From contig JAIEMP010000020.1 in NCBI GenBank assembly GCA_019752045.1, positions 1 to 64,000 on the forward strand: a stretch of DNA of 64,000 nt, in the 5' to 3' direction. The position numbers and the translations under genes are program-made. Origin of the DNA: Chitinophagaceae bacterium. Its GTDB lineage: Bacteria > Bacteroidota > Bacteroidia > Chitinophagales > Chitinophagaceae. Position 1 is the first letter of the stretch; each line of letters starts with the position of its first letter. The notes below the pieces were generated by a model. That model was not told the origin of the DNA. It saw nothing but the letters and a program-made list of their open reading frames with translations, and did no database searches. Of this stretch, positions 1-64,000 are shown one piece after another.

Positions 1-171
1 TTTGCATGTGTTGCACAAGAAAGAAAGTACAGCATAAACTATAAATATTGTTTGGTTGAATCATAGAAATCGCAAGTATGTAGTGTTTAAAAAATAGTAA
101 ATCTGGTGCAAGAATGAGGCGAGGGCAAATGAGCGTTGGCTTCCTTCGCTGCCGAGTCTTCGCACTTCATA

Positions 172-197
172 GGCGAGTCTGGCAGCGCCGACTCGCC
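172..197. repeat. REP-like inverted repeat GGCGAGTC-N10-GACTCGCC next to the RAYT
   Basis: Direct reading: ggcgagtc at 172-179 and gactcgcc at 190-197. Confidence 0.75.
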
Positions 198-215
198 GTG
201 ATCAAGGAACGAAAG

Positions 216-812
216 CTAAACATTCTTCCTCACTTTTGTTAAATCAATATCCTCCAGTTGCATATAATTTGTAACAGGATAAATGCCTTGTTCACCAGTG
301 CCATAATATTTTGCAGAACTGTGCAGATAATCTTCGGAGGTTGCAGCTAAATTATATTTTCCTGCACATGGATTTTGATGCATATAGTTCAATTTTTGTT
401 CGATGAATGCATTGCCAATGCATTCTTTCCAATCGAAACTATCCTCCCACAGTTCGTACAATTTGCCACGCTTTCTGTCACTATTGTTTACAGATTTTGA
501 AAGTTGCTCTAATAGAACGAGTTCATTTTTTATTTTTAACCGGTTGATGATTTCATAACCGATAAAACGTTTACCATTGCCAATGATTTTGTTGATGTCT
601 TTTCCTGATTCGCTAAAAGCTATGGTTGCATGTACATGATTTGGCATAATAACATAACCAGTTATAACATGACCCTGCTGCTTCAAATAATCAAACCATT
701 TATACACGAGATCGTAGCTGTTTGTAAGTTCAATAAGCGGTAGCCAGTTATAACAGGTAAATGTGATGAAGAAATGACCATTACTGTAAGGTATTTTTCG
801 TTTAACGGGCAT
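216..812 (-). CDS. REP-associated tyrosine transposase (RAYT, Y1_Tnp/IS200-like HUH family)
   Basis: Translation has the HUH-type motif in context 'GYVIMPNHVHATIAF' and the C-terminal 'WEDSFDWKECIGNAFIEQKLNYMHQNP' pattern typical of RAYTs; flanked by REP-like repeats. Confidence 0.88.
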   Translation of the reverse strand: MPVKRKIPYSNGHFFITFTCYNWLPLIELTNSYDLVYKWFDYLKQQGHVITGYVIMPNHVHATIAFSESGKDINKIIGNGKRFIGYEIINRLKIKNELVLLEQLSKSVNNSDRKRGKLYELWEDSFDWKECIGNAFIEQKLNYMHQNPCAGKYNLAATSEDYLHSSAKYYGTGEQGIYPVTNYMQLEDIDLTKVRKNV

Positions 813-870
813 GTTGCTAATTTAATCACTAAAAGCCTTTATTGCAAATCAAGGCTATGCTCCGGTATTA

Positions 871-1205
871 CGGCGAGTGCCACAGCTTCAACTCACAGCC
901 CCTTCTGACACATCGCCTGAGAACGTTCGGGTTGGAGACTCAGCGTCGAAAAAAAATATCAGCTATGTTTAATAATGAGCAGCGGCGAGTCCTGCAGCCA
1001 ACCCACAAAGCCGTGAGCAGAGACATCGCCTGAGAATATTATTTAAACTGCAATGCTAAATTGAGCAAATTGCAATCACTATCTTCACTTGACAAGGAAA
1101 GAATGGAGACTCGGGAGGGGAATAAGACTCAGCGTCGAAAAAACGTTCGGGTTGGAGACTCAGTGTCGAAAAAATGTTCGGGTTGGAGACTCAGCGTCGA
1201 AAAAA
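871..1205. repeat. Cluster of REP-like and direct repeats downstream of the RAYT start side
   Basis: Two cGGCGAGT...CATCGCCTGAGAA units (871-923, 983-1036), and (c/t)gttcgggttggagactcag(c/t)gtcgaaaaaa at 924, 1144 and 1175, plus a partial gactcagcgtcgaaaaaa at 1126. Confidence 0.85.
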
Positions 1206-1298
1206 GTTAAATGCAGGTTCACTGCTATTCGTGAAGGAAGAGAAGCGGATACACATGAGTGGATATATAAGATATAAATCCTAAGAATGCTTTTTAAA

Positions 1299-1333
1299 AA
1301 GAAAGCGGCTTCATTGAAGCCGCTTTCTTTTTA
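1299..1333 (-). terminator. Rho-independent terminator (minus-strand gene end)
   Basis: aaagaaagcggcttcattgaagccgctttcttttt hairpin with flanking A/T runs. Confidence 0.75.
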
Positions 1334-4300
1334 CCGTATCAACGTAACCGATCCTGAAACAGGAATAATTCCACCATCGCTGCAAATAATTTCTGTTGTA
1401 TAACTGTAAAGTCCCGGAGGTGCTTTTTGTCCGTTCATCATTCCATCCCAACCCTGTAACGGTTCATTGGCATTGATATATGTTTTCTCAAACACCAGGT
1501 TGCCCCAACGGTTGTAAATACGGAACGATTTTACGTTTTCAATTCCCGGTCCCATTACATAAAAACGATCATTTAAATTATCGCCGTTTGGTGTAAAGGC
1601 ATTCGGGATAAAAATATTATTGCGGTCGCAGAGCACAATCACTTTTACTTCATCAAAACTGTTACAGCCTGCAATATTGGTTGCTATTAAACGATAGGTG
1701 GTTGTTGCATTTGGTGTTGCAATGGGATTAAAACAGGTGGTGCAGGATAATGTTGCCGGTGGCGACCATAAGAACTGCGTTGCATCAGCCGATACAATTG
1801 GCTGCAGCAAAACAGAACTGCCGGCACGTATCACTGTATCTCTGCCTGCATTAACAGTGGGGTAGGGATATACAATTACTGTAACTGTAGCAGTACTTTG
1901 AAAACAATTTAAACTGTCGTAACCTACAACAGTATACGTTGTGGTTGATGTTGGTGAAGCCACCGGTCGGGCTATTGTTGAATCGTTCAAGGAAGTTCCC
2001 GGCGACCACAAATAATTTTCTGCGCCACTTGCATTAAGCTGTATGGATCTGCCTATACAAATGGTATCACCACCCGAAGCAGTAATTGTAAATGGTTTTT
2101 TAACACGTACAATCATACTGTCTGTATTCACACATCCATACAGCGAAGTACCAGTAACAGTATATTGTATATTATCTGTTGCGGCTGCCTGCGGATTTGT
2201 ACAATTGGTACAGGAAAGATAAGTTGAGGGGCTCCAGCTGTAACTGGAAGCACCGGAAGGATTGAGCGTTGCAAAACTGCCCAGACAAATAGTGGTATCG
2301 TTACCCGCCCGTACAATAGGCAGCGGATGTACAACAATGATTTTGTTTGCTGTGTCTCTGCAACCTGTTCCGTTGGTTGCAATCAGTTGCGCAAAGAGTG
2401 TATCTGCATTGGGCCGGCTAATGGCAGGTGGATCTTTTACATTGAAAATTTGCCCATCAATATTCCATCTCCAGTTCATGGCCGATGTATCCGTATTTAA
2501 CCAGTTACCTCTGAGGATTACATTGGCAGGCATGCAATAACTGCTGTCTCCCAAAATTTCAATTTGTGGCGAAGCAACCACTCTTACCAATGCCGTTTTT
2601 GTTCTGGAATTATTACAGCCGTTTAATGTAGTTACAGTTAATGTTACATTGTATAAACCGGGACTGGTATAAGTATGTGCAGGTGGAGTGATGGAATTGG
2701 AAGTGTTACCATCTCCAAAATCCCATAGATAACTTGTGATTACATCGGTTGCAATGGTAGAGTCTATAAACTGAACAGTGCCTCTGTCGCAGAACAAAGC
2801 TGTATCAACACCAAAGTTGGGTCTTGATCCTAATGCTTTAATGGTATCTATTCCCTGTATAATATTGAAGCATCCACGGTTATCAGCAATGATCACTTTA
2901 GGAACATAAAATCCTGCATCATATATATGTACTCTGTTCGAGTCGGTTGATGCAATAATATTTCCATCACCAAAATCCCATGTATAATTTAATGGTATAT
3001 CTGTTCTTGTTTGCAGGTTCACAGTTAATGGTGCACAGCCAATCAATGGAGCATACGTTAATGTACCGGTATCTCTTCCTATGCGGATGGTTTGATAAGC
3101 TGTATCAAAACAATTGCCGGGCGATTGTACAATTAACCGAACCCTGTACACACCCGGGAATACATAAAAATGTTTTGGATTGATATCGGAACTTGTAAAC
3201 CCGTCACCAAAATCCCAGCTTGCATTTAAAGCAAACGTACTCTGGTTACTGAAGATGGCTTCAAATGGTTCACAGATCGTGGCGGTATCATTTACAGTGA
3301 AAGCTGCATTCGGCGTATCAATACGTATGTTGATGGTCATTGAATCTCTGCAGCCGATAGGTTCTGTTACAACCAGCTTTGCAGGATAGATACCAACAGC
3401 TGTATAAATATGCGTAGGACTTGTAAGTGTTGATGTAAACCCGTCACCAAAATTCCATGCATAGGTTTGTGTGCCCGATCCGCCGGTTGTTTGGTTATTG
3501 AACTGCAGCAATGTGCCCGGGCATGCTGGAGTGTCAACTGTAAACATGGCCCTTGGATTTAATACAGTAACAATATTTGCTCTGGTGATTGAATCAGAAC
3601 AACCCGATGCATCGGTTACAATCAGTTTAATATTGTAGGTGCCTGCTGCGGGATAGGTATAACTGAACGGATTGGTTAAACTGCTGATGACATTGCCATT
3701 GCCCATATCCCAACGCACATTTGTAATGGCATTTACTCCATCTGTTGTTGAAGTATTCGTTAATTCTACATTGTTGCTTAAACAAATCTGTCCCTGTAAA
3801 ATAGTATACGATGCCAACGGACCGTTTACACGAATGGCATTGGTACGTGTAAGTGTATCTCTGCAACCATTAATATCTGCAATGATTAAGCTTACAGTAT
3901 AATTGCCTGATGTGGTATATGTATGTGCAGGCGAGGCGGCAGCAGAACTGTTGCCATCTCCAAAATCCCATTGATACGAAACAATATTGGCGGGATTAAA
4001 ATTAATACCTGTAAACTGTACCTGTTGATTGCGGCAAATAGTTGTAGGTGTTGCTCTAAAGTCGGGTGCTTCATCCACCAACGTAATGGTTTGTGATAAC
4101 TGATGTGTACAGGACCCATTCGTAACCGTTAGTGTTACTGTATACGTTCCTAATGATGCAAACGTATGCGATGGGTTTTGTGCAGTTGATGTATTGCCAT
4201 CTCCAAAATTCCATGTCCAGCCTGTAGGTACTACCGACATATCTGTAAACTGAACCTGTCGTTTATTAACAGCACAGTTCACCCCATACCTGAACCTTGC

Positions 4301-6139
4301 AATAGGAGGCAGCACACGAATATAATTGGTGATGCTTACGGTATCGGGGCACCTGTTATTAAACGCAATTAAACGGATGGTAAATAAACCTGTATCCTGA
4401 TAAGTATGTGTTGGGTTTCTTGCACTGGATGTATTGTTATCGCCAAAATCCCAGCTCCATTGATTGGGATTACCGGTTGATAAATCGGTAAACTGTACCG
4501 GTGCAAACGCACAAACATTTAAAGGAACCGCACTGAAAGCAGCGGTTGGTTTTTTACCCACACGTACACTGTCGTAACGGATAGAATCAATACAACCTTG
4601 TGTTGTAACAATGCGTAAACGTACAGCATAACTGCCGGAATCGTACATGTTGGTTGGATTGCGGAGTGTTGATGTATTACCGTTACCAAAATCCCAGAAC
4701 CAGGAAACAATTGAATCGAGCGATGTTGAATTGGGATAGAACTGAACGTTTAATCGTTCACAACCTTCTGCAGGATCAATGATGGGATTAAGGATGGGTC
4801 TTTGAATTCGCACAAACGCAATCCTTGTACTCGTATCAGAACAACCTGATGCATTGGTAGCAATCAGCCTTACTGTAAAATTTCCTGTTGTTGTATAGGT
4901 ATGTGCCGGACTAACGGCAGTAGAGTTATTACCATCACCAAAATCCCATTGATAAGAAATTGCTCCGGTAGAAAGATTTTGAAAGTTAACGGTATGCGGT
5001 GCCCTGCAGGAAATTGTATCCGGACTGTTAAACGCAGCCGTTGGTCTCGGCCTGATGATAATTGTTTTTGTAATAGAGTCGCTGCATCCGTTGAATGTAT
5101 TCACCAGTTTAATGGTATAGGTACCTGTTGCGGTGTAAGACTTTACCGGGTTTGTAAGGGTTGATGTTGTAGCATCACCAAAATCCCATCTTGAATTGGG
5201 AGGAAGGGGAACAGATAAATTCTGCATACTTATAGGTGCATTGATACATGCACTGTCTGGCGAACCAATAATGGGTTGAAAATTATTGAGCTGTACAATA
5301 TTGGTTTTAATAATGGTATCAATACAACCCTGGCTGCTGGTAGTAATTAACCGAACGGTAAATGGTCCGGCAGTTGCATAGGTATTGGTTGGGTTTTGAA
5401 GGGTGGATGTATTGCCATCGCCAAAATCCCATTGATAAGTAAGGGTGGGAGGTCCTGATGACAGGTTGGTGAATGATATAGTTTCAGGTGGTTTGCAATT
5501 TTGTGGAGTTGAAAAATTAAAATCTGCAACTACACCCTGTGATACATTAATATATGCAGGCTTTACAATTGTTTTTGTACAACCGGCGCTGTTGGTAACA
5601 GTAAGGCTCACAAAAAAAGTTCCTGAAGTAGTATAAGTATAGAATGGATTTTGAAGGGTAGAAGTAGCTCCGTTGCCAAAAGCCCAGCTCCAGCTTGTGA
5701 TGGGTCCAAAACCCGGATCAGACAGATCTGTAAACTGCACACGCAATGGAAAACAGCCTGAAGTTACATTGGCTGTAAATTCCGGTACAGGCGGGGCGCT
5801 GACTGTAATATAGTTTGTACGTGTAAGTGTATTACTGCCGCCGGCATTTGTAACCGTTAATATAACTGAATAGGTCCCCGGTGATGTATAAATGGTTGAT
5901 GGATTTCTGGAAGTAGATGTTACCCCGTTGCCCAGATCCCATTGCCAGGAAGTAGGGTTGCCGGTAGAAAGATCAGAAAAATTTACAATCAAAGGTGAAC
6001 AACCGTTTTGTGGTGTGGCAGAAAAATTGGCTACAGGTGCTTGAGCAAATAAATTTGAAAAAGCAAACAGACTAAAAATAAAAAGAAACCCCGGTTTAGA
6101 GGAGAAACAGCTGAAGGGCAGTCCGGGAAATAGTTTCAT
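1331..6139 (-). CDS. Giant PKD-repeat secreted protein with T9SS type B (gliding-motility-associated, CHU_C) C-terminal sorting domain
   Basis: About 14 W(D/N)(F/L)G(D/N)G PKD signatures; C-terminus 'FIPNAFTPNGDNLNDRFYVMG...YNRWGNLVFEK...GWDG..NGQ.APPGLYSYT'; N-terminal signal peptide. Confidence 0.93.
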   Translation of the reverse strand: MKLFPGLPFSCFSSKPGFLFIFSLFAFSNLFAQAPVANFSATPQNGCSPLIVNFSDLSTGNPTSWQWDLGNGVTSTSRNPSTIYTSPGTYSVILTVTNAGGSNTLTRTNYITVSAPPVPEFTANVTSGCFPLRVQFTDLSDPGFGPITSWSWAFGNGATSTLQNPFYTYTTSGTFFVSLTVTNSAGCTKTIVKPAYINVSQGVVADFNFSTPQNCKPPETISFTNLSSGPPTLTYQWDFGDGNTSTLQNPTNTYATAGPFTVRLITTSSQGCIDTIIKTNIVQLNNFQPIIGSPDSACINAPISMQNLSVPLPPNSRWDFGDATTSTLTNPVKSYTATGTYTIKLVNTFNGCSDSITKTIIIRPRPTAAFNSPDTISCRAPHTVNFQNLSTGAISYQWDFGDGNNSTAVSPAHTYTTTGNFTVRLIATNASGCSDTSTRIAFVRIQRPILNPIIDPAEGCERLNVQFYPNSTSLDSIVSWFWDFGNGNTSTLRNPTNMYDSGSYAVRLRIVTTQGCIDSIRYDSVRVGKKPTAAFSAVPLNVCAFAPVQFTDLSTGNPNQWSWDFGDNNTSSARNPTHTYQDTGLFTIRLIAFNNRCPDTVSITNYIRVLPPIARFRYGVNCAVNKRQVQFTDMSVVPTGWTWNFGDGNTSTAQNPSHTFASLGTYTVTLTVTNGSCTHQLSQTITLVDEAPDFRATPTTICRNQQVQFTGINFNPANIVSYQWDFGDGNSSAAASPAHTYTTSGNYTVSLIIADINGCRDTLTRTNAIRVNGPLASYTILQGQICLSNNVELTNTSTTDGVNAITNVRWDMGNGNVISSLTNPFSYTYPAAGTYNIKLIVTDASGCSDSITRANIVTVLNPRAMFTVDTPACPGTLLQFNNQTTGGSGTQTYAWNFGDGFTSTLTSPTHIYTAVGIYPAKLVVTEPIGCRDSMTINIRIDTPNAAFTVNDTATICEPFEAIFSNQSTFALNASWDFGDGFTSSDINPKHFYVFPGVYRVRLIVQSPGNCFDTAYQTIRIGRDTGTLTYAPLIGCAPLTVNLQTRTDIPLNYTWDFGDGNIIASTDSNRVHIYDAGFYVPKVIIADNRGCFNIIQGIDTIKALGSRPNFGVDTALFCDRGTVQFIDSTIATDVITSYLWDFGDGNTSNSITPPAHTYTSPGLYNVTLTVTTLNGCNNSRTKTALVRVVASPQIEILGDSSYCMPANVILRGNWLNTDTSAMNWRWNIDGQIFNVKDPPAISRPNADTLFAQLIATNGTGCRDTANKIIVVHPLPIVRAGNDTTICLGSFATLNPSGASSYSWSPSTYLSCTNCTNPQAAATDNIQYTVTGTSLYGCVNTDSMIVRVKKPFTITASGGDTICIGRSIQLNASGAENYLWSPGTSLNDSTIARPVASPTSTTTYTVVGYDSLNCFQSTATVTVIVYPYPTVNAGRDTVIRAGSSVLLQPIVSADATQFLWSPPATLSCTTCFNPIATPNATTTYRLIATNIAGCNSFDEVKVIVLCDRNNIFIPNAFTPNGDNLNDRFYVMGPGIENVKSFRIYNRWGNLVFEKTYINANEPLQGWDGMMNGQKAPPGLYSYTTEIICSDGGIIPVSGSVTLIR

Positions 6140-6303
6140 AAGCTTGTTTCGGTGGTTTTATCGGGATATTCCGGTAAAGCTAGGGTTATTTTATGAACGG
6201 TTTTATACAGAGTATAGATACTATTCACAAAACGACCGTTGCCTGTGGATTATTTTACCAGCAGAAAATAGGCCAAAGTTTTTGTTATTAAAAGTTTACC
6301 TCC

Positions 6304-6311
6304 TACCTTTG
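6304..6311 (+). promoter_or_regulatory. Bacteroidota -7 box TACCTTTG upstream of rpsL
   Basis: Matches TAnnTTTG consensus; 26 bp upstream of the rpsL ATG. Confidence 0.6.
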
Positions 6312-6336
6312 CCGTCCGAAAAATAAAAGGTCACGA

Positions 6337-6717
6337 ATGCCTACAATACAACAATTAGTAAGAAAAGGACGAGAAATTATCAGGGCGAAAAGCAAATCCC
6401 GTGCGTTGGATGCCTGCCCCTTCCGCAGAGGTGTATGTACCCGTGTGTACACTACCACACCTAAAAAGCCAAACTCGGCTCTGCGTAAAGTAGCAAAAGT
6501 GCGTTTAACCAACAAAGTAGAGGTAATTGCTTATATCCCGGGTGAAGGGCATAACCTGCAGGAGCACTCCATTGTGCTGGTGCGTGGCGGTCGTGTAAAA
6601 GATTTGCCGGGTGTTCGTTATCATATTGTTCGTGGTTCTCTGGATACTGCCGGTGTAAAAGACCGCAAGAAGAGCCGTTCGAAGTACGGTACAAAGAAAG
6701 AAAAAGCTAAAAAATAA
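6337..6717 (+). CDS. rpsL: 30S ribosomal protein S12
   Basis: [12 protein letters not shown]...[35 protein letters not shown]. Confidence 0.99.
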
Positions 6718-6769
6718 GCCCCATCCCCTAAACGGGAGTAAAAATTTTAAAAGAATAAATTTCTTATAA

Positions 6770-7237
6770 ATGAGGAAGACGAAACCTAAAAAGATTGCGC
6801 TTGCACCAGATCCCAAGTTCAACGATGTACTGGTGAGCCGCTTTGTAAACAATTTAATGTGGCAGGGTAAAAAAAGTATTGCCTTCAATATTTTTTACGA
6901 TGCTGTTGATAAGGTTGCTAAAACAACCGGTGAAGACGGATACGAAGTGTGGAAACGTGCTATTGCGAATGTAACGCCTGCTGTAGAAGTACGCAGCCGT
7001 CGTATTGGTGGTGCAACCTTCCAGATTCCTGCTGAAGTACGTGCCGACAGAAAAATTTCTTTGAGCATGAAATGGCTCATCCGCTACAGCCGTGAGCGTA
7101 ACGGCCGCAGCATGGCAGATAAATTAGCCAATGAAATTGTAAGTGCAAGTAAGGGTGAAGGTGGTGCTTTTAAAAAGAAAGAAGATACACACCGTATGGC
7201 TGAAGCCAATAAGGCTTTCGCTCACTTCAGAGCTTAA
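6770..7237 (+). CDS. rpsG: 30S ribosomal protein S7
   Basis: [35 protein letters not shown]...; follows rpsL. Confidence 0.98.
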
Positions 7238-7259
7238 TTTTACAGAAAGATATCATATA

Positions 7260-7290
7260 CATCCCTCCGCAAAACGGAGGGATTTTTGTT
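7260..7290 (+). terminator. Terminator after rpsG
   Basis: catccctccgcaaaacggagggatttttgttt. Confidence 0.8.
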
Positions 7291-7630
7291 TTGCAGATTT
7301 TTGATTTAATTGATTTTCAGCTCAGGAAAAATTCCTATTTTTGCGCCGCCTAAATGAATAATCAAAGGTGAAGAGTGATGACAGTGAAACAGGATTATTT
7401 GTTGACCGGCGTTCTATGAGAGTATAAATCTTACATATCAAATGCCCCCATCCCATAGCGGGTTGTTGCTTGCGGGCAAAATGCTTTACAGATTTGTGAA
7501 GCCTTGAGATCAACAGCGTGATATAGTACAAGAGTGCGACGCAACAACAGACGCACAACATTCCGAAAGACGATTCCAAAAAATATTCAAACTTTTTTTT
7601 TAAACAGCTAAATATTCAAATCAAATAGTC

Positions 7631-9775
7631 ATGGCAGACTTAAAATTTCAAAGAAACTTTGGTATTGCGGCCCATATTGATGCCGGAAAAACCACAACTA
7701 CAGAACGTATCCTCCGTTACACAGGTATGATTCACCGTATTGGTGAGGTGCATGATGGTGCAGCTACCACCGACTGGATGGAGCAGGAAAAAGAAAGAGG
7801 TATTACCATTACCTCTGCTGCTGTAAGCTGTGTGTGGAACTTTCCTACAATAAAAGGTAAAGAAACTGCAGATACTAAAAAATATAACTTCAACATTATT
7901 GATACTCCGGGCCACGTGGATTTTACCGTAGAGGTAGAACGTAGTATGCGTGTACTGGATGGTTTGATTGCTTTGTTCAGTGCGGTTGATGGTGTGGAAC
8001 CACAATCTGAAACTGTATGGCGCCAGGCGAACCGTTACAATGTACCACGTATCGGTTTTGTAAACAAAATGGATCGCAGCGGTGCCGACTTCTTAAACGT
8101 TGTAAAGCAGGTGCGTGAAATGCTCGGATCTAAAGCTGTTCCTCTTCAATTGCCTATTGGTGCTGAAGATGATTTTAAAGGTGTGGTTGATCTGATCAAA
8201 ATGAAAGGGATCATCTGGCATATGGAAACAGAAGGAATGACTTTTGATGAAATTGATATTCCTGCTGATATGCTTGAAGAAGCAAAAGACTGGAGAGCTC
8301 AGCTTGTTGAAGCTGTTGCAGAATATGATGACAAATTGATGGAGAAATTCTTCGACAATCCGGACAGCATTACCGAAGATGAAATTCATGAAGCGGTACG
8401 CAAGGCAACAATTGATCTTTCAATTGTACCAATGATGTGCGGTTCTTCATTTAAGAACAAAGGGGTACAAACAGCACTGGATGCGGTTTGCCGTTACCTG
8501 CCTTCTCCAATGGATATTGAAGCCATTAAAGGAACTGATCCTGATACAGGTGAAGAAATTACCCGTCAGCCGGATGCAAAACAACCATTTGCTGCATTGG
8601 CTTTTAAGATCATGACTGATCCTTTCGTTGGTCGTTTAGCGTTCTTCCGGGTTTACTCCGGTCATCTGGATGCCGGTTCTTATGTATTGAATGTACGCAG
8701 TGGTAAGAAAGAGCGTATCAGCCGTATCATGAAAATGTTTGCAAACAAACAAAACCCAATTGATTTTATAGAAGCGGGTGATATTGGTGCAGCGGTAGGT
8801 TTCAAGGAAATTAAAACCGGTGATACATTGTGTGATGAAAATCATCCAATCACTTTAGAGAATATGTTTATTCCTGAACCCGTAATCTCATTAGCAGTTG
8901 AGCCAAAAGCTCAGGCTGATGTTGATAAAATGGGTTTAGCCATTTCTAAACTGGTAGAAGAAGATCCTACATTACGTGTACGCACAGACGAAGAAACAGG
9001 TCAAACCATTTTAAGTGGTATGGGTGAATTACACTTGGAGATCATTGTTGATCGTATGAAGCGTGAATTTAAAGTTGAAATTAACCAGGGTGCTCCAATG
9101 GTTGCTTATAAAGAAGCCTTTAAGCAAAGTATTGAACACCGTGAAGTATTGAAAAAGCAGTCGGGTGGTCGTGGTAAGTTTGCCGATATCATTTTTGAAA
9201 TCGGACCAGCTGATGAAGAGTGGTTAACAGAAAACCCGGGTAAATCGTACCAGTTTGTAAACGATTTGTTTGGTGGATCAATTCCAAAAGAATTTGTTCC
9301 TGCTATTACAAAAGGTTTTGAGAATGCAATGGGTAATGGTGTATTGGCCAACTATCCAATGGTTAATATGAAAGTTCGTGTATTTGATGGTAGTTACCAT
9401 GATGTGGATAGTGATGCAATGAGTTTTGAATTGTGTGCGAAGAGTGGTTTCCGTGAAGCCGGCCGCAAAGCAAAACCAACTTTGCTTGAGCCAATCATGA
9501 AAGTTGAAGTAGTTACTCCTGATCAGTACATGGGTGATGTTACGGGTGATTTAAACCGTCGCCGTGGTATGCTGGAAGGTATGGATACAAAAGGTAATGC
9601 ACAGGTGATCAGAGCCAAAGTTCCTTTGAGTGAAATGTTTGGTTATGTTACACAGTTACGTTCATTATCAAGTGGCCGTGCAACTTCAACCATGGAGTTC
9701 AGTCACTATGCACCTGCACCGAATAACGTTGCAGAAGAAGTAATCGCAAAGGTGAAAGGAAAGGTGAGTGCGTAA
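7631..9775 (+). CDS. fusA: Elongation factor G
   Basis: [43 protein letters not shown]; 714 aa. Confidence 0.99.
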
Positions 9776-9805
9776 AATTGAAAGAAAAAATAACTAAAAA
9801 AATAA

Positions 9806-9838
9806 AATCCCGGTTAATGAAACCGGGATTTTTTTATT
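9806..9838 (+). terminator. Bidirectional terminator between fusA and the convergent gene
   Basis: aaatcccggttaatgaaaccgggattttttt. Confidence 0.85.
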
Positions 9839-9872
9839 TTAAGAAAAATGAACAACTAAAATTCAAACATCA

Positions 9873-12872
9873 TCAGAACTTATTAATCATCTGCGTATTT
9901 GTTTTACCTGCAAATATAAATTTCAATACATAGGTTCCGTTTTTTAAACCACTCATATCGAGCTGAAGATTTTGTTCGCCTGCAGCAAGTGTAACCGGCT
10001 TTGCAATCATTCTTCTGCCTGCCATATCATAAATTTCAACCGTTGTTTTTTCGCTTAACGTTGTTGTTACTTTTACATTTAATATACCATGAACAGGATT
10101 TGGATACACTGTATAATAAGAAACCGGAATGGTACTGCGGTTAACCGTTTTAATATCAGTAAAGCTGATATCACCGTTTTGATTCTTTTGAACAAGTCGG
10201 TAAAACGCTACTCCGTTAAATGGTTGCAGATCGGGCAATGCATAGGTTAATACAGTAGTTGAAGCTCCTTTGCCATTTACAGTTCCGATCTTTGTATACA
10301 TTCTTCCTCCGTCAATGGAACGTTCAATATCAAATTGCTGATTGGCGCTTTCATTTTCAGTTGTCCATTTCAGGATTACTTTTTCAGTTTCATTCACCGT
10401 AAAGAAAGAGGTCAGTGATGTTCTGCGCAGTGCCTGATCATTTCTTGAGTACCAGATAGAAGAGGTAACGATTCTTGTTCCATCGGTTTCTGTAATGTCT
10501 AAATAATAATAACGCTGCGATAAATTACTCAATGTGTTATCGGTAAATGTAAACATGCCACTTGTGCTGCTGGCAAGTTCGGTTGCTGCCGTGCCGCTTC
10601 CGGGAACACCGGCCATAATTTTTACAGAAGTAACTGCAGTTGTAGTTACACTGCCTACATTAATTGTTGGTGCTCCTGCCTGTGTAAGAATACTTCCAAT
10701 TGGCTGGTTGTTTATGGTATAAGTAATTCTTGCACCACAATCCTGCGATGCATAGAACCGCATTCTTCTCATGCCATCGAGCAGATCATTCTCACTTAAT
10801 GATGGTGCTAAAACAACTAATCTTGTTTTAGCTGTTCTTCCAAATGTCATGTTATGATTATCATGATCAATGGTTGGACCTACATGATAACCTTTCGACA
10901 GCATGTTTCTGTAGTAGGTTAAATAAGACATGGATGTACCGGGATTTGTATAGCTGGTGTTGGTAGAAAAAGCAGGACCGCTTTCAACAGTAGTACCAAC
11001 CACTGCATCATCTGCTGCCATATCAAAAGCACCATTCAGCAAATCATTATAATCGGTAGAATTAGGGTGAGCTAAATAAGCCAATGCATTATTTCCATGC
11101 CGGTTAATAATATCAAACAAACCACCAGATCCTTTGTATAAACTTTTAGGAACATAAATCTGATATTGTCCGGGGTCCCATCCAATTAAAGAATCAACAC
11201 CATATACAATTACATGACCGCCGCCGCTGATAACGCCCCATTCCATCCCATATAATCCAACAAAAGTAGAAGTAGTTGCTGCTGCTGCCTGCGAACGGCC
11301 CGGTTGCCAATCAGCAATATTCATCCCTGCTGCAGGATGATTATGTTCGCTGATACCAAGAAAATCAAAGCAAAGAGAATTTTTTGCAAATGCATAATCA
11401 TCGGCAGGAATTTTTGTAACATCATCAGCATTACCATCTGAATAGCTGCTGTGTGCATGCAGGTTGCCAAAATAAAAATTTAACGGACCTGCAGGCGGAG
11501 TAACATTTGAATTTCCGCTCAGTTGAACTTTGTTGTCGTTTAAACCGGTACTGCTGAAGTTTATCAGACCACTGTAATTTGTGTTTACAGCAGCAGGCAC
11601 AAAACGAACAGTAACTGTTTGTCCTGCCTGCGCTTCACTTAATGTATAGTTGATAGAGGTTGTAAAAGCAATTCCATCTTTTGATATTTCAAAACCGGTT
11701 GGTGATGTAAGTGTAACAGCATCTGAAATATTTGTTGTTGTATAACTGAATGTTTTATTCGCCGATGCTGAACCTGCTGCTGTAAAACCAAAATCAAGAG
11801 AAGAAGGGTTTACACTAACCGTTGCAGATGGCTGCGGCATTGTTGTAAACGACCAGGTTGCTGATCCTGTAAAACCTGAAAAATTATTTCCGGCAAGATC
11901 CCGGAATGTTCCCGCAGGAACTTCAACATAATAAGCCGTGCTGTAAGCAAGTCCGGAAAATGGAATGGTTGCAGAGGCACCACTGATCGTAATGGTTGCG
12001 GAAGTAACTGAAGTTGTATTCACTGTAACGCCGTCGCTAACTCTTTTTACAGCAATATTTCCTGTTACACCTTTTTGAATATTTTCGTTGAGTGTAAGAA
12101 TTAAATTACCATTGAGCGCAACACCTGTTGCTGTATTTGCCGGATTTAATCCTGCAAGAACAGGAGCTGTAACATCACTTGCTCCTAAACTGAATGAAAC
12201 ATCATCAATAGCCAATCCATCATCAGCACCACTGGCATCAGCATCACTCCACCTTAACCAAAAGAGGGCATTGTTGGCAATACTTAAGCCGGTGATGGTT
12301 ACAGATTTTACAGTTCTGTTTGCAGTTGCATTACCGTCTTTAGCACCGGTTGTACTTGTACTGGGTGATAAAAAATCTAAACTGTTATTGTCGGTCCATG
12401 TACCTATAGAAAGTGATGTAGCATTGAGGCTGTATTGAAAATCCAGTTGATCTGTTCTGCCTGCAGTTCCGCATCTCCATTGTTCTCCTGTATACGAAAT
12501 GGTTATTGAAGTAATGGTTTGACCTGTGCTGTTGCGTATCTGTACACCAAGAGTTGAAGTTAATGAACCAGAAAGCAGTGAGCCGAATGCTCGTTCTGTA
12601 TTTGTTCCTGTACCGTAGCTGTATGTATTACCTGTTGTTGATGTTCCTGCATCAGTTGCGTAGGTTGTATTTGCGTTGGTTCCTGTTTCAAGCAATCTCC
12701 ATCCTGTTGGTAAAGTAGATGAGGTACCCGATGTTGCTCTGAGTGTATTAAAGTTTTGAGTGTAGGTTGTTGTTGTTGAAGAAATGACTACCTGAGCCTG
12801 TGCAGTGACTGAATAAAAGAGTAAAAACAGCAAAAGAAATTTGTCTGTTAAGAATGCGTTGATTTGTTTCAT
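9873..12872 (-). CDS. Secreted PHP-domain (CehA/McbA-like) metallohydrolase with Ig-like domains and T9SS type A sorting domain
   Basis: 'NFYFGNLHAHSSYSDGNADD', 'FDFLGISEHNHPAA' PHP motifs; Big_5-like Ig domain; C-terminal 'YPNPVHGILNVKV...AGRRM'. Start placed at MKQINAF, ahead of a signal peptide; the longest ORF begins at 12908. Confidence 0.8.
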   Translation of the reverse strand: MKQINAFLTDKFLLLFLLFYSVTAQAQVVISSTTTTYTQNFNTLRATSGTSSTLPTGWRLLETGTNANTTYATDAGTSTTGNTYSYGTGTNTERAFGSLLSGSLTSTLGVQIRNSTGQTITSITISYTGEQWRCGTAGRTDQLDFQYSLNATSLSIGTWTDNNSLDFLSPSTSTTGAKDGNATANRTVKSVTITGLSIANNALFWLRWSDADASGADDGLAIDDVSFSLGASDVTAPVLAGLNPANTATGVALNGNLILTLNENIQKGVTGNIAVKRVSDGVTVNTTSVTSATITISGASATIPFSGLAYSTAYYVEVPAGTFRDLAGNNFSGFTGSATWSFTTMPQPSATVSVNPSSLDFGFTAAGSASANKTFSYTTTNISDAVTLTSPTGFEISKDGIAFTTSINYTLSEAQAGQTVTVRFVPAAVNTNYSGLINFSSTGLNDNKVQLSGNSNVTPPAGPLNFYFGNLHAHSSYSDGNADDVTKIPADDYAFAKNSLCFDFLGISEHNHPAAGMNIADWQPGRSQAAAATTSTFVGLYGMEWGVISGGGHVIVYGVDSLIGWDPGQYQIYVPKSLYKGSGGLFDIINRHGNNALAYLAHPNSTDYNDLLNGAFDMAADDAVVGTTVESGPAFSTNTSYTNPGTSMSYLTYYRNMLSKGYHVGPTIDHDNHNMTFGRTAKTRLVVLAPSLSENDLLDGMRRMRFYASQDCGARITYTINNQPIGSILTQAGAPTINVGSVTTTAVTSVKIMAGVPGSGTAATELASSTSGMFTFTDNTLSNLSQRYYYLDITETDGTRIVTSSIWYSRNDQALRRTSLTSFFTVNETEKVILKWTTENESANQQFDIERSIDGGRMYTKIGTVNGKGASTTVLTYALPDLQPFNGVAFYRLVQKNQNGDISFTDIKTVNRSTIPVSYYTVYPNPVHGILNVKVTTTLSEKTTVEIYDMAGRRMIAKPVTLAAGEQNLQLDMSGLKNGTYVLKFIFAGKTNTQMINKF

Positions 12873-13171
12873 GAACAGTTTTTTGGTTGATGAAAGAAAC
12901 CAAATCATTCGTTGCTGGGGAATTTTGTTTATGCACAGGATGTGAATTAGTGTTGCTTCTTGATTTCAGAAACATTCTGAATGATGGAAGGTATTTCTGA
13001 AGAATCCCTCCTTAAAGTTTGGTTACGTAGTTCGTATAAAAAATGAAATATTTCTATCCGTTCATTCGGTACTATCGAATCCGAAAGAACAGTACAACAT
13101 CCGCTTTTTTGTTTAATAAGGAATGGGTGTTTGGCTAAACGCTTTTCATATAAAAACTCAGAGAGTCATAA

Positions 13172-13206
13172 AAATAAACCCCGGTACATTACCGGGGTTT
13201 ATTTTT
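13172..13206 (-). terminator. Terminator downstream of the DEAD-box helicase
   Basis: aaataaaccccggtacattaccggggtttattttt. Confidence 0.8.
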
Positions 13207-13207
13207 T

Positions 13208-14929
13208 TTATCTGCTGTTTGCATCATTCATTCGTATGCTTCTGCCTTTGAATTTTTTACCATCAATGGCGCTGATCATTTGTTTGGCAGATTTGCTGTC
13301 TACTTCAACCCAACTGTTGAGATCACGCATATCAATCTTGCCCAACACATCCTTCCGTAATTCACTCATGTCTAAAATGAATTGCAGAAAACTTGCTTTG
13401 TAAAAACCATCTTTTGTACCGAGGTTTACAAAGAGCTTGGTATAACTGCCGCTTCCGCCACCGGAGTTGAAATCACGGCCCTGTGTATCACGGTAAGGTT
13501 TACGGCCTTCTGTACTGCGACCCGGAACAATGCGTTCACGTTCTCTTTCACGACCAGTACCACGACCATCTTTTTTAAACTTGTCGAATTCACGGCCACG
13601 CTCACGAATGTTGAGGTCTTCTGCGTTTTCGTAGTATTTCAGGAAACGGTCAAACTCCATAGAAGCAACACGTTTCAGAATTTCTTCTTTGCTGATGTCT
13701 GCAAACTTTTCCTGCAACATCGGCACATACGTTTCGTACTCTTCGTTGCTTACATCCATGTTTATGAGCTTATCCATAAACGAGAAAAACTGTTTACGGC
13801 ACACATCTTTTCCCGTTGGAATTTCCAGTTTATTAAATCGGGATTGCACAATACGCTCAATTTGACGAACCTTCCCGATCTCACGGCTATGTACAATACT
13901 CATACAAATACCTGTTTTACCTGCACGACCTGTACGACCACTACGGTGTGTGTACACTTCAATATCGTCGGGTAATTCGTAATTGATGACATGCGTAATA
14001 TCTTTTACATCAATACCACGTGCAGCCACATCGGTTGCAATCAGCAATTGCAATGTTCTGTCACGGAACTGACCCATCACCGCATCTCTTTGTTGTTGCG
14101 TAAGATCGCCATGCAACGCATCAATATCATACCCTTCACGGGTTAACTTCTCCGAAATGTTTTGTGCATCAATTTTTGTACGTGTAAAAATGATTCCATA
14201 AATACCGGGGTTGAAATCAATCAAACGTTTCAATGCTTCGTAACGGTGTTGTGATGACACCACAAAATACTGATGATCGATATTTACGTTGGCTGTATTC
14301 ATTTTACCAACCGTTACTTCCACAGGTTCTTTCATGTACTTACGGCTCACCTTGCGAATCTCCGGTGGCATCGTTGCACTGAATAACCAGGTACTTTCTT
14401 TCTTAGGTGTGTTCTGCAAAATGAATTCAATATCATCCTGAAAACCCATGTTCAGCATTTCATCTGCTTCATCAAGCACCACATACTTAATTTCACCAAG
14501 GTTGATAGCCTTGCGTTCAATTAAATCAATCAAACGACCGGGAGTGGCAACTACGATCTGGATACCACGTTTGATATCACGGATCTGCATGCCAATAGAA
14601 GTGCCGCCGTAAACAGCAACAACCTGCATTCCCTTCATGTGTTTTTTGAAAATTTCTATCTCTTTAACGATCTGCAGACAAAGTTCACGAGTAGGGCATA
14701 CAATTAATGCCTGTGGATATTTTTTGCTTTCGTCTAATAATTGCAGCAATGGTAAACCAAAGGCTGCTGTTTTGCCGGTACCCGTTTGGGCAAGGCCAAT
14801 CAAATCCGTTGTTCCGCTGAGCAGAACCGGGATTGCTTTTTCCTGAATAGGAGTGGGAGTTGTAAAACCGAGTTCACTAATCGCTTTCATCAATCTTTCA
14901 TCCAGTCCAAGCGCTTCAAATGTGTTCAT
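13208..14929 (-). CDS. DEAD-box ATP-dependent RNA helicase with C-terminal DbpA-type RNA-binding domain
   Basis: AQTGTGKTAAF, PTRELCLQ, VLDEADEMLNMGF, SATMP, HRSGRTGRAGKTG. Confidence 0.95.
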   Translation of the reverse strand: MNTFEALGLDERLMKAISELGFTTPTPIQEKAIPVLLSGTTDLIGLAQTGTGKTAAFGLPLLQLLDESKKYPQALIVCPTRELCLQIVKEIEIFKKHMKGMQVVAVYGGTSIGMQIRDIKRGIQIVVATPGRLIDLIERKAINLGEIKYVVLDEADEMLNMGFQDDIEFILQNTPKKESTWLFSATMPPEIRKVSRKYMKEPVEVTVGKMNTANVNIDHQYFVVSSQHRYEALKRLIDFNPGIYGIIFTRTKIDAQNISEKLTREGYDIDALHGDLTQQQRDAVMGQFRDRTLQLLIATDVAARGIDVKDITHVINYELPDDIEVYTHRSGRTGRAGKTGICMSIVHSREIGKVRQIERIVQSRFNKLEIPTGKDVCRKQFFSFMDKLINMDVSNEEYETYVPMLQEKFADISKEEILKRVASMEFDRFLKYYENAEDLNIRERGREFDKFKKDGRGTGRERERERIVPGRSTEGRKPYRDTQGRDFNSGGGSGSYTKLFVNLGTKDGFYKASFLQFILDMSELRKDVLGKIDMRDLNSWVEVDSKSAKQMISAIDGKKFKGRSIRMNDANSR

Positions 14930-15030
14930 TCTTTTTTTCTGTTAAATAAGCGGCAAAGGTAAGGTTTTACTCCCCCTTAAGCAATAAAAAAAGGCCCTGT
15001 AAGAGCCTTTTCTTATAGAGAATGCGCTGA

Positions 15031-16581
15031 TTAATTCACTTTTTCAAGACGTAATTCCAGTTTCTTCTCTTTTTTAAAATATTCCATCACTAATACCGAA
15101 CCTAATTTAGCAGGTAATACCTGTACATTACTGGCTTTGGTAACAAGGTTGATTTTATCGGTTGTAAACTCGTTGTTGTAATAGGTAATGGTGTTAAATG
15201 TAAAATCTTCAATGCCTTTTGTTTTTTTGTAGCTGGTATAACCCACCACAAAATTCGATTTTTCTTTATCACTTTGCAGGTAACTGAAATCGAAACCGCC
15301 ATATGCATATTTCATGGTAATAGCCAGCATATGTGGTGTAAGGAATGAACCGTTCGGAATGGAAGAAAAATTTTCGTGTTTTTTGTAAATAGTTGCATTG
15401 CTGATACCAAACGATTCGCTGAACTCTACCATAACAATATCGGTAGTAGCCATTTTTGCTGGGATAGCTGTTGTGCCGGCAATAACTGCAAGGGCCATAC
15501 CCGAGCCTTCGTCTACTTTTTTGAATCCCTCGGCTACACCATAGTATTTACCGTTTGATGCTTTAACGATTTCATGGAAGTACAGGTAACCGATATCTTC
15601 TACTTTACCTTTTGCATCGGTTTTCAAATACTTACTGAAATCTTTTTCCCAGCTGTTGGTTTTTGTACCGGTCACTTTGCCTTTTTCATCCAGCGTCCAC
15701 ACAGCAATACCCAACGGTTTTGCTTTTACAACGTACGCATCGGGTTTGTAATAAGAACCAATAATTGTAACGGGGCCATCGTTTTCGCTTTCGACAATAC
15801 TTACCGGTAAAAATTTATGCTCTTTGTTCTCTGTTGAAATTTCGAATTTCTTTTTGCCGGTATTGATGTCAAGAGCAAGCAACCACGATTCAGTTTCTTT
15901 AAAAGCGCTTTTTGTTTTAAAAATTTCTACAAAAGCGGTGTTGCCAACATGCCCGAGGTATTGTGCATAGGCATAACTCACATCATCAGCAGGAGTATAG
16001 TTCCATTGTTTTCGCTGGCCTGTTGCATAAAAATTGATCTCGTAGGAATAAGTTTGATTAAACATATTTCCGTTCAGCAGCGGTACTACAGAAATAAACC
16101 CTTTATTCGGTATGTCGAATAGGTTTTTATTTTCGCCATCATCGCCACCGCTTCTGTAATAGTTGATCAGGTTATTGGTACGTTTATCCAGTGTTTTGGT
16201 GTAAACCTGTGTTTGCTTGCCATCAAAGCCATATACTTTGTAGCTAAACGTTTTTTCTTTACTGTCGTAAAATGCAAACATCAGTCCCTGTCCGTTGTAA
16301 GCAGCTTCATACAGCTGGATTGTTTTTACATCAATAAATTTTACTTCTTTTACACTGTTCAGATTTTCGTCCAGTATCTGCAGTGTGTATTCATTTGTTT
16401 TCTTATCAACTTTATCGCTTTGGTAAAAAAGGTAATAACCTTTTACCTGATTGCCTTCTACAATTTCGCCGGAGTTGCGCAGGGTTACGGAGTATACATT
16501 ATCAATGCTGAGTTTGCCTTGTGCCGTACAAAACTGTGTTAGTAATACAAAGCTTAGCAGCAACAGGAGGTTTGATTTCAT
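15031..16581 (-). CDS. Secreted protein of unknown function
   Basis: 516 aa ORF with signal peptide (MKSNLLLLLSFVLLTQFCTAQ). Confidence 0.75.
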   Translation of the reverse strand: MKSNLLLLLSFVLLTQFCTAQGKLSIDNVYSVTLRNSGEIVEGNQVKGYYLFYQSDKVDKKTNEYTLQILDENLNSVKEVKFIDVKTIQLYEAAYNGQGLMFAFYDSKEKTFSYKVYGFDGKQTQVYTKTLDKRTNNLINYYRSGGDDGENKNLFDIPNKGFISVVPLLNGNMFNQTYSYEINFYATGQRKQWNYTPADDVSYAYAQYLGHVGNTAFVEIFKTKSAFKETESWLLALDINTGKKKFEISTENKEHKFLPVSIVESENDGPVTIIGSYYKPDAYVVKAKPLGIAVWTLDEKGKVTGTKTNSWEKDFSKYLKTDAKGKVEDIGYLYFHEIVKASNGKYYGVAEGFKKVDEGSGMALAVIAGTTAIPAKMATTDIVMVEFSESFGISNATIYKKHENFSSIPNGSFLTPHMLAITMKYAYGGFDFSYLQSDKEKSNFVVGYTSYKKTKGIEDFTFNTITYYNNEFTTDKINLVTKASNVQVLPAKLGSVLVMEYFKKEKKLELRLEKVN

Positions 16582-16592
16582 GTTCGGTTTAT

Positions 16593-18044
16593 TTAAAATG
16601 AATATTTACGTTGGTTAAAATATTGAATGTAGTGAGTGGTCCATTTACTTTTTTCTTCCGTTTTCCGGTAATTCGATTTACTGTGAATTAGTGCATACAG
16701 GAACTCTTCGTTTGTTTTTCCTTTTTCTTCATAAGGTAAAAGGAAATAATAGCTGATAGCTCCAAAATCGCTGAGTCTTGCCTGTTGAATAAATCGGAGC
16801 AGACTGTTGTATTGTTCGCCAAAGCTGTTGTTTGGTAAATCGCAAATACGGTTCAGGGTATGGTTTTGCTGGGCCGTAAAAATTTCATGCAGGCATTTGC
16901 CAGTAACGGTTATCAGGTAAAGATTGTCCGGTTGCTCCTGCAGCAGCAGTAAACTGTAATAAAGTGCTTCTGAAATACTTCCCGAATTGTAACAGTATTC
17001 AATTATTTCAAAGCGGTATAGTTGTTTCAGCCGGTTAAATACAGCTTCGCTTATTACAAATTGCAGACGGTTGCCGGATTCTGTTTGTGCAATCTTTGGT
17101 TGTATCAGCTGTATGCGTTTTTTACAATCGGGATGTGTTTTTAAGGAGTCAGTTTCGTTGGTTGTTTTAGTATCAGCAGCGGCTTGCGAAAAGAAGGAAC
17201 TCGTCTTTTCAATCCACTTTTTCTGAAACGGGTAGGCTGTAAAGTTGAATTGTGTTTCCAGTTGCAAAGCAGTGCCGGAAAGTTCTTCATCAATACTATC
17301 GAGCAGTTCGAGTGTGGTAATAATCTGCGTTATATCAAAACGGGTATTCTTCAACAGTTCCAATGCACCTGCATCGGCCGATGTTTCATCTTCCCGGCTG
17401 TGTCTGCGACCTCTGAGTACAATATTTTTTGCCAGCAGTTCTGCCTGCTGCCGTTTTTGATATTCCGATTTCTGTATTCGTTTTAACTCCTGTTGGTATT
17501 CTTTTGAATTGATGGTTGTAACATACTGTGCAATGCGTTTATTGCTGTGGTCGAGTTGCAGGTGTGTAAGTTCATGACAAAGTGCAAAAGCCAGTTGTGC
17601 TTCGTTTTTTAAACGATACAGTAACCCGATATTTACAACGATGGTTCCTTCGCCAAAGCAATATGCATTGGGCCAGGAACTTCTTGATACCAGGATGTGC
17701 GGATTAAAACTGCGCAGCCGGGGATTACCTTTCAGAATTTCTTCAACAATGGAATGGATATAATCTGTAACATCAGCATCTGTTATTATTTCTTCATCGG
17801 TAAACAGCTCTTTGATGCTGGTAAAACGGCGGCTGTACAAAGCACGAAAATCTTTTTTGTTTTCGCCATCAAGTGCAATTGAGTCGGCAATGAATTTTTG
17901 TTGAATGCTTTTTAGAACTGCAGACTGTTGAAGCGAGTCGTTCTCAAAAGGTTTGTAAACAACAGACTGTTGAGCACCACACAGGAAAGTAAGCAACACA
18001 GCAAAACAAAATAGTAAAGCAGTTTTTAACACGGGTTGTGGCAT
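16593..18044 (-). CDS. M48-family-like secreted metallopeptidase
   Basis: 'FALCHELTHLQLDHSNKR' HExxH motif with downstream 'ETSADAGALELL'. Confidence 0.85.
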   Translation of the reverse strand: MPQPVLKTALLFCFAVLLTFLCGAQQSVVYKPFENDSLQQSAVLKSIQQKFIADSIALDGENKKDFRALYSRRFTSIKELFTDEEIITDADVTDYIHSIVEEILKGNPRLRSFNPHILVSRSSWPNAYCFGEGTIVVNIGLLYRLKNEAQLAFALCHELTHLQLDHSNKRIAQYVTTINSKEYQQELKRIQKSEYQKRQQAELLAKNIVLRGRRHSREDETSADAGALELLKNTRFDITQIITTLELLDSIDEELSGTALQLETQFNFTAYPFQKKWIEKTSSFFSQAAADTKTTNETDSLKTHPDCKKRIQLIQPKIAQTESGNRLQFVISEAVFNRLKQLYRFEIIEYCYNSGSISEALYYSLLLLQEQPDNLYLITVTGKCLHEIFTAQQNHTLNRICDLPNNSFGEQYNSLLRFIQQARLSDFGAISYYFLLPYEEKGKTNEEFLYALIHSKSNYRKTEEKSKWTTHYIQYFNQRKYSF

Positions 18045-18201
18045 ATGGTTCAGTGAGTAGTTGGCTGCTCAAAAATAACTGAAAACAGCATACCACAAGC
18101 ACTCTGCAGTTCTCAGCAGAAGAAAGGTTTGTATCTGTGCTTTAACAGGTACAACCGTGCAACCTGCCGTTGAAAGAACCCGAAAAAAGAGGTGAACTGT
18201 T

Positions 18202-18209
18202 TATCTTTG
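18202..18209 (+). promoter_or_regulatory. -7 box TATCTTTG very close to the TrmH-family start codon
   Basis: TAnnTTTG match ending 4 bp before the annotated ATG at 18214. Confidence 0.55.
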
Positions 18210-18213
18210 CGCC

Positions 18214-18753
18214 ATGCGAAAACTGGGCATGGATGAACTGAACCGTAAATCGGTGGATGAGTTTAAAGAAGCGGATAAAAATAAGGTGATTGTGGTGCTG
18301 GAAAATATCCGCAGCATGCAGAATGTAGGCAGTGTGTTCCGTACTGCCGATGCGTTTTTGGTGGAAGCGGTTTATCTCATTGGTTATACGCCGCAACCTC
18401 CACACAGGGATATTCATAAAACAGCATTGGGCGCAACAGAAACCGTTATCTGGAAGTATTTCTCCAAAACAACAGATGCACTTACAGAATTGAAAACAGC
18501 AGGTTATAAGATATTCGGTATTGAACAAACACAAGGAAGTATATTGTTGCAGGATTTTAAACAGGGAGCTGATGAAAAGATTGCTCTCATTTTTGGAAAT
18601 GAAGCAGAAGGAGTGGAGCAGGAAACCTTGCATCAATGCGATGGTTGTATTGAAATACCTCAGTTTGGGATGAAACATTCACTGAATATTTCTGTTGCAG
18701 CGGGAGTGGTGTTGTGGGAGATTACAAGTAAAAGGCTACAGAAAAAAGATTAA
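18214..18753 (+). CDS. TrmH/SpoU family RNA methyltransferase
   Basis: 'VVLENIRSMQNVGSVFRTADAF', 'LIFGNEAEGVEQETL', 'IPQFGMKHSLNISVAAGVVLWE' motifs. Confidence 0.93.
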   Translation: MRKLGMDELNRKSVDEFKEADKNKVIVVLENIRSMQNVGSVFRTADAFLVEAVYLIGYTPQPPHRDIHKTALGATETVIWKYFSKTTDALTELKTAGYKIFGIEQTQGSILLQDFKQGADEKIALIFGNEAEGVEQETLHQCDGCIEIPQFGMKHSLNISVAAGVVLWEITSKRLQKKD

Positions 18754-18761
18754 TTTTAAAC

Positions 18762-18974
18762 ATGGAAACAATTGTAATAAATATCCGCAATAAAGAAAAG
18801 GGTAAGTTACTGCGTTCTCTTCTTAAAGATTTGCCGTTTGTGGAAGTAAAAGAAACCCGTAAAAAGAAGTCAAAAGTAAGTAACGGCAGTTTCTTTTTAT
18901 CAAAAGGGATCTGGAAAGATGCATCTATTTCTTTAGCTGAAATACGTAAACAGGCATGGCAAAAGAAGGATTAG
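18762..18974 (+). CDS. Putative antitoxin of a type II TA pair
   Basis: 70 aa, overlaps the PIN-domain ORF start by 19 bp; position and size only. Confidence 0.6.
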   Translation: METIVINIRNKEKGKLLRSLLKDLPFVEVKETRKKKSKVSNGSFFLSKGIWKDASISLAEIRKQAWQKKD

Positions 18975-19345
18975 TTCTGTGTGACTCTAATATAATGATT
19001 GATGTTTACCGGGGGCAGGAAGCAATCATAAAACAAGTAGCCGCATTGGGTAAAGATCGTTTTGTAATTTCAGCAGTATCCGCTGCGGAAGTGTTGTTTG
19101 GAGCACGCAATAAATCGGAACTTCAAAAAATAAAAAAGGATATTGCTAATATACAGGTACTTGAAGTAAACGAAGAAATATCTTCTTTGTTTGTTCAGCT
19201 TGTTTCAGATTATACGTTGTCTCATAAGCTTGCTATTCCTGATGCAATTATCGCTGCAACTGCTCTTACATACAAGTTGCCTTTGTTTACACATAATCAA
19301 AAAGACTTTCGATTTATTACAGGAATAAAATTTTATAAACCATAG
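18956..19345 (+). CDS. PIN-domain (VapC-like) toxin
   Basis: 'LCDSNIMIDVYRG', 'ISAVSAAEVLFGAR', 'LAIPDAIIAATALTYKLPLFTHNQKDF' conserved acidic PIN residues. Confidence 0.88.
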   Translation: MAKEGLVLCDSNIMIDVYRGQEAIIKQVAALGKDRFVISAVSAAEVLFGARNKSELQKIKKDIANIQVLEVNEEISSLFVQLVSDYTLSHKLAIPDAIIAATALTYKLPLFTHNQKDFRFITGIKFYKP

Positions 19346-19352
19346 TTCATAA

Positions 19353-19460
19353 ATGTCTGTAGTAAAAAATTATCTCTCCTTAATTAAGTTTTCGCACACC
19401 ATTTTTGCGTTGCCTTTTGCGTTGATTAGATGCCCCCAACCCCTGAAGGGGAGCATGTAA
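19353..19460 (+). pseudogene. Truncated duplicate of the ubiA 5' end
   Basis: MSVVKNYLSLIKFSHTIFALPFALIRCPQPLKGSM*; first 25 aa match the intact ubiA start except one residue, then runs into a CCCCTGAAGGGG palindrome. Confidence 0.85.
19430..19456. repeat. Family A palindrome (gcccccaacccctgaaggggagc)
   Basis: CCCCT-GA-AGGGG core at the junction of the ubiA duplication; related copies at 6717, 7444 and 21645. Confidence 0.7.
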
Positions 19461-19479
19461 ACCCTCCTAAATTTGTAAC

Positions 19480-20385
19480 ATGTCATCAGTAAAGAATTAT
19501 CTATCTCTAATAAAGTTTTCACATACCATTTTTGCATTGCCGTTTGCGTTGATTGGATTTTGCATCGGTTTTTATTCCTTACCACACTCCGTTGTTCCAG
19601 GATGGCATACGATTGTAATTCCCGATTGGCAGTATTCTGAGTTGTTGAAAAAATTCATACTTGTACTCCTTTGTATGATCTTTGCCCGCAGTGCCGCAAT
19701 GGCATTCAATCGTTATCTCGATCGGAGTTTTGATGCAAAAAATCCACGCACTGCAATACGTGAAATACCTGCCGGAATTATTTCAGCCAACAGCGCCTTG
19801 TTGTTTACCATCATCAGCAGTGTGTTGTTTGTTGGTACAACTTATTTTATCAATACCATTTGTTTTGCTTTATCACCCGTTGCATTACTTGTAGTGTTGG
19901 GATACAGTTATACCAAACGTTTTACTCCGCTTTGTCATTTGGTACTTGGTCTTGGTTTATCACTTGCACCCATCGGAGCATATTTAGCTGTAACAGGTGC
20001 TTTTGAAGTATTACCGATATTGTTTTCACTCACTGTTTTATTTTGGGTGAGTGGTTTCGATATTATTTATTCCTTGCAGGATGAAGAATTTGATAAACAG
20101 TACGAATTGAAATCAATCCCTGCGTGGCTGGGTAAAGCAAAAGCATTGCGTGTTTCAGAACTCCTGCATGTATTGGCAGCCATCTGTGTAATTGCTGCGG
20201 GTGTTTATGGAAACTTTGGTTGGTTGTATTGGATTGGTGTTGCAGTGTTTACAGGAATGCTCATTTATCAACACTCCATTGTTAAACCGGATGATTTACG
20301 CAAAGTGAATATTGCGTTCATGACAGCGAACGGCATAGCCAGTGTTGTGTTTGCGGTATTTGTGATTGCGGATATTATTTTATAA
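19480..20385 (+). CDS. ubiA: UbiA-family prenyltransferase (4-hydroxybenzoate polyprenyltransferase-like)
   Basis: 'AMAFNRYLDRSFDAKNPRTAIREIPAG', 'SGFDIIYSLQDEEFDKQ'. Confidence 0.92.
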   Translation: MSSVKNYLSLIKFSHTIFALPFALIGFCIGFYSLPHSVVPGWHTIVIPDWQYSELLKKFILVLLCMIFARSAAMAFNRYLDRSFDAKNPRTAIREIPAGIISANSALLFTIISSVLFVGTTYFINTICFALSPVALLVVLGYSYTKRFTPLCHLVLGLGLSLAPIGAYLAVTGAFEVLPILFSLTVLFWVSGFDIIYSLQDEEFDKQYELKSIPAWLGKAKALRVSELLHVLAAICVIAAGVYGNFGWLYWIGVAVFTGMLIYQHSIVKPDDLRKVNIAFMTANGIASVVFAVFVIADIIL

Positions 20386-20401
20386 CGAATTAAACTTAGA
20401 A

Positions 20402-20480
20402 CGTCACCTCGACGCAGGAGAGGTCTCCAACATTTCAAACAGTTTGATTTTATTGAGATGTCTCCTTCGTCGACATGACG
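20402..20480. repeat. Imperfect palindrome, family B (CGTCACCTCGACGCAGGAGAGGTCTC ... GAGATGTCTCCTTCGTCGACATGACG)
   Basis: 26-bp arms 20402-20427 and 20455-20480 read as near reverse complements. Confidence 0.85.
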
Positions 20481-20488
20481 GCCCAAAG

Positions 20489-20899
20489 ATGGCTCGAATA
20501 ATGTGTATTGATTATGGCGGTAAACGAACCGGCATTGCGGTAACCGATCCTTTGCAGATCATTGCAACAGGGCTAACAACTATTGCTACCAAAGATTTTA
20601 TTCCTTTCTTAAAAACCTATTTCCAACAGGAACAGGTTGAAAAGATCATCATCGGTATGCCAACCAATTGGGATGATTCTGATACACATGCCACTCCGTT
20701 AGTGAAACGTGCCATTGATCAACTGAAAAAAAACTTTCCGTCGATTCCTGTTGAAACTGTGGATGAACGTTATACTTCCAAGATGGCTAAAGATGCCATG
20801 TTGGAAATGGGATTAAAGAAACATCAGCGCAGGGATAAAAAACTCGTGGATGAAATTGCTGCAACCATTATGCTGCAGGAATATATGGCGAGGATGTAG
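20489..20899 (+). CDS. ruvX: Putative pre-16S rRNA nuclease (YqgF/RuvX)
   Basis: MARIMCIDYGGKRTGIAVTDPLQ..., 'VDERYTSKMA'. The ORF-track start at 20366 reads through the palindrome; ATG 20489 fits the family N-terminus. Confidence 0.93.
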   Translation: MARIMCIDYGGKRTGIAVTDPLQIIATGLTTIATKDFIPFLKTYFQQEQVEKIIIGMPTNWDDSDTHATPLVKRAIDQLKKNFPSIPVETVDERYTSKMAKDAMLEMGLKKHQRRDKKLVDEIAATIMLQEYMARM

Positions 20900-21056
20900 A
20901 ATTGCTGATGTCTGATGGATGATATAGGATTTATACCCGTTTTTTGATCAGCTAACAATTAGTCAGGCTTCATGAGGAGTGCTTATATTTGCAACTGAAT
21001 TTTTTATAGTGGCAGGTTTACCTATCATAAATCCGCCATCCTAAATCAGATATTCC

Positions 21057-21635
21057 ATGATTCTTCCCATAGTTGCATACGGCTTTGATGTATTAAGAAA
21101 GGTGAGTAAAGACATCACACCGGATTATCCCAACCTCTCTAAGTTAATTGATGATATGTGGGAGACCATGTACTCTTCAAATGGAGTGGGACTTGCCGCA
21201 CCTCAGATTAACCGTGACATCCGTTTATTTGTAATGGACAGTACACAGATGTTTGCCAATATGGATGAAGAAGAGACGCTGTTATATCCGGATGCTCCCG
21301 GAATTAAGCAGGTGTTCATCAATGCACATGTGGAAGAACTGTTGGGTGATGACTGGGTGTTTAATGAAGGTTGTTTGAGTATCCCTAAGATTCGTGAAGA
21401 TATTTATCGTGCCGAAGAAGTAACGATTCGTTACATGGATGAACACTTTAAAGAGCATGTGAAAACCTTTGATGGCTTAACAGCACGGGTAATCCTGCAT
21501 GAATACGATCATATAGATGGCAAACTGTTTATTGATTATCTGAAACCATTGAAGCGTAAAATGCTCAAAGGGAAATTAGATGATATCTCTAAAGGGAAAG
21601 TGAACGTAGATTATAAAATGATATTTCCGAAATAA
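21057..21635 (+). CDS. def: Peptide deformylase
   Basis: 'SNGVGLAAPQI', 'EGCLSIP', 'HEYDHIDGKLFIDYL'. Confidence 0.97.
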   Translation: MILPIVAYGFDVLRKVSKDITPDYPNLSKLIDDMWETMYSSNGVGLAAPQINRDIRLFVMDSTQMFANMDEEETLLYPDAPGIKQVFINAHVEELLGDDWVFNEGCLSIPKIREDIYRAEEVTIRYMDEHFKEHVKTFDGLTARVILHEYDHIDGKLFIDYLKPLKRKMLKGKLDDISKGKVNVDYKMIFPK

Positions 21636-21644
21636 GACAAAGCC

Positions 21645-21901
21645 CCCTCCGCCCCCTGAAGGGGGGACTGCATTGCACAGCCCTTGCTTTTCCTACTTCT
21701 CAAAAAATGTAGGGAGTAGGCTCGTGGTAAATTAGTTAATGTGGACATTCAACTTTTTTAAGACGCATCATTAAATCTTTTGGTAGCATAGAAATCAAAC
21801 GCAATTCAAATTTTAAAATTGATTTTAAACATCTCAAGTTTTTTGAAAAGCAAGGGCTGTGAGTTGATGGCTTCCCTTTTGGGGAAGTCGGATGGGGCCT
21901 T
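21645..21901. mobile_element. MITE-like non-coding element with long inverted ends
   Basis: cacagcccttgcttttc and its exact reverse complement gaaaagcaagggctgtg in opposite halves; outer imperfect palindromic ends aagccccctccgccccctgaaggggg / ggcttcccttttggggaagtcggatggggcctt. Confidence 0.65.
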
Positions 21902-22986
21902 TAATCATCCCCCGTTAAATTCTTTGCCTTCGTATACACCCGCCATTTTTCAATTACTTTCTGCATATCATCTGCAATTGCACTTTCAAACAAAATCTTT
22001 TTTTGCGTAACGGGATGAGCAAAGCCCAATGTTTCAGCATGCAATGCATGTCGTGGACAAATGGCGAAACAATTATCTACAAATTGTTTGTACTTGGTAT
22101 AAACGGTTCCTTTTACAATCCGGTCGCCGCCGTAGGTATCATCATTAAATAATGGATGTCCTGTGTGCTGCATGTGTACACGGATCTGATGTGTACGCCC
22201 TGTCTCCAATCTGCATTCAACCAAAGTAGTATATCCAAAACGTTCCAATACTTTATAATGAGTGGTAGCTTCTTTTCCATGCTCACCATCAGGATATACA
22301 TCCATGATTTTACGAAAACGTTGATGACGACCTACATGACCGGTGATAGTTCCGCTTTCTTCTTTCAGATCGCCCCAAACCAAGGCAATGTATTTGCGTT
22401 CAACCGTGTGATTAAAAAACTGTTTGGCTAAATGCACGCTGGCCTGTTCTGTTTTTGCAAGTACAACCAGTCCACTTGTGTTTTTATCAATCCGGTGTAC
22501 CATGCCAAAGCGTGGCAGTTCATTCTCAGTTAATTCAGGTTGCTGTTGTTTGAGATACCACACTACACCATTCACCAATGTGCCGCTGTAATTACCACTA
22601 CCTGGGTGCATCACCATTCCTGCCACTTTATTTACAACCATCACATCATCATCTTCATATACAATGTTGAGCGGAAGTTCTTCAGGCTTAACTTCAGTAT
22701 CCTCCGGAGAAGTATCAGAAAATGTAATGATCTCATCACCCGGCTTTACTTTGTAATTGGCTTTCACAATGCCGTTGTTCACCAATACGAAACCGTTTTC
22801 AATACCACGTTGTACTTTATTACGGGTAGCACCTTCAATTTTTGTCATCAGAAATTTATCTATCCGCAACGGTTCCTGTCCTTTGGTTACCACAAAACGT
22901 TTCCGCTCGTATAACTCTTCAGAGCCATCGCCGTTTTCAAGTTCGCTATCCTGTGCCAGTAATTCTTCTTCGTTCATTGTCTGCAA
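21901..22986 (-). CDS. RluD-family 23S rRNA pseudouridine synthase
   Basis: S4-like N-terminus, 'VNKVAGMVMHPGSGNYSGTLVNGV', 'RFGMVHRIDKNTSGLVVLAKTE', 'LETGRTHQIRVHM'. Confidence 0.95.
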   Translation of the reverse strand: MQTMNEEELLAQDSELENGDGSEELYERKRFVVTKGQEPLRIDKFLMTKIEGATRNKVQRGIENGFVLVNNGIVKANYKVKPGDEIITFSDTSPEDTEVKPEELPLNIVYEDDDVMVVNKVAGMVMHPGSGNYSGTLVNGVVWYLKQQQPELTENELPRFGMVHRIDKNTSGLVVLAKTEQASVHLAKQFFNHTVERKYIALVWGDLKEESGTITGHVGRHQRFRKIMDVYPDGEHGKEATTHYKVLERFGYTTLVECRLETGRTHQIRVHMQHTGHPLFNDDTYGGDRIVKGTVYTKYKQFVDNCFAICPRHALHAETLGFAHPVTQKKILFESAIADDMQKVIEKWRVYTKAKNLTGDD

Positions 22987-23022
22987 AAATAAGCCCTGCA
23001 GGATTATGAATTGAAATGATTG

Positions 23023-23030
23023 TAGTTTTG
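23023..23030 (+). promoter_or_regulatory. -7 box TAGTTTTG, leaderless-type position for lipB
   Basis: TAnnTTTG ending 6 bp before ATG 23037. Confidence 0.5.
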
Positions 23031-23036
23031 CAGCTC

Positions 23037-23780
23037 ATGAAACAAGAGGTGTTATTTCAAGACTTAGGACAAATGCCCTATCAACAGGCATGGGATTACC
23101 AGGAGTCTTTGTTGCAGCAGAACCTTGAAATAAAAAAGAAGCTTCGGGTTTTAGCCGATAGTCGGGAGCCGATAGTAGATAGTAGTGTGCAGGTTGATCA
23201 GCACTTTCCACAAACCACTCACCACTTGCTTCTTGTAGAACATCCTCCTGTTTACACTTTAGGTAAAAGCGGAGATGTAAAAAATATTCTTATCAACGAA
23301 GAAGAACGTTATGCAAAAGGCATTGAATATTTTGCTACAAATCGTGGCGGAGATATTACGTTTCATGGTCCGCAGCAAATTGTTGGTTATCCCATTCTCG
23401 ATCTGGAGAAATTTGAAACTGATATAGGCAAGTATCTGCGCAAACTGGAAGAAGTGATCATTTTAACCATGGCGATGTATGGATTAAAAGGTGAACGAAG
23501 CAAAGGAGAAACAGGCGTGTGGATCGATCCGGATATCAAAGGCAAAGAGCGAAAGATTTGTGCATTGGGTGTACGTTGCAGCCGCTGGGTAACCATGCAT
23601 GGGTTTGCATTTAATGTAAATACTGATCTCAACTATTTTAATTACATCATACCCTGTGGTATTGAAAACAAACAGGTCACCTCTTTACAAAAAGAATTGG
23701 GGCATTCACTCAATTTTGAAGAAGTAAAAGAAAACGTAAAAAAGAATTTTGAAATCGTGTTTGATGTTCAGTTAACGTAG
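23037..23780 (+). CDS. lipB: Lipoyl(octanoyl) transferase
   Basis: 'EHPPVYTLGKSGDVKNI', 'NRGGDITFHGPQQIVGYPILDLE', 'GVWIDPDIKGKERKICALGVRCSRWVTMHGFAFNVN'. Confidence 0.96.
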   Translation: MKQEVLFQDLGQMPYQQAWDYQESLLQQNLEIKKKLRVLADSREPIVDSSVQVDQHFPQTTHHLLLVEHPPVYTLGKSGDVKNILINEEERYAKGIEYFATNRGGDITFHGPQQIVGYPILDLEKFETDIGKYLRKLEEVIILTMAMYGLKGERSKGETGVWIDPDIKGKERKICALGVRCSRWVTMHGFAFNVNTDLNYFNYIIPCGIENKQVTSLQKELGHSLNFEEVKENVKKNFEIVFDVQLT

Positions 23781-23783
23781 ATG

Positions 23784-24584
23784 CTAAAGTGGCTTGGCAA
23801 AATAGATGAGCATATCTGCGTTGCCAAACACCAGTTCTTTGCCATCGGCTTTATAGATCAGTAAATTCCAGGTGTAACTGCCTGCTTTAATTTCCACACT
23901 CTTATCTTTTACAATAATGGTGCAGGGCAATGTTTGTGATTTTTCTCTTGTATAGCAGGTAATCTCAGCAATAGCTGTTTGATCGTTAATGGCAGAAATC
24001 GATTTGATATTTTTGATGAACACCGTATTTGAATCCAGTGCACCGGGTTTTCCTTTACGGCGATAAATATTCCAGCCGCCGATAATATCGGCAATTTTAA
24101 ATGAAACAGGTGTTACGTAAGCAGGTTCAGTTACTTCATTTTTGCCAAGCGTTTCACGCCAGAAGACTTCTCTTTTTTCCAGTACATGAATAAAACCTTC
24201 ATCGTTATACAAAACTATTTCGTTGGGCTTAACGGAAAGGATGGTGTAAATATCTGCAGCTGCAATCAGCACATTTCCCGGTTCTTCAATCATAGCATAT
24301 CCACGCATGATGTTTTTTGTACCGTCTCTGGTTTCTAATTTATCTGGCGGAGTGAAGTGAAGAAAGATGGTATCGCCAATGCTGAGTTCTTTTTTATTTT
24401 CAAGCATGCGTTTTACTTCCTGCCACTTTCCCATGAACTGCTCAAGTTCAAATTGCGGCTGTCCTTGTTTGTTGGTTGTCTTATTTGATGAATTATTTCC
24501 TTTTCTGGAAACCTGTTGAGCAAAGTTGTTTTGCAACAGCAGGAGAGAGACAATGATCAGTAAGGTGATTTTTTTCAAATTCAT
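23784..24584 (-). CDS. Secreted protein of unknown function
   Basis: 266 aa ORF with signal peptide. Confidence 0.7.
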   Translation of the reverse strand: MNLKKITLLIIVSLLLLQNNFAQQVSRKGNNSSNKTTNKQGQPQFELEQFMGKWQEVKRMLENKKELSIGDTIFLHFTPPDKLETRDGTKNIMRGYAMIEEPGNVLIAAADIYTILSVKPNEIVLYNDEGFIHVLEKREVFWRETLGKNEVTEPAYVTPVSFKIADIIGGWNIYRRKGKPGALDSNTVFIKNIKSISAINDQTAIAEITCYTREKSQTLPCTIIVKDKSVEIKAGSYTWNLLIYKADGKELVFGNADMLIYFAKPL

Positions 24585-24665
24585 GGTCGGGTAAATTTGG
24601 ATTACGCTGCAAACTCTCTTACAAAGTACAAAAACAAACCCAGAAACACATCTGTTTTCTAAACT

Positions 24666-25373
24666 TTAGTTATCTCTGGTTATGAGGAACTTATTTTTCT
24701 CTTTCAGTTTGCCTTCTTCCATCAATTCAAAAAAGTACCAGCCCGATTTCATAAAATTTACTTTGTCCAGCGTTAAATAGGATTCCTTTACCTCCGGAAT
24801 AAGAAACAGAATGCTGCCATCTTCTTTCGTAAAACGGATGGAATATTTTTTACTTCCTGCATCGGGCAGTTTAATCACAGCATTTCCATCATCGCCAGTA
24901 AAAATATATGTTGAAGGTACCCATACCGGTTTCGGCGGAGGAGGAGCCGGTTTTTCTTCGGGCACTTTTACTTTTGGTTTGTCAACAGTTTTTACAGTTA
25001 CTATTACTGGTTCAATTATTTGTGCTTTTGTTGTGTCTATGAACAACCGTTTCGATACGGTAAAGAAATAATTAGATCCTTCGAGTAAAATAAATATGCG
25101 GTAAAAGCCGCTGTCGTTTTTGGCCGTTTTATCTGTAAACGTATAACTCTTTACGTTTGGGTTGGGTAGTGAATGAATGGTACTGAAATTTCTTGTACTG
25201 TCTTTTGAACGTTGAATATTGATCTGTGATGCATTTTTAAATACACTGATCCAGCTGATGGTAATCTCACCGTTTTTTTTCTTTGCAGAAAATTTCGGGA
25301 GTGTATCATTTTGTGCAAGAAGAGAACTGCTGCAAAAAAGTAAAACGATGAGCAGGAATTGTTGTTTGTTCAT
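24666..25373 (-). CDS. Secreted protein of unknown function (fibronectin-like N-terminus, proline-rich linker)
   Basis: 235 aa, signal peptide, 'EEKPAPPPPKPVWVPS' linker. Confidence 0.7.
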   Translation of the reverse strand: MNKQQFLLIVLLFCSSSLLAQNDTLPKFSAKKKNGEITISWISVFKNASQINIQRSKDSTRNFSTIHSLPNPNVKSYTFTDKTAKNDSGFYRIFILLEGSNYFFTVSKRLFIDTTKAQIIEPVIVTVKTVDKPKVKVPEEKPAPPPPKPVWVPSTYIFTGDDGNAVIKLPDAGSKKYSIRFTKEDGSILFLIPEVKESYLTLDKVNFMKSGWYFFELMEEGKLKEKNKFLITRDN

Positions 25374-25426
25374 GGATGTTGTATGTCCGGTTGTTGGTGG
25401 TTTATCCTGCGCAAATATAATGCCGT

Positions 25427-26332
25427 TCAGAATATTAAACTTCCCGGCGGTAAACTCATGTTTCCCTGTAACCCCCCGGTATGCAGTACCAGCACCTTGC
25501 TCTCTGCTGGAAAAAAGCGCCTGTTAAACAAATCAATCACGGCCTGTATTAATTTGCCTGAATAAACTATGTCTGTTGCAACAGATGTATGGGAATAAAA
25601 TAAATTCATGAATTGTAATTGTGAGATATTGTATTTTCCATATCCATCACCTGCATAATTAAAAAGAATCATTTGTTTAGATGTGGCTACGGGAGATAAA
25701 TGCTGTTGAAGAAAACCTTCCTGCTCTTCAGCTTTTATTTTTAATACCGGGATGCCGATAATTGTTTGATGTGATTTTGCAGAACTAACAATCCCTTTAA
25801 ATGTGGTACCCGTTCCTATACAACATAAAATATGTGTGAACGAATCAACAGATTCAATAGCAGGCAGAATTTCTGTACAACCTTTTAAGCCATCTTCATT
25901 ATCACCACCTTCCGGTACAAATAAAAAGTTTGCTGCATTTTTTCTGATGGTAGTTACTGTTTCACTGTTTCTGTTGTACTGATTTCGTACTACAGGTATC
26001 AGTTGCATTTGTTGCTGTTCACAAAAAGATAATGTGCTGTTCAGCGGTTGAATCAGTTCTCCACGAATGATACCGGCCGATTGTAAACCTTCGGCTTTAC
26101 AGGCAAAAGCTGTTGCAGCCAGGTGGTTGGAATATGCGCCACCCATTGTAAGAATTCCCTGCAGGCCCTGCTGTTTCGCCTTTTCAATATTGTACCGCAG
26201 TTTAAACAATTTGTTCCCGGATATCACCGGGTGCAGCAGATCTAAACGGGCAATTGAAAAACTAAACGGTTTTTCATCTGCCCCGGGCCATTCCACTTCT
26301 GTACTTTTTATGAAGATTGAATTCATTTGCAT
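25427..26332 (-). CDS. PLP-dependent ACC deaminase / D-cysteine desulfhydrase-like protein
   Basis: 'ARLDLLHPVISGNKLFKLRYNIEKAKQQG', 'TMGGAYSNHLAATAFACK'. Confidence 0.88.
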   Translation of the reverse strand: MQMNSIFIKSTEVEWPGADEKPFSFSIARLDLLHPVISGNKLFKLRYNIEKAKQQGLQGILTMGGAYSNHLAATAFACKAEGLQSAGIIRGELIQPLNSTLSFCEQQQMQLIPVVRNQYNRNSETVTTIRKNAANFLFVPEGGDNEDGLKGCTEILPAIESVDSFTHILCCIGTGTTFKGIVSSAKSHQTIIGIPVLKIKAEEQEGFLQQHLSPVATSKQMILFNYAGDGYGKYNISQLQFMNLFYSHTSVATDIVYSGKLIQAVIDLFNRRFFPAESKVLVLHTGGLQGNMSLPPGSLIF

Positions 26333-26386
26333 ATCATCGGGAACGATTGTTTCCTATCTTCGCCGTCTTCAAAAATAAATGATTCG

Positions 26387-27286
26387 ATGCAACCTACTTT
26401 ATTGATATTAGCCGCAGGAATGGCCAGCCGTTATGGAAGTATGAAACAGATTGAAGGATTTGGTCCTGCAGGCGAAACCATTATGGATTATTCTATTTAT
26501 GATGCCATCAGGGCGGGGTTTGGTAAAGTAGTTTTCATCATACGCAAAGATTTTGCAGATCAGTTTAAAGCCATCTTTGAACCCCGGCTCAAAGGCCGTA
26601 TTGAAATTGATTATGTGTACCAGGAGTTGTCTTCATTTGTTGATGGGTTTGATATTCCTGCTTCAAGAGTAAAGCCCTGGGGTACTGCACATGCTGTGCT
26701 GTGTGCGAAAGATGTTATTAAAGAACCATTTGCTGTAATTAATGCTGATGATTTTTACGGAAGAGATGCGTTTGAAAAAGCAGCCGCTTTTTTAACAACA
26801 GATTGCAATCCGGAGCAACATGCCATTATCGGTTACAATCTTGCAAAAACACTCAGTGCAAACGGAACAGTTAGTCGTGGTGTGTGTGAGGTAAATGCAG
26901 AAGGTGATCTGGCATCTATCACCGAACGCACAAAAATTTATGCAGAAGACAACCGTATTGTGTATGAAGATGCAGCAGGCAAACACGAAGTGCCTTATGA
27001 TTCAAGTGTAAGTATGAATTTCTGGTGTTTTGATGATTCTGTTTTTTATCTCACCAAACAATTATTCAAAACATTTTTAAAAGAACACGGGAACGAAGAG
27101 AAATCAGAGTTTTTTATTCCACTGGTTGCAGATTCTTATATTAAAGAAGAGTTGGGCATCATTAAAGTAATTCCTACTTCATCTCAATGGTTTGGTGTTA
27201 CGTACAAAGAAGATGCACCCGGTGTGCAGGAAAGCGTAAACAATCTGATTGCCTCAGGTGAATATCCTGCAGGATTGTGGAGTTAA
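26387..27286 (+). CDS. Nucleotidyltransferase (sugar-phosphate NTP-transferase fold)
   Basis: 'MQPTLLILAAGMASRYGSMKQIEGFGPAGETIMDYSIYDA', 'AVINADDFYG'. Confidence 0.85.
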   Translation: MQPTLLILAAGMASRYGSMKQIEGFGPAGETIMDYSIYDAIRAGFGKVVFIIRKDFADQFKAIFEPRLKGRIEIDYVYQELSSFVDGFDIPASRVKPWGTAHAVLCAKDVIKEPFAVINADDFYGRDAFEKAAAFLTTDCNPEQHAIIGYNLAKTLSANGTVSRGVCEVNAEGDLASITERTKIYAEDNRIVYEDAAGKHEVPYDSSVSMNFWCFDDSVFYLTKQLFKTFLKEHGNEEKSEFFIPLVADSYIKEELGIIKVIPTSSQWFGVTYKEDAPGVQESVNNLIASGEYPAGLWS

Positions 27287-29943
27287 AGTATGAGCAGACT
27301 TCCTGTTTGAATCAGCTTATTGTCTTTTGCCAATCTGTAATAATAGATTCCTTTTGCCATGCCGTTTAAACTGATTTGTTGCGGCGAATCTTTTATGAGC
27401 TGTTGTAACACAACTCTGCCATAATTATCAATCAACTGAAAAATCAGTGCATCAGATTGTTCGGCTAAAACAGTAACAGAACCATTTCTCATTACCGGAT
27501 TGGGATAAATAACCGCCGGTTTACTCCCAATAAAATAAAGTTGGGCAGGGGCTGAGTAGATCAATGAACCGTCTGATAATTCAATCACTGCTCTGTAAAT
27601 ATTTACACCCGGTCTAACTTTTATATCCACAGCCTGGTATTGTAATCCGTTGATGGTTGTTTGTTTTTCAAGCAAAACAAAACCTGCAGCTGATTGCTTT
27701 TCGAAACTGATAGATTTTATTCTGTAAGTAGTGCCTATTTCAAGCTGCAGTAATCCGTTGTTTGATAAATTGAGATTTGCAAGTAAATTTTTTACATAAC
27801 ATCCTGTTCCCTGCAATTCATAATTAAACGTATAAGAACTTACAGCTGCTTTAGAATTGAGCATGGGACTGATGGAATAATGTTTTGGCGGACTTGCATT
27901 TTTTGAAATCACAGCAAACGTATCAGTAGTGATGAAGAACGGCTCCATGTATTGATTACCCAACCGGTTGATCTGATAAGCAGTTGCGGATGAAACTCTG
28001 TTCCAGCTGATGAGGAAAGAATCAGCACAATTAAAACCAACCTGTGTGTTGATTCGTTTTGAAATGGTAAATGTATCCGTTGTATAAACTTCACTGTTGA
28101 TCTTCATGCGCAGCAATGCTTTGCTGTAAACATCCGGCACGCTCATTTTATAATAGCCTTTAGAGACATCAACCGTTGCAGCAATCTGTTGCCAGCTGTT
28201 CCCATTATCTGTACTCATTTCTAAAATACCTGCAGCAGAATTATAACCTGATTCAAACCGAAGCACAGTTGTTTCACCGGAAGTTAAATGATCTGCAGCA
28301 ACAGGAAAATACCATTTGAATGTGTTGCTGCTGTCAGTTTGATATGCAATAGAAAAATTTTGCGTGCCTGAGGCTATAGCAAATCCATTCACCTGCAACA
28401 CATAATTGCCGGGCTCCGGCAAATCAACAGTGATTTGTTCCACAACATTTATACTGTCTCTTTTACGTACAGGTAATTCCTGTAAAGCATTGATATTGGG
28501 TGTTGGGTTCAGTACCCATGGTTTGTACGTTGTATTGGTAGCTGTATGTGTAACTGTAAGATCAAGATCATTCACTAATGCAACAGATGCGTTAACGGCA
28601 GCTTGAGGATCTGTCCATGCAAGTGTTACTTTTAATTGTTTAATGCCGGGAGGTACCGTTATATTCATTTGCTGCGAAGTATTGTTGACAACTGCTCCTG
28701 TAAAATAGTTGCCTTTGAGTATTGTTTGCACCGCTTTGTATGCATTCATATTTCCATAACCCGATTTGAAATCTATTCCTTTTGCATCCACATCATCTGC
28801 ACTGTTAAGCAACACTGCTTTAATCAATGAGGCTGGTGCAGTTGTACCACTATTTGAAACACGAAATGTTTGATGCAGTACTGCCGCTACACCCGATACC
28901 AATGCTGCAGCACCTGAACTGCCATCTTCACCAAACGCTACCAGTTCAGGTTTTACTCTTCCATCGAAAGCTGGTCCTTTTGAACTGGGTGCTAACACAA
29001 TCCCAAACGAATCTGTATGACCAACGGTGATGATGTTTTTTGCCTGTTTAAAATTTCCTGTAAGATTAGCGTAGCCCGGTATGCCGGCATACCTGCCTGT
29101 TGTAGAACTAAGTGTACCTGAATTGCCGGCAGAAAAAATATGAATCAACGATTTGTTGTTTACAACCGAAGCATCATAGCCTGCAGCTTCGGCTCCATAA
29201 TAATTTTCAATAACAGTACCGTATGAATGATTTTGTACAAGTATACCGGAAGATTGATAATAGGTATCGGGTTCAGGTAATAAGTTTTGAAAACTTGCCG
29301 GGCTCAACAAACTTCTCCAGGCTGCTCCTTTTGTGTTGTACCAGCTGTTTCCTCCACCGCCACACATTGTTGCCATTATAGAGGCATGTGCCGATGAAGT
29401 GGTTGAAGCAAAAGCTGAAGGAAGAATTCTTCCTTTGAAATCAATATCTGTTGTATCAAAGCGCTGTTCTTTAATGGAGATGTGTACAGTGTTTCCATTC
29501 AATACAGGAAAATCATTCTGAATACTAGAAATTTTATTGGCAGCATAATCTACAAATCCAAACAGGAGCTCTTCGGTTGCTTTTTTTCTTGAATCAATAA
29601 ATTTTATTACAGTATGCGATGCCAGTTTTTCCATCTCTGTCCATGTGCACGAAATAACCGCAAGATTCGCCGGTTCGTACTCACTGATGAGCTTAATCAA
29701 CGGGTTTGATTGAATGAGTGTTTTAAATTGTTTAAGATTAGTTGTAGCTACCGTATACATTTGAACGGTGGAAGACTTTTGATTTTGCAACTGAATGCGC
29801 AAATACGGTGAAAGTTTATCCACATTTTTCTCCGACGTTTTTTGTGTATATGAAATTTTACATAATAGAATAAATAAGACCAACAGACGAATTGTAATTG
29901 ATATTTTTTTATGTTTCCGTTGTACGGTTGAATAAAATTTCAT
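27283..29943 (-). CDS. S8-family (subtilisin-like) serine peptidase with T9SS type A sorting domain
   Basis: 'SSAHASIMATMCGGGG', 'HIFSAGNSGTLSS', 'GEDGSSGAAALVSGVAAVLHQ'; C-terminal 'VIYPNPVMRNGSVTVL...GIYYYRLAKDNKLIQTGSLLI'. Confidence 0.88.
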   Translation of the reverse strand: MKFYSTVQRKHKKISITIRLLVLFILLCKISYTQKTSEKNVDKLSPYLRIQLQNQKSSTVQMYTVATTNLKQFKTLIQSNPLIKLISEYEPANLAVISCTWTEMEKLASHTVIKFIDSRKKATEELLFGFVDYAANKISSIQNDFPVLNGNTVHISIKEQRFDTTDIDFKGRILPSAFASTTSSAHASIMATMCGGGGNSWYNTKGAAWRSLLSPASFQNLLPEPDTYYQSSGILVQNHSYGTVIENYYGAEAAGYDASVVNNKSLIHIFSAGNSGTLSSTTGRYAGIPGYANLTGNFKQAKNIITVGHTDSFGIVLAPSSKGPAFDGRVKPELVAFGEDGSSGAAALVSGVAAVLHQTFRVSNSGTTAPASLIKAVLLNSADDVDAKGIDFKSGYGNMNAYKAVQTILKGNYFTGAVVNNTSQQMNITVPPGIKQLKVTLAWTDPQAAVNASVALVNDLDLTVTHTATNTTYKPWVLNPTPNINALQELPVRKRDSINVVEQITVDLPEPGNYVLQVNGFAIASGTQNFSIAYQTDSSNTFKWYFPVAADHLTSGETTVLRFESGYNSAAGILEMSTDNGNSWQQIAATVDVSKGYYKMSVPDVYSKALLRMKINSEVYTTDTFTISKRINTQVGFNCADSFLISWNRVSSATAYQINRLGNQYMEPFFITTDTFAVISKNASPPKHYSISPMLNSKAAVSSYTFNYELQGTGCYVKNLLANLNLSNNGLLQLEIGTTYRIKSISFEKQSAAGFVLLEKQTTINGLQYQAVDIKVRPGVNIYRAVIELSDGSLIYSAPAQLYFIGSKPAVIYPNPVMRNGSVTVLAEQSDALIFQLIDNYGRVVLQQLIKDSPQQISLNGMAKGIYYYRLAKDNKLIQTGSLLIL

Positions 29944-30135
29944 TGTATAGAGGTCTGTTTAAAAAAAATTAAACTGCAGCATTGTGCAATCTGCGTGTAT
30001 TCGTTCTTGGTAGTTTTACTTTTTTACAACACAAATGATTCTTTTGCAACAAAGCTGCAATGTTTCTTTTTTTTACAACAAATAAAAGTAAATAAATTCA
30101 ACTGTTAATTCTTTTTAAACTTAAACACGTAAAAC

Positions 30136-30942
30136 ATGAGAAAAGTTATTTTGGTTTTTGCTGCAACTGCATTTGCAGCATTGTTTATTGTTGCTTGTAA
30201 GAAAAGTACAAACGAAGCTGCCAGCCAGGAAATTCCACAGGAAGTGCTGAATCAGATTGCAGCACAGGGTTTTTCTGCACAAGGTGTTACAAGAGCTGAT
30301 GGTGGTTATCTGGTAGAAGGTGATATCTTATTAACCGAAGAAAACCTGAAGCACACAGCTACATCCAATGAACTGGTGTATGCAAATGAAGAGCATTACC
30401 GTACAACCTATACTGTTACTGGTTTGCCAAGAACAATTACAGTAAGCCTTAACACTACACAGGCAAATTTTATTTCTGCAACTGATGAAGCAATCCGCCG
30501 TTACAATGCGTTGAATCTGCGTGTTCGCTTTCAGCGTGTAACAGGAACATCTGCCAACATTAATATTGTTACTTACTATCAGGTAAGTAATACATTGGGT
30601 TCGGCAGGTTTTCCAACAAGCTCTGGAAATCCATACAATCAAATCCGGATGAATACTTATTGGTATACACCAAGTATTGCAGTAAATGCACTGGCAACAA
30701 CCATTGCACATGAAGTTGGTCATTGCATCGGTTTCCGTCATACAGATTATATGGACCGTTCATACAGCTGTGGTGGTTCTGCAGTAAATGAAGGTACAGC
30801 AGGTGTGGGAGCAATTCATATTCCGGGTACACCAACAGGCCCCAGCGCCGGTTCATGGATGCTTGCCTGCGGAAGCACTTCATCTTCATTCAACCGTCCG
30901 TTTACAAGTGCTGATCAAACAGCATTGAATTATGTGTATTAA
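30136..30942 (+). CDS. M57-type (HEIGH) zinc metalloprotease lipoprotein, copy 1
   Basis: Lipobox 'LFIVACKK'; 'TIAHEVGHCIGFRHTDYMDRSYSCGG'. Confidence 0.9.
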   Translation: MRKVILVFAATAFAALFIVACKKSTNEAASQEIPQEVLNQIAAQGFSAQGVTRADGGYLVEGDILLTEENLKHTATSNELVYANEEHYRTTYTVTGLPRTITVSLNTTQANFISATDEAIRRYNALNLRVRFQRVTGTSANINIVTYYQVSNTLGSAGFPTSSGNPYNQIRMNTYWYTPSIAVNALATTIAHEVGHCIGFRHTDYMDRSYSCGGSAVNEGTAGVGAIHIPGTPTGPSAGSWMLACGSTSSSFNRPFTSADQTALNYVY

Positions 30943-30956
30943 TAATTAATCATCTT

Positions 30957-30993
30957 TACAAAGCACCCTGCCTTAAACAGGGTGCTTTGTATT
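30957..30993 (+). terminator. Terminator between metalloprotease paralogs
   Basis: acaaagcaccctgccttaaacagggtgctttgtattt. Confidence 0.85.
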
Positions 30994-31100
30994 TATAGCA
31001 GGAATTTCCTGTAAGCGATACTGCTGTTTCTTTTTGCCTGTTGCATTCTCCAGAATATTGAGTAACTTATACTCTTATTTTAAACCTAAATATTAAAGAC

Positions 31101-31886
31101 ATGAGAAAACTACTTTCTGTATTTGCAGTTGCTGCCTTTGCAACGTTGTTTATTGTTGCATGTTCTAAATCAACAAAAGAATCTGTTGCTCCAATTCCGC
31201 AGGATGTACTGAATCAAATTTCTGCACTTGGTTTTTCTCCAAACAATGTTGTGGCAGAAGATGGAGGTTATATCGTTGAAGGAGATATATTTCTCAGTCC
31301 AAAGGACTTAACAACCTTAAAAACAACCAATCGTTTAAATGTTGCAAATGAAGAACAATATCATACAACAAACCTCGTAGCAGCTCCAAGAAGTATTACA
31401 ATCAGCGTATCTGGAAATGTTCCATCTGCGTTCCTAACTGCGGTTGATGCTGCTATTGCACGTTACAATAATGAAAACTTAACCATTAGTTTTTCACGGG
31501 TTGCAAGTGGTGGTGCAATCAATATTCGTATTGTCAATACCCGCCAGTATATCGCTTCTGCAGGTTTTCCAACAAGTTCCGGAGATCCGTTTAACGAAAT
31601 TAAATATGCTAAAACGTATTCTACATACGGAGTAGATTTTATGACAACCGTTCTTGCACATGAAATTGGTCATTGCATTGGTTTCCGTCATACAGATTAT
31701 ATGAACCGTTCTTACAGTTGCGGCGGAACAGGTGGAAATGAAGGTGCAAGCACAGTTGGCGCTATATATATCCCGGGTACAGCATCAGGTCCCGATCCAA
31801 ACTCATGGATGCTGGCTTGCTTAAGTGCAACAACTAATCGTCCGTTTAATAACAATGATAAAGTTGCATTAAACTATCTCTACTAA
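31101..31886 (+). CDS. M57-type (HEIGH) zinc metalloprotease lipoprotein, copy 2
   Basis: Lipobox 'LFIVACSK'; 'VLAHEIGHCIGFRHTDYMNRSYSCGG'; colinear with the preceding ORF. Confidence 0.9.
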   Translation: MRKLLSVFAVAAFATLFIVACSKSTKESVAPIPQDVLNQISALGFSPNNVVAEDGGYIVEGDIFLSPKDLTTLKTTNRLNVANEEQYHTTNLVAAPRSITISVSGNVPSAFLTAVDAAIARYNNENLTISFSRVASGGAINIRIVNTRQYIASAGFPTSSGDPFNEIKYAKTYSTYGVDFMTTVLAHEIGHCIGFRHTDYMNRSYSCGGTGGNEGASTVGAIYIPGTASGPDPNSWMLACLSATTNRPFNNNDKVALNYLY

Positions 31887-31901
31887 AAATAATTATCAAA
31901 G

Positions 31902-31936
31902 TAAAAGCCCTTCCGCATTAGCGGAAGGGCTTTTCT
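31902..31936. terminator. Bidirectional terminator
   Basis: aaagcccttccgcattagcggaagggctttt. Confidence 0.8.
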
Positions 31937-33564
31937 TATTTTCGGAAGTTCTTGTATAAATTGATGAGTGAATTGGTAGAAGCATCATGTGTTGAAACGT
32001 GATCATCCGTAATTAACTCAGGTAAAATTTTATTCGCTAACTGCTTACCCAATTCAACGCCCCATTGATCAAAACTGTACACATTCCAGATAACACCCTG
32101 TACAAAAATCTTATGTTCATACAAGGCAACCAATTCGCCCAAAGTAAACGCAGTGATTTTCTTTACCAAAATTGAATTGGTTGGACGATTACCTTCAAAC
32201 ACTTTATAAGGAATCAATTCTTCTTTTACGCCTTCTGCAATCACTTCTTCTTTTGATTTGCCATTCATGAGTGCTTCTGTTTGTGCAAAGAAATTACTCA
32301 TGAGTTTTGGATGATGATCGCTCAGCGGATTATGGCTTATGGCGGGTGCAATAAAATCGGCAGGAATTAAATGTGTGCCCTGATGAATTAATTGATAGAA
32401 TGAATGTTGACCATTGGTACCCGGCTCTCCCCAGATGATGGGGCCTGTACTGTAATCTACTTTATTGCCATTGCGATCAACATACTTTCCATTGCTCTCC
32501 ATATTGCCTTGCTGAAAATAAGCTGCAAAGCGATGCAGGTATTGATCGTAGGGGAGAATGGCTTCACTCTTTGCATCAAAGAAGTTCACATACCAAGTGC
32601 CCAACAATGCCATGATCACCGGGATATTCTTTTCAAAATTTTCGGTACGGAAATGTTCATCGGCTGCATGTGCACCTTTCAGCAATTCTTTAAAGTTGTT
32701 ATAGCCGATTGTTAGTGCAATGGATAAACCAATTGCACTCCACAAACTATAACGACCGCCTACCCAATCCCAAAATTCAAACATATTGGCTTTATCAATC
32801 CCAAACTTCACCACATCTTTTTCATTAGTTGATAAAGCAGCAAAATGTTTGGCCACATTTGCTTCATCTTTTGCATATTCCAGAAACCAGTTTCTTGCAC
32901 TGTGTGCATTGGTCATTGTTTCCTGTGTAGTAAATGTTTTTGATGCAATAAGAAATAACGTTTCATCGGGTGTAACTTTTTTCAATGTTTCAGCAATATG
33001 TGTTCCATCAACATTACTTACAAAATAGGTTTCAATACCATCCACCCAATACGGTTTCAATGCTTCGGTGATCATCACCGGACCAAGATCACTTCCGCCA
33101 ATACCAATATTGACGATGTATTTTATTTTCTTTCCTGTATAACCTTTCCATTCACCGCTATGAATATTTGAACAGAAATTTTTCATCTGTTCCAATACAC
33201 GATTAATGTCGGGCATTACATTTCTGCCATCAACCAACACTTCTTTCTCAGAAAAATTGCGGAGTGCTGTATGCAGCACGGCTCTTTTTTCTGTTTGATT
33301 GATCACATCGCCTCCAAACATTTTTTCAATGGCTTCTTTCAGCTTGCATTCAGTTGCTAATTGTAACAGCAACTGCATGGTTTCTTCGGTGATGATATTT
33401 TTTGAATAGTCAAACACTATCTCATCGACACATGTACTGAATTTTTTAAACCTTTCTGCATCTGCTTTAAACAGATCACGCATATGCACCTGTTTCATTT
33501 GTGCAGCATGTGAGGTAAGTTGTTGCCAGGCGTTGGTTGTTGTTGGGTTGATCGAAGAGAGCAT
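31936..33564 (-). CDS. pgi: Glucose-6-phosphate isomerase
   Basis: '[19 protein letters not shown]', '[16 protein letters not shown]', 'NSFD'-like '[17 protein letters not shown]'. Start set at [16 protein letters not shown]; the ORF-track N-terminus reads through an upstream palindrome. Confidence 0.97.
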
Positions 33565-33601
33565 AGTGAGTTTTTTATTTAACTTAAAAGTTGTTTTTTG
33601 A

Positions 33602-33674
33602 CGCAGAGAATAAACAAAAGAGTTTTCGCAGAGGGCTCTCTCTGCGAATGTCTCGGCGTTCTCTTTTCTCTGCG
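33602..33674. repeat. Imperfect palindrome, family C (CGCAGAG...), upstream of pgi
   Basis: cgcagagaataaacaaaagagttttcgcagag and ctctgcgaatgtctcggcgttctcttttctctgcg read as inverted arms. Confidence 0.75.
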
Positions 33675-33720
33675 GCAAAAGAAGCCATAATTGAATTATA
33701 AAAATAAAAATAAACGGCCT

Positions 33721-34662
33721 CTATTTTAATTGATCAGCCAGTTTGCTGATAGAAATTTCTTTGTCTTTATGTAACTGTTCAATTAGTTTATCGAGTCCCT
33801 CAAATTTCACTTCGTTTCGTAAATGAAAGCGTACATATACTTTTAAATGACGGTTGTAAATATCTTCATCAAAATCAAATAAATGTACTTCCACCGTTCT
33901 GCCAGTACCATCAACAGTAGGGCGGTTGCCGATATTCATCATTCCCTTCATCATCTTCGTTTCACCTTCAACCTGAGCTTCTACTGCATATACTCCATTG
34001 GCAGGTACTAATTTGTCTGCATCCTGTATTTGCAGGTTGGCAGTAGGGTAGCCGAGTTTACGGCCCAGTTTATTTCCTTCAATCACATTTCCTTTAAAGA
34101 AATATGGATAGCCCAGTAATTGATTGGCAGTTTCTATTTCACCATTTGAAATGGCCTGTCGTATTTTGGTAGAGCTGATGGCTGCTTCATTCATCAACTG
34201 CTGCGGAATTTCTTTTACTGCATAGTTAAAGCGTTCGCCCATTTGCTCCAGCAATCGGTAATCACCTTCACGGTTGTTACCAAACTTATGATCATAACCA
34301 ATAATAATGAGTGCAGGATGAAAACGATTGACCAAAAAACTGCTGATATATTCTTCAGCCGTTTGCTCAGAAAATTCTTTGTTGAACGGAACCACCACCA
34401 GATTATCTAATCCCTGCTTTTTCAGCAATTCAATCCGCTCATCTAATGTGGTGAGTTCAGCAATTGAGCGATCGGGCTGTACAATTTTACGTGGATGCGG
34501 ATAAAAGCTGATGAGCACTGATTCACCGCCTCTTTCTTTTGCCTCGGCACATAATTGACGGATGATTTGCCGGTGACCAAGATGAACACCATCAAACGTA
34601 CCGATTGTAACAACGGCGTTCGTAAAAACGGGCAACTGCTGCAGACTTCTGTAAACCTTCAT
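33721..34662 (-). CDS. ribF: Bifunctional riboflavin kinase/FAD synthetase
   Basis: 'VVTIGTFDGVHLGHRQIIRQL', 'KLGYPTANLQ', 'NIGNRPTVDGTGRTVEVHLFDFDEDIY'. Confidence 0.96.
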   Translation of the reverse strand: MKVYRSLQQLPVFTNAVVTIGTFDGVHLGHRQIIRQLCAEAKERGGESVLISFYPHPRKIVQPDRSIAELTTLDERIELLKKQGLDNLVVVPFNKEFSEQTAEEYISSFLVNRFHPALIIIGYDHKFGNNREGDYRLLEQMGERFNYAVKEIPQQLMNEAAISSTKIRQAISNGEIETANQLLGYPYFFKGNVIEGNKLGRKLGYPTANLQIQDADKLVPANGVYAVEAQVEGETKMMKGMMNIGNRPTVDGTGRTVEVHLFDFDEDIYNRHLKVYVRFHLRNEVKFEGLDKLIEQLHKDKEISISKLADQLK

Positions 34663-34733
34663 AATTTGGAGGCACAAAAGTAACACATTTGAAGTGTGGA
34701 AGTGTTAGTTTTGCGGCTCTCAAACAAAGCAGC

Positions 34734-35942
34734 ATGTCTTTATATAACCAACGGGGCGTATCGGCACAAAAAGAAGAAGTACATAAGGCGGTAGAACATT
34801 TGGATCAGGGTTTATACCCGCATGCGTTTTGCAAACTCTATCCCGATTATTTGGTAGGCGATGCTGATTGGGTAAATGTAACCCATGCTGATGGTGCCGG
34901 TACAAAAAGTATTCTGGCATATCTCTATTGGAAAGAAACCGGTGATGCATCTGTCTGGAAAGGCATTGCACAAGATGCCATTGTGATGAATCTGGATGAT
35001 TTGCTTTGTGTAGGTATTTACGATAATATTTTATTCTCATCCACAGTTGATCGCAACAAAACACGTATCCCGGGTGAAGTGCTGGAGCAAATCATCAATG
35101 GTTCGGCAGAGTTATTTGCTCAATTGAAACAATACGGAGTGAACATTCATTACCTCGGTGGAGAAACGGCTGATGTAGGTGATGTGGTGCGTACCATTGC
35201 TGTGAACGGAACCATGACAGCCCGTTGGCCAAAAAACAAAGTGATCAGCAACGATAAAATTAAAGCAGGCGATGTGATTGTTGGGCTTGCAGGATTTGGA
35301 CAGGCGAATTATGAAACATCGTACAACAGTGGTTTGGGCAGTAATGGTTTAACCAGTGCACGACATGATGTGTTGGAAAAATATTATGCGAAACAATTTC
35401 CTGAAACCTTTGAAGCAATGTTGAATGATGAGGTGGTGTACATTGGCAAGCATCGGTTGACGGATGAGTTAGATGCTGAGCGCAGTCGAAGCATTGGTAA
35501 AGGAGTACTGAGCAATGTCGAAGGACGACTTACAATTGCTGATTTGTTGTTATCACCAACAAGAACCTTTGCTCCAGTGCTCAAAGAAATTCTGCAAAAT
35601 CATTTTGATGCGGTTCATGGATTGATTCATTGCAGCGGTGGTGGACAAACGAAATGTTTAAAATATTTGCCGGGGCCGATGAAGATTGTAAAAGACAATC
35701 TGTTTACGCCTCCCATCATCTTCGATTTAATTCAGCAAGCTTCCGGTGCAGATGCACGTGAAATGTACCAGGTGTTTAACATGGGTACAAGGCTGGAGAT
35801 TTATACCAATGAAAGAGATGCTGATACATTGATCAACATCTCTAAGTCATTTGGTGTAAATGCCCAAATCATTGGAAGGGTAGAACCGAGTGAGAAGAAA
35901 GAGTTGCTGATAAAGTTGGGAGATGAAGAGTTGATAATTTGA
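34734..35942 (+). CDS. AIR synthase-related protein (phosphoribosylformylglycinamidine cyclo-ligase-like)
   Basis: 'VNVTHADGAGTKSILAYLYWKETGD', 'MNLDDLLCVG', 'HYLGGETADVGDVVRTIAVNG', 'SGGGQTKCLKYL'. ATG 34734 chosen over the track start at 34689. Confidence 0.9.
   Translation: MSLYNQRGVSAQKEEVHKAVEHLDQGLYPHAFCKLYPDYLVGDADWVNVTHADGAGTKSILAYLYWKETGDASVWKGIAQDAIVMNLDDLLCVGIYDNILFSSTVDRNKTRIPGEVLEQIINGSAELFAQLKQYGVNIHYLGGETADVGDVVRTIAVNGTMTARWPKNKVISNDKIKAGDVIVGLAGFGQANYETSYNSGLGSNGLTSARHDVLEKYYAKQFPETFEAMLNDEVVYIGKHRLTDELDAERSRSIGKGVLSNVEGRLTIADLLLSPTRTFAPVLKEILQNHFDAVHGLIHCSGGGQTKCLKYLPGPMKIVKDNLFTPPIIFDLIQQASGADAREMYQVFNMGTRLEIYTNERDADTLINISKSFGVNAQIIGRVEPSEKKELLIKLGDEELII
35475..35525. repeat. 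REP-like repeat inside the AIR synthase-like CDS
   Basis: gctgagcgcagtcgaagca and actgagcaatgtcgaagga, starts 32 bp apart, lying in frame within the ORF. Confidence 0.65.
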
Positions 35943-35943
35943 T

Positions 35944-38661
35944 TTAATAAAGATTAAATGCAAGAGGTGGCAACCTTTTTTTTAATTCTGACTTTTTCGA
36001 CTTCGCTAAAATTTCATCAACGATAATTGTTGTACCGGGTTTCGATTTTGCCAAGAGGTCAATTACCTCTTTTGTAAAATTATTCCCTTTTATGCCAGCT
36101 ACTAAGCCTGGATTTGTTTCAAAGCCATTCCCCGTAAAATAAACTGTATAATTAGTTATCTCCCAGTCTTCATCAATTGATAATTGTTTTGATTGGGTAA
36201 TTTTAGCTGCTTCAATTCTGCCACCACTTGACTCTGCAATAGTAACAGCAGGATCTGGCATTGAAATAACCTTAAAGCGGACTTCTTCGGTTTTCTTTTC
36301 ATCTGTTTTATAGTAGTACCCGATCTTAATCACAACATCACCTTTCTTTAAATTTTTCAGGATATATCGGTTATCCTTCTTTTCAAGTTTACCCTGAGAA
36401 ACATCAATTTCTAAATAAGTATCAGGAACATCGCTGATTGCAATTTTTAAAGGATTTTCGATATCTGCATAAAGGATATTGATATTTTCAGCGGCAATGG
36501 CAACTGTTGGAACAAGAACTTTTGTAGTCACCTCCATAACACCATTCTTTCCCTTATCGCCGTAGCGGTTTCTGCCGGATGTTCCATCGTTTAAGTCAAA
36601 CTTCCAGTTATTCATACTTTTATTATTAGCAAGGAAGGAATGCATTTCTTCCTTTGACACTTCTTTCCCATCCAGAATAAATAATCCGTATTTGTCTGTT
36701 AACTTAGCCATGCCGGTATTACTGTCTCCGGCCTCTTTTTTGCTTTTTTCATACCGTGCCCACGCATCTTTATCAAAGTATTGAATAGATGTTTTTACTA
36801 ATTTGGTAACGGCTTTTCCATTTTGTTTTGCAGGTTCCCAAAAAGGGCTGTTTTTCATTAATTCAACACTAAGTTTTGCCAATTCACTTTCAGTGTTCGA
36901 CAATACTCGAATTTTTGAAATTGATCCTTCTTCATTTACGATGAACTCAACAAGACAACTGTTGTTTTTACTTTTAGGATCGTTCTCAAGTATTTCGCTG
37001 TATTTAGAAAGATATTCTCGAACAAAAATTGTCCAGTTGCCTTTAAACTTTGCATCAACTTCTGTTTTTGTGAATACAATATTTTTTTTATCCGGAATAG
37101 TATCGGAGATAGTTGGATTGATAGATGGAGAATTATTATTCACTATCTTTTTTTGTGAAACATAATTCACAATCCCTTTCAACACTGCCTCCGCAATTTT
37201 CTTCTGACTTTTTTCATTGGTAAGTAACGATAGATCTTTTGAATTAGAAACAAATCCACATTCAAGTAATACAGCAGGGCATGGGGCAGCATCAATTACC
37301 CAGATGCCGGAATTTCGCTGCTTAATGCCGGGTTCACGTATGGGCATAAAATTCTTCATCTCACTGATAATTGCAGAGCCTAATTCTTTACTCTCCTGCA
37401 GATACTGATTCCCATCTCTTGTAACATATAATTCAAATCCGTTCATTGGGTTTTCTGACAACGTTCCATCTTTCCTGAGTTGTGGAACATAATTCGCATG
37501 AATGGATACAAACAGGTCGGCATTGTTTGCTTCAGCAATACGAACCCGCTCTTTCTGTTCGATGAAGTTTTCATCAGACCGTGTAAAAATCAGTATCAGG
37601 TTTGGATCAGTATTCAATTGCCTGATCTTGTTTGAGATTGCAAGAGCAATTTCATCTTCTGTTATTCCGTTTAAACCAATTGATCCGTGACGTTTGCCAT
37701 CAATCAATCCATGACCGGCATCAATCACAACTGTTAATGGTTTTTCTAATTTTGGAATAACTGCAGCAGCATCTTTCTCTTTCATTTTTAATGCAAATGC
37801 AGTAAATAAAAAGGTTAGCAACGGCAGTAACAATAAGCGGCTGATGTAGCCCGCTTTCGGGTGTTGAAGTTTGGAAAGCATAAGGAGTCTTCGTTTTATA
37901 GGTGAATAAAAAAATGGATTGGTGAGTGATAAGGTATGGCCGGGAAATGCAGCAGTAAGGATCATTGCTGCCAATGCAGAAGCGTCGCTGTCTTTTACAG
38001 ATTTGCTGTCGGCAATAAATTCATGGATCATAGTCAATTCTTTTCTGATGATCCAGAAAAACGGATTGATCCAAAACACAATCAACACAAGCTGGAGGAA
38101 TAATTTATCAATACTGTGTTTTTCTTTTACATGAATCAGTTCATGTTTAAAAATTTGCTGCCCCTGTGCTGATTCAAAATCAATTTCTCTGTTCCAGAAA
38201 ATATAATGCAGAAATGAAAAGGGAGTGCCCTTTGCATCGGTATCAACAAATGTGAGGTCTTTCATTTTCCAATGTACATAGGCGGCAATTAATTTTTTAA
38301 TACGCAACAGCATTACTACAAGCGTTACAAAAAGACCAAAGGATACAAGTACATATAAAAGCAAACTTATTTGCTCTGTTGTAATAGGTGTTGCGGAAGG
38401 GGTTACAGTTTGCTCTGGAAACCAGACTTCATTGGTTGTAACAGTTTGCAGAAGTGTATATGCCGGTATGTTTTCAGGTTGCGGATCAGTAACAAAACTG
38501 ATTTTGATAAAGGGTAACAACAATGAGATGCCAACAGCCGCCAGTAAATAAAACCGGTTCCAGCTATGGAATAATTTATTGCGTAGTGCAAGCCAGTAAT
38601 AGCCGGTTAGTATACCGGAACAGATCATTACTTTAAGCAGGTATTCAGCAAAAGCAGTCAT
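35944..38661 (-). CDS. M56 (BlaR1-like) metallopeptidase fused to N-acetylmuramoyl-L-alanine amidase (Amidase_3), TonB-C-like and GldM/PorM C-terminal-like regions
   Basis: 'HELIHVKEKHSIDKL' M56 motif with TM segments; 'VVIDAGHGLIDGK...' and 'DLFVSIHANYVPQ' Amidase_3; 'CLVEFIVNEEGSISKIRVLS...PFWEPAKQNGKAVTK' TonB-C-like; 'INILYADIENPLKIAISDVP...VRFKVISMPDPAVTIAESSGGRI' GldM-like. Confidence 0.85.
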   Translation of the reverse strand: MTAFAEYLLKVMICSGILTGYYWLALRNKLFHSWNRFYLLAAVGISLLLPFIKISFVTDPQPENIPAYTLLQTVTTNEVWFPEQTVTPSATPITTEQISLLLYVLVSFGLFVTLVVMLLRIKKLIAAYVHWKMKDLTFVDTDAKGTPFSFLHYIFWNREIDFESAQGQQIFKHELIHVKEKHSIDKLFLQLVLIVFWINPFFWIIRKELTMIHEFIADSKSVKDSDASALAAMILTAAFPGHTLSLTNPFFYSPIKRRLLMLSKLQHPKAGYISRLLLLPLLTFLFTAFALKMKEKDAAAVIPKLEKPLTVVIDAGHGLIDGKRHGSIGLNGITEDEIALAISNKIRQLNTDPNLILIFTRSDENFIEQKERVRIAEANNADLFVSIHANYVPQLRKDGTLSENPMNGFELYVTRDGNQYLQESKELGSAIISEMKNFMPIREPGIKQRNSGIWVIDAAPCPAVLLECGFVSNSKDLSLLTNEKSQKKIAEAVLKGIVNYVSQKKIVNNNSPSINPTISDTIPDKKNIVFTKTEVDAKFKGNWTIFVREYLSKYSEILENDPKSKNNSCLVEFIVNEEGSISKIRVLSNTESELAKLSVELMKNSPFWEPAKQNGKAVTKLVKTSIQYFDKDAWARYEKSKKEAGDSNTGMAKLTDKYGLFILDGKEVSKEEMHSFLANNKSMNNWKFDLNDGTSGRNRYGDKGKNGVMEVTTKVLVPTVAIAAENINILYADIENPLKIAISDVPDTYLEIDVSQGKLEKKDNRYILKNLKKGDVVIKIGYYYKTDEKKTEEVRFKVISMPDPAVTIAESSGGRIEAAKITQSKQLSIDEDWEITNYTVYFTGNGFETNPGLVAGIKGNNFTKEVIDLLAKSKPGTTIIVDEILAKSKKSELKKRLPPLAFNLY

Positions 38662-38663
38662 GG

Positions 38664-39035
38664 TTATTTCTTTTTGAGTGTTTGCAATAGCAACTCCAGT
38701 TCTTCAATGCTCAGGTTGTTTTCTTTTACCATAAATGAAACAGCATCAGAAAACGATCCTTCAAAATATCCTTTCACCAGTGTTTTCATACTGGCTTTTG
38801 AATAAATATCTTTCGTTACAGCAGGGTAGTATTGATGCATGCGGCCAATTACATCTGCCTTTACATATTTTTTGTCGATTAAGATTTTAAGCATTGTAGC
38901 CACAGTATTTTGATGTGGCTTGGGATTGGGCATTGCATCAACGATCTCCCTAAGAAATGCTTTGTTGAGTTTCCAGATAATCTGCATCACCTGTTCCTCA
39001 GCTTTTGTAAGCGGCTTTAGTTTTTCGGCATTCAT
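38664..39035 (-). CDS. BlaI/MecI/CopY family transcriptional repressor
   Basis: 'LTKAEEQVMQIIWKLNKAFLREIVDAMPNPKPHQNTVATMLKILIDKKYV'; adjacent to the M56 gene. Confidence 0.95.
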   Translation of the reverse strand: MNAEKLKPLTKAEEQVMQIIWKLNKAFLREIVDAMPNPKPHQNTVATMLKILIDKKYVKADVIGRMHQYYPAVTKDIYSKASMKTLVKGYFEGSFSDAVSFMVKENNLSIEELELLLQTLKKK

Positions 39036-39048
39036 AAACCGAATTTAT

Positions 39049-39084
39049 AACTAAAAAATTAGTTTAACAACTAAAATTTTAGTT
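39049..39084. promoter_or_regulatory. Two tandem operator-like dyads upstream of the blaI-like gene
   Basis: AACTAAAAAATTAGTT (39049-39064) and the perfect palindrome AACTAAAATTTTAGTT (39069-39084), starts 20 bp apart. Confidence 0.8.
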
Positions 39085-39147
39085 AAAGAGATTTTTAAAG
39101 AAAATACAGCAATATTAATTTTGGATTTTACCGATTGAATCGATTTC

Positions 39148-39567
39148 TTAGTCTGTTAGGAATGTTACCTTCACTTGGCGGATTGATTTAACGTTCTTTC
39201 CGTTTATAGTTGCCGGAATCCATTTAGGACCATTTAAAATGGAGTTGGAAGTGATGCCAGCAAGAACAGAACCTTCAAGTGTCAGGACTCTGACAGCGGA
39301 AACTTCTCCGCTTGTATCAACAATAAACTTCAATGTGCATAGGCCTCTGCTGTTTTTATCATTTGTCAGATTTTCAATATTCTTATTTATCAAAGACATC
39401 AGGTGTTTACTCCATTTTTTCTCCCCTCCCGGAAACTGCGCTTCCACATCCACTTTTTCATAAACTGAATCAATTTGAACAGTAGAAGGCAATTTAGTGC
39501 TGTCAGCATTTTGTGCAGATAGTTTGCAGCAAAATAAAATCAGAACAGCAGTGATCATTGATTGCAT
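39148..39567 (-). CDS. Secreted TonB-C-like domain protein
   Basis: 'QFPGGEKKWSKHL...CTLKFIVDTSGEVSAVRVL...PKWIPATINGKNVKSIRQVKVTF'. Confidence 0.8.
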   Translation of the reverse strand: MQSMITAVLILFCCKLSAQNADSTKLPSTVQIDSVYEKVDVEAQFPGGEKKWSKHLMSLINKNIENLTNDKNSRGLCTLKFIVDTSGEVSAVRVLTLEGSVLAGITSNSILNGPKWIPATINGKNVKSIRQVKVTFLTD

Positions 39568-39612
39568 AAAGTAAGTAGGTTATTTATTTTAAACGAAAAG
39601 TAATTGTTGAGT

Positions 39613-40029
39613 TTAGGGTATCCGGAATGTAATTTTTTGCAAACGCCAGGCTTTAACCGTTTTTCCAAATTGATAGGCAGGTACCCATTTTGGACAATTT
39701 TTTATTGCACGTATAAAAATTTTTGATAATAACGAACCTTTTAACGAAAGCGCTTCTACAGCAGTAGTAGATCCATCTTTATCCACAATAAATCGAATTT
39801 CACACGTGCCATTACTCTTTTTATCTCTCAGAAGCTTGTTCATTTCTTTTTCAATTTCACCCTGTATATACTTGTTCCACATTTGCTCTCCACCGGGAAA
39901 ATAAGCTTCTATCTCTACTTTTTGAAATACAGAATCAGCTGGGGGAATGTTGTTTTTGAATGTATCAACTTGTTGTGCAGAAAGAGCGCAGGAAACAAAC
40001 AAGGGGAGTAGAATCAATAAGTTTTTCAT
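39613..40029 (-). CDS. Secreted TonB-C-like domain protein, paralog of the neighbouring ORF
   Basis: 'YFPGGEQMWNKYIQ...CEIRFIVDKDGSTTAVEALS...PKWVPAYQFGKTVKAWRLQKITF'. Confidence 0.8.
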   Translation of the reverse strand: MKNLLILLPLFVSCALSAQQVDTFKNNIPPADSVFQKVEIEAYFPGGEQMWNKYIQGEIEKEMNKLLRDKKSNGTCEIRFIVDKDGSTTAVEALSLKGSLLSKIFIRAIKNCPKWVPAYQFGKTVKAWRLQKITFRIP

Positions 40030-40096
40030 AAAATCAAAACTGTGTGTTTATAAGTTTGCGAATTGTCTATTTTTGCCGGAACACAAACTTAACAGA

Positions 40097-40783
40097 ATGC
40101 TCCCGATCGTAGAAATAAAAAACGTCAATATTTATCAGAGTGGCAACCTTATTCTTAACAATGTTAATCTTACAGTAAACCAGGGTGAGTTTGTGTATCT
40201 CGTTGGTAAAACCGGTACGGGCAAATCATCCTTATTAAAAACATTGTATGGCGAAATTCCACTAACAGAAGGTGATGCAACTGTGGCTGGATTTAATTTG
40301 CGGCAAATGGATTGGAAGAATGTGCCCTTTCTCCGCCGGAGTCTGGGCGTGGTGTTTCAGGATTTTCAATTGTTAACAGACCGGAATGTACACGAGAATT
40401 TAAAGTTTGTGTTGAAGGCAACAGGTTGGAAAGACGAAAACCTGATGGAAGAAAAAATTAATGATGTTCTGGATAAAGTTGGTTTAAAATCGAAAGGGTT
40501 TAAAATGCCTTTTGAAATGAGTGGTGGTGAGCAGCAACGGGTTGATGTAGCAAGAGCTTTACTCAATTCGCCTAAATTAATTCTGGCCGATGAACCTACC
40601 GGCAACCTCGATCCAGAAACCAGCGATGAGATTATGAATTTACTTTTTCAGGTAGCAAGAGATTATAACACCGCAGTGATCATGGCTACGCATGATTTTA
40701 TGGTGATTAAAAAATATCCTGCGAGAATGGTTAAAACTGAAGCAGGTAAAGTGTGGGATAATGCTACAGTAGAACATGCATAA
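40097..40783 (+). CDS. ftsE: FtsE-like ABC transporter ATP-binding protein
   Basis: '[19 protein letters not shown]', '[33 protein letters not shown]', '[19 protein letters not shown]'; ATG 40097 chosen. Confidence 0.9.
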
Positions 40784-41882
40784 GCTGTTTTGCATGCTCC
40801 AGATTATTGAAATGTTTTTGCAATAAACCTTCTCTCAGTTCAATATCATTTTCGGTAAAGGGTTTATGAAACAAACGGAAAGCCTGGTATTTAAATTCAG
40901 TTGGGTTAGAGGCTAATTGACATGCCTGCTCAAGTCCCGTTCCCTTCAGCATTTCTTCATTGGCTAATACGTGCCTGCCGTTAAATACTGCGTTCAGCAG
41001 TTTTAATTTAATACCGGAGTTGGTAAACGATGGCAGAATGTGCACCTGTGCTTTTTGAATAAGATCATTGAGTTCGGATTCTTCCGGATTTTCCACTACA
41101 CAAATATGCTGTTTCGAACGGGCCTGCTGTTTCAGTTTTGCAGAAGGATTTTTACCTGCAATTACAAACGGAATTTCTAATTCATGAAACACCTTTTCCA
41201 ACAGCCACATTGCTGCTTTTTCATTTTCTGCCACCGACAGGTTACCGTGGTATAAAACAAATGTACCTGTACCGGGTTTGCCGGTAACTATTGTGTTGGG
41301 AATAAATGCAGGAAAGTGAATGGTCTGGTGCGCTTTAAATTGTTTCTTGTATTTTTTTGCATCATCTGCTGAAATGGAGAGAATGATGTAATCTTTTAAT
41401 TTTTCTTCGTAGCGATGCAGAAGTCTGCTTTCATGATGCATGTAGGCTTTGCGTACAATGGAAGTTTCCCATTGCCCCAGCTGTTTGTAATATTCATGCT
41501 CTACATTATGCAGACGCACAGCAACATTGTTCTTTTTTACAGCACCGCTTGTAAGACCATAAGTGCAATGCACACCTTCAAACAAAACGGGGTAGGGATC
41601 TGCATTTAACCGTTCCCATAAAACGTCGTCGTTGCGTGATGCAACAATGTAAGGCAACTGAAGTGAAAATCCTTTGTGTCCTTCTTTGCGCTCATAATAA
41701 TGTACCTCTGCACAGTATTGTTCAAGTACTGGTTGTATACCACGGCCGTATTCAAAGCAATGCAGGTGAACAGCAACGCCCAATTGATGTAAAGCTTTTA
41801 TTTTACAGAACACATCCATTACTCCGCCATAGTCTGCAGGATAGGGAACATCAAACGAAACGATATGTAAATGTTTAGCCAA
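40764..41882 (-). CDS. Glycosyltransferase (GT-B, group 1-like)
   Basis: 'VSFDVPYPADYGGVMDVFCKIKALHQLGVAVHLHCFEYGR', C-terminal 'ILPSFTNSGIKLKLLNAVFNGRHVLANEEML'. Confidence 0.85.
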   Translation of the reverse strand: MAKHLHIVSFDVPYPADYGGVMDVFCKIKALHQLGVAVHLHCFEYGRGIQPVLEQYCAEVHYYERKEGHKGFSLQLPYIVASRNDDVLWERLNADPYPVLFEGVHCTYGLTSGAVKKNNVAVRLHNVEHEYYKQLGQWETSIVRKAYMHHESRLLHRYEEKLKDYIILSISADDAKKYKKQFKAHQTIHFPAFIPNTIVTGKPGTGTFVLYHGNLSVAENEKAAMWLLEKVFHELEIPFVIAGKNPSAKLKQQARSKQHICVVENPEESELNDLIQKAQVHILPSFTNSGIKLKLLNAVFNGRHVLANEEMLKGTGLEQACQLASNPTEFKYQAFRLFHKPFTENDIELREGLLQKHFNNLEHAKQLMHVLL

Positions 41883-43035
41883 GTAATTGTTTGTAAAATG
41901 AAATGAGTATTTTTTCTTCTTCCTGCCAGTTTAATATTTCACGGGCTTTGAGGCAGTTTGACTGTAATCTTTTATACAAAACAGTATCATGCAGCAAAAG
42001 GTTCAGGCCATCTGCAATTGACTGTTCAGTTGTATCAGGAATCAGAAACGCAATATCAAACTGCTGATTAATTTCTTTGTAAGCAGGATAGCTCACACAT
42101 ATCTGCGGAATGCCCGCCTGAATATAATCAAAGAAACGATTGGCAAGCGAAAGGTAATTGCTCAGTCCGTTATTTTCAAAAAGAGTAATACCTGCATAAG
42201 CTGAACTGGTTACTTCCTTTAATTCCTGCGGGTGCAACTTACCTTTTAATAAAACAGTTTCCTGTAAATGATTTTTTTCGATGAGTGATTTTGTTTGCTC
42301 TAAAAAATTTCCATCGCCATAAATATGCAAAGGCATCTTCAGTTTTTTCATAGCGGGGATCAGTGTTTCAAAACTTCTTCCTTCGTTTACAGCTCCCTGA
42401 TAGAGAAAGAAGGTTGAAGGTTTAAGGTCCGCCTTCGCTAAAGCTTCGGTGGATAAATTTAAGGTTGAAGGTTGTTCACTGCCTTCCCTATGCCCTAAAC
42501 CCTTCAGCTTTTCCCTTTTTACAGGAACATTTCTTACTACAGCGTAATTCACTCCATACATTTTCTGAAATTCTTCTGCAATAGGTTTGCACACCGTATA
42601 ACCATGTTTAAATTTGGGTACTGCAAACCGTTCTATCCGTTTCCATAATTTGTAACGGGATGGTCTTGTTACTACTTCCTTCATCTCACAAAATAATTCA
42701 TGTGCATCATACACCCGTTTTGTGCCTTTGAGTTTTGAAGCAATCAAACAAGGAAGAATGGTGTCAAGATCAATGGCACAAATACAATCTGCTTTCTGAA
42801 ATAATAACCAGAAAAATAAACGAAGATTGTATTCTGCATAAAACAAAGGTCCTTTTGTAAAAAAGCATGCAAGTCTTTTTTGTTTGAAGGGATGCTGTTC
42901 CAACGGATCTGAGTGTGAAAGCTTTCGACCAACCAATACCACATGATACCCCTGCTGTGCCAGTGAAGAACAGATGCGGCTCATACGCTGATCGTAGCTT
43001 AAATCATTTGTAACAGTGCAGATGATCTTCTTCAA
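41875..43035 (-). CDS. Glycosyltransferase (GT-B)
   Basis: 'VTNDLSYDQRMSRICSSLAQQGYHVVLVGRK', 'YQGAVNEGRSFETLIPAM', 'ANRFFDYIQAGIPQICVSYPAYKEI'. Confidence 0.88.
   Translation of the reverse strand: MKKIICTVTNDLSYDQRMSRICSSLAQQGYHVVLVGRKLSHSDPLEQHPFKQKRLACFFTKGPLFYAEYNLRLFFWLLFQKADCICAIDLDTILPCLIASKLKGTKRVYDAHELFCEMKEVVTRPSRYKLWKRIERFAVPKFKHGYTVCKPIAEEFQKMYGVNYAVVRNVPVKREKLKGLGHREGSEQPSTLNLSTEALAKADLKPSTFFLYQGAVNEGRSFETLIPAMKKLKMPLHIYGDGNFLEQTKSLIEKNHLQETVLLKGKLHPQELKEVTSSAYAGITLFENNGLSNYLSLANRFFDYIQAGIPQICVSYPAYKEINQQFDIAFLIPDTTEQSIADGLNLLLHDTVLYKRLQSNCLKAREILNWQEEEKILISFYKQLLG
42428..42453. repeat. Imperfect palindrome (tccgccttcgctaaagcttcggtgga) inside a glycosyltransferase CDS
   Basis: TCCGCC/GGTGGA stem and GCT-AA-AGC core; flanked by aaggttgaaggtttaaggt-type repeats. 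Confidence 0.7.
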
Positions 43036-43083
43036 TGAAAGAATTGGTTTTATGTAAATTACTGAAAAGGCAGTTGCTACAAT

Positions 43084-43638
43084 TTACCCGGTTTTTTTGC
43101 CCAACCAAATCCCAAGTGTAAATTCTCCCATTAATCCAAAATTATTTGTTACAGGCGTACCTAAATAACCAACACCAAGGTTAAGATCCAGACTGAATCT
43201 GTTTTTATAGTTTCTTTGCATTCCCCACACTACTCCGGCATTGATTTGTCTTGTTGATTCAATCAAATAAATTGGATCGTTTTCTGTAAAAGAAGAGAAT
43301 CCGTAAATGCCAAGAACAGCAATATAATTTGCTGAGTTTCGATCGGTGTTTTTTCCTTTTTCAGTTCTTTTTTTGAAATTATAGTAATACCTTCCAGATG
43401 CTGAAATGAAAGATCGCACAAATACAGCGTATTGTTGATTTGGTACTACATAATTTCTCTGAAAGGTGCCTGTTATGCCGGTTCTGAATTTAGCGGTGAA
43501 GTGATTGGAGAGAGAAGTTTCAAATGCTATTCCGGGATCAAGAAAAGTAACGGATAATACATTTTTTGTCAATTTTTCATTCTGAGCATTTACTTGTAAT
43601 GTCAGGAACACGAGCAATAAAATGGAGGTATATTTCAT
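43084..43638 (-). CDS. Hypothetical secreted/outer-membrane protein
   Basis: 184 aa with signal peptide and beta-strand-like alternation. Confidence 0.65.
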   Translation of the reverse strand: MKYTSILLLVFLTLQVNAQNEKLTKNVLSVTFLDPGIAFETSLSNHFTAKFRTGITGTFQRNYVVPNQQYAVFVRSFISASGRYYYNFKKRTEKGKNTDRNSANYIAVLGIYGFSSFTENDPIYLIESTRQINAGVVWGMQRNYKNRFSLDLNLGVGYLGTPVTNNFGLMGEFTLGIWLGKKTG

Positions 43639-43747
43639 AACAAGTTTTTTACGAATATAGGAGTGTAAATGATATTGATTCGTTTTTGAATGTATTTAAT
43701 AATTCTTGAATTTTCATTACAAATGCGATTAGCATTTAAAAACTCTA

Positions 43748-44212
43748 ATGGAGCAACTCATTCATACATTCTACACTGCATTTGCAAAAGCCGATTGGCA
43801 AACCATGGCCAATTGTTATCATGAACAGATTGAATTTAATGACCCGGTTTTTGTTGGGTTGAAAGGCAAGGAGGCTGCTGCTATGTGGCGGATGCTTATC
43901 GAACGCAGCAAAGGGCAGCTGAAAATCAACTTTAGCAATGTAGAAGCAAATGAGCAAACGGGCAAGGCCGATTGGGTAGCAGAATACTTGTTTTCTGCAA
44001 CAGGACGGAATGTGGTGAACCGGATCCATGCTCAGTTTGAGTTCAGGGATGGAAAAATCAGCAGACATACTGATCATTTTGATTTGCATAAATGGGCTTC
44101 TCAGGCCATGGGATGGAAAGGCAGGCTGCTGGGAGGCACCTCATTTTTCAGGAAAAAAGTACAGAAAACAGCTGCAGAGGCCCTCAACCACTTCCTTTCT
44201 AAGAATATTTAA
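43748..44212 (+). CDS. NTF2-like/SnoaL-like domain protein
   Basis: 'FYTAFAKADWQTMANCYHEQIEFNDPVFVGLKG...RIHAQFEFRDGKISRHTDHFDLHKWASQAMG'. Confidence 0.85.
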   Translation: MEQLIHTFYTAFAKADWQTMANCYHEQIEFNDPVFVGLKGKEAAAMWRMLIERSKGQLKINFSNVEANEQTGKADWVAEYLFSATGRNVVNRIHAQFEFRDGKISRHTDHFDLHKWASQAMGWKGRLLGGTSFFRKKVQKTAAEALNHFLSKNI

Positions 44213-44304
44213 TGCTGCAAATTCAAAACTTTTCACAGTTTTCCCCTACCTTTGCCGCCACTTTTATAGATGTAAAAACAAAGATGTAATTAAAAAAAAT
44301 TGAG

Positions 44305-44577
44305 ATGTCAGCAATTACAAAAGAAAAAAAAGCAAACATTTTCGCAAATTTCGGTGGTAATGAAAAAAACACCGGATCTATTGAAGGTCAAGTAGCCCTT
44401 CTGACTGAGCGCATCATCCACATTTCTGAACACCAGAAAATCAACAAAAAAGATTTTTCTACAAGTCGTGGTTTAATGCAATTGGTTGGTAAACGTAAAC
44501 GTTTACTGAGCTATCTCAGCAAAACTAATCTGCAAGGCTACCGTGCATTAATTGAGAAACTCGGTCTCCGTAAATAA
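44305..44577 (+). CDS. rpsO: 30S ribosomal protein S15
   Basis: '[48 protein letters not shown]'. Confidence 0.98.
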
Positions 44578-44740
44578 CCTGCGGATATGTAATAAATCCT
44601 TATTCCCAACACGTTTTTGATGCGGTTGGGAATTTTGTTTTTCTTACAGTTTCTCCCTTCATTCATTTATTCACAGAATTGCTTGTACGGTAATCTCCCT
44701 CTCTGTATATACCTGCATGCCAATTCAAAAACAACATTGT

Positions 44741-46924
44741 ATGTTAACACAACCAATCAGCAAATCATTCGATCTGGGCGATGGCCGTATTGTTACCATT
44801 GAAACCGGTAAAATAGCCCGCCAGGCAGATGGAGCTGTAACGATTCGCCAAGGCAATTGTATTATTCTCGCTACCGTTGTAGCCAATAAAGAACCAAGAG
44901 AAGGTCAGGATTTTTTCCCGTTGTCTGTAGACTATCAGGAAAAATTTGCTTCTGCAGGTCGTGTACCCGGTTCATTTTTTAAGCGTGAAGCAAGATTAAA
45001 CGATTATGAAGTACTCACCAGTCGTTTGGTTGATCGTGCTTTACGTCCTTTGTTTCCCGAAGATTATTTGTGTGATGTGCAGGTATTGATCAGTCTTGTA
45101 TCATCCGATGCAGAAGTGATGCCAGATGCATTGGCTTGTTTGGCTGCATCAGCTGCATTAGCTGTTTCAGATATTCCCATCAAAGAAATTATTTCAGAAG
45201 TGCGTATTGCAACAGTTGATGGTGAAATGGTGGTAAACCCAACCCGTTCACAATTAGCGAGAGCAAGTTCTGAATTCCTGATTGCTGCTACTGAAAAAAA
45301 CCTGATGATGGTTGAAGGTGAAGCAAAAGAATGCAGTGAAGAAGATCTGGTGAAAGCATTGGGTGTTGCTCATGATGCGATCCGCATTCAGATCAAAGCA
45401 CAGGAAGAGTTACGTGCAGCAGTTGGTGTTACAACCAAAAGAGATTACAAAAAACCGGAGCAGAACGAAGCAATCAACGAGAAAGTAATTGCGTTTGCAA
45501 AGGATAAAGTATATGCTATATCAAAATCGGCCAGTGCTAAAAACGTTCGCACCGATGCTTATGCTAAACTCAGAGAAGAGCTGATGACCAGCCTTGGTGA
45601 AGAAGTAACAGATGGCGAAAAGAAATTAGCTAAGAAGTATTACGAAGATCTTAAATGGGAAGTGGTTCGTAATATGATGCTGGAAGATCGTGTTCGTTTG
45701 GATGGACGTAAGTTGGATGAAGTACGTCCTTTAGCAATGGAAATTGAACCATTGCCAACACCGCATGGTTCTGCATTGTTTACACGTGGTGAAACACAAT
45801 CTTTAACAACGGTAACATTAGGTACCAAGCTTGATGAGTTGTTGATTGAAAGTGCAGCCAACAGCAGTTATTCAAAATTCTTTCTGCATTATAATTTTCC
45901 TCCATTCTCAACAGGTGAAGTAAAAATGATGCGTGGTGCCGGTCGTCGTGAAATTGGTCATGGTAACCTTGCGATGCGTTCATTAAAACAAATGATGCCG
46001 GGAAGTGAGTATCCATATACCGTTCGTGTAGTGAGTGATATTCTTGAATCAAACGGTTCATCTTCTATGGCAACTGTTTGCGCAGGTTCATTGGCGTTAA
46101 TGGATGCAGGTGTTCCAGTTCAGAAACACGTTAGTGGTGTTGCAATGGGATTAATTACACGTGGAGATGGTAAGTATGCAATTCTTACAGATATCCTTGG
46201 TGATGAAGATCATTTAGGTGATATGGATTTTAAAGTAACCGGAACCCGTGAAGGTATTTGTGGTGTGCAGATGGATATTAAAGTTGATGGTTTGAGCATG
46301 GATGTAATGCGTGAAGCATTGAACCAGGCAAAAGCCGGTCGTTTACATATTCTGGATGCCATGTATGAGTGTGTTGCTGAAACACGTTCTGAAGTGAAAC
46401 CACATGCGCCACGTATGGAGAAGATCATCATTGATAAAGAATTCATTGGTGCAATCATTGGCCCGGGTGGTAAAGTGATTCAGGAAATTCAGCGTGAAAC
46501 AGGAACGGTAATCACCATTGAAGAAGTGGGTAATTATGGTGAAGTAAGCATTTTCTCTCCTGCAAAAGAAGGTGTTGAAAAAGCGGTGGCATGGGTAAAA
46601 GGTTTAGTAGCTGTTCCTGAAGTTGGTGGTGTGTATGAAGCAACGGTGAAAGGCATTAAAGAATTTGGTGCCTTTGTAGAATTCTTACCAAAGAAGGAAG
46701 GGTTGTTACACATCAGCGAAATCAGCTGGAAGCGATTAGACAGCATGGAAGGTGTACTCAACGTTGGCGATGTAGTAAAAGTAAAACTCATTGGTTTAGA
46801 TCCAAGAACCGGTAAGTTTAAACTCAGCCGCAAAGTGTTGATGCCAAAACCTGATGCAGCTCCAAGACCACAGGTTCAGCAAAAGCAACAGGACGATCAG
46901 GAGAATGGTGAAGAGAGACTCTGA
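44741..46924 (+). CDS. pnp: Polyribonucleotide nucleotidyltransferase
   Basis: RNase PH, KH ('IGPGGKVIQEIQRETG') and S1 domains; follows rpsO. Confidence 0.98.
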   Translation: MLTQPISKSFDLGDGRIVTIETGKIARQADGAVTIRQGNCIILATVVANKEPREGQDFFPLSVDYQEKFASAGRVPGSFFKREARLNDYEVLTSRLVDRALRPLFPEDYLCDVQVLISLVSSDAEVMPDALACLAASAALAVSDIPIKEIISEVRIATVDGEMVVNPTRSQLARASSEFLIAATEKNLMMVEGEAKECSEEDLVKALGVAHDAIRIQIKAQEELRAAVGVTTKRDYKKPEQNEAINEKVIAFAKDKVYAISKSASAKNVRTDAYAKLREELMTSLGEEVTDGEKKLAKKYYEDLKWEVVRNMMLEDRVRLDGRKLDEVRPLAMEIEPLPTPHGSALFTRGETQSLTTVTLGTKLDELLIESAANSSYSKFFLHYNFPPFSTGEVKMMRGAGRREIGHGNLAMRSLKQMMPGSEYPYTVRVVSDILESNGSSSMATVCAGSLALMDAGVPVQKHVSGVAMGLITRGDGKYAILTDILGDEDHLGDMDFKVTGTREGICGVQMDIKVDGLSMDVMREALNQAKAGRLHILDAMYECVAETRSEVKPHAPRMEKIIIDKEFIGAIIGPGGKVIQEIQRETGTVITIEEVGNYGEVSIFSPAKEGVEKAVAWVKGLVAVPEVGGVYEATVKGIKEFGAFVEFLPKKEGLLHISEISWKRLDSMEGVLNVGDVVKVKLIGLDPRTGKFKLSRKVLMPKPDAAPRPQVQQKQQDDQENGEERL

Positions 46925-46950
46925 TAATTCGTTGAAATAAAAGAACTTTA

Positions 46951-46980
46951 CGGTCCCGCCAACGGCGGGACCTTTTTTAT
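46951..46980 (+). terminator. Terminator after pnp
   Basis: cggtcccgccaacggcgggacctttttta. Confidence 0.85.
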
Positions 46981-46983
46981 TAT

Positions 46984-47802
46984 ATGAACAATTACATAGA
47001 GATCAAACTCAGCACAACAAAAGAAGAAGAACAGGAACTGCTCATTGCTTTAATGAGTGAAGAAGGTTATGATGGATTTGAAGAAACAGGCAAAGGTCTA
47101 CATGCATTTATTCCGGAAGAATTATTTGATGAAACAAAACTGAAGCAATTATTAGAACCGTTTGCAATTGCTTATCAACAGGAACTGATTGCTCCCAAAA
47201 ACTGGAATGCTGAGTGGGAGAGTAATTACGAACCGGTTATTGTGGATGATTTTGTAGCAGTTCGTGCACATTTTCATCCATCCATAACAAATGTGCAACA
47301 TGAAATAATCATTACACCAAAAATGAGTTTTGGAACAGGGCATCATGCAACTACGTGGCAGGTGATGAAACTGATGCAGGGAATTGATTTCAATAATCAA
47401 ACAGTATTTGACTACGGATGTGGAACAGGTGTGCTCGCTATCCTTGCAGAAAAACTTGGTGCTGCTGAAGTACTGGCGGTTGACTATGATGATTGGTGCA
47501 TTGAGAATTCAATAGAGAATGTACAGAAAAATCAATGTAAAGTAATTACAGTAGAAAAAGCAGATGCTCCTCCATCAAATAAAACATTTCATATTATTCT
47601 TGCAAATATTAACCGGCATATACTACTGGCAAATATGGAAGCCTTGTCGGCATCACTCCTGAACAACGGTTATTTACTGATCAGCGGGTTTTATGCAAAC
47701 GAAAATCATTTATTAACGGAAGCTGCTGAAACGCATGGCTTGCAACTGATGCAGGCATCTGAGCGTCATAACTGGAGTTCTTTGATCTTCCAAAAGCTGT
47801 AG
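46984..47802 (+). CDS. prmA: Ribosomal protein L11 methyltransferase
   Basis: 'MSFGTGHHATTWQVMKLM', 'VFDYGCGTGVLAILAEKLGA', 'ILANINRHILL'. Confidence 0.95.
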   Translation: MNNYIEIKLSTTKEEEQELLIALMSEEGYDGFEETGKGLHAFIPEELFDETKLKQLLEPFAIAYQQELIAPKNWNAEWESNYEPVIVDDFVAVRAHFHPSITNVQHEIIITPKMSFGTGHHATTWQVMKLMQGIDFNNQTVFDYGCGTGVLAILAEKLGAAEVLAVDYDDWCIENSIENVQKNQCKVITVEKADAPPSNKTFHIILANINRHILLANMEALSASLLNNGYLLISGFYANENHLLTEAAETHGLQLMQASERHNWSSLIFQKL

Positions 47803-47806
47803 CAGC

Positions 47807-48445
47807 ATGAATGCTTTACTACTCATTTTATCTGCTTATTTAATTGGTTCCATCCCAACAGCTTACTGGATCGGTAAACTGTTTTTCGGGATTGATATCC
47901 GTGAGCATGGCAGTAAAAATATGGGCGCATCTAACAGCTTTCGGGTGTTGGGTGCTGTTTGGGGAATTGTTGTATTGATGATTGATCTTGCAAAAGGAAT
48001 CGGAGCTGTTCAGTTGGCACAATTTATACAGCCAACTGCCTGGCTGGGCAATGAGCTTTCGTTCTGGCAATTGTTATTAGGTTTAATTGCAGTTACCGGC
48101 CATGTGTTTCCGGTGTTTGCAGGTTTCAGAGGTGGTAAAGGAGTTGCAACATTGTTTGGAGTAGTGATCGCTATTCAGCCATGGACCGCACTTATCAGTG
48201 TTGCTGCATTTTTAGTAGTAGTTATTTTAACAAAATATATTTCTCTTGGATCTGTTATTGCCGTTTTGGTATTTATGGGATGCGTATTGTTTGCATTAAA
48301 AGAAACAAACATATACATGCGTACTTTTTCCATCATTGCTGCGGTTCTGGTAGTTTTTATGCACCGCTCCAATTTTAAACGACTGTTTACAGGAAAAGAA
48401 ACTAAATTCAGGTGGAAGAATAAAAAGGGGAACAAAGAATCTTAA
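47807..48445 (+). CDS. plsY: Glycerol-3-phosphate acyltransferase
   Basis: 'LIGSIPTAYWIGKLFFGIDIREHGSKNMGASNSFRVLG', 'GHVFPVFAGFRGGKGVAT'. Confidence 0.95.
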   Translation: MNALLLILSAYLIGSIPTAYWIGKLFFGIDIREHGSKNMGASNSFRVLGAVWGIVVLMIDLAKGIGAVQLAQFIQPTAWLGNELSFWQLLLGLIAVTGHVFPVFAGFRGGKGVATLFGVVIAIQPWTALISVAAFLVVVILTKYISLGSVIAVLVFMGCVLFALKETNIYMRTFSIIAAVLVVFMHRSNFKRLFTGKETKFRWKNKKGNKES

Positions 48446-48512
48446 CGTTATTTGTAATAAGCAGAAATTAAGTTGGTACGCTAATTGAAATAAGTATAAA
48501 AAATAAAAGAAG

Positions 48513-49325
48513 ATGAAAAAGATTTTAGGCTCATTTATCCTCGTTGTGTTTTTACTGGCAGGTTGTGCCAAGAATCAGGTAACCGGACGCAAACAATTGA
48601 TTTTACTTCCTGAAAAAGAATTGCAGTCCATGGCCGGGCAACAATACAAACAATTTTTGGCCGAAAGTAAAATTGTTGCAGTAAATGTAAATAAAGATGC
48701 AGAGATGGTACGTCGTGTTGGTACTAGAATCGCCTATGCAATCACAAAATATTATGAAGATCAGGGAAAAAAAGAAATCCTTGATGGTTACACCTGGGAG
48801 TTTAATCTGGTTGATAATAAAGACGTAAACGCATGGTGTATGCCGGGCGGTAAAGTAGTGGTTTATACCGGATTGTTACTGGTTACTCAAAACGAAGCAG
48901 CATTGGCAGTAGTAATGGGGCACGAAATTGCACACGCCATTACCTTACACGGTAATGAGCGTATGAGCCAGGGTGTTATGCAGCAACTGGGTGGGGTAGC
49001 GCTATCGGTAGCAGTAGCCAACAAACCGGCCGAAACGCAAAACCTGTTTCTTACAGCTTACGGTATCGGTTCAACGGTGGGGGGCACTTTGCCTTTTTCA
49101 CGCAAACAGGAGCTTGAAGCAGATCAGTTTGGATTGCGTTTTGCCGCAATGGCTGGTTATAATCCGCAAGAGGCGATTCCTTTCTGGCAAAGAATGGCTA
49201 AGGCGGGAGGCGGCCAGAAACCACCCGAAATTTTGAGCACCCACCCATCGGATGAGACCCGTATTAAAAAAATGGAACAGTATGTAAATGAGGCCATGCC
49301 TTACTACAAACCTGTACGCAAATAA
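48513..49325 (+). CDS. M48 family metallopeptidase lipoprotein
   Basis: Lipobox 'VVFLLAGCAK', 'VVMGHEIAHAITLHGNERM', 'ELEADQFGLRFAAMAGYNP'. Confidence 0.93.
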   Translation: MKKILGSFILVVFLLAGCAKNQVTGRKQLILLPEKELQSMAGQQYKQFLAESKIVAVNVNKDAEMVRRVGTRIAYAITKYYEDQGKKEILDGYTWEFNLVDNKDVNAWCMPGGKVVVYTGLLLVTQNEAALAVVMGHEIAHAITLHGNERMSQGVMQQLGGVALSVAVANKPAETQNLFLTAYGIGSTVGGTLPFSRKQELEADQFGLRFAAMAGYNPQEAIPFWQRMAKAGGGQKPPEILSTHPSDETRIKKMEQYVNEAMPYYKPVRK

Positions 49326-49479
49326 CTTTTAACCAACTTGTTATGTCAAAGGCCCTTGAACAAATCAGGGGTCTTTTTGTTTGATGATTTTAAAAATATT
49401 TGCCCAAACTGCTAGCTTTCAGGCAAAAAAAATCTACCTTTGCCATCCAACTCTAGTTCTCATCAAAATTTTCATTGGC

Positions 49480-49926
49480 ATGTCTATTTCTCTGTTGGAA
49501 AAACTCCAATTGAACGAAGAAAAGAACTTACTTATTCAGGGATTACCTTCTTCTATTGAAAAGCAATTTGTAAAGTTATCGTTTGCTAAAAACGTAACCC
49601 CATTGCTTCGTAGTAAGAAGATTGATTTTGCTCTGGTATTTGCGGTTAATCAAAACCAATTAAACGGAATCTTAAAGGAAGTGTTACCAGCATTAGGGCC
49701 AAATGCCAAATTCTGGGTAGCCTATCCTAAAACAGCTTCTAAAATTGTGAGTGATTTAAACCGTGATGGAAGCTGGCAGTTTATTTGCCAGTGCGGATTT
49801 GAAACTTCAGAAGAAGTGGTGTTGGATCATGTTTGGACAGCAATGCGCTTTGAAAGAGCCATGGCTTTATCTCCAAAACCAACCAGAATTAGCAGAACTT
49901 CAAGGCTAACTGCCGCTGAAGCGTAA
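49480..49926 (+). CDS. Conserved hypothetical protein (DUF3052-like)
   Basis: 148 aa from ATG 49480, after a TACCTTTG -7 box at 49435; family assignment tentative. Confidence 0.65.
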   Translation: MSISLLEKLQLNEEKNLLIQGLPSSIEKQFVKLSFAKNVTPLLRSKKIDFALVFAVNQNQLNGILKEVLPALGPNAKFWVAYPKTASKIVSDLNRDGSWQFICQCGFETSEEVVLDHVWTAMRFERAMALSPKPTRISRTSRLTAAEA

Positions 49927-49944
49927 GATTGTTCCATGTAACTT

Positions 49945-49978
49945 ACTATTAGCCGTCTGCAAAGGCGGCTTTTTATTT
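49945..49978 (+). terminator. Terminator
   Basis: tagccgtctgcaaaggcggctttttatttt. Confidence 0.7.
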
Positions 49979-49981
49979 TCT

Positions 49982-50503
49982 ATGAGCCATCATAATATTG
50001 AAATCAAAGCCCGTTGTGCCGATGCTGCTTTTATCCGTGCGTTCTTAGTTGAACAACACGCCGATTTTAAAGGAACCGATCTGCAAACCGATACATATTT
50101 TAACGTGCCTAATGGCCGTCTGAAATTGAGACAGGGCGCTATTGAGAACTCACTCATCTTTTATAAGCGTGAAAATATCGCAGGTCCCAAGCTCAGCGAA
50201 GTTCAATTATTTCCTGTTGAGCAAAACAGTGATCTGTTAAAACAGGCATTAACCAATGCAAATGGTATTAAAGTAGTGGTGAAGAAGAAACGGGATATCT
50301 GGTTTATTGAGAATGTTAAATTTCATATTGATGAAGTTGAAGGGCTTGGAAGTTTTGTTGAAATTGAAGCCATTGATAAAGACGGCTCTCTTGGTATGGA
50401 AAAAATAAGAGAACAATGTGCGTATTATCTGCAGCAGTTCCGGTTATCTGAAAAAGATCTTTTAACGCATTCTTACAGCGATCTGTTAATGAATGCATCT
50501 TAG
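49982..50503 (+). CDS. CYTH-domain protein (class IV adenylate cyclase / CyaB-like)
   Basis: 'NIEIKARC', 'QTDTYFNVPNGRLKLRQG', 'VKFHIDEVEGLGSFVEIEA'. Confidence 0.88.
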   Translation: MSHHNIEIKARCADAAFIRAFLVEQHADFKGTDLQTDTYFNVPNGRLKLRQGAIENSLIFYKRENIAGPKLSEVQLFPVEQNSDLLKQALTNANGIKVVVKKKRDIWFIENVKFHIDEVEGLGSFVEIEAIDKDGSLGMEKIREQCAYYLQQFRLSEKDLLTHSYSDLLMNAS

Positions 50504-50515
50504 TTTTGCAGTTGT

Positions 50516-51130
50516 ATGAACTGGAAATATAATCATCCCTTACGTAATGTGTTTGTATATGCTGTCTTTGTATTACTGACAGCAGGAATTGTTGTATTGC
50601 TATGTTGGGGGAAAGAAGCCGTCTTTCTGAAACTCAATCACCAGCATTCCGATCTGTCTGATGTTGTATTGAAATATTTCACTTTTCTGGGCGAAGGGTT
50701 ATTAATGGCAATTCTGGGAGTTGTTCTTTTTTTGATAGGTAAACGTAAACTGGGAATTTTAATGCTGATCAGTTTTGTATTAAGCGGTTTACTTGCACAA
50801 GGTATTAAAAGAGTAAAGAAAGATCCAAGGCCGGGTTTGTATTTTCAAAAGAAAGAAATGGTGCATAATATTGATGGTGAGTTACTGAAAGGAAGAAACA
50901 GTTTTCCCAGCGGCCATACCACTACTGCTTTTGCGATGTTCAGTTTACTTTCCTTTGCCACAAGAAATAAAGCGGTACAGTTTTTATATTTTGCTGCAGC
51001 CTGTACTGTTGGTTATTCCCGCATTTATCTTGGACAGCATTTTACCGAAGATGTACTGGCAGGAGCAGCATTAGGTGTGCTTACTTCTCTTGTATTGTTG
51101 TGGGTATTCAGGAATAAAGATTGGGATTAA
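50516..51130 (+). CDS. PAP2-family phosphatase
   Basis: 'KRVKKDPRPGLYF', 'RNSFPSGHTTTAFAMFSLL', 'YSRIYLGQHFTEDVLAGAALG'. Confidence 0.93.
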   Translation: MNWKYNHPLRNVFVYAVFVLLTAGIVVLLCWGKEAVFLKLNHQHSDLSDVVLKYFTFLGEGLLMAILGVVLFLIGKRKLGILMLISFVLSGLLAQGIKRVKKDPRPGLYFQKKEMVHNIDGELLKGRNSFPSGHTTTAFAMFSLLSFATRNKAVQFLYFAAACTVGYSRIYLGQHFTEDVLAGAALGVLTSLVLLWVFRNKDWD

Positions 51131-53068
51131 TTATCTGAAAATGACAGTGCCCATTTCTTTGGTTAACTCCATTTCCAGTTGTTTTAAATGCTGATGTGTT
51201 TTAATGATTGTGATCTGCTCATCAGATGAATGAGGTTTCTCCATGTCATGCTGATTTTCATCAATCATCCTTTTTATTTTGCGCAGCTTCAGATAGGTGA
51301 TTACTGACGATGTTTCCTGTTTAAACAACTCTTCTCTGGTGGCAAATGGCTTTTCATAAATCTTGATCCAGTTGGGACTGAGCTCTTCGCCCAAATCAGC
51401 AAGAGAAACAACTGTTTTGCTGATGTGCTGATCTTCGTGAAAGAGAAAGTTTTTTGTGGTGGGTTCCAATCCATCGGCCAGCCATTGTTTATACTGATCA
51501 ACTATTTGCAACAGATCTGTATGCTCAATCATTTCCCACTCTTCCGCTTCAGCTAAAATATATTGTGCTGCAGTTTGTGTTTCGTCCCACTGCATCAAAC
51601 CAAAATCAAGTAAACAGCGGATGAGTGCACGTTCATGTACCTCATCTGTATTCAGTAATTGAGTGGCAGCATCTTCCTCACTTTCTGCAGGGAATTGATC
51701 CTGCATCAATTCTTCTTCTCTTGGTAATTTTTGCTCAAGCTTTGTTACACGTTCACGAATAAATTTGTTGACCAAAGAATGCAAACCGGCTTCATCAATT
51801 TTCAGCAGCTCCGCACTTTTATGAATATAATCCTGCTGACGGGTAAAGTCTTCCACCTTGTTCATCCGGCTGATGCTTTCTGCAATGGTATTTACAGCTG
51901 CCGCCTTTTTAGTTGAATCAGTTCCGGCATCTCTCAGCATCACCTCCAACTGAAAGAGGATGACATCTTTTTTATTCTGCTTAATAAAATCAACAAAAGC
52001 AGATGCACCAACTTTGTTTACATAACTGTCAGGGTCTTCATTATCAGGAATCAATACCAGGTGTACATTCAATCCTTCTTCCAGCGCAAGATCTAAACCA
52101 CGCATGGCTGCTTTTACACCAGCTGCATCACCATCATACAAAATGGTGAGATTATTACTGTACTTTTTTATCAGGCGTAACTGATCAGGTGTTAATGAAG
52201 TACCTCCACTGGCAACTACATTTTCAATCCCTGCCTGGTGCAATGCAACAACATCGGTATAACCTTCAACCAACAAGCATTCATCATTCTTATCAATCGC
52301 TTGTCGTGCAAAATAAGTTCCGTATAAGATCTTGCTCTTTATGTAAACTTCGTTCTCCGGAGTATTGATGTACTTAGGTGCGTTTTCTTTTTTACCAATA
52401 ATCCTTGCACCAAAACCAATTACCTTACCCGTGGGGTTGTGGATGGGAAAAATAATCCGCTCCCTGTAATTATCTACCAGCTCTCCGTTACGTTCAACAA
52501 CAATTCCTGTTTTGGTTAACAATTCAGGATTGAATTGTTTTTTGATGGCTTCACCTGCAAATGCATCCCGTTGTTGAGGTGAGTAACCCAGTTGAAATTT
52601 TTGAATGATCTCTTCTCTGAATCCTCTTTCTTTTAAATACGTTAACGCAACGGCTTTGCCTTCTTCTGTTTCAAATAACTGTTGTTTAAAAAACTCCTGG
52701 GCAAAACTGTTGATGATTAAAATGCTGTCAGCAGTCTGCCGCTGTTGCACTACTTCAGGTGAAGAGTACGTTTCTTCCACTGTTACATTATACTTGGCGG
52801 CTAAAAATTTCAGTGCATCAACATAACTGTACTTTTCATGCTCCATCAAAAAGCTCACCGCATTACCACTTCTTCCACAACCAAAGCATTTGTAAATTTC
52901 TTTGGTGGAAGAAACCGTGAAGGAGGGCGTTTTTTCATTGTGAAACGGGCAAAGTCCTAAGTAGCTGTTGCCACGTTTCTTTAGTTTTACAAAGCCGCCA
53001 ACGATTTCAATGATATCAATGCGACTTAAAATTTGCTGTATGGTAGACTGTGAAATCAAGGCGGGCAA
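51131..53068 (-). CDS. dnaG: DNA primase
   Basis: Zinc finger 'YLGLCPFHNEKTPSFTVSSTKEIYKCFGCGRSGNAVSF'; TOPRIM 'LLVEGYTDVVALHQAGIENVVASGGTSLT'. Confidence 0.98.
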   Translation of the reverse strand: MPALISQSTIQQILSRIDIIEIVGGFVKLKKRGNSYLGLCPFHNEKTPSFTVSSTKEIYKCFGCGRSGNAVSFLMEHEKYSYVDALKFLAAKYNVTVEETYSSPEVVQQRQTADSILIINSFAQEFFKQQLFETEEGKAVALTYLKERGFREEIIQKFQLGYSPQQRDAFAGEAIKKQFNPELLTKTGIVVERNGELVDNYRERIIFPIHNPTGKVIGFGARIIGKKENAPKYINTPENEVYIKSKILYGTYFARQAIDKNDECLLVEGYTDVVALHQAGIENVVASGGTSLTPDQLRLIKKYSNNLTILYDGDAAGVKAAMRGLDLALEEGLNVHLVLIPDNEDPDSYVNKVGASAFVDFIKQNKKDVILFQLEVMLRDAGTDSTKKAAAVNTIAESISRMNKVEDFTRQQDYIHKSAELLKIDEAGLHSLVNKFIRERVTKLEQKLPREEELMQDQFPAESEEDAATQLLNTDEVHERALIRCLLDFGLMQWDETQTAAQYILAEAEEWEMIEHTDLLQIVDQYKQWLADGLEPTTKNFLFHEDQHISKTVVSLADLGEELSPNWIKIYEKPFATREELFKQETSSVITYLKLRKIKRMIDENQHDMEKPHSSDEQITIIKTHQHLKQLEMELTKEMGTVIFR

Positions 53069-53197
53069 ATTACGAAATTGGGGCCAATTGAAAGGAAGTT
53101 AATACGAAAGGGAGAGTTGTTAAAATTTTTCAATGTCATTCAACCGACAAAGAAAGGATTCGATATAAGGTAGTTTTAGTATTGACAATATTACATC

Positions 53198-53617
53198 ATG
53201 AAACATATTTTATTTTTTTTCCTGTTGGTTCTAACCATTTTTAATTCCTGTAAAAAAAGTCCTGAGACCACTTTAAACGAATTGATTATAGATAGTACTG
53301 CTAAAGTAAAGTTTGAAGGCCCGTTTATGAGTGAACAGTGGGGAACGGTTTCCGGTCTAGCAAAAATTTATCTCAAAAACGGAAAATATATTCTTGCCTT
53401 AGAAAATTTCAGTACCAGTAACGGGCCCGATTTGAAAGTGTATTTATCAAAGGACAAAACTCCCTCTGCATTTATCAAACTCAGCAATCTCAAATCAACC
53501 AATGGTAATCAGTTGTACGACATACCTGATAATATGCTTGATTTTAGTCAATATAAATATGCCCTGATCCATTGTGAGCGCTTTAATCATTTATTTGGAA
53601 GTGCATTATTGCAGTAG
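53198..53617 (+). CDS. DM13-domain lipoprotein
   Basis: Lipobox 'IFNSCKK'; 'GLAKIYLKNGKYILALENFSTSNGPDLKVYLSKDK'. Confidence 0.8.
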   Translation: MKHILFFFLLVLTIFNSCKKSPETTLNELIIDSTAKVKFEGPFMSEQWGTVSGLAKIYLKNGKYILALENFSTSNGPDLKVYLSKDKTPSAFIKLSNLKSTNGNQLYDIPDNMLDFSQYKYALIHCERFNHLFGSALLQ

Positions 53618-53678
53618 TTTTTAGCTGTGCAGAATAAGAAACGAAAGAATCAACTTTCTCCTTACATTTGCACCCGTT

Positions 53679-54774
53679 ATGACACTCGAAAAATTAAACG
53701 ATATAAGGGAACGCATTCTTGTCCTGAGGAGGTTTCTTTGACGTCGAGAACCGACAATATAAAATAAGCGAAGACAAGCAACTCACACTAAGTCCCGGAT
53801 TCTGGGACGATAATAAGCGTGCAACTGAAATTTTAAAAGAAATCAAGAACAACGAGTATTGGGTAAAACTTTACGAAGATACCAATAGCGCTGTTGAAGA
53901 TTTTGCTGTGCTGTTTGAGTTCTGGAAGGCAGGCGATGCAACAGAAGAAGAAACCAAAGAAGCATACGAAAAATCAGTTGCTGGTATTGAAGACGCTGAA
54001 TTTAAAAGCACCCTCAACCAACCAGAAGACGAATTGCCCGCTGTTTTACAAATTAACTCCGGTGCCGGTGGTACTGAAAGCCAGGATTGGGCCGAAATGC
54101 TCTCCCGGATGTATCGCATGTACGGCGAAAAGCAAGGCTGGAAAGTAACCGAGATGGATTGGCAGGATGGCGATGGTGCCGGTATTAAAACCTGTACCTA
54201 TCAATTCGATGGTCCGTTTGCGTATGGTTTTCTGAAAGCCGAAAGCGGCGTTCACCGTTTGGTACGTATTTCACCATTTGACAGTAATGCAAGAAGACAT
54301 ACGTCTTTTGTAAGCGTATATGTGTATCCGTTAGTAGATGACACCATTACCATTGAAATTAATCCGGCCGATGTGAAGATGGAAACATCCAGAAGTGGTG
54401 GAGCCGGCGGACAAAACGTAAACAAAGTTGAAACCAAAGTACAGTTAACACATATTCCTACAGGAATTGTAGTGGTTTGTCAGCAAGACAGAAGTCAGCT
54501 TGGTAACCGTGAACTTGCCATGCAAATGCTAAAAAGCCGTTTGTATGAAATGGAATTGCAAAAGCGGAATGAGTTGAAGGATGCTACGAATGCAAAGAAG
54601 AAAAAGATCGAGTGGGGCAGCCAGATACGCAGTTATGTATTTCATCCATACAAAATGATTAAAGATCACCGTACAGATTTTGAAGTAGGTAACATCGGCC
54701 CTGTAATGGATGGTGAGCTGGATGGATTTATTAAAGCTTATTTAATGAGTGAGAAAGAAGCAGAAGCTAAATAA
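53679..54774 (+). CDS. prfB: Peptide chain release factor 2, with programmed +1 frameshift at TGA 53739-53741
   Basis: ATG ACA CTC GAA ... AGG AGG TTT CTT TGA C; SD-like AGGAGG and CTT-TGA-C; the downstream frame carries '[19 protein letters not shown]'. Confidence 0.95.
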
Positions 54775-54805
54775 TTGTTTAATCAAACAATAAGATGAAG
54801 GATCT

Positions 54806-55354
54806 ATGCAAAAGAGTTTCTTACTGTTACTGATGATGTATTTTTTTGCAGCCTGCAACAGCGGTGAAACAGCCGAAGAGAAACCATTTACGTTTGAAAC
54901 AGAACCAGCTGCTAAAACAGAACAGTCAGCAACGGCCAAGGATAGCAATACAGCAAGAACAGCAGCACAGCCATTTGAACTTACAGCAGAAGAAGAGCTG
55001 GACGATGCCGCTTTTGTAAAGAGTGCGAAACCTTCTACCTGGAGCGAGGCGGGTATTACTGATCCTCTTGCATTTAAAAATTTTTTGAAGAAACTGCAGT
55101 ACTGGTCTGCCAATGATATGAAAGACAGTATAGCAACTGTACTTGCTTATCCTATCGTGCATCCATATATAGTCAACAAGCAGGATTTCATTGAAAAGTA
55201 TGGTACCTACTTTAACAGCAAAGTGAAAACTGCACTTGCAAATCAAAAACTGAATAGTTTATTCCGAAGTTATCAGGGTGTAATGCTGACTGGTGGCGCA
55301 TTGTGGTTTAAACAAAAAGAGGCAGGTTTTAAAATAACATTCATCAACAATTAA
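54806..55354 (+). CDS. Hypothetical lipoprotein
   Basis: N-terminus 'MMYFFAACNSGE' lipobox. Confidence 0.7.
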   Translation: MQKSFLLLLMMYFFAACNSGETAEEKPFTFETEPAAKTEQSATAKDSNTARTAAQPFELTAEEELDDAAFVKSAKPSTWSEAGITDPLAFKNFLKKLQYWSANDMKDSIATVLAYPIVHPYIVNKQDFIEKYGTYFNSKVKTALANQKLNSLFRSYQGVMLTGGALWFKQKEAGFKITFINN

Positions 55355-55365
55355 ACAACATTTTT

Positions 55366-56997
55366 ATGAACCTTGGTTATTTCAATTACCCCATGCCGGT
55401 GAATGAACCGGTGTTGAATTATTCAGCAGGAAGTGCAGAAAAGAATCGGTTGAAAGAGGTGTTGGCTGAATTAAAAAGTTCAGAGATTGATGTGCCCATG
55501 TACATTGGCAGCAAAGAAGTACGTACAAATAATAAAATTGCCATGCGCCCTCCGCATGAACATAAACATGTATTGGGTTACTTTCATGCAGGTGAAGAGA
55601 AGCATGTGCAACAGGCAATTGATGCAGCCCTTGCTGCAAAAGAAAGCTGGGCAAATATGAGTTGGGAAAGCCGTGCAAATATTTTTCTCCGTGCTGCCGA
55701 TTTGATTGCAACCAAGTATCGTCCGTACATGAATGGTACAACCATGCTGGGGCAGAGTAAGAATGTGTATCAGGCAGAAATTGATGCTGCATGTGAAATC
55801 ATCGACTTTCTCCGTTTCAATGTTCATTTCTTAAGTGATATTTATCGTCAACAGCCCATCAGCGGTGCAGGTATGCATAACCGTATGGAATACCGTCCGC
55901 TCGAAGGTTTTGTACTGGCAGTAACACCGTTCAACTTTACTGCCATTGCCGGTAACCTGCCAACAAGTGCAGCCATGTGCGGTAACGTAGTGGTATGGAA
56001 ACCTGCCAACACAGAAGTGTACAGTGCACAAATGATCATGCGAGTATTAAAAGAAGCAGGCTTGCCCGATGGCGTGATTAATTTAATTTATGTGGATGGG
56101 CCAACGGTTGGTAAGGTTTGTTTTAATCATAAAGAATTTGCAGGTGTGCATTTCACCGGTTCAACAGGTGTATTCAACAACATGTGGGAAACCATTGGTA
56201 AAAACATGGGGATGTACCGTACCTATCCACGTATTGTTGGTGAAACAGGCGGTAAAGATTTTGTGTTGGCACATAAAAGTGCAGATCCGGATGTGGTGGT
56301 AACAGCGTTGTTGCGTGGTGCGTTTGAATACCAGGGACAAAAATGTTCGGCTGCATCAAGGGCTTATATTCCCAGCAACATGGCAGAGGAAGTGAAGAAG
56401 AAATTAATTGCCGGTGTAAAGAGTTTCAAAATGGGAACAGTTGAAAATTTCACCAACTTTATTAATGCGGTGATTGATGAAAAAAGTTTTGATAACATCA
56501 AACGATACATTGATCATGCAAAGAAAGATGAGAAAGCTGAAATCTGGGTGGGAGGTAAGTGCGATAAAAAAGAAGGATACTTTGTACAGCCAACAGTGAT
56601 TGAAGCAAAGAGTCCCAAATATGTAACCATGTGCGAAGAAATATTCGGACCGGTACTAACGGTGTACGTGTATCCGGCAAATGGTTTTGAGCGTGCGCTG
56701 GAACTTGTTGATACCACATCTCCTTATGCATTAACAGGTGCAGTTATTTCACAGGATCGTGATGCGGTAGAATTAGCAACTGCAAGACTTCGTAACTGTG
56801 CAGGTAATTTTTATATCAACGATAAACCAACCGGTGCAGTAGTTGGGCAACAACCTTTTGGTGGTGCAAGAGCAAGCGGTACCAATGATAAAGCAGGAAG
56901 TATTTTAAATTTATACCGTTGGTTAAGTGCACGAACAATTAAAGAAACATTTAACCCGCCAACAGATTATCGTTATCCGTTTTTGAGCGAAGAATAA
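55366..56997 (+). CDS. pruA: L-glutamate gamma-semialdehyde (1-pyrroline-5-carboxylate) dehydrogenase
   Basis: 'FNFTAIAGNLPTSAAMCGNVVVWKPA', 'IVGETGGKDFVLAHKSA', 'EYQGQKCSAASRAYIPSN', 'QQPFGGARASGTNDKAG'. Confidence 0.96.
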   Translation: MNLGYFNYPMPVNEPVLNYSAGSAEKNRLKEVLAELKSSEIDVPMYIGSKEVRTNNKIAMRPPHEHKHVLGYFHAGEEKHVQQAIDAALAAKESWANMSWESRANIFLRAADLIATKYRPYMNGTTMLGQSKNVYQAEIDAACEIIDFLRFNVHFLSDIYRQQPISGAGMHNRMEYRPLEGFVLAVTPFNFTAIAGNLPTSAAMCGNVVVWKPANTEVYSAQMIMRVLKEAGLPDGVINLIYVDGPTVGKVCFNHKEFAGVHFTGSTGVFNNMWETIGKNMGMYRTYPRIVGETGGKDFVLAHKSADPDVVVTALLRGAFEYQGQKCSAASRAYIPSNMAEEVKKKLIAGVKSFKMGTVENFTNFINAVIDEKSFDNIKRYIDHAKKDEKAEIWVGGKCDKKEGYFVQPTVIEAKSPKYVTMCEEIFGPVLTVYVYPANGFERALELVDTTSPYALTGAVISQDRDAVELATARLRNCAGNFYINDKPTGAVVGQQPFGGARASGTNDKAGSILNLYRWLSARTIKETFNPPTDYRYPFLSEE

Positions 56998-57180
56998 ATT
57001 CGTATTGTCATTTAAATTGTAAAGCCGCAATCCTGCGGCTTTTTATTTTTTATCTGTTTATAATCAATCTGATAGATACGATTTAATGATGAACTTATGC
57101 GGCTTTTTTTTGTTTTGGCATGATTTTTTTAGAGGGTAGAAATTCGGCAGAAGTTTTTATTCATTTAAAAAAGTAAAACG

Positions 57181-57747
57181 ATGAAAGTATTATTATTATC
57201 AGCAGCATTAGTCGTATCCGGTATTGGTTATGCACAGCATAATGTTCATTACGGGTTAAAGGCAGGAGTAAACGTTTCAAATGTACCGGCATCTGCAGGA
57301 AATGGATATAGCAGTAAGGTGGGCTTCAATGGAGGAGGTACCATGCACATTCATTTAAGTAAATCATGGGCTTTGCAACCTGAAGTGATGTACTCTGCAC
57401 AGGGAGGTAAAAGCGGCAATCAGACTTTGCAGCTCGATTACATCAATGTACCTCTGCAGTTGCAGTATATGTTTGATAAAGGCTTTCGTTTACAAACAGG
57501 ACCGCAGGCAGGTTTTCTTACTGCAGCGAATGTTAAAAGCGGCAATGTAAAATCGAGTGTGCGTAACAATTTTAAGCCTGTTGACTTAGCATGGACCTTT
57601 GGTGCAAGTTTTGTTGCGCCCAATGGTTTAGGCATTGATGCACGTTACAATCTTGGTCTTACACGCATCAACGAAGCGGGACCGGTTGATTTGCGAAACA
57701 ATGTTTTCCAGGCCGGTTTGTTTTATCAGTTTAAACACAAGTATTAA
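57181..57747 (+). CDS. PorT-family outer membrane beta-barrel protein
   Basis: 'YGLKAGVNVSNV...WALQPEVMYSAQGGK...LDYINVPLQLQYMF...GFRLQTGPQAGFL'. Confidence 0.9.
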   Translation: MKVLLLSAALVVSGIGYAQHNVHYGLKAGVNVSNVPASAGNGYSSKVGFNGGGTMHIHLSKSWALQPEVMYSAQGGKSGNQTLQLDYINVPLQLQYMFDKGFRLQTGPQAGFLTAANVKSGNVKSSVRNNFKPVDLAWTFGASFVAPNGLGIDARYNLGLTRINEAGPVDLRNNVFQAGLFYQFKHKY

Positions 57748-57768
57748 TTGTATTTCGTTCAATAACAT

Positions 57769-57797
57769 AAAGCCGGCTGCAACTGCAGCCGGCTTTG
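57769..57797. terminator. Strong hairpin terminator
   Basis: aaagccggctgcaactgcagccggcttt. Confidence 0.75.
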
Positions 57798-57860
57798 CTG
57801 TAAAATAAATTTCTGTTTCAACTCTACAAAAGATAAATTCGTTTTCTAAAGCAATCTGGA

Positions 57861-58370
57861 GTGAAGACCATTTTAACAAACGAGCAATTACAATTAACCA
57901 TACAGCGCCTCAGCCATCAGCTGATCGAAAATCATTTTCCGTTTACAGATACTGTTTTAGTTGGGTTGCAGCCGAGGGGTATTTTTCTTGCAGATAAAAT
58001 TGTTTCAGCCATTGAAACATTATATCCCGCCATCAAATTAAACTATGGCAAACTGGATATTACGTTTTACAGAGATGATGCACATAAACAACTGCATGTG
58101 GCCAATCAAACCACTATTCAGTTCAGCATTGAAAATAAAAAAGTCATTCTTATTGATGATGTGTTATACACCGGCCGCACTATCCGTGCGGCAATGGATG
58201 CACTGATTGACTTTGGTCGCCCGGCTAAAGTAGAACTCTGCGTATTGGTTGATAGAAGGTTCAACCGCCAACTCCCCATACAGCCCGACTACACAGGCAA
58301 AGCCATTGACTCCATCTTATCACAAAAAGTAACGGTTGATTGGGAAAAACCGGAAGTGATATTATTATAA
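57861..58370 (+). CDS. pyrR: PyrR-like phosphoribosyltransferase
   Basis: 'VLVGLQPRGIFLADKIV', PRPP loop 'KVILIDDVLYTGRTIRAAMDALIDFGRPAKVELCVLVDR'. Confidence 0.95.
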   Translation: MKTILTNEQLQLTIQRLSHQLIENHFPFTDTVLVGLQPRGIFLADKIVSAIETLYPAIKLNYGKLDITFYRDDAHKQLHVANQTTIQFSIENKKVILIDDVLYTGRTIRAAMDALIDFGRPAKVELCVLVDRRFNRQLPIQPDYTGKAIDSILSQKVTVDWEKPEVILL

Positions 58371-58375
58371 AATTG

Positions 58376-58419
58376 AATAGAAAAATCCAAAATCCAAATA
58401 CCAGAATCCAAAAAAGGCA
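58376..58419. repeat. Left flanking repeat of the four-helix-bundle cassette
   Basis: aatagaaaaatccaaaatccaaataccagaatccaaaaaaggca; its reverse complement resembles the right-hand repeat unit. Confidence 0.65.
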
Positions 58420-58460
58420 GTTTTCATAATAATAATTTATCAAAATAGAAACATCTTCTT

Positions 58461-58814
58461 ATGTCAGCTCAACTTGAGGAAAGGACTTATCATTTTGCAA
58501 ATGATGTGAGGAATTTTTGCAGAAAGTTAACTTGGGACGTCATCAACCAGGAAGACATAAAACAGGTAGTACGTTCAAGCGGATCAGTAGAGGCGAATTA
58601 CATAGAAGCGAATGAAAACCTTGGTCAGGCAGATTTGCGAATGCGGATAAGGATTTCAAGAAAGGAAGCGAAAGAATCCATCCGTTGGCTGAGGTTATTA
58701 CATATCGAAACTAAAAAGGCAGAGCTTGAGTCGGAAAGGTCAAGGTTAATAGATGAAGCCGATCAACTTCGGAAAATATTCTCTGCAATTCTTTTAAAAT
58801 TGGGTGATAAGTGA
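58461..58814 (+). CDS. Four helix bundle protein (23S rRNA IVP / Avd-like family)
   Basis: 'TYHFANDVRNFCRKL...VVRSSGSVEANYIEANENLGQADLRMRIRISRKEAKESIRWLRLL'. Confidence 0.88.
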   Translation: MSAQLEERTYHFANDVRNFCRKLTWDVINQEDIKQVVRSSGSVEANYIEANENLGQADLRMRIRISRKEAKESIRWLRLLHIETKKAELESERSRLIDEADQLRKIFSAILLKLGDK

Positions 58815-58854
58815 CTTCGTTCAATTGCAAGGGGTTGCTGATTTTTTGCCTTTT

Positions 58855-58974
58855 GAGTATTGGGTTTTGGATTTTCTATTTTGGGTTCTGTCTTTTGGAT
58901 ATTGGGTTTTGGATTTTCTATTTTGGGTTCTGTCTTTTGGATATTGGGTTTTGGATTTTCTATTTTGGGTTTTG
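58855..58974. repeat. Direct tandem repeat, about 3 units of 42 bp
   Basis: ggatattgggttttggattttctattttgggttctgtctttt repeated with few changes. Confidence 0.95.
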
Positions 58975-59001
58975 CCTTCCGAACCTTAGCTTTGCTTTTT
59001 A

Positions 59002-59934
59002 ATGCAACTATCCACTCGTCATCTGCTCGGCATTAAAGATCTTACGGCTCAGGATATTCAGTTAATCCTCGATACAGCCACTCAATTCAAAGAAGTTTTA
59101 CAACGACCCATTAAAAAAGTTCCATCACTTCGTGATGTAACCATTGTAAATCTGTTTTACGAAAACTCTACCCGCACAAGGATCTCCTTCGAACTGGCGG
59201 AAAAAAGATTGAGTGCTGATACCATTAATTTTACTGCATCCGGTTCATCAGCAGCAAAAGGAGAAACATTGTTAGATACAGTGAATAATATCCTGAGCAT
59301 GAAAGTGGATATGGTAGTGATGCGGCACAGTGCCAGCGGTGCACCACATTTTTTGGCCAAACATATTCCGGCTGCTATAGTAAATGCAGGCGATGGAATT
59401 AATGAACATCCCACACAAGCCTTACTCGATGCATTTTCTATACGGGAGAAATTAGGAACATTGGAAGGAAAAAAAATTGCCATCCTTGGTGATATCATGC
59501 ATAGCCGTGTTGCGCTCAGCAATATTTATTTATTAAAGAAGATGGGAGCTGAAGTAACCGTTGCCGGTCCGCCCACATTGATACCAAAATATCTGCAACA
59601 GGCATTTAATGTAAACGTATCGTATAACATTGAAGAAACATTAAAGTGGTGTGATGTGGCCAATGTGTTGCGTATTCAGCTGGAGCGGCAAAGTCAGCCA
59701 TTGTTCTCTTCTCTGCGGGAGTATAATCTTGCATACGGAATCAGCCGAAAGTTATTGGATTCATTAAATAAAGAAATTGTGATTATGCATCCCGGCCCAA
59801 TCAACCGGGGGGTGGAAATAGACAGTGATGTGGCCGATAGCAAACAATCCATTATTCTGCAACAGGTAGAAAATGGAGTAGCTGTAAGAATGGCCGCACT
59901 GTATCTGCTTGCAGGAAAACGTACAGAAAACTGA
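59002..59934 (+). CDS. pyrB: Aspartate carbamoyltransferase catalytic subunit
   Basis: 'NLFYENSTRTRISFELAEKRLSAD', 'VNAGDGINEHPTQALLDAFSI', 'IMHPGPINRGVEID'. Confidence 0.97.
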   Translation: MQLSTRHLLGIKDLTAQDIQLILDTATQFKEVLQRPIKKVPSLRDVTIVNLFYENSTRTRISFELAEKRLSADTINFTASGSSAAKGETLLDTVNNILSMKVDMVVMRHSASGAPHFLAKHIPAAIVNAGDGINEHPTQALLDAFSIREKLGTLEGKKIAILGDIMHSRVALSNIYLLKKMGAEVTVAGPPTLIPKYLQQAFNVNVSYNIEETLKWCDVANVLRIQLERQSQPLFSSLREYNLAYGISRKLLDSLNKEIVIMHPGPINRGVEIDSDVADSKQSIILQQVENGVAVRMAALYLLAGKRTEN

Positions 59935-60250
59935 TAGAACCTGCTATTAACCAATGAAATTAATGGGTAGCTGCAGAACAAAAATGATCGTTCAGTTTAT
60001 CTGTTTTTCACATGGTTATTCTCTCATGGTTTATTAAGTGTTGCAGATCCTGTTCTACGTTCAACTTATACTTTCCCGTATAAACCTTCGCATACCCGTT
60101 CAAACGGCAAACCTGCCCTTTCAGTGTCTATCGTTTTAAACGGCATTTGAGTGCAGCTACATTTGATTTGAGATGGATCAGTTCATGAACAGGCTCTCAC
60201 AAAGAGTTTTATTCAGGACAGTACATCATAAATCCTTTTACTTAAAAACA

Positions 60251-61054
60251 ATGCACATGAAAACAATGATTAAAGTACTGGCAGCAGTAACCTTGCTTAT
60301 GATTTTTTTACTGCTCAGTTGCAATAAAGAAAAATCTGTAAATACCGGCCGGCAAAAAATCAGCATTTATTTAACTGATAACCCGATTGATTTTAAAGCC
60401 GTGAATATTGATATACAGCGTATAGAAGTTAAGGTTGAAATAGACAGTGCAGGGATTGAACGTGAATTTTGGCATGAACTGCAGATACGCCCCGGCGTTT
60501 ACAATATTCTAAACTTCCGCAACGGAGTTGATACGTTGATAGCGCAGGGCTATATACCCGGAGGTGAGATAAAGAAACTACGTATAACGCTGGGTACCCG
60601 CAACTCAGTTGTAATTGATACTACTACTTATCCGCTGTTGTTAAAAGAACCTTTTGTGATTATTGACTTAGATGACGATCTGGAAGAAATTAATCCGGCT
60701 GAGTTTAAACTGATGTTAGACTTTGATGCCTGTGGTTCTATTATAAGAATCAATAACAACCAATTTGAATTAAGACCACGTATCCGCACATTTTCTGATG
60801 ATGATGACGGGCGAATTGAAGGTACCATCATGCCTAAAGAAGCCAGAGCTATCGTATCTGTAAAATCGGGTACACAAACCCTGCTTGCAATACCGGATGA
60901 AGATGACGGTGAGTTTAAAATTCGTGGAATAAAAACCGGGGTGGTTGATCTGTTTGTAGATGCAACGGCTAATGGTTACAGAGATACCACCATCCGGAAT
61001 ATTATTGTGGGCGACCGGGATGTAAAGCTGGGGACAATTGTGCTGAAGAAGTAA
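60251..61054 (+). CDS. DUF4382-like lipoprotein
   Basis: Lipobox 'LLLSCNKE'; 'QKISIYLTDNPIDFKAVNIDIQRIEVKVE...IPGGEIKKLRITLG'. Confidence 0.82.
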   Translation: MHMKTMIKVLAAVTLLMIFLLLSCNKEKSVNTGRQKISIYLTDNPIDFKAVNIDIQRIEVKVEIDSAGIEREFWHELQIRPGVYNILNFRNGVDTLIAQGYIPGGEIKKLRITLGTRNSVVIDTTTYPLLLKEPFVIIDLDDDLEEINPAEFKLMLDFDACGSIIRINNNQFELRPRIRTFSDDDDGRIEGTIMPKEARAIVSVKSGTQTLLAIPDEDDGEFKIRGIKTGVVDLFVDATANGYRDTTIRNIIVGDRDVKLGTIVLKK

Positions 61055-61080
61055 CAACGGTGCTGTTCATTCTATGTAAA

Positions 61081-61120
61081 ACCACAACCGGTTTCTCTTC
61101 GGGGAGAAGCCGGTTTTTAT
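61081..61120 (+). terminator. Terminator
   Basis: accacaaccggtttctcttcggggagaagccggttttta. Confidence 0.75.
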
Positions 61121-61161
61121 TGCTTCTTCTTTAGCCAAACTTTTATTTTCCGGAACTCACC

Positions 61162-61222
61162 GATAAAATCTGATGGTTGAACGATGAGCGCTATTATACT
61201 GTAAAAACCCGCCCTACATTTA
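61162..61222 (+). promoter_or_regulatory. Conserved upstream block and -7 box of putative sRNA 1
   Basis: GATAAAAT-N7-TTGAACGATGAGC (61162-61189), 25 bp, then TACATTTA (61215-61222); same spacing in copies 2 and 3. Confidence 0.7.
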
Positions 61223-61228
61223 CATTAC

Positions 61229-61411
61229 AGAGAGCAACAGAAAAGAATTTAAATCCAATATCTGTAAAAGAACCCAATCCAAATCCTAAAAAAGAACCAG
61301 ATCCAAATCCAAGTCCTTGAAAAACCAATGAGTTACCGGACCCCTGAAACATCAACATCAGGAAACCCTACAACCACAATAAGTCCCGCCAAAAGCGGGG
61401 CTATTTTTTTA
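61229..61411 (+). ncRNA. Putative small RNA, copy 1 of a three-gene tandem family
   Basis: Shared body (acagagagcaacagaaaa, ccaatccaaatcc repeats, accggacccctgaaacatcaacatcaggaaaccc) ending in tcccgccaaaagcggggctattttttt. The 5' end is inferred from the -7 box. Confidence 0.65.
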
Positions 61412-61543
61412 TGATCATCATCCGGGATCATTTAGATTTTACTTTTTAGCTAAACTCCTGTTTTCAGGATCTCACCGATAAAATAAGTATGTTGAACGAT
61501 GAGCTCTTAACAGCAACAACAACCTGCTTTATATTTACATTAC

Positions 61544-61749
61544 AGAGAGCAACAGAAAAAAGTAAATCCAATACCTGTAAAAAGAACCCAATCCAAATCC
61601 TGTAAAAGAACCAGATCCAGATCCTAAAAAAGAACCCAATCCAAATTCATGACCTTGAAAAACCTATGAGTTACCGGACCCCTGAAACAACAACATCAGG
61701 AAACCCAACAACCACTATAAGTCCCGCCAAAAGCGGGGCTGTTTTTTTA
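61544..61749 (+). ncRNA. Putative small RNA, copy 2
   Basis: Same upstream block (61477-61504), -7 box TATATTTA (61530-61537), repeat-rich body and terminator gtcccgccaaaagcggggctgttttttt. Confidence 0.65.
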
Positions 61750-61987
61750 TAGCTATTGCAGGTTGCAGTTTTATACAGCAAAGCTTTCGAAGTATAGAAG
61801 GATGATGTCGGGAACAGCCGATTCATTTATTTGATGAACCCTTTTGCCTGATGCAATAGCCGCAGAAGCGGATTTCTTCAACCCAATTTTTATCTGAACT
61901 TTTATTTGAATGTATTCATCGATAAAATAGGCTCTTTGAACGATGAGCAGTTTTTAAATATATAAACCCAAAATATATTTGCATCCG

Positions 61988-62140
61988 GAGAACAACAGAA
62001 AATTATTCGAATCCGTATCCTGAAAGAACCAGATCCACATCCAATATCCGGAAAAACTAAAAAGCAACGTGCCCGGAATGTTTAATTCAGGAAACCCTAA
62101 AACCACAACAAGCCCCGCCAAAAGCGGGGTTTATTTTTTA
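61988..62140 (+). ncRNA. Putative small RNA, copy 3 (shorter, more diverged)
   Basis: Upstream block 61921-61948, -7 box TATATTTG (61974-61981), gaaccagatccacatcc body, terminator gccccgccaaaagcggggtttatttttt. Confidence 0.6.
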
Positions 62141-63145
62141 GGGTAAACGCAATACAGCAATCCGGCCACGACTTCCTGCGAGGTAAACAGCCTTCCCTTT
62201 TTTTGCCTTACGCACCACATGAAAACCTGTTGTTGAAATGTTGCTCCAGTTCATGCCGCCATCTTCACTTACATCCACACCGGTAATACCACAGGTAATT
62301 AATTTTGATTTAGACATATATTCAACACAACTTCTGTAACCAAAGGGTGGAGTAGTGGGTGCAACAAAAGTTTTACCTCCATCTTTTGAAAGCACACAAT
62401 TTTTTTCAGTTGAAGTGGCATTGCTGAAATCGCCGCCAACAATCACAAATGTTTTTTTATCCCATACAGCAATGGAGTTAGCACCGGTACTTTCTTTTCC
62501 CTGCAGAATGGGTAAATCAATTTTCTGATCACGGATAAATAACCTCGACCGAGTGCCACCTGTTATAAAACAAGCTTCATCTTTTGCCAGCTTCCTTACA
62601 TTGGTGCCGCTGCTGGCAAACATCGCTTCGCCTTTTTCGGCGGTGGGATAATAAGCATCCGGTAAACCACGCCAATGTTCACCAGCATCAAATGTTCGTG
62701 CAATAAAAATTTTACCATCAATGGGATCGCCAATCACAATACCGCTCATTTCATTCCAGAATTCCATGGCATCTAAAAACATTCCCGGTCGTTTATCTTC
62801 ATAAACTTTCTTCCATGTTTTTCCTGCATCTGTTGTTTTTAAAATTACAGCAGGTGTATCAATCCCCATGATGATGGCTGTCTTTGCATCAAAGGCTTCA
62901 ATATCTCTGAAATCTGTTTTTTGATATCCCGGTACATTCATCCAGGAAAATGTTTTTCCTCCATTGGTTGAAAGCGCAACCGTTCCATTACTTCCGCTTG
63001 CCCAAACTATATTGTCATTCACTACACTCAACCCACGGATTGAAACGGTTTTATTACTATCGAGTATTTGAATGGATTGTGCTGATAGTTGTAAACTGTA
63101 CACTGCAAGCAAAACACAAAAAAGAAATTGTTTCATATTTTTCAA
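62138..63145 (-). CDS. Ycf48/BNR-like beta-propeller secreted protein
   Basis: Repeated 'NGGKTFSWMNVPG', 'TTDAGKTWKKVYE', 'TFDAGEHWRGLPD', 'SKDGGKTFVAP', 'SEDGGMNWSNIS'; signal peptide. Confidence 0.85.
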   Translation of the reverse strand: MKNMKQFLFCVLLAVYSLQLSAQSIQILDSNKTVSIRGLSVVNDNIVWASGSNGTVALSTNGGKTFSWMNVPGYQKTDFRDIEAFDAKTAIIMGIDTPAVILKTTDAGKTWKKVYEDKRPGMFLDAMEFWNEMSGIVIGDPIDGKIFIARTFDAGEHWRGLPDAYYPTAEKGEAMFASSGTNVRKLAKDEACFITGGTRSRLFIRDQKIDLPILQGKESTGANSIAVWDKKTFVIVGGDFSNATSTEKNCVLSKDGGKTFVAPTTPPFGYRSCVEYMSKSKLITCGITGVDVSEDGGMNWSNISTTGFHVVRKAKKGKAVYLAGSRGRIAVLRLP

Positions 63146-63156
63146 ATGTAAGGATT

Positions 63157-63353
63157 AGGCCTCATCCTCCACCTCCTTCTCCAAAAGAGAAGGAGCGGTT
63201 CTTCAGTGCTATTTTTGACTTATTATTCTTCCACATCATCTGTATATCTCTGCTTAGCAAAAATTGAACTTGTTTATATTGTTCATACGGTTTGAATTGC
63301 GTGGGCTGTGCAGTGGTGGCTTCCCCAACAGGGGGAAGTCGGAAGGGGGCTTT
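63157..63353. mobile_element. MITE-like element related to that at 21645-21901 (degenerate)
   Basis: Right end gggctgtgcagtggtggcttccccaacagggggaagtcggaagggggcttt matches agggctgtgagttgatggcttcccttttggggaagtcggatggggccttt; left end ggcctcatcctccacctccttctccaaaagagaaggag. Confidence 0.5.
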
Positions 63354-63393
63354 TTCTTCTTTATTTCCTACTTTCGTCCCGATTGCAAAACAT

Positions 63394-64000
63394 ATGACCG
63401 AATACAACTATCTCCCCCTCGACGAACAGCAACTCACTTTCGATGAAGTGAAGAATTATCTGCAGTTCAAACAATTTGTATCCATTACGTTTCGTGCACA
63501 TCACAAAATTGAAAAATGCCGGCAATACCTCGATAAAAAAGTAGCAGAAAGTGATACGCCCTTCTACGGCATCAACACCGGTTTTGGTTTTTTGCAAAAC
63601 GTGATCATTGCCGATGATCAGTTGGAGCAACTGCAGAATAATCTGTTGATGAGTCATGCATGTGGTATGGGCGATGAAGTACCTGAAGAAATTGTAAAGC
63701 TCATGCTCGCCTTAAAAATAAAATCGCTCAGCTATGGTTACAGTGCAGTGCAGGTAGATACCGTGAAGCGTTTAATGGACATGCACAACAACAATGTGCT
63801 GCCTGTTATTTATCAGCAGGGATCATTGGGCGCAAGTGGCGATCTGGCTCCATTGAGTCATTTGAGTTTGCCATTGATCGGAATGGGAGAAGTAAGTTAT
63901 GAAGGTGCAAGGCACAAGGCACAAGATGTACTCAAGAAATTAAACTGGCAACCCATTCATTTAAAAAGTAAAGAAGGATTAGCACTCATCAACGGTACAC
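63394..64000 (+). CDS. hutH: Histidine ammonia-lyase, 5' part (runs off the window)
   Basis: Translated from ATG 63394: 'TPFYGINTGFGFLQN', MIO motif 'GSLGASGDLAPLSHLSLPLIGMGEV'. Confidence 0.92.
   Translation, partial: MTEYNYLPLDEQQLTFDEVKNYLQFKQFVSITFRAHHKIEKCRQYLDKKVAESDTPFYGINTGFGFLQNVIIADDQLEQLQNNLLMSHACGMGDEVPEEIVKLMLALKIKSLSYGYSAVQVDTVKRLMDMHNNNVLPVIYQQGSLGASGDLAPLSHLSLPLIGMGEVSYEGARHKAQDVLKKLNWQPIHLKSKEGLALINGT

Follow-up and report, generated by a model that had tools for sequence, protein, structure and literature searches.

The trmH-ubiA locus

The window, that is, the whole 64,000-nucleotide stretch of DNA that was analyzed, comes from a 29-contig draft genome of a Chitinophagaceae-like genus (G000). 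On its forward strand a trmH gene is followed by a presumed toxin-antitoxin (TA) pair, a truncated start of ubiA, a palindrome and the intact ubiA gene with a leader of its own (Table 1). Matches of the intact protein to MqnP models fell below their cut-offs. The leader motif fits TAnnTTTG, which we take to be the Bacteroidota -7 promoter consensus, and is listed as a putative promoter.

Table 1. Features of the trmH-ubiA region (positions in the window)
Feature	Position	Strand	Remarks
trmH/SpoU-family RNA methyltransferase, left neighbor	18214..18753	+	96% amino acid identity to sister G012 (residues 1-170)
Presumed antitoxin ORF, 70 aa	18762..18974	+	Overlaps the PIN ORF; 84% amino acid identity in G009, same place
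PIN-domain (VapC-like) presumed toxin	18956..19345	+	PF01850, E 6.5e-16; 85% amino acid identity in G009
Truncated ubiA start, 25 codons plus junction	19353..19431	+	ATG 7 nt after the PIN stop
REP-like palindrome ATGCCCCCAACCCCTGAAGGGGAGCA	19430..19455	+	Core GCCCCCAACCCCTGAAGGGGA, 19432-19452; 5' foot is the junction
Leader of intact gene	19456..19479	+	Putative promoter motif TAAATTTG, 19468-19475
Intact ubiA, 301 aa	19480..20385	+	UbiA-like prenyltransferase; TIGR01475 above cut-off
Hypervariable segment, codons ~27-57, between TM1 and TM2	19558..19650	+	Identity to G012 resumes at about nt +171 of ubiA

The truncated start, at which we found the ORF MSVVKNYLSLIKFSHTIFALPFALIRCPQPLKGSM closed by a stop codon, and the start of the intact gene form a 79-nt direct repeat (19353-19431 and 19480-19558) with 84% identity and a spacing of 127. 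Over 25 codons the two copies differ at 12 of 75 nucleotides; 11 codons are changed, one of them non-synonymously, and the neutral probability that 12 randomly placed substitutions yield at most one non-synonymous codon is 5e-5. A preliminary description of this DNA had recognized a truncated ubiA 5' duplicate with almost purely synonymous change, a break located at a palindrome, and two diverged functional alleles probably joined there by recombination. Our results confirm the first two statements and support the third. The fragment stops at the 5' foot of the 21-bp repeat at 19432-19452.

A dispersed REP-like palindrome forms the junction

Within the G000 genome the palindrome core CCCCTRAAGGGG occurs in 33 copies, compared with 0 for the reversed control. 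REP elements are palindromes that hug or overlap gene ends (PMC3733652), and the G000 repeat, a short dispersed palindrome at gene ends, resembles them in this respect; in contrast to them, it carries no GTAG or CGTC tag evident by eye. It differs from RAYT-associated REP elements as well, in that its copies do not lie beside the Y1-transposase genes examined (loci of ~3 kb around a subset of these genes), where no core was found save one at the edge of L230, and a RAYT link was rejected for these genes. We also checked 30 copies in G000 for duplicated gene starts on their flanks; the ubiA copy alone has one (1/30), and gene-start duplications were rejected as general neighbors of the repeat. 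A second core, CCCCTGAAGGGG, is situated at 21653-21664 of the window, where def and the rluD-like gene converge.

The duplicated start recurs in four genera

The same arrangement, a truncated ubiA start abutting a REP-like palindrome that is followed by its own leader and an intact ubiA, was observed directly in five genomes (G000, G002, G343, G121 and G303), which represent four genera of one family. The fragments measure ~10, 16, 21 (twice in tandem), 25 and 26 codons, and the REP foot is the left edge in all five scars. The junction of codon 25 with the REP foot in G000 has no long homology, and similar joins occur across the five genomes. The copies within a genome differ by 3-33%, mostly at synonymous sites in G002 (P = 0.006), G303 (P = 1e-4) and G121 (P below 5e-5), as they do in G000.

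In G002 a fragment of ~10 codons, with a leader and start like those of its sister G011, precedes a REP-like palindrome; beyond this come a TAnnTTTG leader and a complete ubiA. The 26-codon fragment of G121 follows a TA-like pair whose second gene is RelE-like by eye, and the 16-codon fragment of G303 has REP on both sides. In G343 (locus L167) two 21-codon fragments precede the gene, giving three 137-nt units with near-identical leaders and three tandem ubiA starts, which could be simple tandem duplicates; the contig that carries this scar is 3.5 kb long, and the genome is 63% complete. In G343 the end of every fragment ORF overlaps the start behind it in the form ATGA.

A REP-like palindrome lies within 250 bp upstream of ubiA at 13 of 141 loci, some of them redundant. 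All five fragment cases belong to this REP-bearing group, and the other loci yielded none; because a fragment no longer than that of G002 would escape the peptide scans, this count is a minimum. A pattern search for a start plus REP in nearly the same genome sample returned only G303 and G343 again. The REP-leader-ubiA order without a fragment is a normal arrangement elsewhere, as in G112, G269, G026, L076, L077 and G336. At another locus (L192; G295:C1:2607175-2607261), in a single-contig genome, the ubiA frame is open for only 112 codons after the start, perhaps owing to a frameshift in the sequence.

The toxin-antitoxin pair is a linked and probably horizontally acquired passenger

The 70-aa ORF matched no protein family above cut-off and is presumed to be the antitoxin from its position and overlap. 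The second gene encodes a VapC-like PIN-domain protein (PF01850), the presumed toxin of a VapBC-type pair, with matches to VapC models below their cut-offs. In G009 the order is trmH, the same TA pair, TTCGTAA and an intact ubiA; its 7-nt spacing is identical to the gap that separates the PIN stop from the fragment ATG in G000, where the pair ends 7 bp before the fragment, as had been stated. Other PIN homologs were at most 46% identical among the matches listed from 399 family genomes.

The sister G012 and the other congeners lack the arrangement of G009. G012 and further congeners have neither the TA pair nor the fragment, in line with the prediction that some relatives would lack them. G000 and G012 are sisters (bootstrap 100) and G009, on the opposite side of the genus tree, groups with G005, G006 and G008 (98), and no other species between G000 and G009 carries this TA at the trmH-ubiA place. 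This placement conflicts with the species tree, and the TA pair was probably brought into the G000 lineage by horizontal transfer, along with the ubiA start behind it; the alternative would demand at least four independent losses. Third-position identity, used as a measure of divergence in place of dS, is ~0.63 between the G000 and G009 TA pairs, compared with ~0.52 in trmH, ubiA, yqgF and def (pooled).

The preliminary description had read the locus as a fossil of TA acquisition and expected a donor with the TA followed directly by a ubiA allele like the fragment. The expected order exists in G009; the G009 start, in contrast to that expectation, is no nearer to the fragment (63/79) than to the intact start (64/79), and the fragment was rejected as a copy of the G009 donor allele. 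Likewise, the TA pair does appear to be horizontal and linked to the fragment, but as a general cause of the scar it was rejected, given that three of the five scarred genomes have no TA upstream. In G000 the pair is a linked passenger that is unnecessary for the scar.

The trmH-ubiA interval (window 18754-19352) repeatedly serves as a landing site for genes of toxin-antitoxin-like type, also at L115, L136, L020, L172 and L196. It holds PIN genes in G000, G009 and G404, and RelE-like or similar small antitoxin-like ORFs, judged by eye, in G018, G121, L115 and L136.

Sister species show which side of the junction is new in two of the five genomes

Comparison with sister species gives a mosaic pattern that can be read directly from three pairs (G000/G012, G002/G011 and G303/G336): sequence identity runs unbroken as far as the fragment and returns within ubiA beyond the TM1-TM2 loop. 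This loop is hypervariable in length and sequence between species, with unrelated versions in sister species, and the rest of UbiA is highly conserved; the loop is possibly a diversifying segment that would face the periplasm. G012 shares 98% amino acid identity with G000 in both yqgF and def, in addition to the trmH value of Table 1, yet its ubiA leader and loop are different, and the C-terminal tail of trmH also differs between the two. The G000 loop is of the SVVPGWHT type, whose closest relatives occur in other genera. On the right side, identity to G012 resumes inside ubiA past the loop, but as the loop varies everywhere this border is an upper limit only.

In G002 the leader and the 24 nt that open the fragment agree with G011 (22/24), unlike the intact start. 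The G303 fragment shares 94-96% identity with G336 and G363, and the intact start of G303 reaches no more than 81% with any sequence. In these two cases, in which a close relative (G011 and G336, respectively) decides the matter, the fragment and its leader are the lineage's own allele, and the REP-led intact front, which runs into the hypervariable loop, is foreign. This is the reverse of the earlier proposal, in which the fragment is the incoming allele.

For G000 itself, the fragment and the intact start are similar to G012 at 64 and 66 of 79 positions, respectively. As neither start is appreciably nearer than the other to G012 or to G009, the polarity here rests on analogy with the parallel cases and on the foreign-type loop; by these, the intact front would somewhat more probably be the later arrival than the earlier one, and we favor reading the truncated start as the remnant of the resident allele. 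The intact start is, however, nearer than the fragment to the congeners G013, G003 and G004, which favors the earlier polarity, and such a genus-typical start speaks against the intact front as the newcomer. A search of 399 family genomes yielded no exact donor for the REP-led block; the best continuous matches from REP to start reach 77-78% (G269 and G112). The donor arrangements themselves exist, in G009 on the TA side and in G112 and G269 on the REP side, with exact alleles that differ.

Probable one-sided replacement of ubiA alleles

The segment 19353-19479 is probably a scar left when two diverged alleles of ubiA recombined in a one-sided manner. The first allele would have been TA-linked, with the order trmH, TA, 7-nt spacer and ubiA seen in G009, and the second REP-linked, with the palindrome, a short leader bearing a putative promoter motif and ubiA. 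At the right end the exchange would be hidden by homology within ubiA, downstream of the hypervariable loop, and at the left end an illegitimate join would have placed codon 25 of one allele directly against the REP of the other, at its 5' foot. The outcome would be a truncated start ahead of an intact ubiA for which the incoming leader would supply the promoter. Selection would retain only those joins that leave an intact, expressed ubiA, and because of this demand the left edge would fall upstream of the leader. The mechanism that we infer is homology-facilitated illegitimate recombination followed by selection for a functional ubiA. Selection alone does not account for a REP-foot edge in five of five scars; hairpin-provoked breaks or a specific nuclease may contribute this edge.

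The polarity of the preliminary description shares the recombination-scar reading and differs solely in which side is new: the TA pair and the fragment would have come in as one piece, by homologous recombination in trmH and an illegitimate join at the REP before the resident ubiA. A single event then suffices, the TA is foreign to the G000 lineage and closer to that of G009 at third positions than the surrounding genes are, G009 displays the donor-type order, and the intact start is genus-typical. On the other hand, this course of events needs a resident REP-led leader, which among congeners only the scarred G002 has; both decidable parallels (G002 and G303) show the opposite polarity; and the fragment is no nearer to the G009 allele than the intact start is. 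We therefore hold it to be a serious but less than even prospect.

A role for the fragment as a functional leader peptide or upstream ORF that regulates ubiA could be read from the mostly synonymous divergence in four cases and from the fragment ORFs of G343, which as read from the sequence reach the ATGA overlap with the next start. The fragments nevertheless vary in length, their frames past the break differ, most relatives have none, and neither frame nor position is conserved among relatives as in a leader peptide or attenuator. In the decidable cases they match the sister's own gene start, so the synonymous pattern is explained without any function, and we regard regulation as improbable. 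Local tandem duplication of a REP-leader-start segment, with the first copy then diverging, is an equally poor prospect: the three units of G343 suit it, but the leaders of the copies are unrelated or strongly different in G000, G002, G121 and G303, where coding divergence is mostly synonymous, so that it fits G343 at most. An assembly artefact or chimera is highly improbable; all five genomes are draft assemblies, but the copies are not identical, the scars of G000, G002, G121 and G303 lie inside long contigs, and the structure recurs in five genomes.

Turning back to one-sided allele replacement, a bolder extension, which taken as a whole we think rather unlikely, is that the REP is no bystander but itself the left end of the moving DNA, either recognized as such or broken preferentially. 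At the palindrome a nuclease, a Y1-type enzyme or fork collapse would then free a REP-started strand that recombines rightwards into the resident ubiA, and REP-led gene fronts would constitute a semi-mobile unit through which new variants of the UbiA TM1-TM2 loop spread.

Precedents and implications

Homology-facilitated illegitimate recombination has been described for conjugation in E. coli (PMC3240628) and was proposed for Vibrio T6SS loci, where incoming modules sequentially displace genes and leave remnants of those replaced (PMC5361080). As is proposed for the ubiA scar, one end is homologous, the other has little or no homology, and DNA is added at the join; the ubiA case differs in that it is deduced from scars at the front of a housekeeping gene, with a REP-like edge each time. 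The sequential displacement in Vibrio is the closest precedent: in its orphan immunity arrays and orphan Rhs tips (PMC5361080), as at ubiA, the displaced piece stays beside the newcomer and events can stack. In Vibrio it is the variable 3' end that gives way, and the immunity genes persist (PMC5361080); at ubiA it is the 5' end of a prenyltransferase gene, of which a short start with no evident function is left. The papers available to us describe no scar of this type, and none of them deals with REP in Chitinophaga or with ubiA recombination; the new element is the recurrence at one locus with a palindrome as the edge.

One-sided recombination scars are best known from toxin and effector loci under strong selection. 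Here the front of ubiA is swapped repeatedly between bacteria, and the same scar has arisen several times independently before one housekeeping gene, with the join each time at a dispersed palindrome's foot. Two questions thereby become testable: whether imported DNA takes its limits from small dispersed palindromes, and what makes the loop behind the start of this membrane prenyltransferase such a frequent target of exchange.

Follow-up and report, generated by a model that had tools for sequence, protein, structure and literature searches.

Three tandem predicted small RNA genes in a Lacibacter genome and their probable kinship to an AUCC-repeat RNA class of Chitinophagaceae

Architecture of the three-unit array

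The window, the whole 64-kb stretch of Lacibacter DNA that was analysed, contains three tandem, diverged units (W1, W2, and W3), which were identified by direct reading and a repeat search. The array is flanked on the left by a DUF4382 protein gene (60173..61054, plus strand) and on the right by a convergent YCF48/BNR-type protein gene (62138..63145, minus strand), and both neighbours served as syntenic anchors. All three units lie on the plus strand and follow the same order, namely GATAAAAT-N7-TTGAACGATGAGC, a 25-bp gap, a TAnnTTT(A/G) -7 box, an AUCC-rich body, and a terminator composed of CCCGCCAAAAGCGGGG and a U-run. The GATAAAAT-N7-TTGAACGATGAGC element was 28 bp long in each copy and its distance to the -7 box was exactly 25 bp, which bears out the three-copy layout described in the initial annotation. 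The exact 13-mer TTGAACGATGAGC occurred at only three sites in the 4.16-Mb genome, all of them in the array. The window contains CCCGCCAAAAGCGGGG at three sites only (61385, 61723, and 62114), and the proposal of a common terminator stem-loop with a U-run also held. The chance expectation of CCCGCCAAAAGCGGGG was 0.02 at two mismatches or fewer, and none of the shuffles gave three sites.

In W1, the upstream element (61162..61189), a putative regulator site conserved in a second Lacibacter genome, is followed 25 bp later by the -7 box TACATTTA (61215..61222), which is of the Bacteroidota sigma-A type. The predicted sRNA of about 183 nt (61228..61410), whose start was inferred from the -7 box, includes 24-nt AUCC/GAACC repeat units (61265..61308; repeat search and spacing analysis), a CCTGA...TCAGG hairpin (61343..61362), and a predicted intrinsic terminator (61385..61410). 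W2 consists of the upstream element (61477..61504), the -7 box TATATTTA (61530..61537), and a predicted sRNA of about 206 nt (61543..61748) with three 24-nt AUCC/GAACC repeat units found by repeat search (61579..61646) and a predicted terminator (61723..61748). W3 has its upstream element at 61921..61948, the -7 box TATATTTG at 61974..61981, and a predicted sRNA of about 154 nt (61986..62139) ending in a predicted terminator (62114..62139).

The repeat search showed that the copy number of the 24-nt internal repeat differed between units, confirming the varying repeat number of the bodies, and the two AUCC of a pair stood 6 nt apart, the pairs recurring with a period of 24 nt. The body features first described as common to all copies were only partly so. 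The word gaaccagatcc was present in W1, W2, and W3, but caatccaaatcct was confined to W1 and W2, and the CCTGA...TCAGG hairpin was clean in W1 and W2 only, with an imperfect CCCGGAA/TTCAGG in W3. The CAATCCAAATCCT word was also absent from W3. The units displayed a C/G ratio of 1.6-2.4 and little structure, and the bodies gave no better folds than shuffled controls (z 0.1 to 0.9). Two to four GGA motifs were read in each unit, and they do not lie in repeated loops.

Conservation of the array within Lacibacter

The genome sample comprised 14 genomes for the genus Lacibacter and about 400 for Chitinophagaceae, and the first search covered 61 genomes. Among these 61, a single other genome (G012, same genus) carried full units. 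Its three units (G1, G2, and G3) are flanked, like the window array, by the DUF4382 gene and the YCF48-type gene, and the distance from the upstream element to the -7 box was 25 bp in all six units of the two genomes. Homologous promoter-to-terminator units, which the initial annotation had proposed to look for in relatives, were thereby found. The YCF48 gene was present in all 12 remaining genus genomes. When the genus genomes were scanned with a model of the upstream element (R2), units were detected in the window genome and G012 only and in none of the other 12; the intergenic stretch read in G009, G010, and G011 lacked the array unit in each case. Of all genomes searched, only two, both Lacibacter, carry units of the window type, which are not Chitinophagaceae-wide by themselves.

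Several other candidate relationships were discarded. Weak family matches of R2, which models the window promoter, had E-values of 1e-4 to 1e-3, only rough as for all three models used (R1-R3), and resembled ordinary promoters or unrelated sequence. A model of the 3' end and terminator (R1) matched 184 of 299 genomes with low scores that came mostly from a terminator-like hairpin and U-run; these matches were judged mostly chance and were left unused. Phage and plasmid records gave no match to the array, and such an origin was dropped. A scan of the window against Rfam 15 at the gathering score returned no matching family, and the array stays undescribed with respect to Rfam 15 and the open-licence papers searched.

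Identity across the units was 72% in the upstream box and 79% around the -7 box and 5' end; it was lower in the body (58%), reached 84% in the terminator, and fell to 29% directly past the terminator U-run. Hairpin covariation within the W and G units was negligible. W3 and G2 formed one clade, with W1, W2, G1, and G3 outside it, which implies that at least two unit types existed in the array before the species split and that reshuffling followed. A conserved reading frame, which would have spoken against RNA genes, was sought across the six units and none was found. A coding origin was rejected because the units differ by frame-breaking indels of 8, 23, 2, and 7 nt and have no start codon in common. 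The syntenic three-unit array of G012, the end of conservation at the U-run, and the lack of a conserved open reading frame support the original proposal of independent sRNA genes under selection. W1-W3 are very likely to be real sRNA genes, and the sequence evidence argues strongly for three tandem non-coding RNA genes of about 155-205 nt, each with its own predicted promoter and terminator. A search for Lacibacter transcriptome data returned none.

The AUCC-repeat RNA class and its relation to the array

Weak blast matches to the array in other genera were intergenic AUCC/GAAAACC repeat RNAs with terminators of their own. A pattern search turned up further loci of this class in the family, and in several of them two to four units stood in tandem. 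As a class marker, the loose pattern ATCC..GAAAAACC..ATCC was rejected, since it also hits coding DNA: each of the 18 loci inspected beyond the family fell within a long open frame. Its bare counts were discarded. Class RNAs are characterised by AUCC and GAAAACC motifs, often by an intrinsic terminator, and sometimes by tandem arrangement. AUCC spacings of 6-8 nt were observed 97 times versus 37 expected (2.6-fold), and spacings of 21-26 nt 120 times versus 70 expected (1.7-fold). Apart from the stem arm and an ACCGTCC box, the widely shared body words consisted of short motifs, ATCCAA and GAAAAACC among them.

The promoters of 35 class units aligned nearly gap-free in the order TAC(G), GGTAnnTACCGA, a GAGCA-N4-TGCTC-like box merging into a -33 TTG, 20 bp, TAnnTTTGT, and CAGAAGTTGATTGAT. 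The promoter module was tested in the form GGTAnnTACC, TGCTCTTG, N20, TAnnTTTG. A class promoter model built with the window left out (R3) matched 170 of 397 family genomes, which represent 47 of 104 genera; single genomes carried as many as 10 copies. In a scan with taxonomy, 103 DNA stretches were obtained, and most of those named to a family belonged to Chitinophagaceae or Chitinophagales. At least three ATCC followed within 350 nt of the promoter in 80 of 91 matches. Most class RNAs share the promoter module and a long-range 5' stem, in which the initial 13-17 nt are predicted to pair with a stretch further inside the RNA; the median score of this stem was 29, compared to 16 in shuffled regions (shuffled maximum 24), and several variants covaried. 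Terminator-like sites were present in 53 of 109 class units but in no shuffled control, and they place the median RNA length near 294 nt. In those class loci that were scanned against Rfam, no family matched the class RNAs, and the sole matches came from one RNase P gene and one tRNA gene.

The window's genome contains a class member of its own, detected as one R3 match (G000:C5:80999-81098, minus strand; locus L221) beside a cystathionine beta-synthase (CBS) gene. L221 is a long AUCC-repeat RNA gene with a class promoter, downstream of the CBS gene and adjoining a B12-binding-like gene. Its orthologues among L222-L229 occupy the same position in other Lacibacter, and CBS-linked tandem arrays were seen in other genera (e.g., L153 and L154). 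At L159, L169, and L170, apparent AUCC-repeat leaders lead directly into small genes for proteins of about 140-150 aa, one of which had a sub-threshold HATPase_c match; an S-adenosylhomocysteine hydrolase-like gene is convergent to the leader and small gene in L159 and L169. The shorter class RNAs L305, L257, and L291 (about 250-300 nt) have ACCGTCC in common, CCCGTTTTT in two of them, and few AUCC, and they possibly represent a more structured core form of the class. An apparently orthologous AUCC-rich RNA of L. cauensis (L042) and L. luteus (L163) contains 10-16 AUCC and a CCCCCGG terminator, and its promoter is a different one. In the promoters of L153-L158, L160, and L221, the palindromes CGTA-N4-6-TACG, GGTAnnTACC, and GAGCA-N4-TGCTC are stacked upstream of the -7 box, an arrangement that suggests one or more dimeric regulators common to the class.

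The window units resemble class members such as L154, L153, L221, and L305 in their AUCC pairs with a period of about 24 nt, GAAAACC motifs, tandem arrangement, intrinsic terminators, and sigma-A -7 box. A 5-mer model whose training set was class RNAs from outside the genus gave W1 the top score of the 64-kb window, and W1, W2, and W3 each exceeded all 300 dinucleotide shuffles (z 4.3, 4.2, and 3.1). Both k-mer content and AUCC spacing (6-8 nt and about 24 nt) agreed with class bodies. However, of the class promoter module only the -7 box was present in the window units; GGTAnnTACC, GAGCA-N4-TGCTC, and the -33 TTG had no recognisable counterpart. R3 did not detect the units (best in-register match 5.3 bits, with a rough E of 1.1), nor did a class promoter position matrix, and homology between the two promoters was left as unsupported. 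Where the class stem has 13-17 bp, a possible UUACAG/CUGUAA stem of 6-7 bp was read at the 5' end of W1, W2, G1, and G3; it is also predicted by folding of W1 and is missing in W3 and G2. The activator site that had been proposed upstream is plausible, given class palindromic boxes at a similar distance from the -7 box, but the window element had no statistical match to those boxes. A body that fits, a promoter that does not, and a 5' stem that is at best short make kinship likely, short of proven. W1-W3 are likely members of the AUCC-repeat class, and the array is probably a divergent Lacibacter-lineage branch of it, as judged at the level of the bodies.

Proposed function and alternative explanations

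We propose that a regulator acting at the common upstream element would turn on all copies together. The G-poor, mostly unpaired body would present AUCC pairs about 6 nt apart, repeated every 24 nt or so, with GAACC or GAAAACC between them, and these modules could serve as many equivalent docking sites. Such sites may titrate a single-stranded-RNA-binding protein, as CsrB and RsmY titrate CsrA, with the dose set by gene copies and repeat number. The short, widely shared body words of the class (ATCCAA, GAAAAACC) fit repeated short protein sites. The CsrB/RsmX/RsmY/RsmZ sRNAs are decoys with GGA motifs in hairpin loops. The window units would share their logic of many short putative protein-binding motifs per RNA, several gene copies, and regulator-driven promoters, but the motif here is AUCC/GAAAACC, and multiple GGA in hairpin loops were not seen. 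Protein titration as the mechanism is a tentative proposal that falls somewhat short of probable, and the complete explanation, with sRNA genes, a class branch, and titration combined, comes close to an even chance without reaching it.

The main alternative is that the AUCC/GAACC repeats are redundant seeds of antisense sRNAs, pairing with several mRNAs around translation starts as LhrC or FopS do. LhrC1-5 of Listeria are nearly identical copies of 111-114 nt with UCCC motifs that bind mRNAs, and there are three redundant CU-rich sites on each of the five copies; mRNAs rather than a protein can thus be the partners of multicopy sRNAs with redundant motifs, although the LhrC authors themselves drew the Csr/Rsm analogy (PMC4132741). 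The window array is similarly multicopy, with a promoter and terminator for each copy, several redundant C-containing motifs per RNA, and, putatively, a common regulator such as LhrC1-5 have; it differs in its diverged copies, its AUCC pairs with a 24-nt period, and its phylum. Among the multicopy sRNA families studied in the phylum, FopS was the closest one in the open-licence literature searched, and it demonstrates multicopy sRNA regulation in Bacteroidota (PMC11697453). Like FopS/GibS of Bacteroides, a paralogous family, the window units place an unstructured part before an intrinsic terminator, and their bodies are largely single-stranded. FopS sRNAs, in contrast, are only about 65-70 nt long, have one 5' seed and a canonical promoter, and are stated to be deposited in Rfam (PMC11697453), where the window units had no match. 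No seed-like segment of greater length is retained in the bodies; at 58% body identity it is mainly short motif words that recur, and motif number and spacing vary. The variable motif number, the kept spacing grammar, and the lack of a long seed favour a protein decoy over antisense pairing, only modestly. LhrC-type C-rich motifs target Shine-Dalgarno sequences, and Bacteroidota make little use of these. The Pfam Hfq model had no match in the window's genome, which makes an Hfq partner unlikely and counts against antisense pairing, a reading that we consider rather unlikely overall.

Two further explanations were given much less weight. The excess of C over G (ratio 1.6-2.4), the low degree of structure, and the regular spacing of pyrimidine-C steps are reminiscent of rut sites, and the units could be Rho-binding decoys or Rho-loading leaders, and some class RNAs (L159, L169, and L170) do seem to be leaders of a downstream gene. 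Nevertheless, the strong intrinsic terminators of the window units would make Rho loading superfluous, and the grammar of AUCC pairs and GAAAACC exceeds dinucleotide shuffles and is more than C-richness, which leaves a Rho-related role very improbable. A reading without any RNA function, in which the array is an inert tandem duplication or a set of decayed coding repeats, would suit the low-complexity body, the restriction to one genus sub-lineage, and the stop-to-stop frames of 39-55 aa that occur in the units. It is improbable in view of promoter spacing and terminators retained in six diverged copies whose spacers were lost, of conservation that ends at the U-run, and of the frame-breaking indels and missing common start codon described above.

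Returning to protein titration, its widest form would be an unrecognised global post-transcriptional system in Chitinophagaceae, in which multicopy AUCC-repeat RNAs, co-induced through one promoter module, titrate a single-stranded-RNA-binding protein and the window array forms a divergent branch under a regulator of its own. We regard this extension as speculative and doubtful. To our knowledge, few post-transcriptional regulators are known in Bacteroidota. No Rfam family matched the array genes or the class RNAs of the scanned loci, and the class occurs in 170 of the 397 sampled family genomes with a promoter conserved at base-pair spacing. The motif grammar, AUCC pairs every 24 nt with GAAAACC, offers a direct bait for the RNA-binding protein, and the class promoter boxes offer one for their regulator.
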